Source: Thermococcus sp. CX2 (GTDB lineage: Archaea; Methanobacteriota_B; Thermococci; Thermococcales; Thermococcaceae). Taken from it: a DNA stretch of 64,000 nt. Where the stretch lies: contig NZ_SNUQ01000002.1 in the NCBI RefSeq assembly GCF_012027555.1, positions 372,001-436,000 on the forward strand, in the 5' to 3' direction. The notes under the pieces are model-generated. The model was not told where the DNA came from, searched no databases, and saw only the letters and a list, made by a program, of their open reading frames with translations. This document shows positions 1 through 64,000 of this stretch, in pieces; the stretch's first letter is position 1; every line of letters begins with the position of its first letter. A program made the position numbers and the translations under genes.

Positions 1-459
1 TCCCTCCACGGCACCGTGTACGAGGGGAACCCTCCTCCTGTGGGCGTAGTCGTCGAGGAGGAAGCGAGTTCCAAAGTTGTCGAGGCAGTCCACGATGATG
101 TCAACGCCGTCAAGGACGGAATCGATGTTCTCCTCGCTTAAACGGCCCACGAAGGTCTCGATTTTTATGTCCGAGTTAAAGCGCTCCAGCTTCCATTTTG
201 CCGACAGCGGCTTGGGGTTCTTCCCAAGGTCCTCTTCCCAGTGGAGTATCTGCCTGTTGAGGTTGCTCAGCTCTGGCTCCTGCTCGTCTATGAGGAGGAG
301 CGTGCCGATTCCAGCGGCGGCTAAATAGTAAGCAACTGGACTCCCGAGACCGCCAACGCCAACCACTGCCACCTTGGAGTTCTTGAGCTTCTCCTGGCCC
401 TCTTTTCCGAATATCATTATCTGCCTGTCGTAGCGCTCAATTTCGCGCTCGGTCAGCAT
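1..459 (-). CDS. ThiF/MoeB/HesA-family adenylyltransferase (E1-like), 3' end outside window
   Basis: E1-like enzymes adenylate the C-terminal Gly-Gly of a ubiquitin-like sulfur carrier for molybdopterin or thiamine synthesis or protein conjugation. The visible N-terminal ~153 residues start MLTEREIERYDRQIMIFG. They contain the nucleotide-binding Rossmann stretch VAVVGVGGLGSPVAYYLAAAG (about 29-49), the LIDEQEPELSNLNRQILH segment with the Asn-Arg-Gln signature, and VDCLDNFGTR. The ATG lies one base after the stop of the MoaD-like gene, so the two are co-transcribed and probably partners. The catalytic Cys and zinc motif would lie beyond the window edge, so MoeB, ThiF and SAMP-activating UbaA cannot be told apart. 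Confidence 0.9.
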   Translation of the reverse strand, partial: MLTEREIERYDRQIMIFGKEGQEKLKNSKVAVVGVGGLGSPVAYYLAAAGIGTLLLIDEQEPELSNLNRQILHWEEDLGKNPKPLSAKWKLERFNSDIKIETFVGRLSEENIDSVLDGVDIIVDCLDNFGTRFLLDDYAHRRRVPLVHGAVEG

Positions 460-460
460 A

Positions 461-727
461 TCAACCACCGCTCACGGGAGGGAAGATTGCCACGATGTCA
501 CCATCGCGCAGAACCTCGTCGAAGCTCACGTACCTACCGTTTCTGGAGACATTCACGTCGGCCAAGTCGTCGTCCTCGGCGAAGACCTCGTTCTTCAGAA
601 CGGGATGGCGCTCCTTCAGGATATCAATCAAGTTTCTCACGGTTACTCCCTCTGGGACCTCAAGCTCTTCCTCACTTTTACCAACGAGCGAGCGGAAGCG
701 GGCGAAGTACCTCACCTTGACTTTCAC
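461..727 (-). CDS. MoaD/ThiS/SAMP-like ubiquitin-fold sulfur carrier
   Basis: A beta-grasp small carrier of about 88 residues. It ends in VAIFPPVSGG, the exposed diglycine that an E1 adenylates, as in MoaD and archaeal SAMPs. The N-terminal VRYFARFRSLVG is typical of MoaD. The chosen GTG at 727 has GGTGGT four bases upstream; further GTG codons lie 6 and 9 bases upstream of it. A TATA-like CCTTTTTAACT (minus strand, about 757-767) lies before it. It is followed at once by its E1-like partner. Role as molybdopterin synthase small subunit or protein modifier is inferred. Confidence 0.9.
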   Translation of the reverse strand: MKVKVRYFARFRSLVGKSEEELEVPEGVTVRNLIDILKERHPVLKNEVFAEDDDLADVNVSRNGRYVSFDEVLRDGDIVAIFPPVSGG

Positions 728-867
728 TTGCACCACCGAGGAGTTTTGGGAGAGGGAGTTAAAAAGGGTTGCTGGATATTGGTGGCTAATCGTCGGTCCC
801 CTTTCAACCTTTGGTCAGTTTTTGCCTATAAGGAACGGGAAGAAACGACGAATGAAAACAGAAAAGC

Positions 868-1380
868 TCACCACGGCACGCTCTTCCAGCCCATCCTGTA
901 GGCGAAGTAGTTAGCCCCCCAGTGGACGAATGGCGAGACAATAAGGAGGAAAATTATCTGGCCAGAATCGAGCGTCTTAACGGGATAGGCAAAGGCCAGA
1001 GCAGAGATTAAAAAGCCCAGCTGGTCGAGGCCAATGGCTGGATAGCCCCTCGGCAGGTTGGCGCGTCTCTTGAAGAAGCTGCCCACGAGGTCGCCGAAAA
1101 GCGCGCCAAAGGACAACAGAAAGGCCAGGAGAATGGCCGTCTCGAGGGAGCCGTAGAAGTCGGGCGTGAGGAAGTACTGGATGACTCCGGAGGCCGTTCC
1201 TATGGCAACGCCGCCAATGAAGCCGCGCCACGTCTTCCCGTCGCCGAAGATCCTCCTGCCATCACCCCAGGTTCTACCACCATCAATAGGCCTGCCACCA
1301 CCCACGAGAACTGGGGAGGCGTTGGCGATGTAAGCTGGAACTATGTACCAGAAGGCCCAGAGTAGTGATGAAAGCGACAT
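868..1380 (-). CDS. carS: CDP-archaeol synthase (CDP-2,3-bis-(O-geranylgeranyl)-sn-glycerol synthase)
   Basis: CarS transfers CTP onto unsaturated archaetidic acid to make CDP-archaeol, the branch point of archaeal phospholipid synthesis; it is a membrane enzyme. The product is about 170 residues and mostly hydrophobic. It starts MSLSSLLWAFWYIVPAYIAN, then has the conserved region PVLVGGGRPIDGG, GDGRRIFGDGKTWRGFIGG and GALFGDLVGSFFKRR..PRG, characteristic of the family. The ATG at 1380 is preceded by GGGGTGAGGA; the reading frame extends upstream, but the family starts here. A TATA-like GCTTTAAAACC lies about 1413-1423 (minus strand). Confidence 0.93.
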   Translation of the reverse strand: MSLSSLLWAFWYIVPAYIANASPVLVGGGRPIDGGRTWGDGRRIFGDGKTWRGFIGGVAIGTASGVIQYFLTPDFYGSLETAILLAFLLSFGALFGDLVGSFFKRRANLPRGYPAIGLDQLGFLISALAFAYPVKTLDSGQIIFLLIVSPFVHWGANYFAYRMGWKSVPW

Positions 1381-1420
1381 TTCCTCACCCCGATTGAACT
1401 CCCAGAGGTTGGTTTTAAAG

Positions 1421-1942
1421 CTACCGCTTTTCCCCACCCTCAAGGCAGGTAATGAGCCTCTCAAGGACTTCCTCGTCGTCGTGGCTCATGATGAAGCGGA
1501 GTATCCTTCCCGCCAGCTCGTTCCTTTTCATGGCAACCTCTATGCTCTCCCTGACGAAATCGGCCTCTGGACCGGTTTCGTCTCCCAGGGCCTCCAAAGC
1601 CTTTCGAAGGTTGTCCTTCATCTGTTCGATGTCTTCGAGTATTCTGTTGTAATAAGCGGCCTGCCTCCAGTCCTTCAGGAGCTTGGTGGCTTTGTAGTAG
1701 GCCTTCTTGTCGCCCGGCTTCTTGATCCTAACGACTAGGCCGAGGCTTTCCATGGACTTGAGGGCCGTGCTCACATGGGAGAGTGAATACCCCGTGAGCT
1801 CCGCTATCTCGCCGAGGCTCATTGGCTCCCTCGCGAGAAATAGGACTCCGTAAATGTAGCCGTAAAGCTCGCTGAAGCCAAATCTCCTGGCGGCATTCGC
1901 GAAGTGCTCCATGACTATTCGACGTGCTTCTTCAACTCCCAC
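1421..1942 (-). CDS. GbsR/MarR-like winged-helix transcriptional regulator
   Basis: The winged-helix domain (about residues 10-90) contains GVLFLAREPMSLGEIAELTG and YSLSHVSTALKSMESLGLVVRI. A helical C-terminal half follows, as in GbsR-type MarR relatives. It is transcribed away from the RND exporter gene at 2069, and the 126 bp between them carries palindromes that could be its operator, so control of the exporter operon is a reasonable inference. Start uncertain: GTG at 1942 has GGGGGTG six bases upstream; TTG at 1948 and longer versions up to 1990 are possible. Confidence 0.82.
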   Translation of the reverse strand: MGVEEARRIVMEHFANAARRFGFSELYGYIYGVLFLAREPMSLGEIAELTGYSLSHVSTALKSMESLGLVVRIKKPGDKKAYYKATKLLKDWRQAAYYNRILEDIEQMKDNLRKALEALGDETGPEADFVRESIEVAMKRNELAGRILRFIMSHDDEEVLERLITCLEGGEKR

Positions 1943-2010
1943 AGCCAACACCCCCGATTCCAGCGATTGAATTCGACATGAAAATGACAAAGGTCAATCA
2001 GCAAAAGGTT

Positions 2011-2053
2011 TTTAAAGTTTCAGATATTTAAAACTTTCGGAAATTTCCAAAAG
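2011..2053. promoter_or_regulatory. Palindromic operator/promoter between regulator and RND exporter
   Basis: AAAGTTT (2014-2020) and AAACTTT (2031-2037) form an inverted repeat. They are followed by an imperfect 20-bp palindrome CTTTCGGAAATTTCCAAAAG (2034-2053; perfect core GGAAATTTCC at 2039-2048). AT-rich TTTAAA and ATTTAAA boxes overlap. It sits in the shared upstream region of the MarR-like gene and the exporter, just before GGAGGG (2057-2062). Binding by the neighbouring regulator is inferred. Confidence 0.55.
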
Positions 2054-2068
2054 TTCGGAGGGAACCTG

Positions 2069-4327
2069 ATGGCAGTGCTGCGTAAGGTCGCAAAGATAAT
2101 AGTGAAGTACAGGGTGGCATTTGCACTCATAGCGATATTCCTGCTGGTTGTTTCCATCTATGGGATCCAAAACCTGCGCTTCGAGAGCGACTTAAGGAGC
2201 ATGCTCCCTGAGGGGCACCCAGCGATAGAGGACTACAACACACTCCAAAATGAATTTCAGAGCAGCGACAGCGCGCTGATAGTGGTCAAGGTGGATTCCA
2301 TAGAGCCAGGAGGAGTGTACGACATTAGGGACCCCCAAGTAATCCAGGCCATCTACGAGCTCGAGCAGAGGCTCCGCCAGAGGGAGTACGTAACCGACAC
2401 CATAAGCATAGCGGACGTTTACATGCAGGTTCTCGGCCGTCTTCCAGAAACGGAAGAAGAGGCTAAGTTCGTACTCGATATGCTTCCCGCAGAGACAAGA
2501 AGCCAGCTCGTGAGCAGGGACTACACGATGACGATAATAGTGGTAACCGTGAGCAGAGAGAAGAACTCGAAAACGCTCGCAAGAGTTTACGAGGGAATTC
2601 AAGCGGACATAAACGACGTCAAGTTTCCGAAGAACGTGAAGGTGGTCCAGACTGGCAACATAGGCATAACCTACAGGATACTGGAGCTTCTCCAGAGCGA
2701 CCTGAACAAGACCATGGCAATATCCTTCGTCCTCGTTCTGGGATTGCTGCTCTACTTCTACCGTTCGCCAGTTAAAGCACTGATTCCGCTCACCCCCTTA
2801 GTGTTCGGCGTTACCATGACGCTTGGGGCGATGGGGCTCCTTGGAATACCCCTCGACATGGCGACGACCACGATAGGCGCGATGCTCATAGGAATGGGCA
2901 TAGACTACGGAGTCCACGTGACCAACCGCTACTATGAGGAGAGAAAGAGGGGAAGGAGCATAGAAGAGGCCGCGGAGGAGGCGATAGCCGAGACTGGAAA
3001 AGCACTCTTGGGAGCGGCGCTGACGACCGTTGCAGGCTTTGCCGCGATGTATCTCTCCAGCCTCCCGATGCTCCACAACCTCGCGACCACCTTGATCCTC
3101 GGCCTTGGCTTAGCGGCCCTAAACGCGGTCGTGATAACGCCTGCGGTGATAATCCTCGAGGAAGACGTGATGAAGAGGCTGAAGGGGCACTACGAGGTGC
3201 CCGAGATACGCTCCCACTCGGGCATCTTAGGAGAAGCGTTCCGCTCCCTGGGAGAGGGCATCAGGAGGAGACCCTTCACTTTCCTCGGTGCGGTCTTCTT
3301 GATAACCCTGGTCTTCGGCTATGGAGTAACGCAGGTGACCACGGAGGTTAGGCTTGAGAAGTTCGTTCCCAAGGGTATGCCCGAGATAGAGGCACTGAAG
3401 GACGTGCGCAGTGATTTCGGCGGGCAGGACGAGCTCTACGTTCTCGTCAAGGCGGACGACGTCAGGGATCCCACCCTCGTGAGGAGCATCTACCGCTTTG
3501 AGAACGAAATAACGGCGGACTCCTACTACAACAACGTCTTCGACTCGGAGAGCATAGCCGACATTGTCGTCGAAAAATACGGCTACATCCCGAACGACGA
3601 GGAAAAAATCAGAGAGGCACTGAAGGACTACGAGGGGCAGAACCTGGTGTCCTCCGACTATTCCATGACACTGATTAAGTTCACGGGCGACTTCGGCGGT
3701 GTGAGCATCAACGATTTCAGGAGGATAATGAGCTACTTCGAAGAGGCGATTAAAACCGCGGACTTTCCGCCAGGAGTGAGCCTCTCCCTGACCGGCGACA
3801 TCTACCTCAACTACGTCCTCGACAGCCTAACGAACGAGGAAATCAACCGCATCTCGACCTATGGAACGGTCTTTGTCATCTTGATAGTCCTGATTCTCTT
3901 CAAGCGCCCGAAGGTTTCCATCGCGATGATAACCCCAATGTTCCTCGGTGCCCTCTGGACGGTCGGATTCATGGGCTTGGCCGGCATTCCCTTCACCCAG
4001 ACCCTTGCGGGTGTCATCTCGATGATAGTCGGCCTTGGCGTCGATTATGGAATGCACCTGAGCCACCGCTTCCTCGAGGAGAGGGAGAAAGGGAACCCGC
4101 GCCCGATAGTAACGTCCGTCGAGAACGTCGGGCCGGGAATCCTCGTGGGGGCGCTGACAACGGCCGGGGGCTTCTTAGCGCTCCTCGCGGGGGAACTGCC
4201 AACCATACACGACTTTGGGCTTACACTGGCGTTTGGAATATTCGCCTCGGTGTTGGCATCTTACCTCGTCACACCCGCATTACTGCAGATATTTTATGGT
4301 AAAGATCTTGGAGGTGGTTCGAGATGA
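2069..4327 (+). CDS. RND/MMPL-superfamily exporter (HAE3-like)
   Basis: A 752-residue membrane protein with the duplicated RND plan: an N-terminal helix (about 12-35), a large extracytoplasmic loop, then helices 2-6. The second half repeats this (helix about 410-430, loop, helices about 600-745). The conserved helix-4 segment appears in both halves as GAMLIGMGIDYGVHVTNRY and MIVGLGVDYGMHLSHRF. Each is followed by GALTT(V/A)(A/G)GF, typical of the predicted RND exporters of archaea. Substrate unknown; lipids or hydrophobic compounds are usual. The last codons overlap the ATG of the next gene (ATGA), giving an operon with the secreted CARDB protein. GGAGGG lies seven bases before the ATG. Confidence 0.9.
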   Translation: MAVLRKVAKIIVKYRVAFALIAIFLLVVSIYGIQNLRFESDLRSMLPEGHPAIEDYNTLQNEFQSSDSALIVVKVDSIEPGGVYDIRDPQVIQAIYELEQRLRQREYVTDTISIADVYMQVLGRLPETEEEAKFVLDMLPAETRSQLVSRDYTMTIIVVTVSREKNSKTLARVYEGIQADINDVKFPKNVKVVQTGNIGITYRILELLQSDLNKTMAISFVLVLGLLLYFYRSPVKALIPLTPLVFGVTMTLGAMGLLGIPLDMATTTIGAMLIGMGIDYGVHVTNRYYEERKRGRSIEEAAEEAIAETGKALLGAALTTVAGFAAMYLSSLPMLHNLATTLILGLGLAALNAVVITPAVIILEEDVMKRLKGHYEVPEIRSHSGILGEAFRSLGEGIRRRPFTFLGAVFLITLVFGYGVTQVTTEVRLEKFVPKGMPEIEALKDVRSDFGGQDELYVLVKADDVRDPTLVRSIYRFENEITADSYYNNVFDSESIADIVVEKYGYIPNDEEKIREALKDYEGQNLVSSDYSMTLIKFTGDFGGVSINDFRRIMSYFEEAIKTADFPPGVSLSLTGDIYLNYVLDSLTNEEINRISTYGTVFVILIVLILFKRPKVSIAMITPMFLGALWTVGFMGLAGIPFTQTLAGVISMIVGLGVDYGMHLSHRFLEEREKGNPRPIVTSVENVGPGILVGALTTAGGFLALLAGELPTIHDFGLTLAFGIFASVLASYLVTPALLQIFYGKDLGGGSR

Positions 4328-6696
4328 AAAAAGTAGCCGGAACTCTTATCCTGCTCCTCATCACAAGCCTGTTCGCATCGGGCGTAAGCGCCTCGCAGGG
4401 AAGCCCGCTCTTCGAGGGCTACCTGAGCAAGGGTGAGGCCATACTCGTGGGGCCGCTCGTGATCTCACTGGTGGACACACAGAAGGACTACGGAAACGGG
4501 GAGTACTACGCCTTCCTCGTGATACTAAAGGACGGGAAGATACTCAACGCCGAGTACAAGACGATATACGTGCCCGACCCCGAGAAGATTCAGAGGCTCC
4601 TCCTCAACCCGGAGTTCCTGCTGGCCCTCGCCGAAACTCAGGGCTACGACGTGGAGGCGTGTTCCCAGTACGTCAACGACAGCGCCGCCTTCAACGCCTG
4701 CCTGATAGCCAATGCCTTTGGATTCTACCAGTGGCTCCAGAGCGCATCTCCGACGGAAATCGCCGATGCCGTGATGCGGACCATTGAGGAGCATCCAGAA
4801 CTCGGAATCAGGAAGGAAGACGTTCTGATGCAGATAACCTATCCCGACATAACTCCAGTCAGGGAAGGCGAGACGGTAGAGGTTGATGTGGACGACGAGA
4901 AGGTCTACGTAACGGTACTGGAGGTTTATCCCAACGGAATCAAGGTAAGCATAAGCGGGCCGCCGGAGTGGAGGGCCGCCACCGCCCCGGGAGTTGTGAT
5001 ATCGAGCGTTGAAATGCCCGATACAGTTCAGCCCGGCGATACGATAACTATTAAGGTCCACCTCAGGAACGAGGGTGCATTAAAGGTCCGCTACCTCAAC
5101 GTCTTCGTCTCCCCGACACCAATGAGCTTCAACGAGAGTTCCTCGATAGCGAGTGCCATATCGATGGCCCTGAGCCAGAGCGGAGTTTCCCAGAGCGTCT
5201 TCTACCCCGAAGGAAGCGCGGTTCAGTACATCGAGTACTTGGAAGGGAAGGAGAACGCCACGCTTACCTTCCGGATAAAGATAAACCCAAACGCGGATGT
5301 GGGAACGTATCCCCTCTACGTCGGCGTCGTGTACTTCACTGGGCTGGGCTCCAACATGAAGATGGTCCAGAGCTACAACTTCGTTGCCCTGACTGTCAGC
5401 AGGAATAGGGAAGGCTTCATCGAGATAACGAAGGTCGAGACGATTCCGGAAGAGATAAGCCCCGGCGATACGTTCACGGTGAGATTCACGATAAAGAACA
5501 CCGGGGCCCAACCCGTCAAAGCCCTGAGCCTCAAGATAATCTCCTACCAGGTGCCAATACAGGGGGAGGTCAAGAACGTCGACCTCTCGGCCCTTTCCCA
5601 GATCCCCATCCAGGGGAGTGAAGGGCTGAGCGAGAGCCTTCAGACGGCGCTTAACCAGATAATGGGGGAGCTCGCCAGACAGAACGTCGAGGCATTCCTG
5701 CCGGTTGGGGAGGACAACGTAAAGTACGTTGCCGAGCTCGAACCGGGCCAGAACGCGACGCTGGAGTTCAGGATTAAGGTCAACGACAAGCTCGAGAACG
5801 GGATATACCCCCTCCGGGTGGAGCTGAAGTACCTGAGCGCACCCGACGATAAGGAGATAAGCGACGAGAGGTTGGTCGGCATAGACGTCACCGGAAAGGC
5901 GGAGCTTCTCCTGTCGAAAGTCTCAACATCACCTGGCAAGGTCCTCCCTGGAACGGGCAACGTGGAAATCGACCTCCAGGTGGACAACGTTGGAACAGGA
6001 ACCGCGAGGACGGTGATCCTGAAGCCCCAGCCGTCGTGGCCGTTCAAGCTGAGTGAAACGAGCCAGCAGCTAATAAACCTCGGAACGCTCGGCAAGGGCG
6101 ACTCGGCAAAGGCCTCCTTCAGGGTTGACGTTGCAGAGAACGCCACCTCGGGAATCTACGAGATCCCGCTCTTAGTGACGTATACCAACGACCTCGGGAT
6201 GGAGAAGAACGTTACGCTGAGGGTTCCCGTTATAATCGCCGCCAAGCCGAATATAGAGGTCGTAAACGTTAGATTTGAACCCGAGCCCCTCCAGGGGGAG
6301 AGCGTCAAGGTCTACATTACCCTGAAGAACACGGGCGGAGAGAAGGCCACGAGCGTGCTCATTGAGGGTGTTGTGAAGGCCGACCAGCCCTTCACCCTCG
6401 ACAAGAGAACGGACTACGTCGGTGACCTTGCACCGGGGGCGACGGGAGAAGGGGTCATAATCTTGAGGGTCGACAGTGACGCCATCCCGAAGGATTACAA
6501 GATTCAGCTAAGGATCAGGGCCGTTGGAGACCCGAACCAGGGAGACGACAACGTCTACGTCTTTGAGAGGACGATTGACGTAACGGTTCAGGAAAACACC
6601 AAGACCTCCACCAACCTCAGGAACCTTGCGGTGGTCGTGGGAATCCTCGTAGTGCTGACGGTGATCTACACATACCGGAAAGGCAGGGCCTCCTGA
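4324..6696 (+). CDS. Secreted, membrane-anchored CARDB/COG1361-type protein
   Basis: A 790-residue protein with a signal peptide (LILLLITSLFASGVSAS), a unique N-terminal region, and three or more Ig-like CARDB/NEW3-type domains. Each opens with motifs such as PGDTITIKVHLRNEG, PGDTFTVRFTIKNTG and GESVKVYITLKNTGG. A C-terminal helix (VVVGILVVLTVIYTY) is followed by a basic tail. It is translationally coupled to the RND exporter, so it probably forms an extracytoplasmic partner or adaptor. This pairing recurs in Thermococcales (family knowledge), but the function is not established. Confidence 0.82.
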   Translation: MKKVAGTLILLLITSLFASGVSASQGSPLFEGYLSKGEAILVGPLVISLVDTQKDYGNGEYYAFLVILKDGKILNAEYKTIYVPDPEKIQRLLLNPEFLLALAETQGYDVEACSQYVNDSAAFNACLIANAFGFYQWLQSASPTEIADAVMRTIEEHPELGIRKEDVLMQITYPDITPVREGETVEVDVDDEKVYVTVLEVYPNGIKVSISGPPEWRAATAPGVVISSVEMPDTVQPGDTITIKVHLRNEGALKVRYLNVFVSPTPMSFNESSSIASAISMALSQSGVSQSVFYPEGSAVQYIEYLEGKENATLTFRIKINPNADVGTYPLYVGVVYFTGLGSNMKMVQSYNFVALTVSRNREGFIEITKVETIPEEISPGDTFTVRFTIKNTGAQPVKALSLKIISYQVPIQGEVKNVDLSALSQIPIQGSEGLSESLQTALNQIMGELARQNVEAFLPVGEDNVKYVAELEPGQNATLEFRIKVNDKLENGIYPLRVELKYLSAPDDKEISDERLVGIDVTGKAELLLSKVSTSPGKVLPGTGNVEIDLQVDNVGTGTARTVILKPQPSWPFKLSETSQQLINLGTLGKGDSAKASFRVDVAENATSGIYEIPLLVTYTNDLGMEKNVTLRVPVIIAAKPNIEVVNVRFEPEPLQGESVKVYITLKNTGGEKATSVLIEGVVKADQPFTLDKRTDYVGDLAPGATGEGVIILRVDSDAIPKDYKIQLRIRAVGDPNQGDDNVYVFERTIDVTVQENTKTSTNLRNLAVVVGILVVLTVIYTYRKGRAS

Positions 6697-6748
6697 TGGC
6701 CTGGAAACATTTAAACTCACAAATACCATAACAAAAACGGTGAGAGAC

Positions 6749-7648
6749 ATGAACTGGAAAATCGCCATAGCGGGTGTATTCCTCGCTATCATCCTGTGGC
6801 TCGGTTACGTCGCCTACGCGGTGCTCACGATCCAGCCCAGCATCCAGGCCCAATGGGGTTATGTCGACGAGAACACGACCGAGATATGGATAACGGCGCA
6901 CCTCAACAAGCCCCTGCTCGTTCCAGCGTCGGTGGAGAACACCAGCCTTGACTTCCTAGGTATCCCTGTGGCGAGCGTGGAGAGGTTCGACTACGGGGCC
7001 ACGAAAAGGGACATCACCCTTGCCATAGCCATAGACAACAGAAACCTCGTCGATGCCCTCGTGAGATACATGGACAACGGACAGAAGGGCTACGTCGTCT
7101 TTCACCTGCGGGGCAAGCTCTTTGGAGTGGTGCCGATAGACGAGAACGTGACCACCCAGATAAGCGAGGACATACTTCAGTATCTCAACATAACCGCCGA
7201 GAGCAGAGACGTAGGCATCGCCAAGACCCCGGCACTAATCGAGACGACAACAGACTGGGCGGGAACTCGGGGAGACAACGCCGTGATAATCAACCACCTG
7301 AAGCTCTACAACCCCAACCCGTTCCCGCTGCCCATAGGTGGCGTCGGATACACGATATACGTAAACGACATCAAAATAGGCCAGGGTACCATAGTCAAGA
7401 GCGTGGTTCTCCCGGCCAGGGGGTACGGAACGGTCGACGTTGAGACGTTAATTGACACTAAGATCCTTCCCAGGGTCTGGGCTGAGCACATAAAGAACGG
7501 CGAGGTCAGCAGGGTAAGGGCCGAGATATACCTCGACGTCACCGTGCTGAATATTAGCTACAAGATGGAGCTGGCGACCGTTGACGAGACCATCCAGACC
7601 GATATAATGGGAGAGCTGAACAACATGCTCCAGAATCTGATTAAATGA
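6749..7648 (+). CDS. LEA14-like (WHy-domain) membrane-anchored protein
   Basis: About 299 residues with one N-terminal helix (IAIAGVFLAIILWLGYVAYAV). Two beta-sandwich regions follow that resemble the water-stress/LEA14 fold, seen in LKLYNPNPFPLPIGGVGYTIYVNDIKIGQG (NPNPFPLP core). The ATG at 6749 is chosen because GGTGA sits five bases upstream; a GTG nine bases earlier overlaps that site. It follows the exporter and CARDB genes by about 50 bp on the same strand and may belong to the same cell-envelope function. Specific role unknown. Confidence 0.75.
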   Translation: MNWKIAIAGVFLAIILWLGYVAYAVLTIQPSIQAQWGYVDENTTEIWITAHLNKPLLVPASVENTSLDFLGIPVASVERFDYGATKRDITLAIAIDNRNLVDALVRYMDNGQKGYVVFHLRGKLFGVVPIDENVTTQISEDILQYLNITAESRDVGIAKTPALIETTTDWAGTRGDNAVIINHLKLYNPNPFPLPIGGVGYTIYVNDIKIGQGTIVKSVVLPARGYGTVDVETLIDTKILPRVWAEHIKNGEVSRVRAEIYLDVTVLNISYKMELATVDETIQTDIMGELNNMLQNLIK

Positions 7649-7699
7649 ACGGATGAAAGTTTTTAAGCCCCCCACCTTTTCCCTTTTCTGGTGAGAGAA

Positions 7700-8212
7700 A
7701 TGGACGTGAGAGAAGTTCACGAGTTCCTCAATGGGATGTGGGAGAGCATCTTCAGGCTCAACGAAGAGCTAAAGGCCGAACTTCCCGAACTTGGCTTCAA
7801 GGTCGAGGACGTCGAGGAGGTCTTTGGCGCCTACATCTACCTCGACGGCGAGTGGAAGCTGATGAAGTATCCCCACCCGGCCTTCGAGATAAAGCCGCAG
7901 GGAGAAGTGGGCGTTACCCTCCAGGGATACTACTTCGTCTTTGCGATCCCAAAGGAAAAAGTGGGAAGGGAGCTCGTTGAGAGGTTCGTGGAGAGCTTTG
8001 ACGAGGCCTTCATCTACGGGGGAACCAACTTCCTCGACGACATCTACGGGCCAACCAAAAGGGCGAGCGTCGATGAGATTATGGAGCTGATAGCCCAGAG
8101 TGACGAGGAGGTTTTTCAGTTCGAGGCCGATTTTAAGAGTGTTGATGAGCTCAAGAAGGGCCTTATGGAGTTCATAACCTTTGCCAAAGCACTTGGCGCC
8201 CTGGAGGTTTAG
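7700..8212 (+). CDS. Conserved Thermococcales protein, DUF3201-like
   Basis: A soluble acidic protein of 170 residues starting MDVREVHEFLNGMWESIF. No catalytic motif is recognisable. The overall look (a mixed alpha/beta core with GAYIYLDGEWKLMKYPHPAFEI and a helical C-terminus) fits the archaeal DUF3201 family from memory. GGTGA precedes the ATG by five bases. It is two bases upstream of the RNA methyltransferase start, suggesting co-translation. Confidence 0.65.
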   Translation: MDVREVHEFLNGMWESIFRLNEELKAELPELGFKVEDVEEVFGAYIYLDGEWKLMKYPHPAFEIKPQGEVGVTLQGYYFVFAIPKEKVGRELVERFVESFDEAFIYGGTNFLDDIYGPTKRASVDEIMELIAQSDEEVFQFEADFKSVDELKKGLMEFITFAKALGALEV

Positions 8213-8214
8213 CC

Positions 8215-9363
8215 GTGTACGAGGAGGCGTTTCCGCCCGAGCTCAGGGAGTACTACCAAAAGCTCTTCGGGAGTGAAGCCAAGGAGATAATGGCCTCCCT
8301 CAGGACGCCCGTGGAGAAGTACTACATTAGAGTCAACACCCTCAAGACGAGCCGCTCCAAGCTGATGTCCATCCTGAGGAAAGAGGGACTGAAGCCAAAG
8401 CGAAGCCCCTACCTCAAGGAGGGTATATACTTCGAGAGGGAAGGCCCGAACTTTCCAGATGATTACGAGCCGGGCTTACCCGTCGTGAGGGCCAACAAGT
8501 TCGCGGCGGAGAGCGTTTATCAAGGAGCAATGCTCTACGCCCCTGGAGTCCTTCAGGCGGACAAGAAGATAAAGCCAGGCGACGAGGTCGAGATTCGCGA
8601 TCCGAAAGGCCTTCTCGTTGGGATTGGGATAGCAAAGATGAGCGCCAAGGAGATGATAACCTCGACCAGGGGCATAGCCGTGGAGGTAACCCTGCCGAAG
8701 TTCAAGTTACCGAGCCTGAGCGAGCTGGAGAGCTTTAAAGAGGGCCTCTTCTATGCCCAGAGCCTACCCTCAATGGTGGTGGCGAGGGTTCTTGAGCCGA
8801 GCGAGGAGGAGCTGATAGTCGATATGGCCGCCGCTCCAGGCGGGAAGACGAGCCACATAGCCCAGTTGATGGAAAACCGCGGAGAGATAATTGCCATCGA
8901 CAAGTCCAAGAACAGACTGAGGAAGATGGAAGAAGAGCTAAAGAGGCTCGGCGTCAAGAACGTCAAGCTCCTCCACATGGACTCCCGAAAGCTACCCGAG
9001 CTTGGAATAGAGGCGGATAAGATACTCCTCGACGCTCCATGCACAGCCCTCGGCATAAGGCCCAAGCTCTGGGAGAGTAGGACGCCTAAAGATATTGAAG
9101 CCACCGCCCGCTATCAGAGGCACTTCATCAACGCAGCGATAAAGTCCCTCAAGAAGGGAGGCATTCTCGTTTACTCCACCTGCACGCTGAGCTACGAGGA
9201 GAACGAGGCCAACGTGCGCTACATGGTGCACAAAGGTTTAAAGCTTGAAGAGCAGAGCCTCTTTATAGGCTCGGCTGGTATTGATATGGACGAGGCCCAG
9301 AGGTTTTATCCCCACAAACACCTTACCCAGGGCTTCTTCATAGCAAAACTTAGGAAGGTGTAG
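8215..9363 (+). CDS. NSUN6-like tRNA/rRNA cytosine-C5 methyltransferase with PUA domain
   Basis: A 382-residue SAM-dependent RNA m5C methyltransferase of the NOL1/NOP2/Sun family. A PUA domain (about 95-165) is inserted before the catalytic domain. Motif I is AAAPGGKTSH (about 205), motif IV DAPCTA (about 273) and motif VI STCTLSYEENE (about 322); the two Cys are the catalytic pair. The PUA position and length match the Pyrococcus Nsun6 enzyme that methylates C72 of tRNA, so that target is likely but not proven. The start is GTG, two bases after the upstream stop. Confidence 0.88.
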   Translation: MYEEAFPPELREYYQKLFGSEAKEIMASLRTPVEKYYIRVNTLKTSRSKLMSILRKEGLKPKRSPYLKEGIYFEREGPNFPDDYEPGLPVVRANKFAAESVYQGAMLYAPGVLQADKKIKPGDEVEIRDPKGLLVGIGIAKMSAKEMITSTRGIAVEVTLPKFKLPSLSELESFKEGLFYAQSLPSMVVARVLEPSEEELIVDMAAAPGGKTSHIAQLMENRGEIIAIDKSKNRLRKMEEELKRLGVKNVKLLHMDSRKLPELGIEADKILLDAPCTALGIRPKLWESRTPKDIEATARYQRHFINAAIKSLKKGGILVYSTCTLSYEENEANVRYMVHKGLKLEEQSLFIGSAGIDMDEAQRFYPHKHLTQGFFIAKLRKV

Positions 9364-9365
9364 GC

Positions 9366-10445
9366 ATGGACTGGAAGAAGGTCGGCTTCCTCACCTTTGG
9401 GATCCTCATAATAATCCTACTCATCTGGTGGGCGGGGGTAGAGGATGTAATAGGCGTTCTAAAAAAAGCGAGGCTTGACTACTTCATACTCGCCGTGCTC
9501 GTTTACATTGCGGGTGTTGTTCTCTGGGCCCTTCGCTGGGGGGTGCTCCTCAAGAGCCTCAACATAAACGCCTCCTTTAGGACGATTCTGGGCGCGATAT
9601 TCGTGGGTGTTTTTGTGAACAACGTCACACCCGGGGCCCGCGGCGGCGGTGAGCCTATGAGGATGTACTACCTCTCAAAGCGCTCCAATGAGACATACGG
9701 CCCAGTTTTTGCCACAATAATGGCCGATAGAATCCTCGACCTCATTCCGGTCATCGTTATGCTGTTCCTTTCGACGGTTTACGTCTATCGCTTAGGCTCA
9801 ACGACGCTGATGATAACCCTGCTCGTCCTCAATGCAATCCTTGCCGCCTTGATCGTAATAACGCTCGTTATACTCCTGAACGAGAGGAGAACCAAGAGGA
9901 TTCTCTACTGGTTCTTCGGGCTGGTCTCCAGGCTGATGCCAAAGAAGGCAAAAAAGTACGAGGAGAAGTTCATCCACAACATCGAAGTAAACGTCCCCAA
10001 GTTCCAGAAGGGCTTTAAACTCCTCCTGAAAGACAAAAAAGCCTTCTTACTGGCCCTAGCATATTCCTTCGCTTTCTGGTTCCTCACCCTTCTCCGCTCC
10101 TACTTCATCTTCCTGAGCATTAAATACCCAGTTGGCCTTGAGGAGATAATGGTCGTGCAGATGATAGGCGTTGTCGCGGGTTTGATAAGCATTATTCCAG
10201 GCGGTGCAGGATTTATAGAGGCCATAAACTCAGGTGTCTACGTCCTCCTCGGCATAGATAAGAACTTCGCCGTTACCGCAACGCTCATCGATAGGCTGAT
10301 ATCGTACTGGATACCAACGGTTCTCGGCGGCTTCCTCACAACCCACTTTGGCGTTAAGCTCAGGGAGGATAAGAAAAAGAAAGGTTTAACTGAAGAAGGG
10401 AGAATTGACAACCATGAAGTTTGGGATAGTGGCCAGGAGAGATAA
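9366..10445 (+). CDS. Flippase-like integral membrane protein (LPG synthase TM family, UPF0104)
   Basis: 359 residues with about eight membrane helices. The family signature [19 protein letters not shown] (about 87-105) and [18 protein letters not shown] (about 270) are characteristic of the YbhN/AglD/MprF-TM fold. Such proteins are suspected to move polyprenyl- or lipid-linked compounds. It starts two bases after the methyltransferase stop, and its 3' end overlaps the NAD kinase start by about 30 bases. Substrate unknown. Confidence 0.85.
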
Positions 10446-11233
10446 AGAGGCAGCCCTCAAGCTCGCATACAGGGTCTACGACTTCCTCAAGGTCAGCGGT
10501 TACGAGGTGTATGTGGATACCGACACACACAGATACCTGCCCGAATTTCAGGAGGAGGATGTTCTCCCGCTGGAGGACTTCGACGTCGATTTTATCATCG
10601 TTATCGGAGGAGATGGGACGATTCTCAGAGTAGAACACAAAACCAAGAAGGAGATACCTTTGTTGGGCATCAACATGGGGACGCTCGGTTTTCTCACGGA
10701 GGTTGAACCCCACGAGGCCTTCTTTGCCCTGAGCAAGCTAATTGAGGGTGATTACCATATAGACGAACGCATAAAGCTGAGGACGTACCTAAACGGCGAG
10801 AACGTAGTCCCTGATGCCCTCAACGAGGTGGCCATTCTAACGGGCATACCCGGAAAGATAATCCATCTGAGGTATTACATAGACGAAGGCCTCGCCGATG
10901 AAATCAGAGCCGACGGGCTGATAGTCTCAACACCGACAGGATCAACGGGCTACGCCATGTCCGCGGGAGGGCCCTTCGTGGATCCGAGGCTTGATGTAAT
11001 CGTCATAGCACCCCTCGCACCGATAGCGCTGAGCTCGAGGCCAATGATAGTGCCGTCGTACAGCAAGATAGACGTGAGGAACATGGCCCTCACCAGGGAA
11101 ATAATACTGGCGGTCGATGGGCAGTTCTACACCTACCTAGAGCCAGAGACGGAGATAACCATAAAGCTCTCCCCACGGAGAGCAAAGTTTGTGAGGTTCT
11201 CGAACGAGGTGTACCCAAAGTACACAATGAAGA

Positions 11234-11250
<17 letters not shown>
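10414..11250 (+). CDS. nadK: NAD kinase
   Basis: Phosphorylates NAD to NADP. It is 278 residues, with the diagnostic GGDGTILR (about 64-71), [17 protein letters not shown], and [20 protein letters not shown] in the C-terminal beta-domain. The ATG at 10414 ([13 protein letters not shown]) is chosen as the family start; an upstream TTG is in frame. It overlaps the preceding membrane-protein gene, and its 3' end overlaps the convergent DUF835 gene by 17 bases. Confidence 0.95.
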
Positions 11251-13601
<2,351 letters not shown>

Positions 13602-14918
13602 TCAGCGAAGGGAAAGCCAAGCCAAAGCCTTAGCAGCTCTCTCCGGTGTCGGAAAGTTCTTCAGGCCGTGCTTCTCGAGTAAATTGACGCCATCCCTGAC
13701 AAGCTCCCCCGCCATGAAGTTCACGATGATGGGTTTGGGGCAGTCAGCCTCGATTACCGCCCTCGCTACCTCCTCGCTCGGGATGAATATCGGCGGAACG
13801 CAGATTACGAGGAGAGAATCAACGTTCCCGCCCCTGCAAACAACCTCGATGGTCCGCTTATAGCGCTCGTAGTCGGCATCTGCTATGAGGTCTATGGGGT
13901 TCTTGACGGAGCACTGAGGCGGAAGGAAGGAGCGGAGCTCTTCAACGGTTTCATCGCTCAGTTTGGCAATTTCGAGGCCTAGCTTTTCGAGCTTGTCTGT
14001 CGCGAGAACACCGGGCCCTCCAGAGTTCGTGATTACTGCGACGCGCCTTCCAGCCTTAGGGTACATCTCAAAGGCCTTAGCGGCATCAAACAGCTCCTCC
14101 ATTTCCTCGACCTCTATGGCTCCGGTCTGTTTGAAGGCGGCCCTGTAAATCTCGTAGCTTCCCGCGAGAGAGCCTGTGTGAGATGCCGCGGCTTTGGCGC
14201 CGCTCGCGCTCTTCCCGGCTTTGAGGACTATAACCGGCTTCCTGCTCGCGGCGTAACGCAGTGCCTCCATGAAGCGTCGGCCGTCTTTAACGCCCTCGAT
14301 GTAAAGGGCTATGGTCCTAGTGTTTTCATCGTCAGCGAAGTATCTCAGGAAGTCGCTCTCGTTCAGATCGGCGGCGTTTCCATAGGAAACGAAGGCCGAA
14401 AACCCGATTCCTTCCTCGTTGCCCATCGCCAAAGCCGCGCCGCCAAAGGCTCCGCTCTGGCTTATCAGAGCAAGCCCCCCGGGATTAACGCGGACTTCGA
14501 AGGAGCCAAAGAACTTCCCGTGAACACCGAAGATGCCTGCACAGTTGGGCCCGATGAGCCTGACGCCGTGTCTCTTGGCTTTTTCCACCAGCTCGCGCTC
14601 CAGCTCGACGTTTCCGACCTCTGAAAAGCCAGCGCTTATAACGACGGCACCATTGATTAAGTCACCGATTTCGTCTATGAGAGAAGGCACGAACTTGGCG
14701 GGGATGGCTATTATGGCAGTATCAACCGGCTCCTCAAGCTTTGGCAGGATTTCAAAGGTTTTTCCACCAACCTGAACCTTTCCCCCTTTCGGGTTCACGG
14801 GGATTATCCTGCCCTCAAAGCCACCCTCCACTATGTTGCGCAGGATTTCATAGGCTATGGCGCCTTCTTTGAAAGAGCCAAAGATGGCAACGCTCCGGGG
14901 GTAAAAGAAGAAGTCCAT
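13602..14918 (-). CDS. ADP-forming acyl-CoA synthetase, alpha-subunit paralogue
   Basis: 438 residues. It has an N-terminal CoA-binding Rossmann domain (FFYPRSVAIFGSFKEG), succinyl-CoA-ligase-like domains with GPNCAGIFG and SQSGAFGGAALA, and the phospho-histidine loop AAASHTGSLAGS (His about 245). Such subunits pair with an ATP-grasp beta subunit to make ATP from acyl-CoA. No beta subunit is in the window. A second alpha is at 40669. The ATG abuts the stop of the upstream secreted-protein gene. It is shorter than typical (about 460 residues), and its substrate is unknown. Confidence 0.88.
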   Translation of the reverse strand: MDFFFYPRSVAIFGSFKEGAIAYEILRNIVEGGFEGRIIPVNPKGGKVQVGGKTFEILPKLEEPVDTAIIAIPAKFVPSLIDEIGDLINGAVVISAGFSEVGNVELERELVEKAKRHGVRLIGPNCAGIFGVHGKFFGSFEVRVNPGGLALISQSGAFGGAALAMGNEEGIGFSAFVSYGNAADLNESDFLRYFADDENTRTIALYIEGVKDGRRFMEALRYAASRKPVIVLKAGKSASGAKAAASHTGSLAGSYEIYRAAFKQTGAIEVEEMEELFDAAKAFEMYPKAGRRVAVITNSGGPGVLATDKLEKLGLEIAKLSDETVEELRSFLPPQCSVKNPIDLIADADYERYKRTIEVVCRGGNVDSLLVICVPPIFIPSEEVARAVIEADCPKPIIVNFMAGELVRDGVNLLEKHGLKNFPTPERAAKALAWLSLR

Positions 14919-16085
14919 TCACTCACCCCCGGATTCGGAGGTCTCGCCATCGAGGCTCTCACTTTCCTCAATAGAGCTTTCATTCCCTTCTTCGGCTGGC
15001 TCTTCCATCTCCTTCGAAGCGGTTCTGCGCTTCTTGAGCCAGGCTATTCCAACGACCACCACCAAAATAAGGCCAATCCAGAGGTAGGTGAAATAGTTTG
15101 GCTTCTTCTCCACCACCGTGATAATTATAGTATTGTTGGGCCCAACTTGATATGAGCCGCCTTTAACGAGCACCTTGTTGAAGGGCATAGGCAGCTTGAC
15201 GAGGGCGTTCCACACCTCCTCTGAAGAGGTCTCGCTATGGGACACCTCCGGCTTGGCGACGCCGATGACTACCAAACTGCCGTTCTCCTGGCGGGCGTCG
15301 ATGCTAATTACTTCCATCCGGGCCTTAAAGCTCGAGATTATCTGATTGATAATCAGAGGTGTGGCGTTCGCCCCGCTGAAGGTGGCGTTGAACTGGACGT
15401 AGCCTTCCTGGGGGTCGTACCTGAGGGAGATTTCCCTCCAGGTTGCGTTCAGGAACTTCCAATAGGAATACTGCGGAGTGTAGAGCTCCATTAGGGGGAT
15501 GAAGTCTCCGTTAGTCCAGACCGCGACGTTGTTGCTGAAATCTTCTGGAGCCGGGGCGAGGTTCCTTACTTCGTAATCCTTGGGAAGGATGAGGGTCAGC
15601 TTATCCCAGCTGTAGGCGAAAACATGGCCTCTGAAGACGAATTCCATGGGGCCACTGAGCGGACAGCTAAGGACTTTCCCATCGCTGACGAGGAAGTTGG
15701 TAATGGCAAAGGCTACCACAGCGGACCAGTTGTCGAGAACCTTAACCGGACCCCCCTCGGGCCAGTATATTGTACTGTTGAGCCCCTTTGCCTCGAATCT
15801 CTTCTCGAAGTTGTCCTTCAGGTTGTCGTAGATCAAACTCTTCACGAAAGACTGGAACTGCTCCTCAGCTAAGGTGGTGTTGTTGGCCGCGAGTTTATTA
15901 AAGTACGCCCTGTAAAACGGATCCTTGAGCGTGGCGTATATCCTGAACTGGGCCAGCCCGTCGGGGGACACCTGAATCATCATGTCTATCTTGAAAAGGG
16001 GCTGGGGCTCTCCGGCCGCTGCCACGTGAGCAAGGGGTGAGCCGATCAGGAGAAGAGTCAGGATGAGCACGATGAGCTTTCTCAT
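14919..16085 (-). CDS. Secreted membrane-anchored protein of unknown family
   Basis: 388 residues: signal peptide (LIVLILTLLLIGSPLAHVAAAG), a beta-rich extracellular region with several N-glycosylation sequons, a C-terminal helix (LWIGLILVVVVGIAWL), and an acidic Glu/Ser-rich cytosolic tail. The start ATG at 16085 is set by GGAGGTGG just upstream; the longer open frame that reads into coaD on the other strand is rejected. It ends directly at the acyl-CoA synthetase start, so the two are coupled. I do not recognise the family. Confidence 0.75.
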   Translation of the reverse strand: MRKLIVLILTLLLIGSPLAHVAAAGEPQPLFKIDMMIQVSPDGLAQFRIYATLKDPFYRAYFNKLAANNTTLAEEQFQSFVKSLIYDNLKDNFEKRFEAKGLNSTIYWPEGGPVKVLDNWSAVVAFAITNFLVSDGKVLSCPLSGPMEFVFRGHVFAYSWDKLTLILPKDYEVRNLAPAPEDFSNNVAVWTNGDFIPLMELYTPQYSYWKFLNATWREISLRYDPQEGYVQFNATFSGANATPLIINQIISSFKARMEVISIDARQENGSLVVIGVAKPEVSHSETSSEEVWNALVKLPMPFNKVLVKGGSYQVGPNNTIIITVVEKKPNYFTYLWIGLILVVVVGIAWLKKRRTASKEMEEPAEEGNESSIEESESLDGETSESGGE

Positions 16086-16157
16086 TCTACCACCTCCAGG
16101 AAAAATCTCCGGAGGTTGATAAAAAAGCTTATTGGTTCGTCTGCCTAATTTTAGCCC

Positions 16158-16640
16158 ATGAGGAAAAAGTACCGCAAAGTGGTCGTCGGAGGGACCTTTG
16201 ACAGGCTCCACCTCGGGCACAAGGCGTTGCTGAGGAAGGCCTTCGAGGTGGGGAAGTACGTCTACGTTGGACTGACCGCCGACGAGATGGTGAGGAACAA
16301 GCCCCACGCGGATAAAATCCTTCCCTACGAGCTCCGCCTGAGAGATCTGCTCAAGTTCTTCGAGGTTAACGGCTACTCCAACTACCGGGTCATCAAGATA
16401 CACACGGCCATAGGCTTCGCGGATAAGATGAAGAGCCTCGATGCCATAGTCGTCAGTGAGGAGACCTACAAGGGGGCACTCATAGTGAACAGAGCTAGAG
16501 AAGAGAGGGGCCTGAAGCCCCTCGAGATAGTGACCATCGGGATCGTAAGGAGCAGCCTCGGGGCGAAGATAAGCTCTTCCCTGATCAGGGCAGGCCTCAT
16601 CGACCCGCTCGGAAATCCGAGGAAGAAAGATTCACCGTAA
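16158..16640 (+). CDS. coaD: Phosphopantetheine adenylyltransferase, archaeal type
   Basis: Makes dephospho-CoA from ATP and 4'-phosphopantetheine. The 160-residue nucleotidyltransferase has VVGGTFDRLHLGHKALLRKA (HxGH at the active site), VYVGLTADEMV, and ISSSLIR near the C-terminus (the ISSSxIR ATP motif). It is the short archaeal/eukaryotic-like form. It is divergent from the secreted-protein gene, and the 72-bp gap holds the promoters. It overlaps the convergent DUF917 gene by nine bases. Confidence 0.92.
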   Translation: MRKKYRKVVVGGTFDRLHLGHKALLRKAFEVGKYVYVGLTADEMVRNKPHADKILPYELRLRDLLKFFEVNGYSNYRVIKIHTAIGFADKMKSLDAIVVSEETYKGALIVNRAREERGLKPLEIVTIGIVRSSLGAKISSSLIRAGLIDPLGNPRKKDSP

Positions 16641-17702
16641 TGCCCTCCGCGCTATTGGGGCGTACTCCACGTCAAAGCCGAAAGCTCTCGGTCCAAGCAA
16701 TTCAAGTCCACGCTGAGACCTCCATACTTCAGGGGCAGAAAACCCAAAAACCACGTATTCCTCTCCGAGCCTCACCTCGGAGTTCACAACGGGGACTCCT
16801 TCCGAAGTTAGCATGGTTATCAAATCAGGCACAGTCACATCTACGCTTCCGTTTCTTAACCCGAGGAGGTTTTCATTTTTAAACAGAATCTCATATCTCT
16901 CACCCTCGAATTCCCCTATCCCCTCCAGCCCGATTAGCCCTATGGTAAAGCCTCGTTCTTCCTGCCTCTCAAGTGAGGCACAGACACCCCTGAAGAGAAG
17001 AACGCCCCCAAGCTTCATCAGTTCAGACTCCCACTCCTCACTTTTCAGGGCCCGGCCGATGGCAATAGCCCTACTGAGGGTGCCCTTTAAAAGAACCCGC
17101 TTCGAAACCGCGGCATCGAACGGGTGGGAGGCCACTCCAACCTTTCCAACCGCACTCACCACTGCCCTAACAAGCGTTTCTGCCCTCCTGTCATCCTCAA
17201 TGCGGGGTACAATTAGAACGTCCTCTTCAGGAGTAACGATGGAAAAAGGCGCCATCTTGTGGCCGTGGAGATAATAAACCGAGTGATGGAGTTCAGGGAC
17301 GGCTCTTCCAGCCATGTCCCCATCAACTACTGGAATCCCCAGCTCAGCGGCGGTGGCGAGCGCAACTGCCGTGCTGTTGCCCCCCAGCTCGGTAGGGACA
17401 ACGGCCCCAAATTCTCTCCCCAGAAACTCTTCAAGCTCCAGAACAGCCAAAGCTGCGATATTTCTCTTTGGAGACCCACCCACGGGCCCAACGAAGTACG
17501 GGCTCACCGTAAAAGCATTCTCAGGCAGGTCCTCTACCCCAATGAGCCGTATCTCTCGATCTTTTCTAAGCACTTGTTCAATCCACTTCCAGCCGTTTTC
17601 TGGGCTTCCCCCACCCCCACAGCCAAGAAGCGTACATCCGGCGATCAGATCTTTCAGTTCGTCTTCCCCAAGCCGGCGGCCAGAGTTTTTCAGATTCTGC
17701 AT
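16632..17702 (-). CDS. DUF917 family protein
   Basis: About 356 residues. The N-terminal GCTLLGCGGGGSPENGWKWIEQ and VPTELGGNSTAVALATAAELGIPVVDGD with AGRAVPEL are typical of DUF917. That family includes S-methyl-thiohydantoin desulfurase-like proteins and is often next to hydantoinase-type genes, though none is here. The ATG at 17702 is chosen; a GTG 12 bases upstream is an alternative. Function unknown. Confidence 0.85.
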   Translation of the reverse strand: MQNLKNSGRRLGEDELKDLIAGCTLLGCGGGGSPENGWKWIEQVLRKDREIRLIGVEDLPENAFTVSPYFVGPVGGSPKRNIAALAVLELEEFLGREFGAVVPTELGGNSTAVALATAAELGIPVVDGDMAGRAVPELHHSVYYLHGHKMAPFSIVTPEEDVLIVPRIEDDRRAETLVRAVVSAVGKVGVASHPFDAAVSKRVLLKGTLSRAIAIGRALKSEEWESELMKLGGVLLFRGVCASLERQEERGFTIGLIGLEGIGEFEGERYEILFKNENLLGLRNGSVDVTVPDLITMLTSEGVPVVNSEVRLGEEYVVFGFSAPEVWRSQRGLELLGPRAFGFDVEYAPIARRALR

Positions 17703-17757
17703 AATCAACACCACGCTCAGAGTGTTTCCAAACGAAATTTGGGATAAAAGGATTTAA

Positions 17758-18471
<714 letters not shown>

Positions 18472-18505
18472 GCTTTTCTCTTAAAATTTTCAGCGCCGAT
18501 GCGAA

Positions 18506-18534
18506 CAATCTTTGCAAAGCAAAGCTTGACCAAA
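18506..18534 (+). repeat. Hairpin repeat copy 1 (degenerate)
   Basis: A degenerate copy of the CAAACTTTGC-loop-GCAAAGTTTGATCAAA element: CAATCTTTGC, short loop, GCAAAGCTTGACCAAA. It lies about 35 bases after the tpiA stop in the same sense as that gene. Confidence 0.55.
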
Positions 18535-18836
18535 GTTGAGACTGCCCGATAAAATGTTCCTTTGGATGAGTGCCCCTCTAAATTCTGCAAGTTCGAGAGG
18601 ATTTCCATTTAACAGGAGACTTTAATTTGGAGTCTGCTTTTCTTTTTGACGCCCTTTGGGCGTCGTACTTTGAGAGACTTCTTGAAAATTGGCCAGTTAA
18701 GAAGAAATCCAACTTAAAATCGCCTTTTTGAAGGAGTGCACACTCAAAAATCAGCATTTTTAGAAGCAGTCAGAATTTTCCGCCATCCGTCAGGATGCTT
18801 GAGCGTTAGCGAAAGCAGCACTTTGCGTCAGCAAAG

Positions 18837-18865
18837 CAAACTTTGCAGGGTAAAGTTTGATCAAA
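18837..18865 (+). repeat. Hairpin repeat copy 2
   Basis: CAAACTTTGC, loop AGG, GTAAAGTTTG, then ATCAAA. It has a ten-base stem with one G-T pair, and the same GATCAAA flank as the other copies. Confidence 0.7.
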
Positions 18866-19079
18866 GAGTAAAATTCTCCCAAATTGGCTGGAAAGAGTTT
18901 GCATGTCCTTCCAAAAACTGCGAGCTTACTGTGGGTTTAACCTAAAAGCTGGCAGTTAAAGGGTTTCCTACTTCCTTTAACGTCCCTCGGGCGTTATATT
19001 TGCAGTGAAGCACTGTAATGATAAGCAATTGAAGAGTAAACCACTGGAAATTAGCCGTTTTAGAACGGACATGCCAACC

Positions 19080-19108
19080 TTGATCAAACTTCGCGAAGGC
19101 GAAGTTTG
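19080..19108 (-). repeat. Hairpin repeat copy 3, just downstream of tRNA-Gln
   Basis: CAAACTTCGC, loop GAAG, GCGAAGTTTG, flanked by TTGAT. It differs from copy 4 by a T-to-C change in one arm matched by A-to-G in the other, so pairing is kept. It begins two bases after the tRNA CCA end, on the same strand sense. Confidence 0.75.
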
Positions 19109-19110
19109 TG

Positions 19111-19186
19111 TGGTAGCCCCGCCGGGATTCGAACCCGGGTCGCGGGATCCAAAGTCCCGCATGCTTGGCCGCTACACCACGGGGCT
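19111..19186 (-). tRNA. tRNA-Gln (anticodon TTG), CCA encoded
   Basis: Reading the minus strand: acceptor AGCCCCG pairs with CGGGGCT, D-arm TGTAGCGGCCAAGCA, anticodon stem CGGGA/TCCCG around loop CTTTGGA (anticodon TTG, decoding CAA), T-arm with GGTTCGAATCC, discriminator A, then CCA at 19111-19113. A TATA-like GGTTTATAAGTC lies on the minus strand at about 19212-19223. The tRNA makes the minus-strand GATCC/CCCGC region a common site of spurious short ORF calls. Confidence 0.96.
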
Positions 19187-19298
19187 GCCCGATAAGAAAA
19201 GCTAAGAAGGGACTTATAAACCTTAAGTCCACAGGTAGGTCAACACCCCCCATTCGAATCTTTGCTTCAGTTCTAGCCTTTGAAATAGAGGCAAACTT

Positions 19299-19329
19299 TT
19301 TTGATCAAACTTTGCTTGCGCAAAGTTTG
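19299..19329 (-). repeat. Hairpin repeat copy 4, abutting a stop codon
   Basis: CAAACTTTGC, loop TTGC, GCAAAGTTTG with TTTGAT on the left: a perfect ten-base stem. It abuts the TAG of the zinc-ribbon gene (stop at 19330-19332) on the 3' side, so it would form a hairpin at the very start of that mRNA's 3' UTR. Confidence 0.75.
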
Positions 19330-20004
19330 CTAGAAGGCAAACTCCTCGACGGAGAACTCCTCCATAACCCTCTCGAAGTCGTTCTCTGGAGCGTAGAGGA
19401 AGCCGCAGCGAGTGCACTTGAGCACACCCTTTTCTTCACTCAGCGGGGAGAAGCAGACCGGACAGCGGTACTCCTCTCGGTTGAGCTGTTCATAAACCTC
19501 ATCGCGCATGACAATTAGGTTCAGCTCGGCTTCCCAGTCCTCGTGGAGCATGCCCCAGTAGGGCGTTTCGACGGGATAGAAGTCCTCCAAAATCAGGGCG
19601 TTTATTCCAATGCTCTTAACGCCAGGCGGGAGCTTTCCGGCAGGCTCTATCGAGACCACATACTGGTCGTAGAACTCTATATTCTCTGCCCTAATTGTGA
19701 GACCCTTAGAGAGCCTTGAACGGAGCGGGATGAGCTGAAGGAAGAGGCTCTCCCTCTCGATGTCCCAGCTCGTGCTTATTGAGACGCTCCCCCTTGTGAA
19801 GAACTGGGTGATGTAGCGCTCGTCCCTTTCTTCACCGGCCAAAGAAAAGCCCAGCTTGCCCATCGCACGGTTTAGGAAGTTAGGCCGCGGGAGCTTCTGG
19901 TAGTTAATCAGGTACTCCCCTATCCAGCCGGCTAAGGGCATGGAGTAGCCGACGAAGTACTGCCTCTGGACGTTGAGGTAGGCCACGCTGGGGACGAGCT
20001 TCAT
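19330..20004 (-). CDS. Zinc-ribbon protein of unknown function
   Basis: 224 residues. The N-terminal two thirds are not recognised. The C-terminus carries a zinc ribbon, CPVCFSPLSEEKGVLKCTRCG (Cys pairs about 183/186 and 199/202), followed by an acidic tail. A strong TATA box (CATATATATTT, minus strand, about 20027-20038) lies only ~25 bases before the ATG, so the mRNA is probably leaderless and separate from the polymerase operon upstream, although it follows DP2 by 39 bases. Confidence 0.75.
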   Translation of the reverse strand: MKLVPSVAYLNVQRQYFVGYSMPLAGWIGEYLINYQKLPRPNFLNRAMGKLGFSLAGEERDERYITQFFTRGSVSISTSWDIERESLFLQLIPLRSRLSKGLTIRAENIEFYDQYVVSIEPAGKLPPGVKSIGINALILEDFYPVETPYWGMLHEDWEAELNLIVMRDEVYEQLNREEYRCPVCFSPLSEEKGVLKCTRCGFLYAPENDFERVMEEFSVEEFAF

Positions 20005-20043
20005 AACGAAGAAAGTGGGAAACGAAAATATATATGGATTTCG

Positions 20044-23000
20044 TCAGCCGAAGAAGTCGTCCAGGCTTATGCTCTTCTTTGGCTTTTTCATCTTGGACTT
20101 CTCCTTCTTGATCTCCTTATCGAGACCCTCAGCAGTTGATTTAGCCCAATTTTCGACCTTCCCAGATTTAACTTTCTTCTCCCTGAGCTCCTCGCGCTTC
20201 TTGAACTTGCCATTGGCCTTAAGCTCGTCGAGGTACCCGCTCCTGCCGTTGGACTTGCCGGTCCTGGCCTTTATCATCTTCTCGCAGACGTCGGCGGAGA
20301 AGCCCATCAAAGTCCTCTGCCTTTCGGGGAAGACGTTCTCAAAGAGAGTCTTTATGTCCTTCTCGGTCAGGCATATCCTCTGCCTCGTGTAGTCCAGCAC
20401 GTCGTACTTCGTAACGAGCATTTTAGCCGTCGGAAGGTACTTCTCTATTGCCCCCTTGCTAACGGTCAGCACTATCTTCCCGCCGCACTTAGGGCACTTG
20501 CCAGTTAGCGGTGGTCTCCTGTACTTCGTGTTGCACTTCACACACCTGAACTCCTGTCTGGTGAAGCTCCTTAGATTGCCCCTAAGGTCTGGAACGAGGT
20601 GAGAGTTAATTATAGTCTCAGCGACGTGGTTCTCATCCACAGCCCTTATGCGCTCCGCCAAAGCCAGCTGTCTCGCCACCTTCTCCTCCATATCGCCGAG
20701 CTGTTTGTACAGGCTCATCTTCGGGCCGAGGCCGATATCATCGGTGTCGTGGGTGAACTTTATACCCTCGTACATCTCTGGCTTTCCAAGCCTGTCCTCA
20801 ACGCGCTCTATTATCTTGACCTCCTTGGGCGATTTAAGCTCGTAGGTGGCTTGATAGAACTCGAGCGGATAATACCTGACGACGTCCATGTTGTGAACCT
20901 CGCTGTCTACTTCCCTCGGGTCCAAACGGGTTGTAACGACCAGCGGCGCGTCCATCTTTCCACCGCGCTTCTCGGGTAGGTAGTACTTGCTGAAGTTCAG
21001 CAAAGCATCGAGGAGGAGCATGACTGCATCTTCGTCGCCGTCGCAGTTACGTCTTTTGGCTGCATGATAATACGGATGGGCATAGCCTACCAGGACGTCA
21101 GAGAAGCCTATTATCCGGCCTATGATTCCGGCAGAGGTGTGCGGAGCAAGGCCGATGACGAGATGGCCGATTAGGTCCTCCATCTTCTCCGCGTTGTAGA
21201 ACCGTGGCAGGCCGTAGAACTTCTCCAAGAGGTCGTCGATGAAGCGTGCTACCTTGAGGAGGTACCTTCCAGCTTCATAGGAGAGGATTACATCCTGAAC
21301 TTTGAGCTCGAGTATCTGATCGTCGCTCACCAGGGGCTTTCCTTCGAAGTCGTGGGTGTAGCCGAGCTCGCGGAGCTTCTCGACACTTACACCCACTTCC
21401 CTTGGCCTGAAGTGGGTTATCGGGGCATCGGTCGCATCGAAACGAATCGTGCCGTCTTTAAAGACGTAGACGTCGTTCTTGGCCCTCAGCAAACCTTTCT
21501 CCAGGGGCTCGGCCATCTTGTAGCCGGAGGTCATTCCCTGGACGCCCTTGAGCTTGTCTATGCCGTAGACCTTGACGTTCTCCATCGCCTGGCGGAGCAG
21601 CTCGGCTGGCTTGATTTTTCTCATGGCATAGGGCCTGAGCTCGACGCCGCAGCGGGGACAGCGGAAGTCGAAGCCCTCGGCCTGGCCCTCCGGGTAGTCA
21701 GCGTTGCACTTCGGGCAGTGCCAGAGAAGCTCTTTCCTCGTTCCGCAGCGCGGACAGAGGTGCTCTGGACCAACGTGACCGCACTCCGGACACTTGAAGA
21801 AGGCTATCTCGACCTCAGCGGTCTTGCCTTCTTCGGCGGCCTTCTTGATGTCACGGGAGCTCCCACCGGCCAAGCCAATCGGGAAGAGAACCTGCACTGG
21901 CGGCTTCATCTTCCTCTCCTTGGCCTTCTCGGGCCTGCCCATCCTCGCGCCTATCCAGCTTATGCCCCTATCCCTGAGCTTTATCCTGTTGTTCTCGTTG
22001 ATGATGTCAATGACGGTGTAGAACGGCTTGGTCTTAAACTCCCACTCGAGGTTGCCCAGAGGAGTCAGCAGGGCGGCGCTCCAGGGATACTCAATCACGA
22101 TGACCTTTTTCTTGCCCTCAACACGCTCAAGCCTGTGCGGAAGGCCCAGAAGCTCGAGGTAGCGCTTGATTTTAGGCTCGTTGTCGAGGATTACCTTTTT
22201 GGCGAACTTGTTCTTCATGTGCTCGTCCCACTCTATCTGAGCACCGAGAAGGTATCTTTGAAGCTCCTCGACTTGCTCTGGTTTGAGAGTGTTCCAGTAG
22301 AGGGTGTAGTAGGGGTGAAGCGGTATATCCAGAACCTTCGAGATGTGTATGGCCTCTTCAACGCTCGGCCTCACGCGGAGCGGGTCTTTAAGGAGCCTCT
22401 CCAAAAAATCGGGATCGAGCTCGATATATTCAGCCGCCTCTTCTATTGCTTCTCTATCGTTGTCCTCGAAGGGCCTCAGCTCGACCTCGTAGGTCTCGGC
22501 TATGGCCTTCACGAACTCCTGTATCCACCACTCCTCGACGTAGTTCGCTGGAAGGAGCGTCTGGTTGTTCTCCACGAAGTCGCCGAAGTTCACCAGGGCG
22601 TCGCCGACGTAGAGTATCTCCTCGATTTCATCGCGGACATTCAATGCCGTCTCGTAGTCGTCTACCCTGATAACCGAGCCATCCTTGAGCTTGACTATCG
22701 GCCCCTCGACGGTGGTCGCTGGCGTAACGATACAGCCCTTGCCTGGCCTCTCGGTCTTCATCTGGGTGCCTATCGCTATGAACTCGTCAAGGATGAGCAT
22801 GGTGGCTGGATTGACGCTCCAGGTGGCGAAGCCGCTGACGCGGGAGCGGCCGTACCTCAGGCGGAAGCCGCCGTTCTCGGAAGGCTCGGCGAAGAGGGGC
22901 CTGCCCCCAATTATCTCTTTAGTGTACTTCTTGTTCGGCGCGATGTTGGCCCTAAACTTCTCGTAAAGCTCGTAGTAGAAGCCTCTCTCGACTTTCTCTT

Positions 23001-23922
23001 TGACCTCATCTGGGGCCGCATCTTCCTTCGCGGTCTCGTCCTTCGCTTCCTTGGTCTCGGTCTTGCCCTTCTCCTTTGCCTCGACGAACTCCTTTATCCA
23101 GTCCCACCCATCAACGCCCATCTTGTCTATGTACTTGACCAGCTTCTTCGCCTTCTGGAGGACACCCTCAGCCAGAACGAGAATCGCTCCACCGCGAAGG
23201 TGGTTGGTCTCGACGCCGGGAACGTCGCGGTGGGACACCTCAACTTTATCGGTCTCTTCGCCAGTTATCTCTATCGGGATGTTTCTCATGGCGAGGCGAA
23301 CCTCGTCCGCCTCTGGGTGATACTGCAGCCTTGTAACCGCGCGGTGGTAGAGATCAATCTCCTCCACCATTCTCTCTATGTGCTTCTCGCTTGGCTTGAA
23401 GCGATCCAGGCCGAGCTTTTTCCTGACGTAGTCGCCAACGAGAACACTCAATGCCTGAGCCGTTCCACCGGAGCTCCTTATTGGCCCGGCATAGTAGAGG
23501 GCTAAGTACTCACTCCCATCGGCCCACTCGTTGCGCTTGATTTTAACGTCCGCTATCCCCTCCAGAGGAGCGGAAACGATACCCTCGGTGAGAATAGCCA
23601 ACGCCGTTCTGACGGCCTGTTCAGCGTAGCGCTCCTTGCTCCCCAGGTCGCCGAACTTGCCCTCGATTATCTCATCAACTACTTTTAGGGCCGCCAATTC
23701 TTTTCCATACTCCTTAACGAGGGCCCTTATCCTCTCGGCGACGCCGGGTGGACCAACCAAACTCTCAACACGGCCGGCCATGTCCGTCGCTTGGGGAACC
23801 TCGACGTCCAAGCTCGGATCCTTACCCTGAGCCCTCGCCTTTCTCGCTATCTCATAGGCCCTGTCAATCTCGCGTTGGAGCCATTCGAAGTAAGCCTTCA
23901 TCTCCTCGGAGTAAAGCTCCAT
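20044..23922 (-). CDS. polC: DNA polymerase D large subunit DP2
   Basis: The polymerising subunit of the archaeal family D replicase, 1292 residues. The start is ATG at 23922 (MELYSEEMKAYFEWLQ), one base after the DP1 stop. Catalytic double-psi-barrel aspartates lie in RRNCDGDEDAV (about residue 957). Zinc modules include CPECGHVGPEHLCPRCG with CPKCN and CPRCG (about 710-765) and CVKCNTKY..CPKCGG (about 1130-1155). The extreme C-terminus SISLDDFFG is a PCNA-interacting PIP box. The length leaves no room for the intein present in some Pyrococcus DP2 genes. It is co-transcribed with orc1 and DP1. Confidence 0.97.
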   Translation of the reverse strand: MELYSEEMKAYFEWLQREIDRAYEIARKARAQGKDPSLDVEVPQATDMAGRVESLVGPPGVAERIRALVKEYGKELAALKVVDEIIEGKFGDLGSKERYAEQAVRTALAILTEGIVSAPLEGIADVKIKRNEWADGSEYLALYYAGPIRSSGGTAQALSVLVGDYVRKKLGLDRFKPSEKHIERMVEEIDLYHRAVTRLQYHPEADEVRLAMRNIPIEITGEETDKVEVSHRDVPGVETNHLRGGAILVLAEGVLQKAKKLVKYIDKMGVDGWDWIKEFVEAKEKGKTETKEAKDETAKEDAAPDEVKEKVERGFYYELYEKFRANIAPNKKYTKEIIGGRPLFAEPSENGGFRLRYGRSRVSGFATWSVNPATMLILDEFIAIGTQMKTERPGKGCIVTPATTVEGPIVKLKDGSVIRVDDYETALNVRDEIEEILYVGDALVNFGDFVENNQTLLPANYVEEWWIQEFVKAIAETYEVELRPFEDNDREAIEEAAEYIELDPDFLERLLKDPLRVRPSVEEAIHISKVLDIPLHPYYTLYWNTLKPEQVEELQRYLLGAQIEWDEHMKNKFAKKVILDNEPKIKRYLELLGLPHRLERVEGKKKVIVIEYPWSAALLTPLGNLEWEFKTKPFYTVIDIINENNRIKLRDRGISWIGARMGRPEKAKERKMKPPVQVLFPIGLAGGSSRDIKKAAEEGKTAEVEIAFFKCPECGHVGPEHLCPRCGTRKELLWHCPKCNADYPEGQAEGFDFRCPRCGVELRPYAMRKIKPAELLRQAMENVKVYGIDKLKGVQGMTSGYKMAEPLEKGLLRAKNDVYVFKDGTIRFDATDAPITHFRPREVGVSVEKLRELGYTHDFEGKPLVSDDQILELKVQDVILSYEAGRYLLKVARFIDDLLEKFYGLPRFYNAEKMEDLIGHLVIGLAPHTSAGIIGRIIGFSDVLVGYAHPYYHAAKRRNCDGDEDAVMLLLDALLNFSKYYLPEKRGGKMDAPLVVTTRLDPREVDSEVHNMDVVRYYPLEFYQATYELKSPKEVKIIERVEDRLGKPEMYEGIKFTHDTDDIGLGPKMSLYKQLGDMEEKVARQLALAERIRAVDENHVAETIINSHLVPDLRGNLRSFTRQEFRCVKCNTKYRRPPLTGKCPKCGGKIVLTVSKGAIEKYLPTAKMLVTKYDVLDYTRQRICLTEKDIKTLFENVFPERQRTLMGFSADVCEKMIKARTGKSNGRSGYLDELKANGKFKKREELREKKVKSGKVENWAKSTAEGLDKEIKKEKSKMKKPKKSISLDDFFG

Positions 23923-23923
23923 C

Positions 23924-26038
23924 TCAGACACCCTCGCAGTACTGGTCAAACCTAACAACCGCCCTAAGGCGGGCGGTCTCCACATCTATTATCGGAACCC
24001 TCGCGGGGGTCGGGACAATGTTCACCATCTTCTGGAACTCAGTCTGGGCCTGCCAGGTACCCGTGTTTATCAGGAAGACGCCGTTGTAGACCTTGTACTC
24101 CATAACGTGAACGTGGCCGGCCTGGAAAAGGTCGGGAACATTTTCTATGACGAGCATATCCTCGGGGTCGGGCGCTATGGGAACCTTCTCTCCGAAGGTC
24201 GGAGCCAAGTGGCGGAGCTTGAGGAGGTCAAGCATAGCTTCCGCCGGCCTGTGATGGCTCCTGTTGGGAATGAAATTAACTACATCCTCAATTCCCCTTC
24301 CGTGGGCTACCAGGAAGTCCCTCCCGTGGAGCCGTACCACCGCAGGATTGCTTATTATAACCGCGTTCTTCAGCCTGAGCAGGGGGCGAGCGTACTCCTC
24401 ATAGAAACCCGGCTGAGGTATAGCCGTTCTTGCTGCATCGTGGTTGCCGGGACCGATGAACATCGTTATGTGATCTGGAACATTGGAGAGGAGATTCGCC
24501 AGAGCCTCGTACTGGTCAAAGATGTCTGGAATGGCCAGCTCGTTATACTGGCCGGGATAAATACCGATGCCGTCGACAACGTCGCCGGCTATTATCATGT
24601 ACTTAATCCTGCTGACGAGCTCCTCTTCCGTCTTGTTGTTCACGTCGCCGTTAAGCCACTCAAGGAAGCGCATAAAGGCCTTCTCGCAGAACTTGTTGCT
24701 CCCAACGTGGATGTCACTCAAGAGAACGGCGTAGACCTTTTCTTCAAGCGGTGGCTTGTCGCGCTTGAACTTCGGCACGTCCGGGAGGTATATCTTATCC
24801 GCAAAGAATATGCCCCTACCAGAATAGCGGCCCCTGAAGGCCACTACCGCGTCGGGCATTATTTCAAAGAACTTCTTCGAGTCCTCGTTGCGGCGGTTTA
24901 TGAAGACCTTGATAACCCCAGTCCCGTCCTCGACCTCGAACATGAAGCCCTTGGCCGTTTCCTTCTTCGAGTTGACGAGGCCGATGATGGTTACATCGTC
25001 TTCGGTGCGGACATAGCTGAGCTTGGCTATATCGATTACACTACCCACCTCAGGGTTCTCCCGCAGAATGCGGCGCATTTTCTTGAGCCTGCTCCTGAAT
25101 AGGTCAGCGTAAACTTTGACTATTATTTCTCCGTCCTTCCCGGCAGCGCTCTTGGCCTTTGGAATGGCCAGCTTGACGTTCTTGACATCGAAAGCAACCT
25201 CGTAGTCATCTGGAATCTCCTTGGCCCGGTAGTGAAAGCCCTCTTTCGGCGAGAGTTTAAAATCAGAATATACCGAATAGCTCTTCTCTTCCTCAAGAAC
25301 TTCATCGCTGACGTAAGCTATTGGAACGCCATAGTCCCCATAAACTATCTTTGGCTTGAGGTCGCTCTCATCCACATTCTCATAACTGCTTGAGTAGCCG
25401 CTCGCATAACTGCTACTGTCCTCGACAGAAGTTTCTTCCGCCGATACCTCTGTTTCCACTGGAACGGCAACTTCTGCTCCATCCAAAGCGGAAGCATTCA
25501 CGACTCCAGTTTCAGGTGTCGGCCCAGCAGCTGCCCCCAACTCTTCCACAGTTCCACTGGAAATAAAACTCTCCCCCCCAGAAAAGTGATGCTCTTCTTG
25601 CTCTAATGATGAGATTAAAGCCGTTTCCTCGCCGCTTTCTAAAGCATCTCCACTGGAAATAAAGGTTTCAGTTCTCTCAACAGAAGAAGAGACATCAACT
25701 GAGGTTTCGTCCGAGTCAGGCATCTGGGCAGCGAACTCGTCCGATTTAGGCATTTCACCAGAAAATTCGGCCTCTGAAGGAACATCCACTGAGGGTTCAT
25801 CCCCAGATTTTGACCCTTCAGAGGGCTCAATGGAGGTCCCACTTTCCAATGGAGAGATGCCCTTCTCCACGAGAAACTCCCGGGCAATGGTGGAGTCTAT
25901 GACGAAAGTGCCCCTAGCTTTGGCGAACTTTACAAGCTCGGCCAGCGTAAAATCCCTCTTGTAGTGCCCCTCAAGGAGGTAGTACGCGGAGGGAGTGATT
26001 AGATAGTTGTTGGCCATTAAATCCTCAATCAGGCCCAT
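23924..26038 (-). CDS. polB: DNA polymerase D small subunit DP1 (3'-5' exonuclease)
   Basis: 704 residues, the proofreading subunit of PolD. Order: an N-terminal helical domain (1-58); an acidic Ser/Glu-rich linker (about 60-225) with repeated FISSG peptides; an OB-fold (about 280-420); and the MRE11-like phosphoesterase with LLSDIHVGS (about 439), IIAGDVVDG, GPGNHD (about 528), HGRG and AGHVHV (about 642), all metal ligands. The start overlaps the orc1 stop (TGATG). The linker DNA contains several mini-ORB motifs (see separate entries). This long linker is the variable part of the family. Confidence 0.96.
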   Translation of the reverse strand: MGLIEDLMANNYLITPSAYYLLEGHYKRDFTLAELVKFAKARGTFVIDSTIAREFLVEKGISPLESGTSIEPSEGSKSGDEPSVDVPSEAEFSGEMPKSDEFAAQMPDSDETSVDVSSSVERTETFISSGDALESGEETALISSLEQEEHHFSGGESFISSGTVEELGAAAGPTPETGVVNASALDGAEVAVPVETEVSAEETSVEDSSSYASGYSSSYENVDESDLKPKIVYGDYGVPIAYVSDEVLEEEKSYSVYSDFKLSPKEGFHYRAKEIPDDYEVAFDVKNVKLAIPKAKSAAGKDGEIIVKVYADLFRSRLKKMRRILRENPEVGSVIDIAKLSYVRTEDDVTIIGLVNSKKETAKGFMFEVEDGTGVIKVFINRRNEDSKKFFEIMPDAVVAFRGRYSGRGIFFADKIYLPDVPKFKRDKPPLEEKVYAVLLSDIHVGSNKFCEKAFMRFLEWLNGDVNNKTEEELVSRIKYMIIAGDVVDGIGIYPGQYNELAIPDIFDQYEALANLLSNVPDHITMFIGPGNHDAARTAIPQPGFYEEYARPLLRLKNAVIISNPAVVRLHGRDFLVAHGRGIEDVVNFIPNRSHHRPAEAMLDLLKLRHLAPTFGEKVPIAPDPEDMLVIENVPDLFQAGHVHVMEYKVYNGVFLINTGTWQAQTEFQKMVNIVPTPARVPIIDVETARLRAVVRFDQYCEGV
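25453..25465. other. Mini-ORB inside DP1 coding sequence (a)
   Basis: TTTCCACTGGAAC, matching the Thermococcales mini-origin-recognition-box core TTCCA(C/G)TGGAA. On the coding strand it encodes part of VPVET in the DP1 linker. Confidence 0.6.
25551..25579. other. ORB-like element inside DP1 coding sequence (b)
   Basis: GTTCCACTGGAAATAAAACTCT (given in two parts: GTTCCACTGGAAA, TAAAACTCT) followed by CCCCCCC. It matches the oriC ORB at 28707-28734 except that the terminal G-run is a C-run. It encodes the ESFISSGT part of the DP1 linker. Confidence 0.6.
25647..25660. other. Mini-ORB inside DP1 coding sequence (c)
   Basis: TCTCCACTGGAAAT, followed by AAA. It encodes FISSGD in the linker, the same peptide as element (b). 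It is spaced about 96 bases from (b), which itself is 98 bases from (a). A weaker TTTCCAATGGAGA at 25843-25855 may be a further decayed copy. Confidence 0.55.
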
Positions 26039-27285
26039 CAGAGCAGCCTCCTCTGACGCGACATGCTTATGGTAAGCATAGTCTGGAGCTGGTGATCGTG
26101 GCGGTATATGTTCTTGACCTTATAAGGTGTCACGTTGAGGCGTATCTCCTTGGTCCTTCCATACCTGCCCTTGCTGACGACCTTGGCGTTGATGATGCCA
26201 AGCATGTCGAGTTCGTTTATCAGGTCGCTGACACGCCTCTGGGTGAGCGGCTCAAGGTCGATGTGATCGCATAGGGACTTGTAGACAGAATAGACGTCGC
26301 CAGTGTTGGCTGGCAGCTCACCGTTTTCATCCAAGAGGACTATAGCGTAGAGGAGAACCTTCGAGTGAAGAGGGAGGGTTTTTATGACCTCTTCCATGGT
26401 GTCCTGCTCAATCTTCTCCTGGGCCTTCCAGACGTGCCTTTCGGTTACTCTCGATGCCCCCTCACGCTCGGCTATCTCACCGGAAACGCGGAGAAGGTCG
26501 AGGGCGCGCCTGGCATCCCCATGCTCGCGGGCCGCCAGAGCGGCACAGAGCGGAACAACGCCGTCATCGAGAACGCCCTCGTTAAAAGCGTCCTTTGCCC
26601 TTTGCATGAGGATATCACGGAGCTGGTTGGCGTCGTACGGCGGGAAGACAACCTCCTCCTCACTCAGACTTGAGAGGACGCGCGGATCGAGGTAGTCCTT
26701 GAACTTGAGGTCGTTAGAGATTCCGATTATGCTAACCTTGGCACGGTGGAGCTCGGTGTTTATCCTCGTGAGGCTGTAGAGGATGTCATCGCCGCTCTTC
26801 TTAATGAGTTTGTCTATCTCGTCGAGGACTATAATGACGAAGCGCTCCTTCGCATCGATGACCTCCTTGAGCTTTGTGTAGACCTCATCAGTAGGCCATC
26901 CCACGAGCGGAACTTCAACACCGCTTTCATCCCTGAAGTAGTTCACGATGTTGGCAAGAACGCGGTACTGAGTATCAACAATCTCACAGTTGACGTAGAT
27001 AACATCGACGGGAACGTTGTACTTCTGGGAAATCTTTTTCAGCTCCTCGGTAACGAACTTAATGGTTACTGTCTTACCAGTACCAGTTTTACCGTAGACA
27101 AAAACATTTGAAGGTGTCTCTCCTCTCAAAACAGGAACGAGTATATGTGCAAGGTTTTCAATCTGCTCACGCCTGTGTGGAAGCTCCTTGGGGGTGTAGC
27201 TGTGCCTCAGGACCTCCTTATTTTTGAAGATTTTCTTGGCATGGAGGTACTTTTCGAAGATTGAATCGAGGTAATTGTCATCCAT
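26038..27285 (-). CDS. orc1: Orc1/Cdc6 replication initiator
   Basis: The 415-residue AAA+ initiator that binds ORB sequences and loads MCM. Walker A VYGKTGTGKT (about 62-70), Walker B IIVLDEIDKL (about 150), sensor-1 SIIGISNDL, sensor-2 GDARRALDLL, and a C-terminal winged helix with PLTQRRVSDLINELDMLGI. The ATG at 27285 (MDDNYLDSIF) is chosen because GGTGAT is four bases upstream; a nearer ATG and a much longer open frame (to 27549) lack support. A mini-ORB lies 12 bases upstream of the start. It heads the orc1-DP1-DP2 operon. Confidence 0.97.
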   Translation of the reverse strand: MDDNYLDSIFEKYLHAKKIFKNKEVLRHSYTPKELPHRREQIENLAHILVPVLRGETPSNVFVYGKTGTGKTVTIKFVTEELKKISQKYNVPVDVIYVNCEIVDTQYRVLANIVNYFRDESGVEVPLVGWPTDEVYTKLKEVIDAKERFVIIVLDEIDKLIKKSGDDILYSLTRINTELHRAKVSIIGISNDLKFKDYLDPRVLSSLSEEEVVFPPYDANQLRDILMQRAKDAFNEGVLDDGVVPLCAALAAREHGDARRALDLLRVSGEIAEREGASRVTERHVWKAQEKIEQDTMEEVIKTLPLHSKVLLYAIVLLDENGELPANTGDVYSVYKSLCDHIDLEPLTQRRVSDLINELDMLGIINAKVVSKGRYGRTKEIRLNVTPYKVKNIYRHDHQLQTMLTISMSRQRRLL

Positions 27286-27296
27286 CAACATCACCC

Positions 27297-27362
27297 ATTC
27301 CACTGGAAATCCAACTCTGGACATAATTGTTGTACAGAGTTGCGAATCATTACTGGAACATG
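27297..27362. promoter_or_regulatory. Inverted ORB-like pair upstream of orc1
   Basis: TTCCACTGGAAATCCAACTC then TGG (27298-27320) resembles an ORB. A second, weaker copy reads on the minus strand TTCCAGTAATGATTCGCAAC then TCTG (27333-27357). The two share the AACTCTG part and face each other. They lie in the 260-bp gap before orc1, so Orc1 could repress its own transcription or use these as additional origin sites; both ideas are inference. Confidence 0.6.
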
Positions 27363-27545
27363 CGACAAATTTTAACTGCGATAATTGTAAATCCATGCAC
27401 TTATCTCCCAATATTATGGACATCAGACAGGCCTTCCACAGGAAGCACCGGATACAGAGGAAAGCGTAGGTAGTATAGGTCATGGGTTTATATGCCTTGT
27501 TGAACAGGGGGATGTAAAAAAGATGTGGGAACATCAAGTAGATAG

Positions 27546-28181
27546 TCAAAGATACATGTTTTCCCTCATGGCATTACGTTTGGCTTCCTCTTGAGCCGCA
27601 AGGATTTCGTTAAGTAGCTTTTTAGCGTCGCTCTCGGGCATTCCAACTTTGGCAACCAAGAAGCGGAGGAGTTCCTCCTTCGTCGCCCCCTTCTGGATCC
27701 TCTCATAAACCATCCACACGATGCGGTCAAAGACCTCCTGGGCAAAAGCTTCTTCTATGCCCAACACCGTGACCGCCTCTTGGAGACCAATCAGGAGTGC
27801 CGCAAGTGCATCGTTAAACTCCTCCTTGCCTAGGGATTTTTTATCGAGATCCACCCTCAGATACACCTCGTCATTCATGCCCGAAAGCGTGAACTTCATG
27901 AGGTTAACCCGATCGTTGAGCAGGAGAAGAGTGTGATACACCTTTAAACGCTCGTCCTTGGTCATTGCTAGCGTCTCCAGCCGAAGCGGCACGATAAGAT
28001 GAACGAAGCCTTCAGAGAACATTACGAGGAGAGTAAACGGCATCCTGGGATGTTCGGCCATATAGACACCTTGGCCAACATTCGTGATAGACCACGGCAG
28101 GTCAACGATGTCCTTGGCCGCATCGTCACCCTCTTTAAGCCAACTGAGAACTTGGTTTTCAATATCTTCCAATGGAATCAC
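27546..28181 (-). CDS. Conserved Thermococcales protein beside oriC, YbjN-like fold suspected
   Basis: 211 residues. The first ~140 (SWSITNVGQGVYMAEHPRMPFTLLV in pieces, then LLLLNDRVNLMKFTL and EVYLRVDL) have the alpha/beta pattern of YbjN or type III chaperone-like proteins. The C-terminal third is helical (GATKEELLRFLVAKVGMPES). No catalytic residues are evident. The start is GTG at 28181, but a TTG at 28172 has GGTGAT four bases upstream and may be the true one. It sits between orc1 and the origin and has no known role. Confidence 0.7.
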   Translation of the reverse strand: MIPLEDIENQVLSWLKEGDDAAKDIVDLPWSITNVGQGVYMAEHPRMPFTLLVMFSEGFVHLIVPLRLETLAMTKDERLKVYHTLLLLNDRVNLMKFTLSGMNDEVYLRVDLDKKSLGKEEFNDALAALLIGLQEAVTVLGIEEAFAQEVFDRIVWMVYERIQKGATKEELLRFLVAKVGMPESDAKKLLNEILAAQEEAKRNAMRENMYL

Positions 28182-28219
28182 CAGATGAAGTTTTGCTTTA
28201 AAAGTTAATAACGGTATCG

Positions 28220-28280
28220 TTCCAAACGAAATGAGAGGGTTCTGTGACCATAGTTGTTCATTAAGAGTTTACGTTTGGAA
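28220..28280. repeat. Inverted repeat at the orc1 side of oriC
   Basis: TTCCAAACG (28220-28228) and CGTTTGGAA (28272-28280) are perfect nine-base inverted arms 43 bases apart. Both are flanked by A-rich or TGA text (GAAATGA; AAATGACTC). They resemble ORB arms without the central TGG. A similar TTTCCAAACGAAA occurs upstream of tpiA near 17727. Confidence 0.5.
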
Positions 28281-28425
28281 ATGACTCAAAGAATGCAGTT
28301 GCTCATTTCCAATGAAGGAAAAGTGAACAGTTTTGAACATCAAATTATGCACATGGATGCCTGTTATTGTACAATTGCAATAAACACATTCAATAAAATT
28401 TTATTAAATGTTAAGCGGTTTTGTA

Positions 28426-28454
28426 CCCCCTGGGAGTTTTGTTTCCAGTGGAGA
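28426..28454 (-). other. Origin recognition box, left
   Basis: On the minus strand: TCTCCACTGGAAAC, AAAACTCCC, then AGGGGG. The dyad, the AAACTC block and the G-string are the three parts of the Thermococcales ORB. The G-string points away from the AT-rich centre. Confidence 0.85.
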
Positions 28455-28706
28455 CGGACCATGGCTACTCCACCTGTTCTCGTTTCTTTTTGGTGAAACT
28501 CTCCCGTCTTCTTTTCGACTTCGTGTATTTATATTTTTTCATGAACAATGTTCACAAAACTGGAACAACACAAACAAGTCATGAACATGTATTCCAAATT
28601 TGCCTGAAGATGCTTAAAAGCACGTTAATTTGGTATTTGTAAATCCATTTATAAACGCTACTTTCTGTTTTTCTCTTCTCAAAACGTTCCATTCCTCCAA
28701 AACCGA

Positions 28707-28734
28707 GTTCCAGTGGAAATAAAACTCTGGGGGG
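28707..28734 (+). other. Origin recognition box, right
   Basis: GTTCCAGTGGAAATAAAACT then CTGGGGGG: the best ORB in the window, complete with dyad, AAACTC block and six-G string. It is inverted relative to the left box. Confidence 0.88.
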
Positions 28735-28765
28735 TCGTGTAGATTATCATCGAAAAAGACCTTTA

Positions 28766-28778
28766 TTTCCACTGGAAA
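28766..28778 (+). other. Mini-ORB at oriC
   Basis: TTTCCACTGGAAA followed by AATAACTCC and, further on, CTCTGG. It is a dyad with a degraded ORB tail, 32 bases from the right ORB and 73 bases before the K+ channel ATG. Confidence 0.75.
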
Positions 28779-28850
28779 AATAACTCCATCTCTGGACACT
28801 TTAAGCCATCGGTGATAACTTTTTAAATCTCAATCTATGAACTGTAAACC

Positions 28851-29867
28851 ATGATTCCAGCACTCCTCGTTAGAAGGCTCTTGAAATTTAAGGTGCGGGT
28901 GAGCAGAAACAAACTCATACTTATCTCCATGGCTGTCTTGGGGCTAGCACTCGTTTTTGCAACCCTGTTCATGTATTTTGAAAAGGTGGATTTCTTCACG
29001 GCGTTCTACTGGGCGTTGATAACCATGGCCACCATTGGGTACGGCGACATAACTCCCGAAACTGGGGCCGGACGGATAGTCGCGATGGTGGCCGCGGTAG
29101 CGGGTATCTCAACATTTACTGCTCTCGTTTCGGTTTTGGCTGAGTACTTCATATCGTCATCTCTAAGGAGGATGATGGGGATGCACCGAGTAAAGTATGT
29201 TGGTCATTATGTTATCATAGGTCAGGGGAGTAGTGTCCCAAGCTGTGTTAGTGAACTGATGTCTGCAATCTCTTCTGGGGATGCGGATCTAAAGCCGATC
29301 GTGGTTGTCCTCCCCAGCGATGAGGAGCGCAAGAAGATGGAACTTCCAGAAGAAGTGGAGGTTCTCATTGGGGACTCAACCAACAGGGAAACCCTTGAGC
29401 GGGCCCACGTTGAAGGGGCTTCCCATGTTATACTCTCCCTCGAGGACGACTCAAAGTCTGTCTTCACGACACTCATGATAAAGCGCCTGTCCAAGGCGAA
29501 AGTCTTCGTTGAGGCTCTCAGACCCGAGAGCGTTGAGCTCCTAAAGCAGGCTGGAGCGGATAGGGTCATAACGAGCAGGAGTCTTGCGGGTAGGCTCCTG
29601 GCGAGCTCAGTATTTGAGCCTGAGGTTGTCGATGTTATTGATGACCTGACCACCGCTTCTCGGGGCTACGACATCGCGGCGATCACTAGGAAAGAGTTAT
29701 GGGGGGTTCCCTACTTTGAGGCGTTTAAGCGACTCTATGCCGAGGGTTATTTCTTGGTTGGCTACTATCGTGATGGGGCTGTTCTGATGCCCGGACTCAG
29801 TGAGCCAATCCCCGAGGGCGCGAAGCTACTCGTAATAAAGAGGTCCACTTCCACTGGAGAAAAGTGA
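28851..29867 (+). CDS. Two-helix potassium channel with RCK/TrkA-N domain
   Basis: 338 residues: two membrane helices (about 23-43 and 77-100) around the pore loop with selectivity filter TMATIGYGDITP (about 58-69). A cytosolic RCK domain follows, with the nucleotide-binding YVIIGQGSS, LIGDSTNRETLERA and VEALRPESVELLKQAGAD, then an RCK-C-like end. This is the MthK-type architecture, gating K+ in response to ligands. A TATA-like CTTTTTAAATC at 28819-28829 suits a leaderless or near-leaderless start. The last codons (STSTGEK) contain a mini-ORB. Confidence 0.9.
   Translation: MIPALLVRRLLKFKVRVSRNKLILISMAVLGLALVFATLFMYFEKVDFFTAFYWALITMATIGYGDITPETGAGRIVAMVAAVAGISTFTALVSVLAEYFISSSLRRMMGMHRVKYVGHYVIIGQGSSVPSCVSELMSAISSGDADLKPIVVVLPSDEERKKMELPEEVEVLIGDSTNRETLERAHVEGASHVILSLEDDSKSVFTTLMIKRLSKAKVFVEALRPESVELLKQAGADRVITSRSLAGRLLASSVFEPEVVDVIDDLTTASRGYDIAAITRKELWGVPYFEAFKRLYAEGYFLVGYYRDGAVLMPGLSEPIPEGAKLLVIKRSTSTGEK
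29848..29860. other. Mini-ORB-like motif at the 3' end of the K+ channel gene
   Basis: CTTCCACTGGAGA within the final codons. It is one mismatch from the mini-ORB dyad and about 1.1 kb from the right ORB. Confidence 0.5.
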
Positions 29868-30043
29868 TTAATGGGCTTTAAAATTTCTTTACTCCTGTGT
29901 GGTTTTCAAACGGATTTGCAGTGGGGCATCTGGCGCGTTTTAAGCCAATCGGACCAAAATCTTAAAAGTTCTATCTGCTGAGAAAAGTATATAACCCTTC
30001 AATTTTTTACCCCTATGGAAGGTAGTCCCAGTGGGTGAGCGAG

Positions 30044-31108
30044 ATGCCGAAGAAAAAGACGGTTGAAGATGAAATAAAAGAGCTCGAGGAATTTGAGGAG
30101 CTCGAGGTCGTTGAGGAGTCATCATCAAGCTCAACCAAGAAAAAGGCCCAGAAGGAAATCAAAACGCTGGAGGATCTTCCTGGCGTCGGTCCGGCCACTG
30201 CCGAAAAGCTTCGCGAGGCTGGCTATGACAGCATCGAGGCCATAGCCGTTGCATCTCCAATGGAACTCAAGGAGATAGCGGGAATAAGCGAGGGCGCTGC
30301 GCTTAAGATAATTCAGGCCGCCAGAGAGGCAGCAAACATCGGAACTTTTATGCGCGCCGATGAGTACATGGAAAAGAGGAGAACCATAGGCAGGATTTCC
30401 ACTGGAAGCAAGAGCCTCGACAAGCTCGTCGGTGGGGGCATTGAGACTCAGGCGATAACCGAAGTTTTCGGTGAGTTTGGAAGCGGTAAGACCCAGCTCG
30501 CTCACACGCTCGCGGTTATGGTTCAGCTTCCGCCAGAGGAGGGTGGACTTCACGGCTCCGTCATATGGATAGACACCGAGAACACCTTCAGGCCAGAGAG
30601 GATAAGGCAGATCGCCGAGAACCGTGGCCTGGATCCGGAGGAGGTTCTCCACAACATCTACGTCGCCAGAGCCTTCAACAGCAACCACCAGATGCTCCTG
30701 GTTGAGAGGGCGGAGGAGATAATCAAGGAGAAGGCCGAGACCGACAGGCCGGTTAAGCTGCTCGTCATAGACTCACTTATGGCCCACTTCAGGAGTGAGT
30801 ATGTGGGCAGGGGCACCCTCGCTGAAAGACAGCAGAAGCTCGCCAAGCACCTCGCAGACCTACACCGCATAGCTGACCTCTACGACATAGCGGTCTTCGT
30901 CACCAACCAGGTTCAGGCGAAGCCGGATGCCTTCTTCGGCGACCCGACGAGACCAGTCGGTGGTCACATCTTAGCACACTCGGCGACTCTCAGGATATAC
31001 CTCAGGAAGGGCAAGGCCGGCAAGAGGGTGGCGAGACTGATAGACAGCCCGCACCTGCCTGAGGGAGAAGCCATCTTTAGGATAACGGACAAGGGCGTCG
31101 AGGACTGA
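30044..31108 (+). CDS. radA: RadA recombinase
   Basis: The archaeal Rad51/RecA homologue for strand exchange. It has 354 residues: an acidic N-terminus; a helix-hairpin-helix domain (about 43-100) with [19 protein letters not shown]; the linker [20 protein letters not shown]; Walker [10 protein letters not shown] (about 142-150); Walker [13 protein letters not shown]; and C-terminal loops with [20 protein letters not shown]. The ATG at 30044 has GGTGA five bases upstream. TATA-like GTATATAACC is at about 29987-29996. No intein. Confidence 0.97.
30395..30408. other. Mini-ORB inside radA
   Basis: ATTTCCACTGGAAG encodes ISTGS of the conserved RadA segment [12 protein letters not shown]. The peptide is conserved in RadA, so coding constraint alone may explain the motif. 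Confidence 0.45.
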
Positions 31109-31144
31109 GTTAGCTTTTTAACCCCTCTTCTTTATTCCCCGTAC

Positions 31145-31897
31145 ATGTCAAAAGTTGAGGCTCGAACGAACCCTTCACGGGAAGAGCTCCTCGCGATAAT
31201 CGATTCTGCCCTCTCCAACGAGGCTATCCTGACGATTTTCGCCAGGTGTAAGGTTCATTACGACGGCAGAGCTAAAAGCGAGCTCGGCTCAGGGGATAGA
31301 GTCATAATTGTCAAGCCTGACGGTGCTTTTCTCATCCATCAGAGCAGGAAGCGCGAGCCCGTGAACTGGCAGCCTCCGGGAAGCTTCGTGGCCGTCGAGG
31401 AGCGCGATGGCATTCTAGTTCTCCGCTCTGTTCGAAGGAAGCCCAAGGAAGTCCTTGAGGTCGAACTGGAGGAGGTTTACCTCGCTTCTCTCTTCAAGGC
31501 TGAAGACTACGAGGAGCTGGCATTGACTGGCAGCGAGGCAGAGATGGCCGAGATGATATTCAAAAATCCAGAACTCATCGAGGAGGGCTTCAAGCCCCTC
31601 TTCCGCGAGAAGCCCATCGGCCACGGCATAGTGGACATTCTCGGGAAGGACAAAAACGGAAACCTGGTCGTTCTGGAGTTAAAGCGCAGAAAAGCTGACC
31701 TCCACGCTGTAAGCCAGCTCAAGCGCTACGTCGAGGCCCTTAAACTGGAGCACGGGAGTGTTAGGGGAATTCTCGTTGCCCCATCGCTTACCTCTGGGGC
31801 GAAAAAGCTTCTCGAAAAGGAGGGTCTGGAATTCAGGAAGGTTCAGCCGCCCAAGAGGGAGAGGCTGAAAAAGGAACGGCAGACGACGCTGTTTTAG
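31145..31897 (+). CDS. nucS: NucS/EndoMS mismatch-specific endonuclease
   Basis: 250 residues. NucS cuts both strands at mismatches or flaps and works with PCNA. The N-terminal DNA-binding beta domain has CKVHYDGRAKSELGSGDR and VNWQPPGS. The RecB-like nuclease domain has GIVDILGKDKNGNLVVLELK (catalytic Asp, Glu, Lys; about 162-180) and QLKRYVEAL. The C-terminus RQTTLF is a PCNA-binding motif. It sits right after radA with a TTTTTAACC promoter box (31113-31121). Its stop overlaps that of the convergent DUF473 gene. Confidence 0.95.
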   Translation: MSKVEARTNPSREELLAIIDSALSNEAILTIFARCKVHYDGRAKSELGSGDRVIIVKPDGAFLIHQSRKREPVNWQPPGSFVAVEERDGILVLRSVRRKPKEVLEVELEEVYLASLFKAEDYEELALTGSEAEMAEMIFKNPELIEEGFKPLFREKPIGHGIVDILGKDKNGNLVVLELKRRKADLHAVSQLKRYVEALKLEHGSVRGILVAPSLTSGAKKLLEKEGLEFRKVQPPKRERLKKERQTTLF

Positions 31898-32274
31898 CCG
31901 ATGTCCATCTCGTGGGGGAGCATCTCTCTGACCTTCACGACGAGTATCGTGTTTCTCTTTTTGACCTCTATTATCCGCCCCAAGCCGAGGAGCCTGACCT
32001 GGGCCCTGCAGACCGTCATTTCCCTCTCGTCGCTCTCCTCCCATGGAATCCTCTGCTCCATGCTTTCTAGCTTGAGTAGCTCGGCAAGGAGCCCTTCTGT
32101 TCCGGCCATAACGTCTTGATACGTCTCGTGGGTGAGGAAAACCATTCTTAGCTCGCGCGCCTTCTCGAGGGCTATGACGTTTCTTGCGCTCCTGATTTCG
32201 AGCGTCTTGTACGGACTCCTGAGGAGTTCGTCAAGAACGCGCCTGGCTATTCCGGTGAGAGTTACTGCCTCCAT
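31894..32274 (-). CDS. DUF473-family protein
   Basis: 126 residues starting MEAVTLTGIARRVLDELLRS, with YKTLEIRSARNVIALEKARE and VFLTHETYQDVMAGTEG. From memory this matches DUF473, a small archaeal family without known function. GAGGTGA precedes the ATG. It follows the PAC2 gene by nine bases, forming a two-gene operon. Confidence 0.7.
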   Translation of the reverse strand: MEAVTLTGIARRVLDELLRSPYKTLEIRSARNVIALEKARELRMVFLTHETYQDVMAGTEGLLAELLKLESMEQRIPWEESDEREMTVCRAQVRLLGLGRIIEVKKRNTILVVKVREMLPHEMDIG

Positions 32275-32283
32275 GCTCTCACC

Positions 32284-33012
32284 TCACAGGTAGATGCTCT
32301 CGTACTGCTTCTCGGCCTTTCTCCTCGCCTGCTCCATCTGCTCGTGCATCTTCCTGAGCTGCTCCTCTATCATCTCTGCCTCCTTGATCAGCGGCTCCGT
32401 CGAGACGTCTATAGGCGTCAGCTTCTTGAGGATCTCGATGACGTTGGCTGCCGCCCTCGGGTCGGGCCTGTCGCCGAAGGTCTCGCCGAGCAGAACGTAG
32501 GCGTTTAGGTTTTCCCTGCTCGCCTCCCAGAGGAGCTTGCCGCTCATCCCCATTATCGAGCCGTACTGGAGTATCTTGACGCCCAAGCTTTCAAGCTCGT
32601 TGTTGAGCTCTTCCCTCGCTCCAACGCCCCATACGTCCATCTGCTCCTTGAAGAAGCCTATTCCTATGCCACCCATGGAGATTACCTTCTCCGCGTTCAT
32701 ATCTTTGAGGTAACGCACCAGCTCCTTTGCTATCTCGCTTACCAAAGTTGGAGGCACGTAGATATCGGCAACGGCGAGGATTATATTGTCTTTTCCGTAG
32801 AACCTGAGTGGTGGGTTGGGCTTCCCCTCAAGGATGAGCGCCATCGGCGGGATGAATGGGCTCTCCACGTAGCCTATCATCTCCATTCCGAGTTCCTTCG
32901 CTAAGAAGTTGGCCGCTATGTGGCCTACTAGGCCTATTCCGGGATATCCCTCGATGAGAATGGGGTTCTTTATCTCGGGCAGGACTATCTTGACGGGCTT
33001 CCCGTTCTCCAT
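32284..33012 (-). CDS. PAC2 family protein (proteasome assembly chaperone-like)
   Basis: 242 residues. PILIEGYPGIGLVGHIAANFL, GGIGIGFF and YGSIMGMSGKLLWEASRE are typical of the archaeal PAC2 family, related to eukaryotic proteasome assembly chaperones. The C-terminal ~45 residues form a charged coiled coil (EEQLRKMHEQMEQARRKAEK). GGGGGTGAG precedes the ATG. The actual role in archaea is unproven. Confidence 0.85.
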   Translation of the reverse strand: MENGKPVKIVLPEIKNPILIEGYPGIGLVGHIAANFLAKELGMEMIGYVESPFIPPMALILEGKPNPPLRFYGKDNIILAVADIYVPPTLVSEIAKELVRYLKDMNAEKVISMGGIGIGFFKEQMDVWGVGAREELNNELESLGVKILQYGSIMGMSGKLLWEASRENLNAYVLLGETFGDRPDPRAAANVIEILKKLTPIDVSTEPLIKEAEMIEEQLRKMHEQMEQARRKAEKQYESIYL

Positions 33013-33050
33013 GTTCTCACCCCCGAGAAATTTTTAGTTTCTAAAGGTTA

Positions 33051-33314
33051 TTAAAGTTTCGCCGGAGTTGTCCTGCACGTTAGTATGGAATAGATTCCTA
33101 GTCCAACGTATGCCCCTATGAGAAAAAGAACCATTAAGGTAAGCTTTCTTTTGAAGCTTTTGTCGCCGTGCCTCTGGAAGAGCAGGATGAGAACCGCCAC
33201 CAGAATGGCGTTCGTCGCAATTCTCGCCCAGCTACCCCCGAGCATTTCTTGGAAGAGTCCGTACATCGAAGGCGATACAAGCCCATAAGTAAGCCCTGCG
33301 ATGGAAGAGAGCAC
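33051..33314 (-). CDS. Small membrane protein, unknown (cluster member 4)
   Basis: 87 residues with about three hydrophobic segments (LTYGLVSPSMYGLF, ATNAILVAVLILLF, LTLMVLFLIGAYVGLGIY). Start GTG. Upstream in another frame the text reads ENARTKNSNGELTVGAL, which would join smoothly to SSIAGLTYG with a one-base shift, so the gene may have suffered a frameshift near 33305-33315. Not recognised. Confidence 0.55.
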   Translation of the reverse strand: MLSSIAGLTYGLVSPSMYGLFQEMLGGSWARIATNAILVAVLILLFQRHGDKSFKRKLTLMVLFLIGAYVGLGIYSILTCRTTPAKL

Positions 33315-33413
33315 CCACGGTCAGCTCTCCGTTTGAATTCTTGGTTCTCGCGTTCTCTATCCACTAGCCTCCCGAATCATGTTCGGGAATTGTTCAATTC
33401 CGTCAGGTGGGAC

Positions 33414-33704
33414 TTAGGCGTTCTGCCTGTTCTTACTTGGCTTCTGGCTCCAGAGGGCAACCGCAGCGAAGAAAACACTCCATGGGACGACGAGTGCTAT
33501 GGCGTCAGTAACCGGCGGACCTATCACTCCTTCCTTCTCCAGCACCCTGCTCAGCCCGTACACTGTCGTGAGGATAAGGATGGCGTAAACCATTGCCGTG
33601 CAGCCCTTCGAGGGACACCTGTTCCTGCTCCTAATGAAAAGGTACAGCCCCACGATGGGGATGATGAATAAGCTTGCCCCGAGGACAATCTCCCACGTGC
33701 TCAT
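33414..33704 (-). CDS. Small membrane protein, unknown (cluster member 3)
   Basis: 96 residues with three hydrophobic segments (IVLGASLFIIPIVGLYLFI, MVYAILILTTVYGLS, ALVVPWSVFFAAVALW) and a basic tail. Its ATG overlaps the stop of the previous gene by four bases, so the two are translationally coupled. Not recognised. Confidence 0.65.
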   Translation of the reverse strand: MSTWEIVLGASLFIIPIVGLYLFIRSRNRCPSKGCTAMVYAILILTTVYGLSRVLEKEGVIGPPVTDAIALVVPWSVFFAAVALWSQKPSKNRQNA

Positions 33705-34165
33705 TGACGGATCCTCCCGCTTTCTTTTGGCTTGACCCAGAGTTCATAGCTGATAAGTCCGCCAACGGCCCATGCGAGCATGAAACCCGTAAACTGGACA
33801 ATGGACAGCTCGACTTCCGAGGTGGCCCGCTGAGAGGCTATGGTAGTCCTACGAGCCAGCCTACCGCACCTCTGATTCCTTACCATGCGCTCCACTACAA
33901 GCCCTATGCCTAAAAGCGCCACCGTGAAAACCGCCCACGCCACCATAAACGTTCCGACGCGGGCTGTCATCTCGATGATTCCAGAAGTCACAAGGATAAC
34001 GATTAGGGCGAGTCCCAGGACGTAGAAGTACCCTTTCCAGTAGGCGAGCTTCAGAACCCTGGACTCCGCTGGCCTGAAGAACTTCTTCCCCTTACGGGCC
34101 AGCTCGACGAGCCAGATGATGAGTCCTACCAGCACCAGCAGGTCCCAGATCGTCATTTTTAACAC
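33701..34165 (-). CDS. Small membrane protein, unknown (cluster member 2)
   Basis: 154 residues with four hydrophobic segments (LLVLVGLIIWLVELA, YFYVLGLALIVILVTSGII, VAWAVFTVALLGIGLVV, FMLAWAVGGLISYELW). A short ATG-proximal alternative start (MTIWDLL) exists three codons later. GGAGTG lies upstream of the ATG. Not recognised. Confidence 0.65.
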   Translation of the reverse strand: MLKMTIWDLLVLVGLIIWLVELARKGKKFFRPAESRVLKLAYWKGYFYVLGLALIVILVTSGIIEMTARVGTFMVAWAVFTVALLGIGLVVERMVRNQRCGRLARRTTIASQRATSEVELSIVQFTGFMLAWAVGGLISYELWVKPKESGRIRQ

Positions 34166-34211
34166 TCCTTCACCGATTGGATGTTACCAGTGGGTTTCTC
34201 CACCTCGTTTC

Positions 34212-34385
34212 CTATCGTTTTTCGGGTTTACTCGCAACGTATGTCAGATTCGCGAGGGCGGTAATTAGCATAGTTAGGCCTAGATACATTAGCCACTTGT
34301 TTTGTCCCACTAGGTTTGCGATGGAAATCAAAAACGCGACCAACACTGCTAAGACGGCCTGAATTAAAGTTCGTCGCTCGTTCAC
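34212..34385 (-). CDS. Small membrane protein, unknown (cluster member 1)
   Basis: 57 residues with two helices (LIQAVLAVLVAFLISIANLVG, WLMYLGLTMLITALANLTYVA). The start GTG at 34385 overlaps the stop of a 14-codon ORF (GTGA). An alternative start is GTG at 34394. It heads the four-gene cluster. Not recognised. Confidence 0.55.
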   Translation of the reverse strand: MNERRTLIQAVLAVLVAFLISIANLVGQNKWLMYLGLTMLITALANLTYVASKPEKR

Positions 34386-34426
34386 GCTTGCCACCTGCTG
34401 TCTTTCATTGTTTGGGTCAGCTCCAT
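34382..34426 (-). CDS. 14-codon ORF with strong ribosome binding site
   Basis: MELTQTMKDSRWQA, preceded by GGAGGAGGTAAT, one of the strongest Shine-Dalgarno runs in the window. Its TGA overlaps the GTG of the next frame. It could be a coupling leader, or the true N-terminus of the 57-residue membrane protein after a frameshift. Confidence 0.45.
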   Translation of the reverse strand: MELTQTMKDSRWQA

Positions 34427-34613
34427 ATTACCTCCTCCAAAATCTGCATTTGTTGTTGCGCGGTTTTCCTTATAGCTTTTTCCCTTCAACTTTGCGTAAT
34501 TTTCTATGTATTTCTTAGATAGATGGTTTTTTCGAACCTTTGTTTTACATCCTGCCAGACCAGATCTAGGCTTGAGTAATCGCGTAAACATTCATGGACA
34601 TTCAACAGTTTCA

Positions 34614-34626
34614 TTTCCACTGGAAA
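34614..34626. promoter_or_regulatory. Mini-ORB upstream of methylthioadenosine phosphorylase
   Basis: TTTCCACTGGAAA, a perfect dyad 49 bases before the MTAP ATG. It adjoins a TATA-like CTTAAATAAC (34632-34641), so a bound protein would contact the promoter. It is about 6 kb from the right ORB. Confidence 0.55.
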
Positions 34627-34674
34627 GGCAAGTCTTAAATAACTCAAGCCTGATTTTTACAGGGTGATGTCCAA

Positions 34675-35448
34675 ATGCCGAGGATAGGTATCATAGGCGG
34701 TTCTGGTGTTTACGGAGTTTTTGAGCCAGAGGAGACGGTGAAGATCCACACCCCCTACGGCAGGCCTTCGGCGCCGATTGAGATAGGAAAAATCGGGGAT
34801 GTCGAGGTTGCGTTTATACCACGCCACGGCAAGCACCACGAGTTCCCGCCGCACGAGGTTCCATACAGGGCGAACATCTGGGTCCTCAAGGAGCTCGGCG
34901 TCGAGCGCGTCATCGGCGTAACCGCCGTCGGCTCGCTCCGCGAGGAGTACAAGCCGGGGGACATCGTCATAACCGACCAGTTCATTGACTTCACCAAAAA
35001 GAGGGACTACACCTTCTACAACGGGCCAAGGGTCGCCCACATCAGCATGGCCGACCCCTTCTGCCCCGAGATGAGGAAGATATTCTACGAGACGGCTAAA
35101 GAGCTCGGCTTCCCCGTCCACGAGAGGGGCACCTACGTCTGCATCGAGGGCCCGAGGTTCTCAACGCGCGCTGAGTCATTCATGTTCCGCCAGTACGCCC
35201 ACATAATAGGAATGACCCTCGTTCCAGAGGTCAACCTTGCTAGGGAGCTCGGCATGTGCTACGTAAACATCGCAACCGTTACCGACTACGACGTCTGGGC
35301 AGACAAGCCGGTTGATGCCCAGGAGGTCATGAAGGTCATGGCCGAGAACAACTACAAGGTTCAGGAGCTTCTCAAGAAGGCGGTTCCTAAGATACCCGAG
35401 GAAAGGCACTGCGGCTGTGCTGATGTTCTTAAGAACGCTTTCGTTTGA
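34675..35448 (+). CDS. mtnP: S-methyl-5'-thioadenosine phosphorylase
   Basis: Cleaves methylthioadenosine to adenine and methylthioribose-1-phosphate for methionine and purine salvage. 257 residues. Phosphate site IIGGSGVYG (about 6-14); [52 protein letters not shown]; and [12 protein letters not shown]. The C-terminal CGC (about 246-248) is the disulfide CXC known to stabilise the Pyrococcus enzyme. GGTGAT lies six bases before the ATG. It is followed by the MTA/SAH deaminase gene, a related pathway. Confidence 0.95.
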
Positions 35449-35518
35449 GGCTTTTCTTTCGACAATCTTTTTAACTCCCTTGGGGAATATCCCCTCTTAA
35501 AAAGCACGGGTGGTCTGG

Positions 35519-36793
35519 ATGGGCATTCTAATAAAAAACGGTTACGTCATCTACGGCGAGAACCTTGAAGTTATCAAAGCGGACGTCCTCATCGAGAGTA
35601 ATAAAATAGTAGAGGTTGCCAAAAACATCAACAAGAGCGCTGACACGGTAATAGACGCCAAAGGCAAAGTCGTCTCCCCTGGCTTCGTCAATCTGCACAC
35701 CCACTCACCCATGGGCCTCTTCAGGGGCCTGGCCGATGACCTGCCGCTGATGGACTGGCTCCAGAACCACATCTGGCCAAATGAGGCTAAGCTGACGAGA
35801 GAGTACACCAAAGTTGGGGCCTACCTCGGTGCCCTTGAGATGATTAAAACTGGCACCACAACTTTTCTAGACATGTACTTCTTCATGGATGCCGTCGCTG
35901 AAGTAACCCTCGAGAGCGGTCTGAGGGGATACCTGAGCTACGGCATGATCGACCTGGGCGACCCTGAGAAGACGGAGAAAGAGATAAAGGAAGCCCTCAG
36001 AACGATGGAGTTCATCGAGGGGCTCAACTCGGAGCGCGTTCAGTTCGTCTTCGGTCCTCATGCTCCATACACCTGTTCCCTGGCCCTGCTGAAGGAGGTC
36101 AGAAGGCTTGCCAATGAGCACGGGAAGATGATAACCATCCACGTCAGCGAAACGATGGCTGAGATAGGGCAGATATCCGAGCGCTACGGCAAAAGCCCTG
36201 TTGTCCTCCTCGACGAAATCGGCTTTCTGGGGAGGGACGTCATTATAGCCCACGGGGTATGGCTCGACAGCAGGGACATACACATCCTGGCCAGGAGTGG
36301 CGTTACCGTTGCCCACAACCCTGCGAGCAACATGAAGCTCGCCAGCGGCGTCATGCCCCTCCAGAGGCTTCTTAATGCGGGCGTTAACGTCGGCCTCGGC
36401 ACCGATGGGTCGGCCAGCAACAACAACCTCGATATGCTTGACGAGATGAAGCTTGCGGCTCTTCTCCACAAGGTCCACAACCTCGACCCGACGGTTGCCG
36501 ATGCAAAGACCGTCTTCAGAATGGCGACCGTCAACGGTGCGAGGGCACTCGGGCTCAAGGCAGGCATCATCAAGGAGGGCTATTTGGCGGATGTGGCAAT
36601 AATAGACTTCAACAAACCTCACCTGAGGCCTATAAACAATGTGGTGAGCCATCTCGTTTACGCGGCCAACGGCAACGACGTCGAAACTACAATCGTTAAC
36701 GGCGAGATGCTCATGCTCGACCGCGAGGTTCTCACCCTTGACGAGGAGAAAATTCTTAGCGAGGCGGAAAAAGTTATAGAAAAGCTCTCTTAA
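35519..36793 (+). CDS. mtaD: MTA/SAH deaminase-type amidohydrolase
   Basis: 424 residues, amidohydrolase superfamily: NLHTHSPMGLFRGLADDLPL (metal His pair, about 60), FGPHAPYTCS, TIHVSETMAE, IAHGVWL and LGTDGSASNNNLDM (metal Asp). It deaminates methylthioadenosine, S-adenosylhomocysteine or related adenosines to inosine forms. The ATG at 35519 follows GGGTGGT; a GTG nine bases earlier overlaps that site. Its place after mtnP supports a purine/methionine salvage role. Confidence 0.9.
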   Translation: MGILIKNGYVIYGENLEVIKADVLIESNKIVEVAKNINKSADTVIDAKGKVVSPGFVNLHTHSPMGLFRGLADDLPLMDWLQNHIWPNEAKLTREYTKVGAYLGALEMIKTGTTTFLDMYFFMDAVAEVTLESGLRGYLSYGMIDLGDPEKTEKEIKEALRTMEFIEGLNSERVQFVFGPHAPYTCSLALLKEVRRLANEHGKMITIHVSETMAEIGQISERYGKSPVVLLDEIGFLGRDVIIAHGVWLDSRDIHILARSGVTVAHNPASNMKLASGVMPLQRLLNAGVNVGLGTDGSASNNNLDMLDEMKLAALLHKVHNLDPTVADAKTVFRMATVNGARALGLKAGIIKEGYLADVAIIDFNKPHLRPINNVVSHLVYAANGNDVETTIVNGEMLMLDREVLTLDEEKILSEAEKVIEKLS

Positions 36794-36851
36794 CTCCTTT
36801 TCCCGCGCAACCCTTAAATCTTTTCTTCTAGAATTACTGTGGGTGGTTGCG

Positions 36852-37403
36852 GTGCTCTCCTTCGAAATCGTCCGTGGGGACATCACCCGCTTCCCGGCCG
36901 AGGCGATAGTCAACGCGGCGAACAGGTATCTTGAACACGGCGGCGGTGTAGCCTACGCGATAGCCAAAGCGGCCGCCGGCGATGCCCGCGAGTATATAAG
37001 GATAAGTAAGGAAGCGATGCGTGAACAGCTCGGAAAAGACTGGATAGAACACGGCGAGGTTGTTGTAACACCGGCGTTGAGGCTGGAGCGATACGGGATT
37101 AAATACGTCATTCACACGGTCGGCCCCTACTGCGGTGGGCGGTGGGATGAGGATAAAAAGGAAAAGCTGAGGAAGGCTATACTCGGCGCTCTGAGGAAGG
37201 CAGAGGAACTTGGCGTCAAAACGATAGCCTTTCCGGCGATAAGTGCGGGAATCTATGGCTGCCCCCTTGAGCAAGTCGTGAGAACGTTCAAGGAGACAGT
37301 GGAAGAGTTCTCGCGGGAAGCGAGGAGCGTCGAGAAGGTCTACCTCGTGCTGTACTCGGAGAGGGATTATGAGATTGCAAGGAAAGCCCTTGACTTTGGG
37401 TGA
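36852..37403 (+). CDS. Macro-domain protein, probable ADP-ribose (O-acetyl/protein) hydrolase
   Basis: 183 residues. EIVRGDITRFPAEAIVNAAN, HGGGVAYAIAKAAG-type text and IAFPAISAGIYGCP are the ADP-ribose-binding loops of macro domains. The catalytic-type Asn and Asp of MacroD enzymes are in place (NAAN, GDIT). GTG at 36852 with GGGTGGT upstream is chosen over the GTG nine bases earlier. It is followed closely by the NAD(P)HX repair gene, so both may handle nucleotide damage. Confidence 0.88.
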   Translation: MLSFEIVRGDITRFPAEAIVNAANRYLEHGGGVAYAIAKAAAGDAREYIRISKEAMREQLGKDWIEHGEVVVTPALRLERYGIKYVIHTVGPYCGGRWDEDKKEKLRKAILGALRKAEELGVKTIAFPAISAGIYGCPLEQVVRTFKETVEEFSREARSVEKVYLVLYSERDYEIARKALDFG

Positions 37404-37445
37404 GGTTTTTATCGTTCGCTTTCAATTACTCCACTGGTGGTGCCT

Positions 37446-38888
37446 ATGAGAATCGAGGACGTTTACATCTGGGACATCAACGCCAAGTGGCTCGGAATCT
37501 CACCCTTCCAGCTCATGGAGAACGCCGGCGCTGGAGTTGCCAGAACGATTGAGGAAAAGTTTGGGAAAGGCCTCAAGATAGCCGTCTTCTCTGGAACTGG
37601 CAACAACGGTGGAGATGGCTTTGTTGTTGCCCGTCACCTGAGCTTTGAGAACGATGTAACCGTTTTTCTTGTTGGCGATGAGGTAAAAATTAGAAGTGAG
37701 GAAGCTAAGCATAACTGGGAAATCCTGAATGGCCTCGACTTCGTGAGAATCAAGATCCTCAAGGACTCGACATACATTAAGGCCCTCGATTTGTCTGGCT
37801 TCGATGTCATAGTGGATGCCCTTCTTGGAGCCGGCACGAAGGGCGAGCCGCGCGAGCCGATACGCTCGGCCATCGAGAAGATAAACGAATACGCCGGAAA
37901 GGCCAAGATAGTCAGTGTTGACCTGCCGAGCGGCTATCCCTCAAAGGTTCAAGTTAAGGCCGACTTCGCCGTAACATTTCAGTGGGACAAGGAGGAGTAT
38001 GAGGGCTTCGAGCGCGTTGTGGTTAAGATAGGCTATCCCAAGGAGCTCTACCATCTCGTCGGCCCCGGTGATGCGAAGTTCGCTTTAAGGAAGAAGGGCG
38101 AGCACAAGGGTCAGAATGGAAGGCTGTTAATAATCGGCGGAAGCGAGGACTACTTCGGCGCGCCCTACTTGGCGGCAAAAGCTGCTTCATATCTTGTGGA
38201 CTTGGTTTATTTAGTGATGCCGGAATATCCTGCGAAGCGCATAGCCGACCCGGATATTATTCTAAGGCCAGTCGAAGGAAAGAACTTCACAAAAGAGCAT
38301 CTTGAAGAAGTCTTGGCACTGGCAGAAAAGGCTGATGCCGTCATCATAGGGCCTGGCATAGGATTAAGGGAAGAAACTAAGGAGTTCGTCAGGGAATTTG
38401 TAAAGCGCTGCGAAAAGCCGATGGTGATTGATGCGGACGGTCTGAAGGCGGTGGCAGAGGATTTGAGCGTTTTGAAAGGCAAGACCTTCGTTCTCACACC
38501 CCACGCCGGTGAGTTCAAGGTTCTCTTTGGGGTGAAGCCTGAGGGTTCCTTCCAGGAAAAAGCAGAGCTCGTGAGGGCAAAGGCAAGGGAAATTGGCGGC
38601 GTTATCCTGCTCAAAGGTGCTTACGACGTCATAAGCGACGGGAAAACCTGGAAGTACAACAGAACAGGCAACAGGGGAATGACCACCGGAGGAACTGGAG
38701 ATGTCTTGGCTGGCCTCGTTGGGGCCTTGCTGGCTCTGGGCAACGAGCCGCTAAGGGCCGCTTCCGTTGGTGCCTTTCTCAACGGCCTCGCTGGGGATAT
38801 GGTGAAGAAAGAGCTCGGCGAGAACTTCACAGCACTGGAGGTTGCGAAAAAAGTCCCGCACGCGGTCAGGTGGGTGGTGGAGTTCTGA
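37446..38888 (+). CDS. nnr: Bifunctional NAD(P)HX epimerase / ADP-dependent dehydratase
   Basis: 480 residues repairing hydrated NADH and NADPH. The N-terminal epimerase domain (1-215) has MENAGAGVARTIEE and FSGTGNNGGDGFVVARHL. The C-terminal ribokinase-like dehydratase (216-480) has LIIGGSEDYFGAPYLAA, VIIGPGIGL, VIDADGLKA, LTPHAGEF and NRGMTTGGTGDVLAG with the catalytic Asp. The ATG at 37446 is chosen with GGTGGT six bases upstream. Confidence 0.94.
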   Translation: MRIEDVYIWDINAKWLGISPFQLMENAGAGVARTIEEKFGKGLKIAVFSGTGNNGGDGFVVARHLSFENDVTVFLVGDEVKIRSEEAKHNWEILNGLDFVRIKILKDSTYIKALDLSGFDVIVDALLGAGTKGEPREPIRSAIEKINEYAGKAKIVSVDLPSGYPSKVQVKADFAVTFQWDKEEYEGFERVVVKIGYPKELYHLVGPGDAKFALRKKGEHKGQNGRLLIIGGSEDYFGAPYLAAKAASYLVDLVYLVMPEYPAKRIADPDIILRPVEGKNFTKEHLEEVLALAEKADAVIIGPGIGLREETKEFVREFVKRCEKPMVIDADGLKAVAEDLSVLKGKTFVLTPHAGEFKVLFGVKPEGSFQEKAELVRAKAREIGGVILLKGAYDVISDGKTWKYNRTGNRGMTTGGTGDVLAGLVGALLALGNEPLRAASVGAFLNGLAGDMVKKELGENFTALEVAKKVPHAVRWVVEF

Positions 38889-38894
38889 GGGGAC

Positions 38895-39452
38895 TCAGAA
38901 CTCCACGAGCTTCTTTACTTCCTTGGCCTTCTCGCAGAGCTCGCAGCTCTGAAGGAAAACGAGTATGTTGAGAAGATGGAAGAGCTCTACCTCAGTCAGA
39001 TCCACCTCGGCCTGAGACACTCTCTTGATTATGGGCTGAGAGTTGAGTTCGATTTCGTTGAGTACGGCTTTGGTGAGCTGCTTCAGCTTTTCTCGGTCCT
39101 TTATTTTGGCGCCCGCTTTTTCAAGAATCTGGACGAGCTTCTCGACCTCTACTTGGAGATAGGCCTGTCTGAACTCCTCTACGCTCTCGTCCAAGTCTGC
39201 TTTTATGAGGAACAGCCTCGCCACCCTGGTGTAAATCCTCTCGTTTCCGTCGCTGTCGAGCTCCTCGATGAGTCCAGCGTTCTCGAGCATCTTCACGTGT
39301 CGATAGACGGTTGTTCTGTCCTTTCCAAGGGCCTCGCTGAGTTCGTTAATCGTCATTGGGCGCTCCTTGAGGAGTTGCAGAATCCTGAATCGGGTTTCCT
39401 CCGAGAGCACTTTGGCCTTTTCGGGTTCCGTGATAATGAGGACTTCCCTCAC
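38895..39452 (-). CDS. ArsR-like winged-helix regulator
   Basis: 185 residues: an N-terminal winged helix (about 15-80; RFRILQLLKERPMTINELSE, KDRTTVYRHVKMLENAGLIE), then a long helical region ending with CELCEKAKEV (two Cys). The start is directly after the DUF211 stop. It is a paralogue in architecture of the 39783 gene; the two flank DUF211 in one operon. Target unknown. Confidence 0.85.
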   Translation of the reverse strand: MREVLIITEPEKAKVLSEETRFRILQLLKERPMTINELSEALGKDRTTVYRHVKMLENAGLIEELDSDGNERIYTRVARLFLIKADLDESVEEFRQAYLQVEVEKLVQILEKAGAKIKDREKLKQLTKAVLNEIELNSQPIIKRVSQAEVDLTEVELFHLLNILVFLQSCELCEKAKEVKKLVEF

Positions 39453-39758
39453 TTAATACTCCTCCAGCTTGTCCTGGGGCGTTTCTCCTTCCTCGACAAT
39501 TTTCTTTCCGGCCGCGACCATGTCTATGCTGTGTACGACCCCGCCGAATTCCTCGATGGTTCTGACTATCTCCTCGTAGTCCAGGTCGTCACCGACCATG
39601 GTTATCTTGACGTTTTCGGTCTCCTTGTCTATTTCCACGAGGGTGATGTTGACACCATCGACTCCCTCAAGTTCGCTGAGTCCCAGGGCTAGCTCAGTCA
39701 CTATCGGCTGGTGTGGTTTAAGCACGTCCAAAACGAGAAGCCTTATTCCCCTTGCCAT
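39453..39758 (-). CDS. DUF211 family protein
   Basis: 101 residues starting MARGIRLLVLDVLKPHQPIV with VDGVNITLVEIDKETENVKI and IEEFGGVVHSIDMVAAGK: the ferredoxin-like archaeal DUF211 family, known from structures but not from function. It lies between two winged-helix regulators and touches the downstream one, so it may sense a ligand for them; that is inference. Confidence 0.88.
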   Translation of the reverse strand: MARGIRLLVLDVLKPHQPIVTELALGLSELEGVDGVNITLVEIDKETENVKITMVGDDLDYEEIVRTIEEFGGVVHSIDMVAAGKKIVEEGETPQDKLEEY

Positions 39759-39782
39759 AGTTCATCGCTTCCAGTTTCACCC

Positions 39783-40358
39783 TTACTTTTTAAGTATTTT
39801 CCCGAGTTTCTTGAGGAGCTCGATGGCCTCCTCGTCCCTACCCATCTTAGCCATTGCCAGCCACTCTATAGCGTGGATTATGTCCTCGTTGGAGAACTCC
39901 TTCAGCTTCTCTTCGTTGGCTTCTATCTCGTTGGATATATCTGTCTTGTATTCGTGCTCCTTCTTGAGGAGCTGGTCCATTACATCCAGCAGCTCCTCGT
40001 CGTTGAACTCATAACCAAGGGCCTTGAATATCTCAAGCTTCGTTTTGAGCCTCGACCTGGCTAAGTAGCGGAGCTCCTCGTCGCCGAGGTAGAGGTTTAT
40101 GTAGAAGGCATCCGCCGTCCTTCCGTAGTACTTCTCCACGAGGTTTCCCTTCATTTCGGTCCTCTTGACCTCAACGAGGCCAGCCTCCTTGAGCTTCTCG
40201 ATATGATGGTAAATTGTCTGTGGTGTCTTTCCCAGAATCTCGCTGAGCTGGGAAATCGTCATTTCCCTGTTCCTTAACAGTCCGAGTATCTTCCTCCGAG
40301 TATCTTCAAGCATCAGCTTGATGACCTCGGGGTCTGTAATGACCTTAACCTTCGCCAT
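39783..40358 (-). CDS. ArsR-like winged-helix regulator
   Basis: 191 residues: winged helix (about 10-75; TRRKILGLLRNREMTISQLS, KTPQTIYHHIEKLKEAGLVE), followed by helices rich in Glu and Lys. The ATG at 40358 has GGTGGT four bases upstream. A TATA-like GATTATATGCC (minus strand, 40405-40415) and the dyad TTTAAACGTTTTAA (40372-40385) lie between promoter and start, a likely autoregulatory site. Confidence 0.85.
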   Translation of the reverse strand: MAKVKVITDPEVIKLMLEDTRRKILGLLRNREMTISQLSEILGKTPQTIYHHIEKLKEAGLVEVKRTEMKGNLVEKYYGRTADAFYINLYLGDEELRYLARSRLKTKLEIFKALGYEFNDEELLDVMDQLLKKEHEYKTDISNEIEANEEKLKEFSNEDIIHAIEWLAMAKMGRDEEAIELLKKLGKILKK

Positions 40359-40668
40359 TGCTACCACCCAATTTAAACGTTTTAATGGTTCTTTGAACGT
40401 TCTGGCATATAATCCTTTTGCTTAAGGTCATGCTTGGACCTTTGGCGGGGGCTTATATATGTAAAGATTGCCTTCTGGTTAAATGCTTTGTGGACAAAAT
40501 ATCCATAGGGTGATAGACCTGGAGAAGAGGGAACTCTCCCGTGGGGGCTATAATCGAGATTTCCCTGTTCGTAACGCTCTACTTCATGATAATTCTCTCT
40601 ACCCCTTTTGATTTTTAGGAGGGAAAGTTTAAATAAAGCCGACCGAAAAACTTTCGGAGGTGGATACG
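40359..40668. promoter_or_regulatory. Divergent intergenic region with promoters
   Basis: About 310 bp. The left part holds the promoter and the TTTAAACGTTTTAA dyad of the ArsR-like gene. A second TATA-like GCTTATATATG (40450-40460, plus strand) has no protein gene within the next 150 bases, so an untranslated RNA or long leader is possible. The right part has TTTAAATAAAG (40629-40639), then GGAGGTG before the acyl-CoA synthetase. Confidence 0.5.
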
Positions 40669-42078
40669 GTGGAGACCCCAAACCTTGACTTCCTGTTTTA
40701 CCCCAAGAGCGTCGCGGTTATAGGTGCGTCCAACGTTCCCGGCAAGATTGGAAACTCGATAATGCGCTCGATAACCCTCAACTTCGATGGTAAGGTCTAC
40801 GCCGTCAACGTCAAAGGTGGCGAGGTTGAGGTCAACGGGAGGAAGTTCTCCGTTTACAGGAGCATTAAGGATATTCCCGACGAGGTTGACGTCGCGGTCA
40901 TAGCCGTTCCGGCCAAGTTTGTTCCTGATGTCATCGATGAGTGTGGCGAGAAGGGCGTCAAGGGTGCGGTCGTTATTTCCGCCGGCTTCAAAGAGGCTGG
41001 AAACATAGAGCTTGAGGAAGAGCTCGTTAAGAGGGCTAAGAAGTGGGGCATTCGCTTGGTTGGCCCCAACTGTCTCGGTGTTACCAACCTTGAGAACGGC
41101 TTCGACTGCAACTTCAACCCGCCGGAGAGGCAGGCGAGGCCGCCCTTCGGAAAAATCGCCTTCATGAGCCAGAGCGGTGCCTTCGGAGCTGCCATTCTCG
41201 ACTGGGCCGCCAACCACATGATAGGTATGAGCAAGTTCATCAGCCTTGGAAACATGGCCGACCTCGACGAGAGCGACTTCATGGCTTACCTCGGCGAGGA
41301 TTCGAAGACCGGAGTTATCACCGGTTACATCGAGGGCATCAAGGACGGAAGGAAGTTCTTCGAGACGGCCAAGGAGGTCACCCTCAGGAAGCCCGTCATA
41401 ATCCTTAAGGCCGGAAGAACCGAGGCCGGCGCTAAGGCGGCGGCTTCCCACACCGGCTCGCTCGCAGGTTCATACAAGATATACGAGGCCGTCTTTGAGC
41501 AGACTGGGGTTCTCTCCGCCAAGAGCATGAGGCAGCTCTTCAACTACGCTAAGGCCCTTGCCATGCAGAAGCCCGCTAAAGGCAACCGCGTCGCTATAGT
41601 CACAAACGGCGGCGGTGCCGGAGTCATGATGAGCGACGGTTTGCTTGAGCGCGGCATGAAGCTCGCCGAGCTGAGCGAAGAAACCAACGAGAAGTTCAGG
41701 AAGGGCATAGAGGAAGGAAAGCTTCCGCACCACATGAGCTACAAGAATCCAATTGATGTCATCGGAGACGCCCCGTCTAGCAGGTACGAGCTAGCCATGC
41801 GCTACGCCCTGGAGGACCCGAACGTTGACGTTCTCGTTGTCATAGCCCTCTTCCAGAGCCCGGCTTTGGACGAGGGAATAGTTGACGCGGTAGCGAGGAT
41901 GCAGGAGTACGGCAAGCCTATAATCTTCGTCGCTCCTGGAGGAGACTACCCGCACAGGATGGCAAGGAACATCGAGCAGAAGGGCGTCCCGGTCTACGAG
42001 ACCGTTGAGGACGGAGTTGATGCTGTTTATGCCCTCGTCAGGTACGGCGAGTGGCTTAGGGAGAACGGGCGGCTTTGA
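40669..42078 (+). CDS. ADP-forming acyl-CoA synthetase alpha subunit (succinyl-/acetyl-CoA type)
   Basis: 469 residues: CoA-binding FYPKSVAVIGASNVPGKIGN, VVISAGFKEAG, GPNCLGVTN, MSQSGAFGAAILDW and the phospho-His loop AASHTGSLAGSYKIYEA (His about 260). It converts acyl-CoA, ADP and phosphate to acid, CoA and ATP together with a beta subunit not present here. From memory, the Thermococcus succinyl-CoA synthetase alpha lies in this genomic neighbourhood, so it may be that paralogue. GGAGGTG lies six bases before the GTG start. Confidence 0.9.
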   Translation: METPNLDFLFYPKSVAVIGASNVPGKIGNSIMRSITLNFDGKVYAVNVKGGEVEVNGRKFSVYRSIKDIPDEVDVAVIAVPAKFVPDVIDECGEKGVKGAVVISAGFKEAGNIELEEELVKRAKKWGIRLVGPNCLGVTNLENGFDCNFNPPERQARPPFGKIAFMSQSGAFGAAILDWAANHMIGMSKFISLGNMADLDESDFMAYLGEDSKTGVITGYIEGIKDGRKFFETAKEVTLRKPVIILKAGRTEAGAKAAASHTGSLAGSYKIYEAVFEQTGVLSAKSMRQLFNYAKALAMQKPAKGNRVAIVTNGGGAGVMMSDGLLERGMKLAELSEETNEKFRKGIEEGKLPHHMSYKNPIDVIGDAPSSRYELAMRYALEDPNVDVLVVIALFQSPALDEGIVDAVARMQEYGKPIIFVAPGGDYPHRMARNIEQKGVPVYETVEDGVDAVYALVRYGEWLRENGRL

Positions 42079-42086
42079 TGGGCTTT

Positions 42087-42527
42087 TTAGACTTTTTCCA
42101 CAATTTTCATGGTCTTTACCCGTTTAAAGTCGTCATCAAATGTTGCTATTTTGTTTATGCCGTAGAACTCGCAGGTCGATACAATGAGCGCATCATTTGG
42201 GAGCAGATGATATTTCTCAATGGAGCTTTTTGAATTCTCCACAATCTCTGGGTTTATCTCGAGTATGCTGAAAACGGAGAAGGGTTCAAAGACAGGTTCT
42301 AAATTAACGCTAGCCAGAACTGAAGGGTTTCTCTTGATTTCGTAGGATTTCATTCCAGTTTTGGCCTTTATGTAGAAGAAGGTAACCTCTGAAGCAACTA
42401 TCGGATTTATGAATCCCTTAATCTTTCCGTTTTCCACACTTTCAATGCGGGGTTTGGCCTTGGGTATGCCGCCGAGGTGGTATATGAGAACGTTTGAGTC
42501 AAAGAAAACGTTCTCCCTACCACTCAT
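42087..42527 (-). CDS. PIN-domain protein, VapC-type toxin
   Basis: 146 residues. VFFDSNVLIYHLGG carries the first catalytic Asp, ASEVTFFY the Glu, LLPNDALIVSTCEFYGINKI the second Asp, and ATFDDDFKRV the terminal acidic cluster. It is a predicted RNase. The ATG at 42527 lies within the last codons of the upstream antitoxin-like gene (11-base overlap) with GGAG upstream, a classical antitoxin-toxin arrangement. Confidence 0.88.
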   Translation of the reverse strand: MSGRENVFFDSNVLIYHLGGIPKAKPRIESVENGKIKGFINPIVASEVTFFYIKAKTGMKSYEIKRNPSVLASVNLEPVFEPFSVFSILEINPEIVENSKSSIEKYHLLPNDALIVSTCEFYGINKIATFDDDFKRVKTMKIVEKV

Positions 42528-42708
42528 CTTCAATCTCCTCGATTATCGCGTCAATCTTGTCCTTATCCATTTTCACTATCCCAAAGGTTCTATCCGATAT
42601 CTTCTGGGGCAGTATCTTAAGGGTAACCTCACTTCCCTCTGGAATGTTGAGCCTCTTCTTCGGCTTCAGGACGCCGTTTTCATAAACGGCCTCAACTATG
42701 ACTTCCAT
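42517..42708 (-). CDS. AF2212/DUF104-like antitoxin
   Basis: 63 residues: EAVYENGVLKPKKRLNIPEG and SEVTLKIL are typical of the DUF104/AF2212-like antitoxins that pair with PIN toxins. A C-terminal acidic helix (DAIIEEIEDEW) probably binds the toxin. GGTGGGAGC precedes the ATG. Confidence 0.85.
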   Translation of the reverse strand: MEVIVEAVYENGVLKPKKRLNIPEGSEVTLKILPQKISDRTFGIVKMDKDKIDAIIEEIEDEW

Positions 42709-42783
42709 GCTCCCACCAACTTTCCCTTGGCATTGGAGACTGATAAGCGTTTTGGATAATGAATAAGTCAGTTTGTGGAGAAT

Positions 42784-43197
42784 TCACCCTGTGGAACCGC
42801 ACTTTGAAAGGGTATTTTTCTCGTCTTCTTGAGTTGAGTTCTCCAAGGATATAATCTCCCAGTTTTTCATGTTAATGACGGCCTTGTAGACGGAGTAATT
42901 GCCGGTGCAGGCTTCTCGATTAGGCCCTATGTGGATGAAAACTACTGCTGTACAGGTTGTTAGGTTAAAACAACCAGCATGGCCGCAATTGGTCATGTTG
43001 GGGAACTTTTCTGAGGCTATTTCATCTGCAATAGTGTCGAGTTTGGCGATGTTAAAGGGGCAACTCCCTGTTCCTGCTACGTTAGTATTGTTTGTTAGTT
43101 TTTCATCGGTTTCGGGGCTGTTGAAATTTGGAATTTCAACGAGGATATAAACGAGGATCAATAAAAATATCCCAACGATGGGAATCAGCCGCTTCAC
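42784..43197 (-). CDS. Membrane-anchored Cys-rich extracytoplasmic protein
   Basis: 137 residues with an N-terminal helix (LIPIVGIFLLILVYILVEI) and an extracellular part with six Cys (SCPF, NCGHAGC, TTC, ACTGN) plus one near the C-terminus, and several N-glycosylation sequons. Disulfides are likely. The GTG at 43197 is chosen because AGAGGGATG lies upstream; an ATG at 43221 lacks a binding site. Not recognised; possibly lineage-specific. Confidence 0.6.
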   Translation of the reverse strand: MKRLIPIVGIFLLILVYILVEIPNFNSPETDEKLTNNTNVAGTGSCPFNIAKLDTIADEIASEKFPNMTNCGHAGCFNLTTCTAVVFIHIGPNREACTGNYSVYKAVINMKNWEIISLENSTQEDEKNTLSKCGSTG

Positions 43198-43297
43198 TTG
43201 GCATCCCTCTTTGGCCGTCATGTTTTATGCCGACGGCTCCTAATGGTTTTCTTTAGGAAATATTTTTAAAATTTCTCTGCTGTAGGTTTTGAGTTGT

Positions 43298-43387
43298 ATG
43301 GACAACTTCAAGCAGATCATCAAAAACTTTAAATCCTCTTCCTTCCTTTTTCTTCCCATGCTTGGTGATTGTTTTTGGCCTTGGTGA
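43298..43387 (+). CDS. Candidate leader peptide upstream of trpS, ending Trp-Pro-Trp
   Basis: An open frame of 29 codons whose last nine read MLGDCFWPW then TGA. A TATA-like AACTTTAAATCC (43326-43337) sits about 25 bases before the inner ATG at 43358, so the trpS mRNA could begin at or near that ATG, giving a leaderless nine-codon peptide with two Trp codons just before its stop. The trpS ATG is 66 bases further on. Function as a tryptophan-sensing leader is inference. Confidence 0.35.
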   Translation: MDNFKQIIKNFKSSSFLFLPMLGDCFWPW

Positions 43388-43414
43388 AGCCTTCCTCTTC
43401 TGCCCCGGCTTAGT

Positions 43415-43438
43415 CTGGAGTTTCGTTTCCACTGGAAA
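43415..43438 (-). other. Full ORB-like element upstream of trpS
   Basis: Minus strand: TTTCCAGTGGAAAC, GAAACTCCAG. It matches the Pyrococcus ORB core (dyad plus GAAACTC), with a GGGG run 10 bases beyond. It is 15 kb from oriC and ends 14 bases before the trpS ATG, overlapping the mRNA leader. Confidence 0.55.
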
Positions 43439-43452
43439 TGGAGGTGCTTTGA

Positions 43453-44607
43453 ATGGACGAGTTTAAGGTTACCCCATGGGACGTTGAGGGTTTGGTGGAC
43501 TACAACAAGCTGATAGAGGAGTTTGGAACGAGTCCTTTGACTGACGAGCTGCTTGAGAAGACCGCCCAGCTGACCAAGAGCGAGCTACCGCTCTACTTTA
43601 GGAGGAGGTTCTTCTTCTCCCACAGGGACTACGATAAGGTTCTCCAAGACTACGAGAGCGGAAAGGGCTTCTTCCTTTACACTGGGAGGGGTCCGAGCGG
43701 GCCGATGCACATAGGCCACATCATACCCTTCTTCGCGACGAAATGGCTCCAGGAGAAGTTCGGCGTGAACCTCTACATCCAGATAACCGACGACGAGAAG
43801 TTCCTCTTCAAGGAGAAGCTGAGCTTTGACGACACCAAGTACTGGGCCTACCAGAACATCCTCGACATAATAGCGGTCGGCTTCGACCCTGACAGGACCT
43901 TCATCTTCCAGAACAGCGAGTTCACCAAAATCTACGAGATGGCCATTCCGATAGCCAAGAAGATAAACTTCTCGATGGCGAGGGCAGTGTTCGGCTTCAC
44001 CGAGCAGAGCAAGATAGGAATGATTTTCTATCCGGCTATTCAGGCTGCACCGACCTTCTTCGAGAAGAAGCGCTGTTTAATTCCCGCTGCGATAGATCAG
44101 GATCCCTACTGGAGACTGCAGAGGGACTTCGCTGAAAGCCTTGGCTACTACAAGACGGCAGCTCTGCACAGCAAGTTCGTACCCGGCCTGATGGGTCTTG
44201 AAGGCAAGATGAGCGCCAGCAAGCCGGAAACGGCCATCTACCTGACCGACGATCCGGAGGAGGCCGGCAAGAAGATATGGAAGTACGCCCTGACCGGCGG
44301 CCAGCCAACCCTCAAGGAGCAGCGCGAGAAGGGCGGCAACCCGGAGAAGTGTGTCGTCTTCAAGTGGCTTGAGATATTCTTTGAGGAGGACGACAAAAAG
44401 CTCATGGAGCGCTACCACGCCTGTAAGGCCGGAGAGCTGACCTGTGGCGAGTGCAAGCGCTACCTCATAAAGAAGGTGCAGGAGTTCCTCATCGACCACC
44501 AAAAGAAGCGCAAGGAGGCCGAAAAGCAGGTAGAGAAGTTCAAGTACGCCGGTGAGCTCGCTAGAGAGCAGTGGGAGAGGAGCATCCCGGAGCCGCTGAA
44601 GGGCTGA
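43453..44607 (+). CDS. trpS: Tryptophanyl-tRNA synthetase
   Basis: 384 residues, class I, archaeal/eukaryotic type. The ATP site is GPSGPMHIGHIIPF (HIGH-like, about 80-93), and QITDDEKFLF, AIDQDPYWRLQRD and GKMSASKP (KMSKS-like, about 251-258) follow. The C-terminal domain has CGECKRYLIKKVQEFL. GGAGGTG lies six bases before the ATG. It ends SIPEPLKG, a sequence mirrored in a scar at 46613-46652. Confidence 0.96.
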   Translation: MDEFKVTPWDVEGLVDYNKLIEEFGTSPLTDELLEKTAQLTKSELPLYFRRRFFFSHRDYDKVLQDYESGKGFFLYTGRGPSGPMHIGHIIPFFATKWLQEKFGVNLYIQITDDEKFLFKEKLSFDDTKYWAYQNILDIIAVGFDPDRTFIFQNSEFTKIYEMAIPIAKKINFSMARAVFGFTEQSKIGMIFYPAIQAAPTFFEKKRCLIPAAIDQDPYWRLQRDFAESLGYYKTAALHSKFVPGLMGLEGKMSASKPETAIYLTDDPEEAGKKIWKYALTGGQPTLKEQREKGGNPEKCVVFKWLEIFFEEDDKKLMERYHACKAGELTCGECKRYLIKKVQEFLIDHQKKRKEAEKQVEKFKYAGELAREQWERSIPEPLKG

Positions 44608-44679
44608 GGCTCCGGTTTTTACTCCCTTTTCGAAAGTCTTTTATACTTCTTCGGGTTTGGATTTTACTGGTGGGTAAAA

Positions 44680-46464
44680 ATGCGGAGGGCATCGCTTCTG
44701 GTCCCTCTTGTGGTCTTCATGGTCATAGTGAGCGGCTGTCTCGGCGGTGGGAATACCCCGACTAGCACGCCTTCGAGTGCTTCTTCACCCGCGGTTGAAA
44801 CCACTTCAACGACTTCCGTGGAGCAGTTCCCTCCTGTGAAGTTCCTCTATCCGGAGAAGCCCGAGATCGTTAACCTGACGCTGGAAGATGCAACTGAGTT
44901 TTTCCGGGAAAAGTATTCGCGCGTTCCCTACTCCCAGTTCGGCAACATAACCGTCAACTACTCCAATGGCGTCTTCACTGGTGTTTACCGCTTTGTGCTC
45001 ACGAACTTCACGGACAGGACGCTCTACCTGGCCATGCTTAAGACGGAAGATGAGCCGATAAAACTGAACATAACCATTGAGGGTGTTCCCCTAAACCTCT
45101 CCCGCGTTGATAGGTATCTCCTGTTTGATGAAGGGGTCGGGATCGAGTTCTACGCTGTTAACGTCTCCACGAACTTGACGACCCTCAGAGGGATTGCGCG
45201 CTACGAGTTCAGATACTTGGAGAACGAGGACGAGATAGGGGCTTTGGTTGGAAAGTATGGATTGCTCTTTGGCACGGACTTCTCCTGGTGGGAGTTTGCC
45301 TCGAAGAACGCCACCATAGTGGTGACTCCGTATCTTCCAAGGGACACGATTTTCGTGCTTTTCGGGCATGGTGTCGTTCGCAATGGCTCGAAGGTGATTT
45401 ATACCTCACCTCTACATCCCTACCTCGGGTTCTCGCTCTACCTTCAGAACCTCAACTGGACGGATTTCTCGGTTAATGACGTCAACGTTACGGTGTACTA
45501 CACCGCTGGCTGCTATAACCCTGAAGGTCTGGAGCTCGTTAAGAAGGAGCTGAACTTCACGATCGGTCTCTATCGCAACATCACCGGCGTGCTCCCCTCG
45601 AACAGGCTCGACGTGGTCTTTGTTCCGGGACTTCCCGCCCTTTCAAAGAGGCTTTTCAGCGAGCCGGTCAATGGGATTGACCTGAAGGGAACGTTCCTCG
45701 TCAACTGCCCCATTGACATAAAGGACTCGGCCGTTAACTACGCCTCCCTGCTCTTCCACGAACTTGCCCACGAGTGGTTCGGCCGATACGCCAGCTTCGG
45801 CCGGCTCAATGAGGCCTTCGCAGACTACATGAGGGTGGAGGCCTACCAGCGCTGGGACCCCAAACGCTATCCAACGTGGATAGAGGATATGGAAAGGATG
45901 GCCGTCAGAGATTCGAGTCAGTACACGTACTTTGAGGCCATGGACCCATCCCTACCCTACTGGAAGGTCAGTGGGGTTCTGTACAAGAAGGGCGCCTTCA
46001 TACTGCGCTCTCTCCGCTTCGTCCTTGGAAATGAAACGTTCAATGAGATTCTCCACGAGGCGCTAACGGAGTGCCACGGTTCTTACTGCGCCGTCCAGGA
46101 CTTCCAGCGTATAGCCGAGAACGTCTCCGGCGAAGACCTCGATTGGTTCTTCAACGAGTGGTTTAACTCCACGCTACTGCCGGACTATAACATCACTGAC
46201 CTGAGCCTCTCGGCGACCGATAACGGCTACAACCTGACCTTTAGGCTGATTGATGCGAACAACTTCACCATGCCGGTAGAGCTTAGAATAGTCATGGAGA
46301 ACGGCAAATTTGTCGATAAAACTGTGTGGGTCAATGAGGGAATGGCAGAAGTCACCCTTTCCTTGGAAGCTCGGCCAACTATAATAGTCATCGATCCCAA
46401 TGAGTGGATGGCCAACATCAACAGAAACTTCGAGGTCGACGGGATTGAGGTGGTTGTTAATTAG
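44680..46464 (+). CDS. M1-like zinc aminopeptidase, lipoprotein
   Basis: 594 residues. A lipobox VVFMVIVSGCLGG is followed by a Thr/Ser-rich linker, an N-terminal beta domain, and the gluzincin motif HELAHEWFG..LNEAFADYM (His, His, Glu; about 360-385). A helical C-terminal part and terminal beta domain follow. It is anchored outside the membrane and probably degrades peptides. Note many N-glycosylation sequons. TATA-like CTTTTATACTTC is at 44638-44649. Confidence 0.85.
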   Translation: MRRASLLVPLVVFMVIVSGCLGGGNTPTSTPSSASSPAVETTSTTSVEQFPPVKFLYPEKPEIVNLTLEDATEFFREKYSRVPYSQFGNITVNYSNGVFTGVYRFVLTNFTDRTLYLAMLKTEDEPIKLNITIEGVPLNLSRVDRYLLFDEGVGIEFYAVNVSTNLTTLRGIARYEFRYLENEDEIGALVGKYGLLFGTDFSWWEFASKNATIVVTPYLPRDTIFVLFGHGVVRNGSKVIYTSPLHPYLGFSLYLQNLNWTDFSVNDVNVTVYYTAGCYNPEGLELVKKELNFTIGLYRNITGVLPSNRLDVVFVPGLPALSKRLFSEPVNGIDLKGTFLVNCPIDIKDSAVNYASLLFHELAHEWFGRYASFGRLNEAFADYMRVEAYQRWDPKRYPTWIEDMERMAVRDSSQYTYFEAMDPSLPYWKVSGVLYKKGAFILRSLRFVLGNETFNEILHEALTECHGSYCAVQDFQRIAENVSGEDLDWFFNEWFNSTLLPDYNITDLSLSATDNGYNLTFRLIDANNFTMPVELRIVMENGKFVDKTVWVNEGMAEVTLSLEARPTIIVIDPNEWMANINRNFEVDGIEVVVN

Positions 46465-46882
46465 GGAGCTTCTCTTCTTTTTTAATCTTGGCTTGGATCT
46501 CTAACGCGACTTGTGATACCATACCTCGCCTTTCCTTCCGGGATGGGTTCTACGATGTGAGGTCGACGAAGATAATGTCCTTCGCAAAAACTACGCCAAG
46601 CACATCGTAGGGCAGTGGGACAAATCTATTTCCGAGCCTCTGAAGCTATGATTTAGTAGGCGCTATTCTCTCCTTTTGTCTTCTTCTTCCATCAAAGAGC
46701 CGCATATTTTCGGGACTTTTGGCATTTTCATGAAAATTTTTTCATGGAGAAATGCATTTCTCTGTCCATTCGTGTTCATGTGTGCAGTTGAACGCTGGGA
46801 TAAAATTCATCCGAGTCTCGATTTTTCTAACGACAAAACGTATTAGGTCCGAAGATCTATCATCTAATGGAGGTGGTGTGAG
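46465..46882. other. Intergenic region with scar and palindrome
   Basis: 418 bp without an intact gene. It contains the chimeric fragment described next and a perfect 16-base palindrome GAGAAATGCATTTCTC (46747-46762). The promoter and GGAGGTGGTG of the permease gene (46869-46878) are at its end. Confidence 0.6.
46524..46652 (+). pseudogene. Chimeric remnant: FAH-family 5' end fused to trpS 3' end
   Basis: 46524-46610 aligns with the first ~30 codons of the FAH gene at 48111 (RLSFRDGFYDVRSTKI against RLPFRDGFYEVNPTKI), with a one-base deletion in the AAAAA run. From about 46613 it reads QWDKSISEPLKL-stop against the trpS end QWERSIPEPLKG-stop. Both parents contain TACGCC near the join (46592-46597; trpS 44545-44550; FAH 48183-48188), a plausible microhomology. 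Confidence 0.75.
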
Positions 46883-47929
46883 ATGAAGAAAAGTGAAGCC
46901 CTCGCCGTGCTTATCGGGACTCAAATAGGTGCCGGCGTCCTCGGCCTGCCATATGCCGCCAAGAGCGTTGGTTTGATTCCCGCTGTAGTTGTGCTCATCG
47001 CGGTAATGATGCTCATGCTTTTCACCGCAAGGGTCGTTCTCGACTTCTCGGCTAGGATGAAGGGTGCCCAGCTTAGCACGATAGCCAAAAGAACCCTCGG
47101 GCGTGGCGGCGGTCTGCTCATGTTTGTGAGCGTCACGGTGATGAGCTTCGGCGCGCTCTTGGCATACATCGCCGGCATGGGTAGCGTCTTCGCGAGCCTC
47201 TTCGGGGTTAGTGAGACTCTGGGAGCACTGATATTCTGGGTTCTTGCCTCCCTGGTAATATACCTTGGCCTCGAGGCGAGTGGAAAGAGCGAGCTTGTCA
47301 TGAGCCTCGTCATGCTCTTCCTCTTTCTCGCGGTCGCGGTCATGCTCCTGCCCCGTGGAAGGCTTGAGAACGCCCTATACATGAGCGACAGCGGTCTGTG
47401 GGCGATTGTGGGCGTTTCGATCTTCGCCCTTGGCTGCCACACCGTCATCCCCGATGTCTACAAGGGTCTCGGGAGCTACGAAGAGACGAAGAAGCTCCTT
47501 ACATGGGCCTTCGTGATCCCAACGGCTATCTATGCACTCTTCATGGCATCTTTCCTGCTGGTCTTTGGCACCGAAACGCCCCAGATAGCCACGCAGGCCC
47601 TTGAGAGCATCTACGGGAGAACGGGGCTTATAATCGGCAACCTTATACCTCTCTTCGCCATAACGACCAGCTACATTGGAATAGGACTCGCCCAGCTGAG
47701 CAATGTTGAGGAGTACCTGAGGATGGACAGGAAGCTTGCCTGGGCCCTGACGGTTATTCCGCCGCTGGCGGTTTACCTCTCGGGCGTTGGTGACTTCGTG
47801 AGCGTTCTTGGAATCGCCGGAGACACTGGCGACCTGATGGCCTTCATCGTGTTGCCTATGGCCATATACATAGCCGACAGGCTTGGTCTGGCGTCAATCG
47901 AGAGAGAAGCGGAGGCTAGATACGGCTAA
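46883..47929 (+). CDS. Amino-acid permease (aromatic/HAAAP-like)
   Basis: 348 residues with about ten to eleven membrane helices. It starts with the LeuT-fold helix-1 signature ALAVLIGTQIGAGVLGLPYA. ALGCHTVIPDVYKGLGSY and the central GTETP region fit the amino-acid/polyamine or aromatic permeases of archaea. The location next to trpS hints at tryptophan or other aromatic substrates; this is inference. GGAGGTGGTG precedes the ATG. Confidence 0.85.
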   Translation: MKKSEALAVLIGTQIGAGVLGLPYAAKSVGLIPAVVVLIAVMMLMLFTARVVLDFSARMKGAQLSTIAKRTLGRGGGLLMFVSVTVMSFGALLAYIAGMGSVFASLFGVSETLGALIFWVLASLVIYLGLEASGKSELVMSLVMLFLFLAVAVMLLPRGRLENALYMSDSGLWAIVGVSIFALGCHTVIPDVYKGLGSYEETKKLLTWAFVIPTAIYALFMASFLLVFGTETPQIATQALESIYGRTGLIIGNLIPLFAITTSYIGIGLAQLSNVEEYLRMDRKLAWALTVIPPLAVYLSGVGDFVSVLGIAGDTGDLMAFIVLPMAIYIADRLGLASIEREAEARYG

Positions 47930-48110
47930 AATACTTTCAAACTCCATTCTTTTTTTCAAGCTCTATCGTGAGCTTCCAGCCTGGAATCCCTATACAGGAG
48001 TGTGGCTTTCGCGGGCATGACTTTGATGACCTGAGTCATATCACTGTGTGCTGGTGAGTTCCTTGGGAAGCCTTAAATTCCCTTTGTATAACTCCCGCCG
48101 GTGGATCACA

Positions 48111-48788
48111 GTGCTTCGCCTTCCATTCCGAGACGGGTTTTACGAGGTAAATCCCACCAAGATAGTTGCCCTGGCCAAAAACTACGCCGACCACGCCAAG
48201 GAAATGGAGAGCGACGTCCCAGAGAAGCCAGTCTTCTTCCTAAAACCGCCCTCCGCGCTCATCGGTCCGAACTCGACGATACTCCTCCCTCGGATGAGTA
48301 AGCGCGTTGACCACGAGGTAGAGCTGGCGGTGATCATCGGCAGGAGGGCGAAGAACGTTCCAGCTAAGAAGGCCATGGACTACGTCCTCGGCTACACGAT
48401 ACTGCTCGACATAACCGCTCGCGACATTCAGGCCGAAGCGAGGAAGAAGGGCCTTCCATGGACAATAGCTAAGGGCTTCGACACCTTCGCCCCGGTAGGG
48501 CCAAGGGTGGTCGATAAGAGAGAGCTCGACCCGAGCGACCTGGAAATAGGCCTGAAGGTCAACGGCGAAGTTAGGCAGCTCGGAAGGACGAGCGAGATGG
48601 TTTTCAAGATCCCAGAGCTGATAGAGTACATCTCAAGCGTGATGACACTCGAACCGGGCGACATAATAGCCACGGGGACCCCAGCTGGCGTTGGCCCCCT
48701 GAGGCACGGGGACAAAGTCGAGGCCTGGATAGAGGGCATCGGAACACTGGAGGAAGATGTGATAAGCGAGGGCTCGATACTGTGCTAG
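48111..48788 (+). CDS. Fumarylacetoacetate hydrolase-family protein
   Basis: 225 residues: KIVALAKNYADHAKEM, PVFFLKPPSALIGPNS, VDHEVELAVIIGRRAKNV (metal Glu pair), GYTILLDITARDIQ, KGFDTFAPVGPRVV and IATGTPAGVGPL. The family acts on acylpyruvates or 2-hydroxy-hexadienedioates, or decarboxylates oxaloacetate. GTG at 48111 has GGTGG upstream; the longer frame from 48048 is rejected. It is followed by a decayed lipoprotein gene. Confidence 0.92.
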   Translation: MLRLPFRDGFYEVNPTKIVALAKNYADHAKEMESDVPEKPVFFLKPPSALIGPNSTILLPRMSKRVDHEVELAVIIGRRAKNVPAKKAMDYVLGYTILLDITARDIQAEARKKGLPWTIAKGFDTFAPVGPRVVDKRELDPSDLEIGLKVNGEVRQLGRTSEMVFKIPELIEYISSVMTLEPGDIIATGTPAGVGPLRHGDKVEAWIEGIGTLEEDVISEGSILC

Positions 48789-49501
48789 AAACTTTTTGTT
48801 TTTTCTTAATCTTTCTGATGGTGTGGATGAAGCGCGCCCTGCCTTTCTGCTCATCCTCACTGTTCTGGCATCTGGATGCCTCAAGGGCGGAAACTTCGTC
48901 TACGTCAAGGGAAAGACCCCTCGCCAGAGGGCACCAAAAAGTACGTCTTCTCTGGCCCCCTGAACCTGAGCATGAAGATAGACTCCAGCCCCAGTTGAGG
49001 TTAGTTTCGGAAAACGGCAGGTTTCTAAAGGACTTCGAAACCCGAACCATGTCGATACCGTTGTGGAGCTCCTCGAGGGAAAGTGGTTCGTGGTGATTCA
49101 CAACCCGGGCGATAAGACGGCTTCCCTCGACATGGTGATAAAATTGGAGGTATGTATCGAACTTCCTTCGTGACTTTTTGAATTCCGCCCGATTTTATTT
49201 CGATTCTGTCCCTCCCACTGACTATCATTCGTTTGTTTTCTTCCTTGCTCAAATGTTATTCGATATCCCATAACGTAATGTGCGCCGGTGTCCATTTGAA
49301 CATGCTGCTGATGAATCCTTATTCATGGAATATCAAAAACTGTCATAAAGGCTTGATTTGGCTGTTTGTTGGTTTTAAATTCCCGTTCTTGAATTTTAAC
49401 GTCCTAACAAACTTTATATTCTAAAAAAGGCAATACCTATGCCCTAAGCATTCCATACCAATGTGGACATGAGTGCTCATAACTGTGCAGGGGGTTGAGA
49501 A
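48789..49501. other. Intergenic region holding a pseudogene
   Basis: 713 bp. The first half holds the frameshifted lipoprotein gene listed next. From 49174 to 49501 I see AT-rich DNA only, ending in TTTATATTCTAAA (49411-49423) and the GGGGGTTGAG ribosome site of the OPT gene. Confidence 0.6.
48827..49173 (+). pseudogene. Decayed lipoprotein gene with several frameshifts
   Basis: Piecing frames together gives MKRAL, FLLILTVLASGCLKGG (lipobox), NFVYVK, KDPSPEGTKKYVFSGPLNLS, MKIDSSP, NGRFLKDFET, VDTVVELLEGKWFVVIHNPG, DKTASLDMVIKLEV and a stop. At least three indels are needed. The signal peptide and even codon style show it was a secreted-protein gene. Family unknown. Confidence 0.75.
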
Positions 49502-51214
49502 ATGGGTGGAGAAAAGGGAACCTATCGCGAAGTCACGCCTGCGGCGGTAATACTCGGTGTGATCTGGGGCGCCTTCATGGCTGCGAGCTTCACCTACGCC
49601 GGAATGATTATGGGATTCACCTCCGGTGGCTCTGCAATAGCCGCTATAGTTGGCTGGGGAATCCTCAGGGGACTGCTCAAGAAGGGAACCATCGTCGAGA
49701 ACAACATCGTCCAGACAATAGCCTCCGCAGTCAACATCTCGGTCTCTGGAGTCATATTCACCATACCGGCGCTCTACATAATGGGTCTCAACGAGGAAAT
49801 CAACATGCCCTACTTCTTCATCGCGACGGCTGCCGGAGCGATACTGGGAATCACCTTCATAATCCCACTGAGGAAGCAGATGATCGAGATAGACCGCCTC
49901 AGGTTCCCGACGGGAACTGCAGTAGCTACTGTCCTCAAGACCCCGGGAAGCGGAATTGAGAAGGCCAGGCTGCTCTTCCTTGGAATGATAATCAGTGCAG
50001 GAGTTTATCTCGTCCAGCAGTTCCCCATCCTCGGCCTTCCAGAGATAATCCCGGAGTACGTTGACCTCGGCTCTATCCTTCACCTGCCCTCCTGGGTCAA
50101 CCTCACAATAGCGCTCTCCCTCATGGTCTTCGGAATGGGACTCATAACCGGAAGGAATGGTCTCATAGTCCTTGCCGGTGGAGTGCTCTCCTACTACATC
50201 ATCACCCCACTCGTCAAGGCCCTTGGATGGATTCCAAGTGATGTCACCGACGGTGCGATAAGCTCCTTCGTCTACGCCAACATGACAAGGCCCCTCGGTA
50301 TCGGAATGCTCCTTGGAGGCTCCATAGCTGGCCTCATACTCTCGCTTCCAGTCATAGTCGTTGCCATCAAGAGCATTGCGGGAGCCAGCAAGCTGGGTTC
50401 AAGGGCTAGGAACGAGGAGCTACCGATAAGCTACCTCTACGCTGGAATCGTCCTGGCGTTCCTCCTCCTGCTGGTGACGACCTACCAGCTTGGAGACCTC
50501 GGCCTGGGCAGGAGCCTGCTCACGGCACTCGTCGGCGTCGCGTGGATTTTCGTCGCCTCGCTCCTCGTTGCAATGTCCACTGGAATGACCGACTGGAGCC
50601 CGGTTTCCGGCCTCTCGCTCGTGTCGGTCATGATACTCCTCTACCTGACTAACAAGAACGTCCCGCTCACTATACTCCTTGGCGCCACCGTCGGAGTCGC
50701 CATCTCTGGAGCAGCCGACATGATGCAGGACCTCAAGACGGGCCACCTCGTCGGAGGCATTCCATCAAAGCAGCAGAAGGTCGAGCTCCTCACCGCCTGG
50801 ATAGGGCCGATAATAGCCCTGACCGTCGTCGGTCTCATCTGGAAGGCCTACGGAATAGGAAACGAGATGGTTCCGGCGCCGCAGGCAATGGCCCTCAAGT
50901 CGATGGTCGAGGCCATCCTCGGAGGAAACGTCCCGGTGGACAAGTTCATCGCCGGTGGAATCCTCGGCTTCGCCCTTTCGATGAGCGGCATTCCAGGACT
51001 TGGAGTCCTCGTTGGACTCTCGATGTACCTGCCGATGCTTTACATCATCCCCTACGGAATCGGCTGTATAGTCCACGAGGTCGCCAAGAGGAAGAAGGGA
51101 CACGAGTTCATTACGGAGAAGGTCCTCCCAGTGGCGGCTGGTCTGATGGTGGGAGAGGCCGCGATGACCCTCCTGTTCGCGGTCCTCACCGTGCTGGGAG
51201 TCCTTCACCCATGA
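49502..51214 (+). CDS. OPT-family oligopeptide/metal-chelate transporter
   Basis: 570 residues with about 14-15 membrane helices. GVIWGAFMAASFTYAGMIMG, IPLRKQMIEIDRLRFPTGTA and the SGIPGLGVLVGLSMYLP stretch are typical of the OPT/YSL family, which moves peptides or siderophore-bound metals. It is followed ten bases later by a small membrane protein, making an operon. Confidence 0.88.
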   Translation: MGGEKGTYREVTPAAVILGVIWGAFMAASFTYAGMIMGFTSGGSAIAAIVGWGILRGLLKKGTIVENNIVQTIASAVNISVSGVIFTIPALYIMGLNEEINMPYFFIATAAGAILGITFIIPLRKQMIEIDRLRFPTGTAVATVLKTPGSGIEKARLLFLGMIISAGVYLVQQFPILGLPEIIPEYVDLGSILHLPSWVNLTIALSLMVFGMGLITGRNGLIVLAGGVLSYYIITPLVKALGWIPSDVTDGAISSFVYANMTRPLGIGMLLGGSIAGLILSLPVIVVAIKSIAGASKLGSRARNEELPISYLYAGIVLAFLLLLVTTYQLGDLGLGRSLLTALVGVAWIFVASLLVAMSTGMTDWSPVSGLSLVSVMILLYLTNKNVPLTILLGATVGVAISGAADMMQDLKTGHLVGGIPSKQQKVELLTAWIGPIIALTVVGLIWKAYGIGNEMVPAPQAMALKSMVEAILGGNVPVDKFIAGGILGFALSMSGIPGLGVLVGLSMYLPMLYIIPYGIGCIVHEVAKRKKGHEFITEKVLPVAAGLMVGEAAMTLLFAVLTVLGVLHP

Positions 51215-51224
51215 GGTGATGGAA

Positions 51225-51737
51225 ATGAAGAAGCTCATAGGCAACGTCATACTCACCATTGGTCTCGTTGGGGGAGCTATCACGGCTGCCAGGATACCGC
51301 CAATGTGGAGTGGCCTGGCGGTTTCGCTCGGCGTCATGGCCGTTGGCATAGTCCTGAGAAGGCAGGGTGCCAAAGAGGAGCTCCACAGAGCTGCCCAGAG
51401 CGGAACCGGCGGCGTCAAGGAGCTTGAAAGGCTCCTCACCGAGAGTCTCTCAAGGCTCGAGGCCATAATGGACGCCCCAAGGGAGAAGGTTCTCAGTGAA
51501 CTCACCGCCATACTGGAGGAGCTCGAAGAGTTCGCGGAGAAGGCCCAGCCCCTCAGGATAGAGGGCCTCATGACCTATGGAACCATAATGACGGTCTTCA
51601 GCAGGGGCGAGAGGGCCCTCAACAGAGCCTGGAGCGCCTTCGCCGACGGCTATGAGGAGGAGGGAAGGAAGTACCTGCGCTTTGGCTACGAGGATCTGAA
51701 GGAGACCCTCCAGGCCATCAAGAGCCTGAGGGTCTGA
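51225..51737 (+). CDS. Small membrane protein with helical domain, OPT operon partner
   Basis: 170 residues: two N-terminal helices (LIGNVILTIGLVGGAITAA, GLAVSLGVMAVGIVL) and a soluble helical part (ELERLLTESLSRLEAIM onward). GAGGTGATGG lies just before the ATG, right after the OPT stop. No known family; probably an accessory protein of the transporter. Confidence 0.7.
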   Translation: MKKLIGNVILTIGLVGGAITAARIPPMWSGLAVSLGVMAVGIVLRRQGAKEELHRAAQSGTGGVKELERLLTESLSRLEAIMDAPREKVLSELTAILEELEEFAEKAQPLRIEGLMTYGTIMTVFSRGERALNRAWSAFADGYEEEGRKYLRFGYEDLKETLQAIKSLRV

Positions 51738-51829
51738 CTCTCTTTCCTCTTCTTCTTAGCTGTTATTATGCCCTTTTTGGGAGCGAAAAGCTGTGGGTGG
51801 TTTTGGCTCTTTAGAAAGATTGGGGATAG

Positions 51830-52930
<1,101 letters not shown>

Positions 52931-52933
52931 TCA

Positions 52934-54007
52934 TCACTCCATTATCACAACGACACCCTTCCACTTCTTTCCGAAGCACTCGCTAGCTATAACTTGCTTT
53001 CCTGTGAGCTTTTCAAGGAGCTTTATTCCGCCGTCACACTTCTTGAAGCCCGTCGCTATTCCAACGGTGAAGCCCTCTATCTCCCTTACCCCAACCCGCT
53101 TCGTGTTGTCAAGCTTTTCCCTCAGCTCTTCGCCGTATTTCCAGAGTATCCTCCTTGGGTCGAGGAGCAAATCCTCCTCGATGCCGTCAAGAACACCTTC
53201 GAAGTCCCAGACGAACTCTTGGCCTTTCTCCTCTTCCTTTCCGAAGAGGGTGAACCTTCCGGTCTGCCACTCGCGGAGGAGCCAGCGAGCCGTTTCCTCA
53301 AGGTCAACCTCGCCGCCCTTCCTGATTATGCCCTTGCGCTTTCCTATCTCCCTAAGGATGTCTTCTTCGCTGGAAAAGTCTTCAATGCCAAACTTCTCCG
53401 TTAGCGCCTCCTTTCTCGTCTCCAGGATTCTGCCGATGAGCTTCAGTGCCGGCTTAACTGGTTCCTCTATCTTATCTGCGGGAAAGCCTCCTTTGATGAC
53501 TAGCTCATCGAAGTCATCTATGGGAACCACTCCGGGACTGTCGAGAAGCCATATCTTCTTGCTCAACCGTATGAGTTGTTTCCCCTTCGTGTAGCCGGGA
53601 ATGGGCGCGGTTCCTACAGCTTTCTTTCCCTTCAGTGTGTTGATTATCGTGCTTTTCCCAACGTTTGGGTAACCTATTAGGGCCACCTTTACCTTTTCCT
53701 GCTCGTTCAAAAGCTCTTTCGCAAGTTTTTTGATCTCTCTCCTGAGTATCCCAGTTCCTTTCCTCTCGCGGGCTGATATAAAGACCATCGGAAGCTCGCT
53801 CTTCCTCTTATATTCTTCGGCCCATTCTTTGGGAACCAAATCAGCCTTGTTCATGACGATGAGGAGCTTTTTGCCTTCCTCCAGGACGAGCTTTTCCAGC
53901 TTCCTGTTCCTCGTTCCTATCGGGTCTCGGGCATCTACTACCTCGATGATTATGTCGGCCTCACCTATTACTTCCCTCACAACTCTCCACGCTTTCCTCT
54001 GTTTCAT
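52934..54007 (-). CDS. Circularly permuted GTPase, YlqF/YawG family (ribosome biogenesis)
   Basis: 357 residues. The G motifs occur in permuted order: NKAD (G4, about 53), then ISARE (G5), GYPNVGKST (G1, about 112) and DSPGV (G3, about 155). DARDPIGTRN near the N-terminus is the family signature. Such GTPases assist large ribosomal subunit assembly. The ATG lies 47 bases inside the upstream gene's 3' end, an unusually long overlap for this window. Confidence 0.92.
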   Translation of the reverse strand: MKQRKAWRVVREVIGEADIIIEVVDARDPIGTRNRKLEKLVLEEGKKLLIVMNKADLVPKEWAEEYKRKSELPMVFISARERKGTGILRREIKKLAKELLNEQEKVKVALIGYPNVGKSTIINTLKGKKAVGTAPIPGYTKGKQLIRLSKKIWLLDSPGVVPIDDFDELVIKGGFPADKIEEPVKPALKLIGRILETRKEALTEKFGIEDFSSEEDILREIGKRKGIIRKGGEVDLEETARWLLREWQTGRFTLFGKEEEKGQEFVWDFEGVLDGIEEDLLLDPRRILWKYGEELREKLDNTKRVGVREIEGFTVGIATGFKKCDGGIKLLEKLTGKQVIASECFGKKWKGVVVIME

Positions 54008-54296
54008 CTCGCACCACCGTTATCTCAAAGATGACAGTCCCGCCGTCAGTGTACGGCGGCCCAGGGTCAGGGCACTGCACGTATGCTTTCTCACCCTTAC
54101 CGAGGCCAAGTTCCTTGGGCTTAATACCCTTTCGCAGTACAACTATGTACGGCAGTAGCGAGGCAAGAGCATGCGTGCACACAGCATCGGTCTCCTCTAG
54201 GTTGATGGTTGGGCCGTCAATCACGATTTTGTCCCCGGAACGAAAAACGGGACATTTTCCCCGAATTTCCACTACTCGAATCTCTAACCGCTCCAT
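53961..54296 (-). CDS. TIGR04076 family protein
   Basis: 111 residues: MERLEIRVVEIRGKCPVFRS, CTHALASLLPYIVVLRKG and YVQCPDPGPPYTDGGTVIFE, the conserved Cys/His pattern of TIGR04076. Function unknown; the Cys could bind metal or flavin. The ATG at 54296 is chosen; the frame is open further upstream over the divergent gene but that part is not homologous. It overlaps the GTPase start by 47 bases. Confidence 0.78.
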   Translation of the reverse strand: MERLEIRVVEIRGKCPVFRSGDKIVIDGPTINLEETDAVCTHALASLLPYIVVLRKGIKPKELGLGKGEKAYVQCPDPGPPYTDGGTVIFEITVVRDETEESVESCEGSNR

Positions 54297-54384
54297 ACCA
54301 CCACCGAAATCTAAATAAAGCTTAAGGTTCAAAAAACTATTTGATAGGAGAAGCTTATGATAACGGTTGATGGTGGTGCTCAAC

Positions 54385-55815
54385 GTGTCCGAGGATATTG
54401 AGGCGAAGATTCGCCGTTTGAGAGAGCTGGGCAAGGCCAATGCAGAGCCCGATGCTCCAAAGGTGGCTAAACCCCCAGTCAAAAAACCCCCTAAAAAGCC
54501 CCGCTCCATCGGGAGCATTAGAGAAAGGGAGAGGAGGAAAAAAATTCTCACTGGTGCGGCTATTGTTATAATTGTTATTCTTGTACTCTCTGTGGGAGCG
54601 TACGTTTATCTTCAAAACCGTGCCGCGGAGAAGCTTGCTCAGGCGAAGAATGAGAAACTGGCGGAGGTCAACCAGTACTTCCAGGGGGAAATAATGAACA
54701 GCACTATTGGTCAGCAGACCAAGCAACAGCTGATAAACGAGATTAATTCTGCCCAGTCGGTTGACGAAGTAAATGCTATAGACGTTGCAGCTGCCTATCA
54801 GAAAGCTTGGCAGGAATATCAAGCCCACCTGGAGGAGCAGCGGCGCTTGGAGTATGAGAGGCAACTCAACCAGACCAAGCAAGAGAAAATACGGCAGATA
54901 GAGCTCGAGTTCCAGCCACTTCTTTCGATGCCCCTTCCAGATGACCTCAAAAAGAAAGTTGTGGATTCCATGAAGAGCCTCGAAGAGCAGGTTGCGAGCT
55001 CCACCACGATAGAGCAGGTTGATTCTATCACAGTGGCTCCGTACCTCCTTGAACTATGGAAAGATTATTACTACTACATAATCGACACTATACCGACCCA
55101 GAGTGTCATACTGGAGAAGGGTACTACAAAGAAAATCGTTACAAAGGCCGAGGCCAAGTCCATTCTTGGTGGAATACTGGATTACAAGGAGCTCATTCAG
55201 TACAAGATTTACAAGGTTGAGTTCGTTGATATCGCCCTTGTCCTCTCGAGGGACAGGATAAACGGTGCTTTCCTCGCTCCGGGCGACAAGATAATGATAT
55301 TCGCCAAGAACAGCACCAGCGCACTGTTCCAGGAGATCGTAAACGAGGGTTATGTCGAACTCGTCCTCTTGCCAACCGAGGCTGGAGCCATATCCGTCAA
55401 CGAGGCCCAGACCCAGACCAGCTCCTCGAGCACTTCCTCGTCCACCCAGTACACTGAGGACCACACCACCACTTACACTCCAGGAGACACCTCTATAACC
55501 AACGGGCAGGCCATCAGCGACGTTTACAGCAACACCCAGACCGCCAGCCAGAGTGCTTCAGCCAGCTACAGCTATACCGTTGACCTCACTGAGATCCTCA
55601 AGGCAATAGCGGCAGGAAAGATACAGGCCAGCGAGGACGTTAAGGAGCAGCTGAGGAACTACGGGTGGGAGATAGTAGACCTTGAGAAAGAATCGGGCAT
55701 GCTCGTGCTCGATCCAAACACCCAGTTCCTCGTCATCGTGAGGGTTCCATCCATCTTCGTGCCCGACATCCTCTCCAACCAGCAATATATCTACATCGCG
55801 AAGGTCGCGACCTGA
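54385..55815 (+). CDS. DUF515-domain membrane-anchored protein
   Basis: 476 residues: a basic, Pro-rich cytosolic N-terminus (KPPVKKPPKKPRS), one helix (ILTGAAIVIIVILVLSVGAYVY), a coiled-coil region with Gln-rich segments, a domain with ILGGILDYKELIQYKIYKVE, a Ser/Thr-rich linker (about 345-395), and a C-terminal domain. It matches DUF515, found in Thermococcales beside type IV pilus ATPases. GTG at 54385 with GGTGGTG upstream is preferred over ATG at 54370. It heads the secretion-like operon. Confidence 0.8.
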   Translation: MSEDIEAKIRRLRELGKANAEPDAPKVAKPPVKKPPKKPRSIGSIRERERRKKILTGAAIVIIVILVLSVGAYVYLQNRAAEKLAQAKNEKLAEVNQYFQGEIMNSTIGQQTKQQLINEINSAQSVDEVNAIDVAAAYQKAWQEYQAHLEEQRRLEYERQLNQTKQEKIRQIELEFQPLLSMPLPDDLKKKVVDSMKSLEEQVASSTTIEQVDSITVAPYLLELWKDYYYYIIDTIPTQSVILEKGTTKKIVTKAEAKSILGGILDYKELIQYKIYKVEFVDIALVLSRDRINGAFLAPGDKIMIFAKNSTSALFQEIVNEGYVELVLLPTEAGAISVNEAQTQTSSSSTSSSTQYTEDHTTTYTPGDTSITNGQAISDVYSNTQTASQSASASYSYTVDLTEILKAIAAGKIQASEDVKEQLRNYGWEIVDLEKESGMLVLDPNTQFLVIVRVPSIFVPDILSNQQYIYIAKVAT

Positions 55816-55825
55816 GGTGATGAAC

Positions 55826-56809
55826 ATGAAACGCCTCGCAGTGCCTCTCTTTATTCTTTTGTTAGCTTCGTCTCTAGTCAGTGCAGCGACCTACGATCTT
55901 CCCGGGGACAACTACAATAACATTGGCATAATGGGCGAAGTCACGATAAATCTGAACGTTACTATTGTCAACACCGCTCCCTTCCCGAAGTTCATCATAC
56001 TCAACCCGCGCTATGAATTCACGGTCTACAGGCTCGACAATACTGAGACGATGAACGCGTTCCTCATAGGGGGTAATGTGGTTCACAACCTATCAAACAT
56101 CCAAAAGACAACCCTCAACTACTATACCGGCTTCTGGATACTCCCCTATGAGACGGTCGTCGTGAATTTTAGGATAACCTCTCACTATCCCTACGTTGTC
56201 CCCACCGCAGACTATCAGACCATCTGTGGGGATCTGGCTAAAATAACATCCGTTGAGTACAATGGAAGCCAGGTTACCGGGGTCATAGAGGACTTGGATG
56301 ACATCTCGGTGTTGAGCTGTGGTGTCATGTACCCGCAACTCATAAACACTCCCAAGGTCTTATACCTGAGGAGCATGTTCCCAATGGTTGATGGACATAT
56401 CAGGATCCTTAAGTACGATGGAACGGTCACTTTCCGCCTCACCAACGTCCCGAATCAGGCGGGGCTGTTTAACACGTTCTTTGCCGCGTCGATACCAGTT
56501 ATCTTCGATGGTGCTGAAATGTACGACTTTGTTCCTAACTACACCATGACCTACAAGGAATACCTGGAGAAGTTTATCTGGGAGTACAGGGGTCTTAATC
56601 CTCCCCAGAGGACTTCACAGCCACAGCCTCTTCCTCCTATGCCAGGAATGTTCCAGCTCTCAAACACTCTCATAAGTGGAGTCTCAGTTGGAGCTCCCCA
56701 GGTCACCATTCCACAGTCCGAGGAGTTTGACTTCCCTGTGTGGATAATCTTCATGGGCAGTGGTGTTGATATAACCTATCACGTTAGCTGGAAGAATGAG
56801 GGACGGTGA
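55826..56809 (+). CDS. Secreted protein of the pilus-like operon
   Basis: 327 residues. Signal peptide (LAVPLFILLLASSLVSAA), beta-rich body with many aromatic residues and a Pro-rich stretch (QPQPLPPMPGM). No C-terminal anchor. GAGGTGATG lies before the ATG, just after the DUF515 stop. It may be an extracellular component or adaptor of the pilus; not recognised. Confidence 0.7.
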   Translation: MKRLAVPLFILLLASSLVSAATYDLPGDNYNNIGIMGEVTINLNVTIVNTAPFPKFIILNPRYEFTVYRLDNTETMNAFLIGGNVVHNLSNIQKTTLNYYTGFWILPYETVVVNFRITSHYPYVVPTADYQTICGDLAKITSVEYNGSQVTGVIEDLDDISVLSCGVMYPQLINTPKVLYLRSMFPMVDGHIRILKYDGTVTFRLTNVPNQAGLFNTFFAASIPVIFDGAEMYDFVPNYTMTYKEYLEKFIWEYRGLNPPQRTSQPQPLPPMPGMFQLSNTLISGVSVGAPQVTIPQSEEFDFPVWIIFMGSGVDITYHVSWKNEGR

Positions 56810-56815
56810 GAGTTG

Positions 56816-58678
56816 GTGCTGGGGGAGAAAAAGAAGAAGAAAGGCCTCTCATGGATAGATGAGATACTTAACGAGGAGGATGATCTCCTAGAACACGTTC
56901 TTAGGGGAAATAAGAAAGAAAAAAAAGATGAGGAAGAATCTCCCTCATTTATTAAGGAAGGGGGAGGAGTGGACTTAGGAGAGATTCTCAGTACCCCCAC
57001 TCCGGAGGAAGCAGTAGAAAATAGGCCAACCGGCGCCGAAGTTTTGGGTGAGATACTGGCCAAAGAGACTCCACCAGAGAAACCCAAGCCCCTAGAGAAA
57101 GCAAAACCTAAGGTTCCGTCGACCCTTCAGGATATACTAGGGGCATCGGTCCGTATTGAAGAGAGCGCCTATGCAGGAAGGGCTAAAGTCCTTGACGCCT
57201 ACGGTAACGTTCGTATCCTCAAGGTTAAGGGTGAAGCTGTCCCAATATATGAGATAAAGCTGCCCAAACTAAGTCGTGAGGAAGAAGAGCTTCTCAGGCA
57301 GGTAAGGGAAAGGGCCATAACTGAGCTTCAGATAGACCCCACAGCATTCCCAGACCTCGAAGAGCGCCGGCGGGTATTCATGAACGCCGTTAGGAGGATG
57401 ATAAGGGAGGTGGCACCCCACTTCTCGGAGGGCAGGATAGATATACTCGCAGAAATAATTGTCCAGTCGATGATAGGCTACGGCAAGCTCGATCCCCTCG
57501 TTCGCGACGACAACCTTGAGGAGATAATGGTAATCGGAACCAACAGACCCGTTTACGTCTGGCACAGGCGTTTCAACATGTGTAAGACCAACATCGTGTT
57601 CCCCACAGACAAGGAGATACTCAACATAATCGAACGCATTGCTAGGGAGGTTGGTAGGAGAATAGATCAGCAGAGCCCGCTTCTCGATGCCCGTCTGCCC
57701 GATGGTAGCCGTGTGAACGCTACCATACCTCCCATAAGTCTCGATGGTCCGACCATAACCATCCGTAAGTTCAAGAAAGATCCACTCACGATCATCGACC
57801 TCATTAAGTACGGAACTATGAACTCGGACATAGCGGCCCTCCTCTGGATATTCGTCGATGGTCTCGGTGTTAAGCCAGCCAACGTCCTTGTCGCCGGTGG
57901 AACCGGTTCAGGTAAGACCACAACATTGAACTCACTTGGCATGTTCATTCCACCAAGCGAGCGCGTCATCACGATCGAAGACACTGCTGAACTTCAGCTC
58001 CCGGTTGAGCACTGGGTCAGGCTTGAGACCAGACCACCGAACCTCGAGGGCAGGGGAGAGGTAACAATGGATGACCTCGTCAAGAACACCCTTCGTATGC
58101 GTCCAGACAGGATTATCGTCGGTGAGGTTCGTGGTCCCGAAGCAAGAACTATGTTTACTGCAATGAACACGGGTCATGATGGATGTATGGGAACCATCCA
58201 CTCCAACTCCGCGAGGGAAACCATAATACGTCTGGAAAGTCCTCCGATGAACGTTCCGAGGATCATGATTCCAGCCCTCGACATAATCATAATGCAGGTT
58301 AGGTTCCACAGCAGGAAGAAGGGAACCCTCAGGAGAATTACTGAGATAGCCGAGGTCTCTGGTATCGAAGGAGAAAGCGTTCAGCTCAACAAGCTCTACA
58401 AGTACGACCCCGCAAAGGACGACCTCGTCCCAACTGGGGTTCCGAGCAGGACTCTGAACGACTTGGCCCACCATACCGGAATGAGCATATCCGAGCTGGA
58501 GTTGGAGAAAGAGAAGAGGAAGATAATCCTTGACTGGATGATTGAAAAAGGCATCAGGAGCATTGAGAAGGTAGGGTACTACATAAGGCAGTTTTACATT
58601 GACGAAGAAGCTCTGTTCAAGAAGATCGAAGCCGATAGTAGCGTCGAAACCAGCAGGCAGATTAGGAATCTGATTTAG
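56816..58678 (+). CDS. Type IV pilus/secretion ATPase (TadA/VirB11-like)
   Basis: 620 residues. A charged variable N-terminus (1-170), then the N-domain and the ATPase core with Walker [18 protein letters not shown] (about 360), Asp box [11 protein letters not shown], Walker [13 protein letters not shown] and His box [16 protein letters not shown]. It powers pilin assembly or secretion. GTG at 56816 is preferred because GGTGA is six bases upstream; TTG at 56813 is alternative. Two TadC-like genes follow. Confidence 0.92.
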
Positions 58679-58688
58679 GGTGATGATC

Positions 58689-59753
58689 GTGGGCATTGTT
58701 AGGGCTTTCACTGACTTTCTGGAAAGGCTGGGCGGAAAGACCATAGAGGTTGCGGAGAAGCCCATTAGAAGGGTTCCCGAGGGAAAGAGCGTTCAGGAAC
58801 GATTGAGGGCACTCAAACAGCTTCAAAAAGAACTTGAAATGGAGAGAGAATTCGTAGAGACGGAGGAAGAAATAGAAGAAATCCTCGAGTGGAGAAAGCA
58901 GGAAATTCGGAATCCCTTCTCGGAGAGACTCGCAGAGGCTGTGCTCCGCTATTTCAAGGGTCCAGTTGAATCTCTTACCAACTCCCTCAAGGGCCTGGAT
59001 CAGGATCTCTACCGCGCCAACATTCTTATGCCCAAGGATAAGTATGTCGCCCTCATGCTCAGTGTTGCGGTATTCGCGGGAATATTCGGATTTCTCTTCG
59101 CGTACCTCTTGTACATGCCGATAGGTACTTCCCTACTGGTGGGTCTCTTGGGTTTTGTCGGAGGATTCATATACATGAGGCAGTATCCAAAAATGGCCTG
59201 GAAGCGCAGGGTAGTTGAGGTTGAGAGGGCAATGCCGTACGCGCTCAGGCACATGGCTTCCCTCCTGAGTGCTGGTGTTGGCATCTCCGAAGCGATACTC
59301 TCCGTTGCCCGTGCCAATTACGGTGTTATCTCTGAAGAGTTTGAGCTTATAATCAGGGATATGAGAACCGGCTCCTCTTTTGAGGAGGCACTTTCAAAGT
59401 TCGATGAGAAGATGGGTTCGGAAACCGTTAGTAGAGTTGTCAAGCAGATACTGAGGGCTGTAAAGTTCGGTGGAAACCTCTCGGAGATCCTGTACAAGCT
59501 GGCCGAGGATTTTGCCTTTGAGTACAGAATGAAGCTGGTAGAGTACGTCCAGAAGGTCAACGGTATAGCGTTCATTTATATGTTCATGACGATAGTTATG
59601 CCGACGATGTTCGTCGTTGGAATACTGGCGGGCTCGGTGATGGCTCAGGCTCTCATAATGCCGCTAGAAACCCTTGCGGTGATTCTGCTGTTCGCATTCC
59701 CAGCACTGTCTTTCATAATAGTTAACATGATTAAGAAGGGAGAGCCGAGGTGA
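58689..59753 (+). CDS. TadC/GspF-like membrane platform protein 1
   Basis: About 354 residues: a cytosolic helical N-terminus, helices at about 120-145 and 150-165, the T2SSF domain with MPYALRHMASLLSAGVGISE and SSFEEALSKFDEKMGSETVS, and two C-terminal helices. The GTG at 58689 has GGTGAT upstream; an ATG six bases earlier is possible. It overlaps the next start by four bases. Confidence 0.88.
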   Translation: MGIVRAFTDFLERLGGKTIEVAEKPIRRVPEGKSVQERLRALKQLQKELEMEREFVETEEEIEEILEWRKQEIRNPFSERLAEAVLRYFKGPVESLTNSLKGLDQDLYRANILMPKDKYVALMLSVAVFAGIFGFLFAYLLYMPIGTSLLVGLLGFVGGFIYMRQYPKMAWKRRVVEVERAMPYALRHMASLLSAGVGISEAILSVARANYGVISEEFELIIRDMRTGSSFEEALSKFDEKMGSETVSRVVKQILRAVKFGGNLSEILYKLAEDFAFEYRMKLVEYVQKVNGIAFIYMFMTIVMPTMFVVGILAGSVMAQALIMPLETLAVILLFAFPALSFIIVNMIKKGEPR

Positions 59754-59758
59754 AAGCA

Positions 59759-60664
59759 ATGCCCCGAGGTATATCTTCAATTTCAACTAAACTCGTTGAA
59801 AAGCTTCTTCCAGAGAAGTGGCTGAAGCGTTATGAGGTGCTCGTATACTCCGCTGGAATAAACTTCCTAGCTGCTGAGTACCTCGTTGTTTCGTTTCTTG
59901 TTGGGATAATCGTTGCCCTCATAGTTGACATGTTCTTCACCGCAGCATACGCGGCCGTTGCGTTTTTGGCGCTGTTTTTTGGAATGGCGTTTGGCTACCC
60001 CCACTGGAAGATAAACAAGCGCATTGAAGAAATGGAGAGGATGCTTCCAGATGCCTTCTTCTATCTTGCCAGCTCTTTGAAGGCTGGTATATCCTTCTCT
60101 GAGGCCCTTGAAGAGCTTACCACTACCAAACTCGGGGCACTAACTGAGGAATTCAAAAAGACAGTGGCAGAGATAAAGAAGGGCCGCTCCACGGCCGACG
60201 CCCTCAGGGCCTTTGCCGTAAGGAACAAGAAGTCCACGGTTATATACAGATCCATAATGATTATAATTGAGGCCCTTGAAAGGGGTGCCCCGATGAGCGA
60301 TGTCTTGGTCTTTGTTGGAAACGACGTCAGGGAAATACTCAGAATCAAGCAAGAGCGCAAGGCATCAACTGGCATGCAGGTGATGTTTTTCATAATTACC
60401 AGTGGAGCGATAGGCCCGTTGATCCTTGGAATAGTTTCGCAGGTAATGAAAGCCATGAGCATTGGGGAGGTCACATTTCCAATAGATGCTATACAAACGA
60501 TACTGCTTGGATTTGTCATCCTTCAGGCGATAGTTTCCGGCCTGGGAATAGGCGTCATAAGAGAAGGAAAGTTTTCAGCAGGCCTGAAGTACAGCCTGCT
60601 GCTCGTGGTCATGGGTGTTGCGGTCTTCAAGGGAGCTTCAAGCTTCCAGCTCGGAGGTTTCTGA
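59759..60664 (+). CDS. TadC/GspF-like membrane platform protein 2
   Basis: 301 residues with helices at about 40-80, the T2SSF domain (ERMLPDAFFYLASSLKAGIS, RGAPMSDVLVFVGNDV) and helices near 220-300. It pairs with the preceding protein, as in archaeal type IV pilus operons with duplicated TadC. GAGGTGA is five bases before the ATG. Its 3' end overlaps the convergent FKBP gene by 27 bases. Confidence 0.88.
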   Translation: MPRGISSISTKLVEKLLPEKWLKRYEVLVYSAGINFLAAEYLVVSFLVGIIVALIVDMFFTAAYAAVAFLALFFGMAFGYPHWKINKRIEEMERMLPDAFFYLASSLKAGISFSEALEELTTTKLGALTEEFKKTVAEIKKGRSTADALRAFAVRNKKSTVIYRSIMIIIEALERGAPMSDVLVFVGNDVREILRIKQERKASTGMQVMFFIITSGAIGPLILGIVSQVMKAMSIGEVTFPIDAIQTILLGFVILQAIVSGLGIGVIREGKFSAGLKYSLLLVVMGVAVFKGASSFQLGGF

Positions 60665-61129
60665 TTCCTCCGCCTTTTGTATGTCCACGATCTCGACCTC
60701 AAAGATGAGGGTTTTGCCCGCGAGCGGGTGGTTGAAGTCGAGCGTAACGTTCTCTTCGCCGACCTTTGCTATCTTGGCGATCCCCGAGTCGGTCATAACA
60801 TACATTCCCTGAATTGGTTCTATGCCCACGTTTGAGAACTCGGTTATCGGCACCTCTATGATAAGTTCAGGGTTCGGCATCCCGTAGCCCTTCTCAGGCG
60901 GTATCGTGATGGTTTTCTTTTCTCCGATTTCCATTCCGATAAGGGCCTCATCGAGGCCGGGAATTATCTCACCGACGCCAACGTTAACGCCGAGGGGTCC
61001 ATATTCCCTGTCCTCGACATATATTCCATTTTCCTTTGCAACGTCCTCGTAACTCGTGTCAAAAATCTCTCCATCCTCAAACCTTCCGATATAATTAAAC
61101 ACTACAAAATCTCCAACTTCTACTTTCAT
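60638..61129 (-). CDS. FKBP-type peptidyl-prolyl isomerase (SlyD-like, with IF domain)
   Basis: 163 residues: VVFNYIGRFEDGEIFDTSYE, GVGEIIPGLDEALIGMEIGE and DFNHPLAGKTLIFEVEI are the FKBP core. The inserted region (about 80-130; ITIPPEKGYGMPNPE) is the chaperone IF domain. It speeds prolyl isomerisation and folding. The ATG at 61129 is chosen. Confidence 0.92.
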   Translation of the reverse strand: MKVEVGDFVVFNYIGRFEDGEIFDTSYEDVAKENGIYVEDREYGPLGVNVGVGEIIPGLDEALIGMEIGEKKTITIPPEKGYGMPNPELIIEVPITEFSNVGIEPIQGMYVMTDSGIAKIAKVGEENVTLDFNHPLAGKTLIFEVEIVDIQKAEESETSELEA

Positions 61130-61263
61130 TTCCTTCAACTCCAAAAGTGCCTTCAGGGGAAGTGGACTTACATCCTTTATAACGGTTTTGGTTGTACTTT
61201 TATTAAAGAAGCGAGGTAATGTATATAAGGAATAAGCGAGTTAATTCCAATGAGGTATAGGAA

Positions 61264-61557
61264 ATGGGACATCTCTCAGATAGACTCCGGGAGGAGTATA
61301 AAGACCTTCAGATCAAGGAGGTTTACGCCACAAAGCTTGGAGACACAGACATTGAGATCCTTGAGGTCTCGAAGGATGAGCAGAAGTTTATAGCCATGTT
61401 TCAGAGCCGGCTCCTCAAAGATGGTATCTTCCAGTGGTCTCTCATAATAACAAGCGCAAACAATACGAGAACCATCAAAGGTCTGGATCCAATGGACGGC
61501 ATAAAACTTGCTCTCAAGTCGAGCATAGACGCCATGATCGCTGGGATGAAAGAGTGA
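61264..61557 (+). CDS. Small conserved protein, unknown
   Basis: 97 residues, MGHLSDRLREEYKDLQIKEV onward, with an alpha/beta pattern ending in a helix (DGIKLALKSSIDAMIAGM). No motif is recognised. A TATA-like TGTATATAAGG (61220-61230) precedes it. Confidence 0.65.
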   Translation: MGHLSDRLREEYKDLQIKEVYATKLGDTDIEILEVSKDEQKFIAMFQSRLLKDGIFQWSLIITSANNTRTIKGLDPMDGIKLALKSSIDAMIAGMKE

Positions 61558-61594
61558 ACCTCTACCAACGTCTAAAAATTTGGACAAAGAGGGG

Positions 61595-62089
61595 CTACTC
61601 CTCGGGCAGAATGTAGTAGACGTAGTGCGGTCTATTGGTTATCTCGTCGATAAAGACGACCGTTCCGGTCTTGGGGGGCTTGAGGTAGTGGACTTCGCCT
61701 TTCTTCGTCGTTACCGCTGCGAAGGCATCGCCCGTTCTAACACGATTGCCCACGTTGGCTATCAGCGTTTTGCTGAACCCCTCAACGGGAAGCAGAAGTA
61801 GCTCGTCACCTTTCTTCAGATATATCCTCGTCCTGCCATCGGGAAGGACGAGAACGGCATCTACCTCCATCCTGCCCTCGAGCCTGTCCACGTAAAGGTA
61901 GAACCTGTCGTAGACTTCCTTGGCGAGGAACTTGGCCTTCTCGATGTCGACGAACTCTGGAACGCTCTCACCCTTCCTCAGCCATACCTCAACCTTGTCC
62001 ATGATGATGAGGCAGTCCCTCGAAGCCTTGTTGTTTTCGATACACCCCTCCTTGGGGACTTCAACGTAAAGCTTTGGCATCCTCTCCAT
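61595..62089 (-). CDS. DUF2118 family protein (biotinyl/lipoyl-like fold)
   Basis: 164 residues: LPDGRTRIYLKKGDELLLLP and VRTGDAFAAVTTKKGEVHYL resemble the hammerhead fold of biotin carriers, but no biotinyl-lysine motif is present. It matches the archaeal DUF2118 family. GGTGAT is four bases before the ATG at 62089. Function unknown. Confidence 0.8.
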   Translation of the reverse strand: MERMPKLYVEVPKEGCIENNKASRDCLIIMDKVEVWLRKGESVPEFVDIEKAKFLAKEVYDRFYLYVDRLEGRMEVDAVLVLPDGRTRIYLKKGDELLLLPVEGFSKTLIANVGNRVRTGDAFAAVTTKKGEVHYLKPPKTGTVVFIDEITNRPHYVYYILPEE

Positions 62090-62158
62090 ACATATCACCT
62101 GACCTTTACCTAGGGGTAAAAGTTTTTAAACCTGCCTTTCATACTACACCCGATAAAA

Positions 62159-63001
62159 ATGTCCACCAGGGTAAAATTTCTAGCTCTCTTTGGACTGCTG
62201 TTTTCATTGATGACCCTTATGCTCAACTACGGCGCTACGACCTCTGAGGTTTCTAAGGGGAATGAGGCCAAATTTACAGGCATCCTCCTCGTTCTTCTTG
62301 CACTGGTGGGCCTTATAATTATCATTGAGGTTTTCTTGAGCTGGAGGGATATTCCCCAGAAGAGAAAGGACCTGTACCGCTTTAATGAAGCTCTTTACTA
62401 TATCCTCTGGGCACTGAGCGCGGTTGGGGTCGTCTTTATATCCTACGGCATCGAAAACATGAGGATTCAGCCCCTTCCAATCAACGCATCCAACAACACC
62501 TCCTCAGTAGGAACAGCCACCGCTCCAGCACCGGTTTACCACAACTCAACCCTTACCCCCGGAAACGAGATGTTTCCCACGACGTTTGCCCTCTATCTTG
62601 CACTGCTGGTTGCCCTCGCTGGCTTTCTCTACTTCACACTGGTTTACTACCGTGAGGCCCTCAAGAAGAGGAAGAGGAAAGAGATGAAGCTCAGAGCGGA
62701 GCTGTTCGATAAAAAGCTCGACGAGCTCGGCCTTGACATGTTCAGCGACTCGAGGGAGGCTGTTGTTGGCATATACAAGAACGCCGTCCTCTGGCTTGAG
62801 GTTCTGGGTATTCCTTACAAGGAGAGCTGGACTCACTGGGAGCATGCCGAGCGCGTTAGGTACATGCACGACGCCTTCGTCGAGCTCACGAGGCTCTTCG
62901 AAAAGGCCAAGTACGCTCCGGAGAAGGTAACCTGGGACGATGCAAAAAGAGCGCTTGATGTTTACAGGAAGATGAGGGGTGGACTGAGTGAGGCTCAATA
63001 A
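62159..63001 (+). CDS. DUF4129-domain membrane protein
   Basis: 280 residues: helices at about 8-25, 40-60, 80-100 and 145-165 around a Ser/Thr-rich extracellular loop, then a cytosolic DUF4129-type domain (VVGIYKNAVLWLEVLGIPYK, HAERVRYMHDAFVELTRLFE). Such proteins accompany MoxR ATPases, DUF58 and transglutaminase genes. It overlaps the next gene by 14 bases. Confidence 0.8.
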   Translation: MSTRVKFLALFGLLFSLMTLMLNYGATTSEVSKGNEAKFTGILLVLLALVGLIIIIEVFLSWRDIPQKRKDLYRFNEALYYILWALSAVGVVFISYGIENMRIQPLPINASNNTSSVGTATAPAPVYHNSTLTPGNEMFPTTFALYLALLVALAGFLYFTLVYYREALKKRKRKEMKLRAELFDKKLDELGLDMFSDSREAVVGIYKNAVLWLEVLGIPYKESWTHWEHAERVRYMHDAFVELTRLFEKAKYAPEKVTWDDAKRALDVYRKMRGGLSEAQ

Positions 63002-63440
63002 ATACCTTCTTCTCCTCGCGGCGGTTCCAGCGCTTGTGGCAGCAACTGCTGGCTCTTATATGGTCAGATGGCTATCTGTGCTTTTCCTTGGGGTATTGCT
63101 GGCGCTCTTCCTCTTTGGCGTTGAGCTTCAGGTTGCAAGACCGGAGTTCAAGAGGGCCAAGAAAGTTGAGAGGAAAACGGACGTCGAGAGAACCGTTGCT
63201 CTGATAGAGAAGGCCAAGAGCGGGAAGGTGGCGCGAACCCTCATAGAAGAGAAGATAATCGAGATATACGCCACCCTTTCAGAGGAATACAATCAGACAT
63301 ACCTGAATCTTAACTCTGACCCCAACGAGGCTCTCAGGGTTCTCCGCTCTGAGGGCGACTTTCTCGATAATCTTGAGAAGGCCCTAACGATTGTGGAGGC
63401 GGATCTAAATGAAGGTAGAAGAGGTAAGCCTGAAGGGTAA
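62988..63440 (+). CDS. Small membrane protein of the MoxR locus
   Basis: 150 residues with two N-terminal helices ([37 protein letters not shown]) and a soluble helical part. GTG start. It overlaps both neighbours (14 and 32 bases), so translation is coupled to the DUF4129 gene and MoxR. Not recognised individually. Confidence 0.7.
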
Positions 63441-64000
63441 TCTGGTCTTGGAAGAGGTCAAGAAGGCCATAGTAGGAAAGGACGAGGTGCTCAAGTTAAT
63501 CCTGACGACCATCTTAGCCGACGGCCACATACTGCTCGAGGATCTTCCGGGTCTCGCAAAGACCCTGATGGCGAAGAGCTTCGCCAAGGCTTTGGGTGTT
63601 GACTTCAAGCGCGTCCAGTTCACTCCAGACCTGCTTCCGAGTGACATTCTTGGCGTGAGCGTCTTCAACCAGAAAACGCTCGAGTTCGAGTTCAAGAAGG
63701 GGCCGATATTCACCAACATCCTCCTCGCTGACGAGATAAACCGTGCCCCTCCAAAGACCCAGAGTGCACTCCTTGAGGCAATGCAGGAGAGACAGGTCAC
63801 AGTGGAGGGTAAGACCTACGAGCTGCCCAAGCCCTTCATAGTTATAGCCACCCAGAACCCAATAGAGCAGGAGGGAACCTACCCGCTCCCAGAGGCCCAG
63901 CTCGACAGGTTCTTGGTCAGGCTCCGCGTTGGCTACCCTAGCAGGGGAGAGGAAATAGAGATACTCCGCAGGAGAATGGCAAGGAAGAAGGAGGAGGTGG
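63409..64000 (+). CDS. MoxR-family AAA+ ATPase, 3' end outside window
   Basis: The visible 197 residues: [20 protein letters not shown], a modified Walker [39 protein letters not shown], Walker [21 protein letters not shown], and [20 protein letters not shown] with LDRFL. MoxR proteins act as chaperones or metal-insertion ATPases with von Willebrand/DUF58 partners, likely encoded just past the window. Confidence 0.92.

Follow-up and report, generated by a model that had tools for sequence, protein, structure and literature searches.

Several classes of dispersed palindromic DNA resemble the hairpins analysed here. The REP and BIME elements of enterobacteria are short hairpins in alternating orientation which form extragenic clusters, often behind genes, and show a mosaic build; the present repeats share these traits. 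They differ from REP/BIME in being archaeal, in having their hairpins joined as tips of fixed palindromes of 240, 270 or 300 bp, and in their focus on tRNA ends. REP elements are tagged by GTAG or CGTC (PMC3733652). Within 6 nt outside either tip, neither motif was found in any of 97 units, and the Y1 transposase family (PF01797) had no match in the host genome; 25 of 94 Thermococcaceae genomes have one. The REP label was excluded on both grounds, and a Y1 transposase was rejected as the mover because it is absent from the host genome and from most of the element-rich relatives.

MITEs are likewise short, non-coding, dispersed elements with terminal inverted repeats. However, classical MITEs leave target duplications, whereas none was found for the Thermococcaceae units: across the 97 units, the two flanks did not match over greater lengths than shuffled pairs did. 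ERIC and other palindromic MITE-like elements are also non-coding, imperfectly palindromic, intergenic and dispersed. Judged by length and description, ERIC (consensus of about 127 bp, enterobacteria) is set apart from the units analysed here, which measure 237–309 bp, fall into three length classes, carry hairpin tips at both ends, are anchored to gene ends and lack a detectable target duplication. We know of no mover for ERIC. The BOX, RUP and SPRITE repeats of Streptococcus pneumoniae cluster and insert into one another, and SPRITE is terminator-like (PMC10969869); by description, clustering and inter-insertion are shared with the present units, whereas the tRNA anchoring seen here is not described for these repeats in that review. 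Archaeal intrinsic terminators offer a further likeness, namely T-rich tracts downstream of gene ends, but these terminators work without a hairpin and do not form a repeat family, and the tracts found here are short and interrupted. The integron attC site, a folded palindrome behind a gene with R boxes and the IntI integrase, may serve as an analogy only.

A review of prokaryotic MITEs includes archaeal cases but not Thermococcus (PMC10969869), a survey of REP elements took in Pyrococcus furiosus but not Thermococcus (PMC12306157), and the transcriptome paper on T. onnurineus does not mention hairpins (PMC5316973). In the open-access literature we found no published description of the units, which may have been described earlier elsewhere.

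Four hairpins in the tpiA to zinc-ribbon interval

The window is a 64 kb stretch of a Thermococcus genome (G000; 1.8 Mb in 25 contigs). A preliminary description of this DNA had claimed four hairpins with one shared stem and a GATCAAA flank, situated at gene 3' ends. All four are present (tips a–d, Table 1). A covariance model comprising hairpin and tail, built from 70 genus members, identified exactly these tips in the 64 kb (E values of 5e-8 to 2e-7, 42.6–45.1 bits); the remaining matches were the reverse strands of the same tips and one marginal hit. With up to two mismatches allowed, AAAGTTTGATCAAA matched four times in the window and 0.37 times in shuffled sequence. The consensus stem and flank are exact in tip d alone. 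Tip a has GACCAAA and tip c GATCAAG at the position of the flank, and the stem of tip b contains a G-T pair; all deviations of a, b and c from the originally described stem are paired or single changes.

The placement at gene 3' ends holds for tip c, which lies 2 nt past the CCA end of tRNA-Gln, and for tip d, which lies 0 nt past the stop codon of the zinc-ribbon gene. Tip a starts 34 nt after tpiA. Tip b lies 365 nt past tpiA and is therefore not a tpiA 3'-end copy. The sense orientation ascribed to the copies follows in part from geometry, the two tips of a unit facing outward. The flanking genes have orthologs with 89–96% identity within the genus (tpiA, ortholog search) and 81–87% identity in Thermococcus MAGs (zinc-ribbon gene). 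In a search of positions 17700–20100 against Rfam only the tRNA reached its gathering score, and the tips matched no known RNA family. The orientation of tRNA-Gln with respect to tpiA in this genome, in G019 and at locus L109 is the opposite of that in most relatives.

Table 1. Positions of genes, tips and palindromic units in the window.
Feature	Position	Strand	Description	Score or basis
tpiA (triosephosphate isomerase)	17791–18471	+	left flank	ORF list; name from the preliminary description and sequence inspection
Tip a	18506–18528 (with tail, 18506–18537)	+	CAATCTTTGC-aaa-GCAAAGCTTG, tail ACCAAAG	43.1 bits
Unit 1	18506–18836 (about 331 bp)	+	left tip of the first family (a); right tip a truncated long second-family tip	
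Apical hairpin, unit 1	18648–18664	+	GACGCCC-ttt-GGGCGTC; conserved apex of aligned 300 bp units	
Long second-family tip, unit 1	18777–18836	-	truncated; starts CTTTGCTGACGCAAAG; outer CAGCC absent	
Tip b	18837–18859 (with tail, 18837–18868)	+	CAAACTTTGC-agg-GTAAAGTTTG, tail ATCAAAG	42.6 bits
Unit 2	18837–19108 (272 bp)	+	complete nested palindrome with tips b and c; adjoins tRNA-Gln	
Apical hairpin, unit 2	18979–18995	+	AACGTCC-ctc-GGGCGTT	
Tip c	19085–19108 (with tail, 19076–19108)	-	CAAACTTCGC-cttc-GCGAAGTTTG, tail ATCAAGG	43.0 bits
tRNA-Gln (TTG)	19111–19186	-	CCA encoded	ARAGORN; Rfam RF00005, 61.8 bits
Tip d	19306–19329 (with tail, 19297–19329)	-	lone; CAAACTTTGC-gcaa-GCAAAGTTTG, tail ATCAAAA	45.1 bits
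Zinc-ribbon (CxxC) protein gene	19330–20004	-	224 aa; stop codon abuts tip d	ORF list

The hairpins are tips of larger palindromic units

The hairpins are the terminal tips of larger palindromic units of about 240, 270 or 300 bp. Across Thermococcaceae, outward-facing tips of 23–25 nt pair up as the two ends of nested imperfect palindromes, and the tips form convergent and tandem clusters. The unit lengths occupy three ranges (237–245, 261–278 and 290–309 bp) with modes near 238, 271 and 300 bp, and the gaps between these ranges (246–260 and 279–289 bp) hold a single one of the 97 units. Alignment gave a common order: a tip hairpin with its 7-nt tail leads into a T-rich arm and the apical GACGCCC/GGGCGTC hairpin, after which come the complementary arm, a tail and the second tip. 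The length classes are probably subfamilies, since their members mostly find their best match in their own class.

Within the window, unit 2 folds at -91.1 kcal/mol (z = -5.9), a value equalled by none of 200 shuffles, and unit 1 has a fold z score of -2.8. The right half of unit 1 aligns to a unit that abuts tRNA-Gly(tcc) elsewhere in the genome, and the unit matches C2:48969–49173 at 83% over 207 bp. A 300 bp unit situated between tRNA-Gln and the zinc-ribbon gene in G004 is predicted to fold into two tip hairpins and a long rod (-110 kcal/mol). RNAalifold recovered almost no consensus structure from whole-unit alignments, which are poor because of 30–40% divergence. The gapped global identity between the halves was uninformative, as shuffled controls already reached 0.67–0.68.

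Pairing is preserved in the stems

The preliminary description had pointed to a pairing-preserving change between copies, TTCGC/GCGAA against TTTGC/GCAAA, and had concluded that the structure is selected. The change is real and recurs genus-wide. It was assessed in 126 distinct contexts, which include related sequences and were picked irrespective of whether the tested positions pair. Among them, stem pair (8,3') was T-A in 94, C-G in 31 and T-G in one, and the outer stem pair was C-G in 76, G-C in 47 and G-G in three. Double changes keep the pairing, but they do not establish that the structure is selected. G-T and A-C mismatches in the tips are about equal (26 and 21, respectively), and this balance gives no sign that selection acts on the RNA strand. 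The tips could equally have retained their pairing through common descent within subfamilies or through quasi-palindrome correction. At the level of whole units, a half pairs more strongly with its own partner than with a swapped one, with -71.0 versus -60.6 kcal/mol in the 300 class and -46.4 versus -42.2 kcal/mol in the 271 class. We also observed that the tail changes together with the stem (GTTT with ATCAAA, GCTT with ACCAAA, and GCGAAG with tail CAAG), a pattern compatible either with the two tails pairing in the rod or with descent in subfamilies.

Distribution in the host genome and in Thermococcaceae

That the hairpins belong to a repeat family with further copies in the genome was borne out by the genome-wide covariance search proposed in the same description, which returned 46 matches at E values up to 0.1. 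By our count these matches represent about 36 distinct tips of the first family, spread over some 18 loci. A search for CAAAGTTTGATCAAA that tolerated two mismatches gave 35 occurrences in the genome as opposed to one for the reversed control.

The comparison set consisted of 94 Thermococcaceae genomes, 61 of them from the host genus. The first tip family is present in 58 of these 61, with 5–53 matches each, and also in three smaller genera and part of a fourth; it is absent from all nine genomes of genus g12. Matches to a second tip family, CARCCCTT..AAGCGYTGRCGGAA, occur in 67 of the 94 genomes, but not in g12 or among the controls. One genome (G003) holds the second family only, and two (G019 and the incomplete G083) hold neither. 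None of the plasmid and phage records holds the units of the window. In G007 (loci L286–L299) the units are mostly of the second family, many stand beside tRNAs, and copies are up to 89–92% alike; judging by sequence similarity, this genome perhaps shows the most recent activity among those examined. In the host genome the non-tRNA parts of copies are about 70–83% alike, which argues against recent movement there.

Units abut tRNA and gene ends

In a sample of 55 loci centred on tips, for which a tRNA was not a criterion, 24 tips lay 0–3 nt behind a tRNA CCA end; the sample includes one tRNA-Ser ortholog across many species and a few near duplicates, and its loci are not all independent. The spacing is narrow, the spacer after CCA being 2 nt in 34 and 3 nt in 36 of 95 distinct tRNA-abutting tips (70/95 together). 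A rough count in the host genome placed 14 tips within 14 nt of its 44–45 tRNA ends versus about five at coding ends, 2000 coding genes being assumed and the home-made gene caller missing or misjudging some genes. The zinc-ribbon stop codon is touched by a tip in most of the relatives examined, and in two of them the tip contributes part of the TGA stop itself. In G019, where both tip families are missing, the tpiA/tRNA-Gln gap is 79 nt compared with 640 nt in the window genome, and the tRNA-Gln/zinc-ribbon gap about 55 nt compared with 144 nt.

Dispersal and layering

Units at different genes and in different species align over their full length at 62–92% identity. In G007, a block of two units is 89% identical between L292 (984–1543) and L293 (1012–1572); its limits coincide exactly with the outermost bases of a tip at either end, and the flanks are unlike. 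Orthologous tRNA-Gln and tRNA-Val genes are followed by a first-family tip, a second-family tip or no tip, depending on the species. Because orthologous tRNAs differ in their tips and homologous blocks can begin and end at tip edges, the units are best described as dispersed modules; the sequence comparisons indicate that discrete modules have moved or been copied.

Many arrays are layered. In 37 of 69 cases, the tRNA-abutting unit is backed by another unit whose tip or long tip is truncated (20 second-family, 12 first-family and five long tips), with TTCGCCTGCGCGAAG, CTTGCTTCGCAAAG or AG followed by CGCTGGCGG as recurrent remnants. No older tip was recognised in 30 of the 69 cases, some of which end at a stop codon or another module. 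The order of the layers was first over second family in 23 cases, second over first in 10, first over first in four and second over second in none; the families thus alternate (Fisher p = 3e-6), with the classes being assigned by eye and the cases not phylogenetically independent. The window has an example: unit 1 ends without the outer CAGCC that its tRNA-Gly homolog keeps beside the tRNA, and unit 2 is therefore read as the later addition. On this order, unit 2 would have been added between tRNA-Gln and an older unit 1. The recurrent truncation behind tRNA-abutting units suggests addition at the tRNA-proximal end; the recurrent junctions could also be block copies of a composite rather than separate events.

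Sequence signals at possible transcript ends

The preliminary description had stated that no T-run follows the hairpins. A hairpin-plus-T scan found no match at tips a–d; behind some tRNA-abutting tips, however, short and interrupted T-rich tracts do occur. Inbound arms contain 0.36 T and 0.24 A, and T exceeds A in 77% of them. Within 45 nt of tRNA-abutting tips, T4 was found in 73% versus 54% of shuffled sequences and T5 in 36% versus 26%, a weak excess. At orthologous tRNAs, tip and tail are 0.81–0.90 identical versus 0.53–0.62 in the next 40 nt. On the T content of arms and tracts, it is plausible that the units may act as two-way transcript ends, and an RNA function of the tips is possible.

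A proposed insertion element and alternative explanations

Dispersal, tRNA focus and truncated junctions make a mobile or amplified DNA element our first choice. We consider it fairly probable that the units represent a non-autonomous palindromic element of Thermococcaceae which is targeted to gene 3' ends and whose terminal tips are the hairpins. Units would enter or be added directly 3' of genes, above all 2–3 nt past the tRNA CCA, and some would join directly at a stop codon. A newcomer would insert on the gene-proximal side, trim the outer tip of the resident unit and displace it away from the gene; the succession tRNA-Gln, unit 2, unit 1 in the window is one layered array of the kind expected. 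We infer from this scheme that truncation shows which unit arrived first and that the agent is a recombinase or transposase. With less certainty, a resident unit may double as a bidirectional transcript end, in which the hairpin is followed by U-rich tracts; this is proposed because each half is T-rich in the direction of the arriving RNA polymerase, and such a role would make it easier for a genome to tolerate and retain insertions behind its genes. The most specific form of the proposal is tentative and rather doubtful as a whole: an archaeal mobile palindrome placed base-precisely past the tRNA CCA, with polarised layered arrays, alternating tip families, a new enzyme and a two-way transcript end.

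The tips might instead be hairpins for RNA processing or stability which selection maintains where transcripts end, with the remainder of the unit being incidental. They are indeed the best conserved part at orthologous tRNAs, double changes preserve their pairing, they lie directly at the 3' ends of genes, and some, such as d, stand alone. We nevertheless regard this explanation as rather unlikely, since it leaves complete interior units of set length and internal tips away from any gene unexplained, and G-T mismatches are not in excess over A-C. Moreover, first-family tips are missing from three of the 61 genomes of the genus, and both families from all nine g12 genomes. In addition, a hairpin 0 nt past a stop codon would fall inside the ribosome footprint, which counts against it. 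Spread could also occur without a dedicated enzyme, through gene conversion that involves tRNA loci and the repeats next to them, while quasi-palindrome correction preserves arm complementarity. The balanced mismatches agree with this, as do tRNA-Leu paralogs that are 97% identical over 123 bp of tRNA and flank and the only modest advantage of same-unit over swapped halves. However, blocks shared by loci whose flanks are unlike can be bounded exactly by tip edges, and one tip family stands behind unrelated tRNAs and stop codons that share no flank to pair, so that we judge conversion an unlikely route.

An element of chromosome structure, in which the long palindromes would bind a nucleoid protein or histone array, would account for the length steps: an archaeal histone dimer spans about 30 bp, which is roughly the increment between the length modes (near 238, 271 and 300 bp). 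The 5–53 first-family matches in most Thermococcus genomes also agree with it. Yet it does not predict the 2–3 nt precision at tRNA ends or the truncated junctions, and separate subfamilies would give the same length classes; we deem it highly improbable. Roadblocks involving SMC or TrmBL2 might also play a part. Movement as REP/BIME by a REP-associated (Y1) transposase, or derivation from IS200/IS605, would fit small hairpins of alternating orientation in extragenic clusters without target duplication, but it is scarcely credible given the distribution of Y1_Tnp and the tag-free surroundings of all 97 units described above.

Among dispersed palindromic repeats, tRNA-end anchoring and layered arrays are the unusual features of these units. 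If the insertion-element reading is correct, nearly every Thermococcus genome would carry a layered insertion record at its tRNA genes, which would account for a large share of the long intergenic stretches in genomes that are otherwise compact. Thermococcus species serve as genetic models in work on how archaea terminate transcription and fold their chromosomes. The units would provide a tractable example of tRNA-end-directed insertion without a known transposase, and a caution that compensatory changes in hairpins of this kind need not imply RNA function.

Variation among tips

Second-family tips (e.g., at L075, L076 and L212) retain a C-C mismatch, CCC versus GCG, in an otherwise paired stem. 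The long tips (18777–18836 in the window; L056, L057, L137 and L227) have extra hairpins inserted within the tip stem. An additional module, GTGGGGC..GCCCCACTCCGGGGGTTTGAGAGTACAG, recurs directly outside the distal tip of many units, mostly beside G-type tips, and was observed at L038, L059, L068, L092, L105, L113, L123 and L130.
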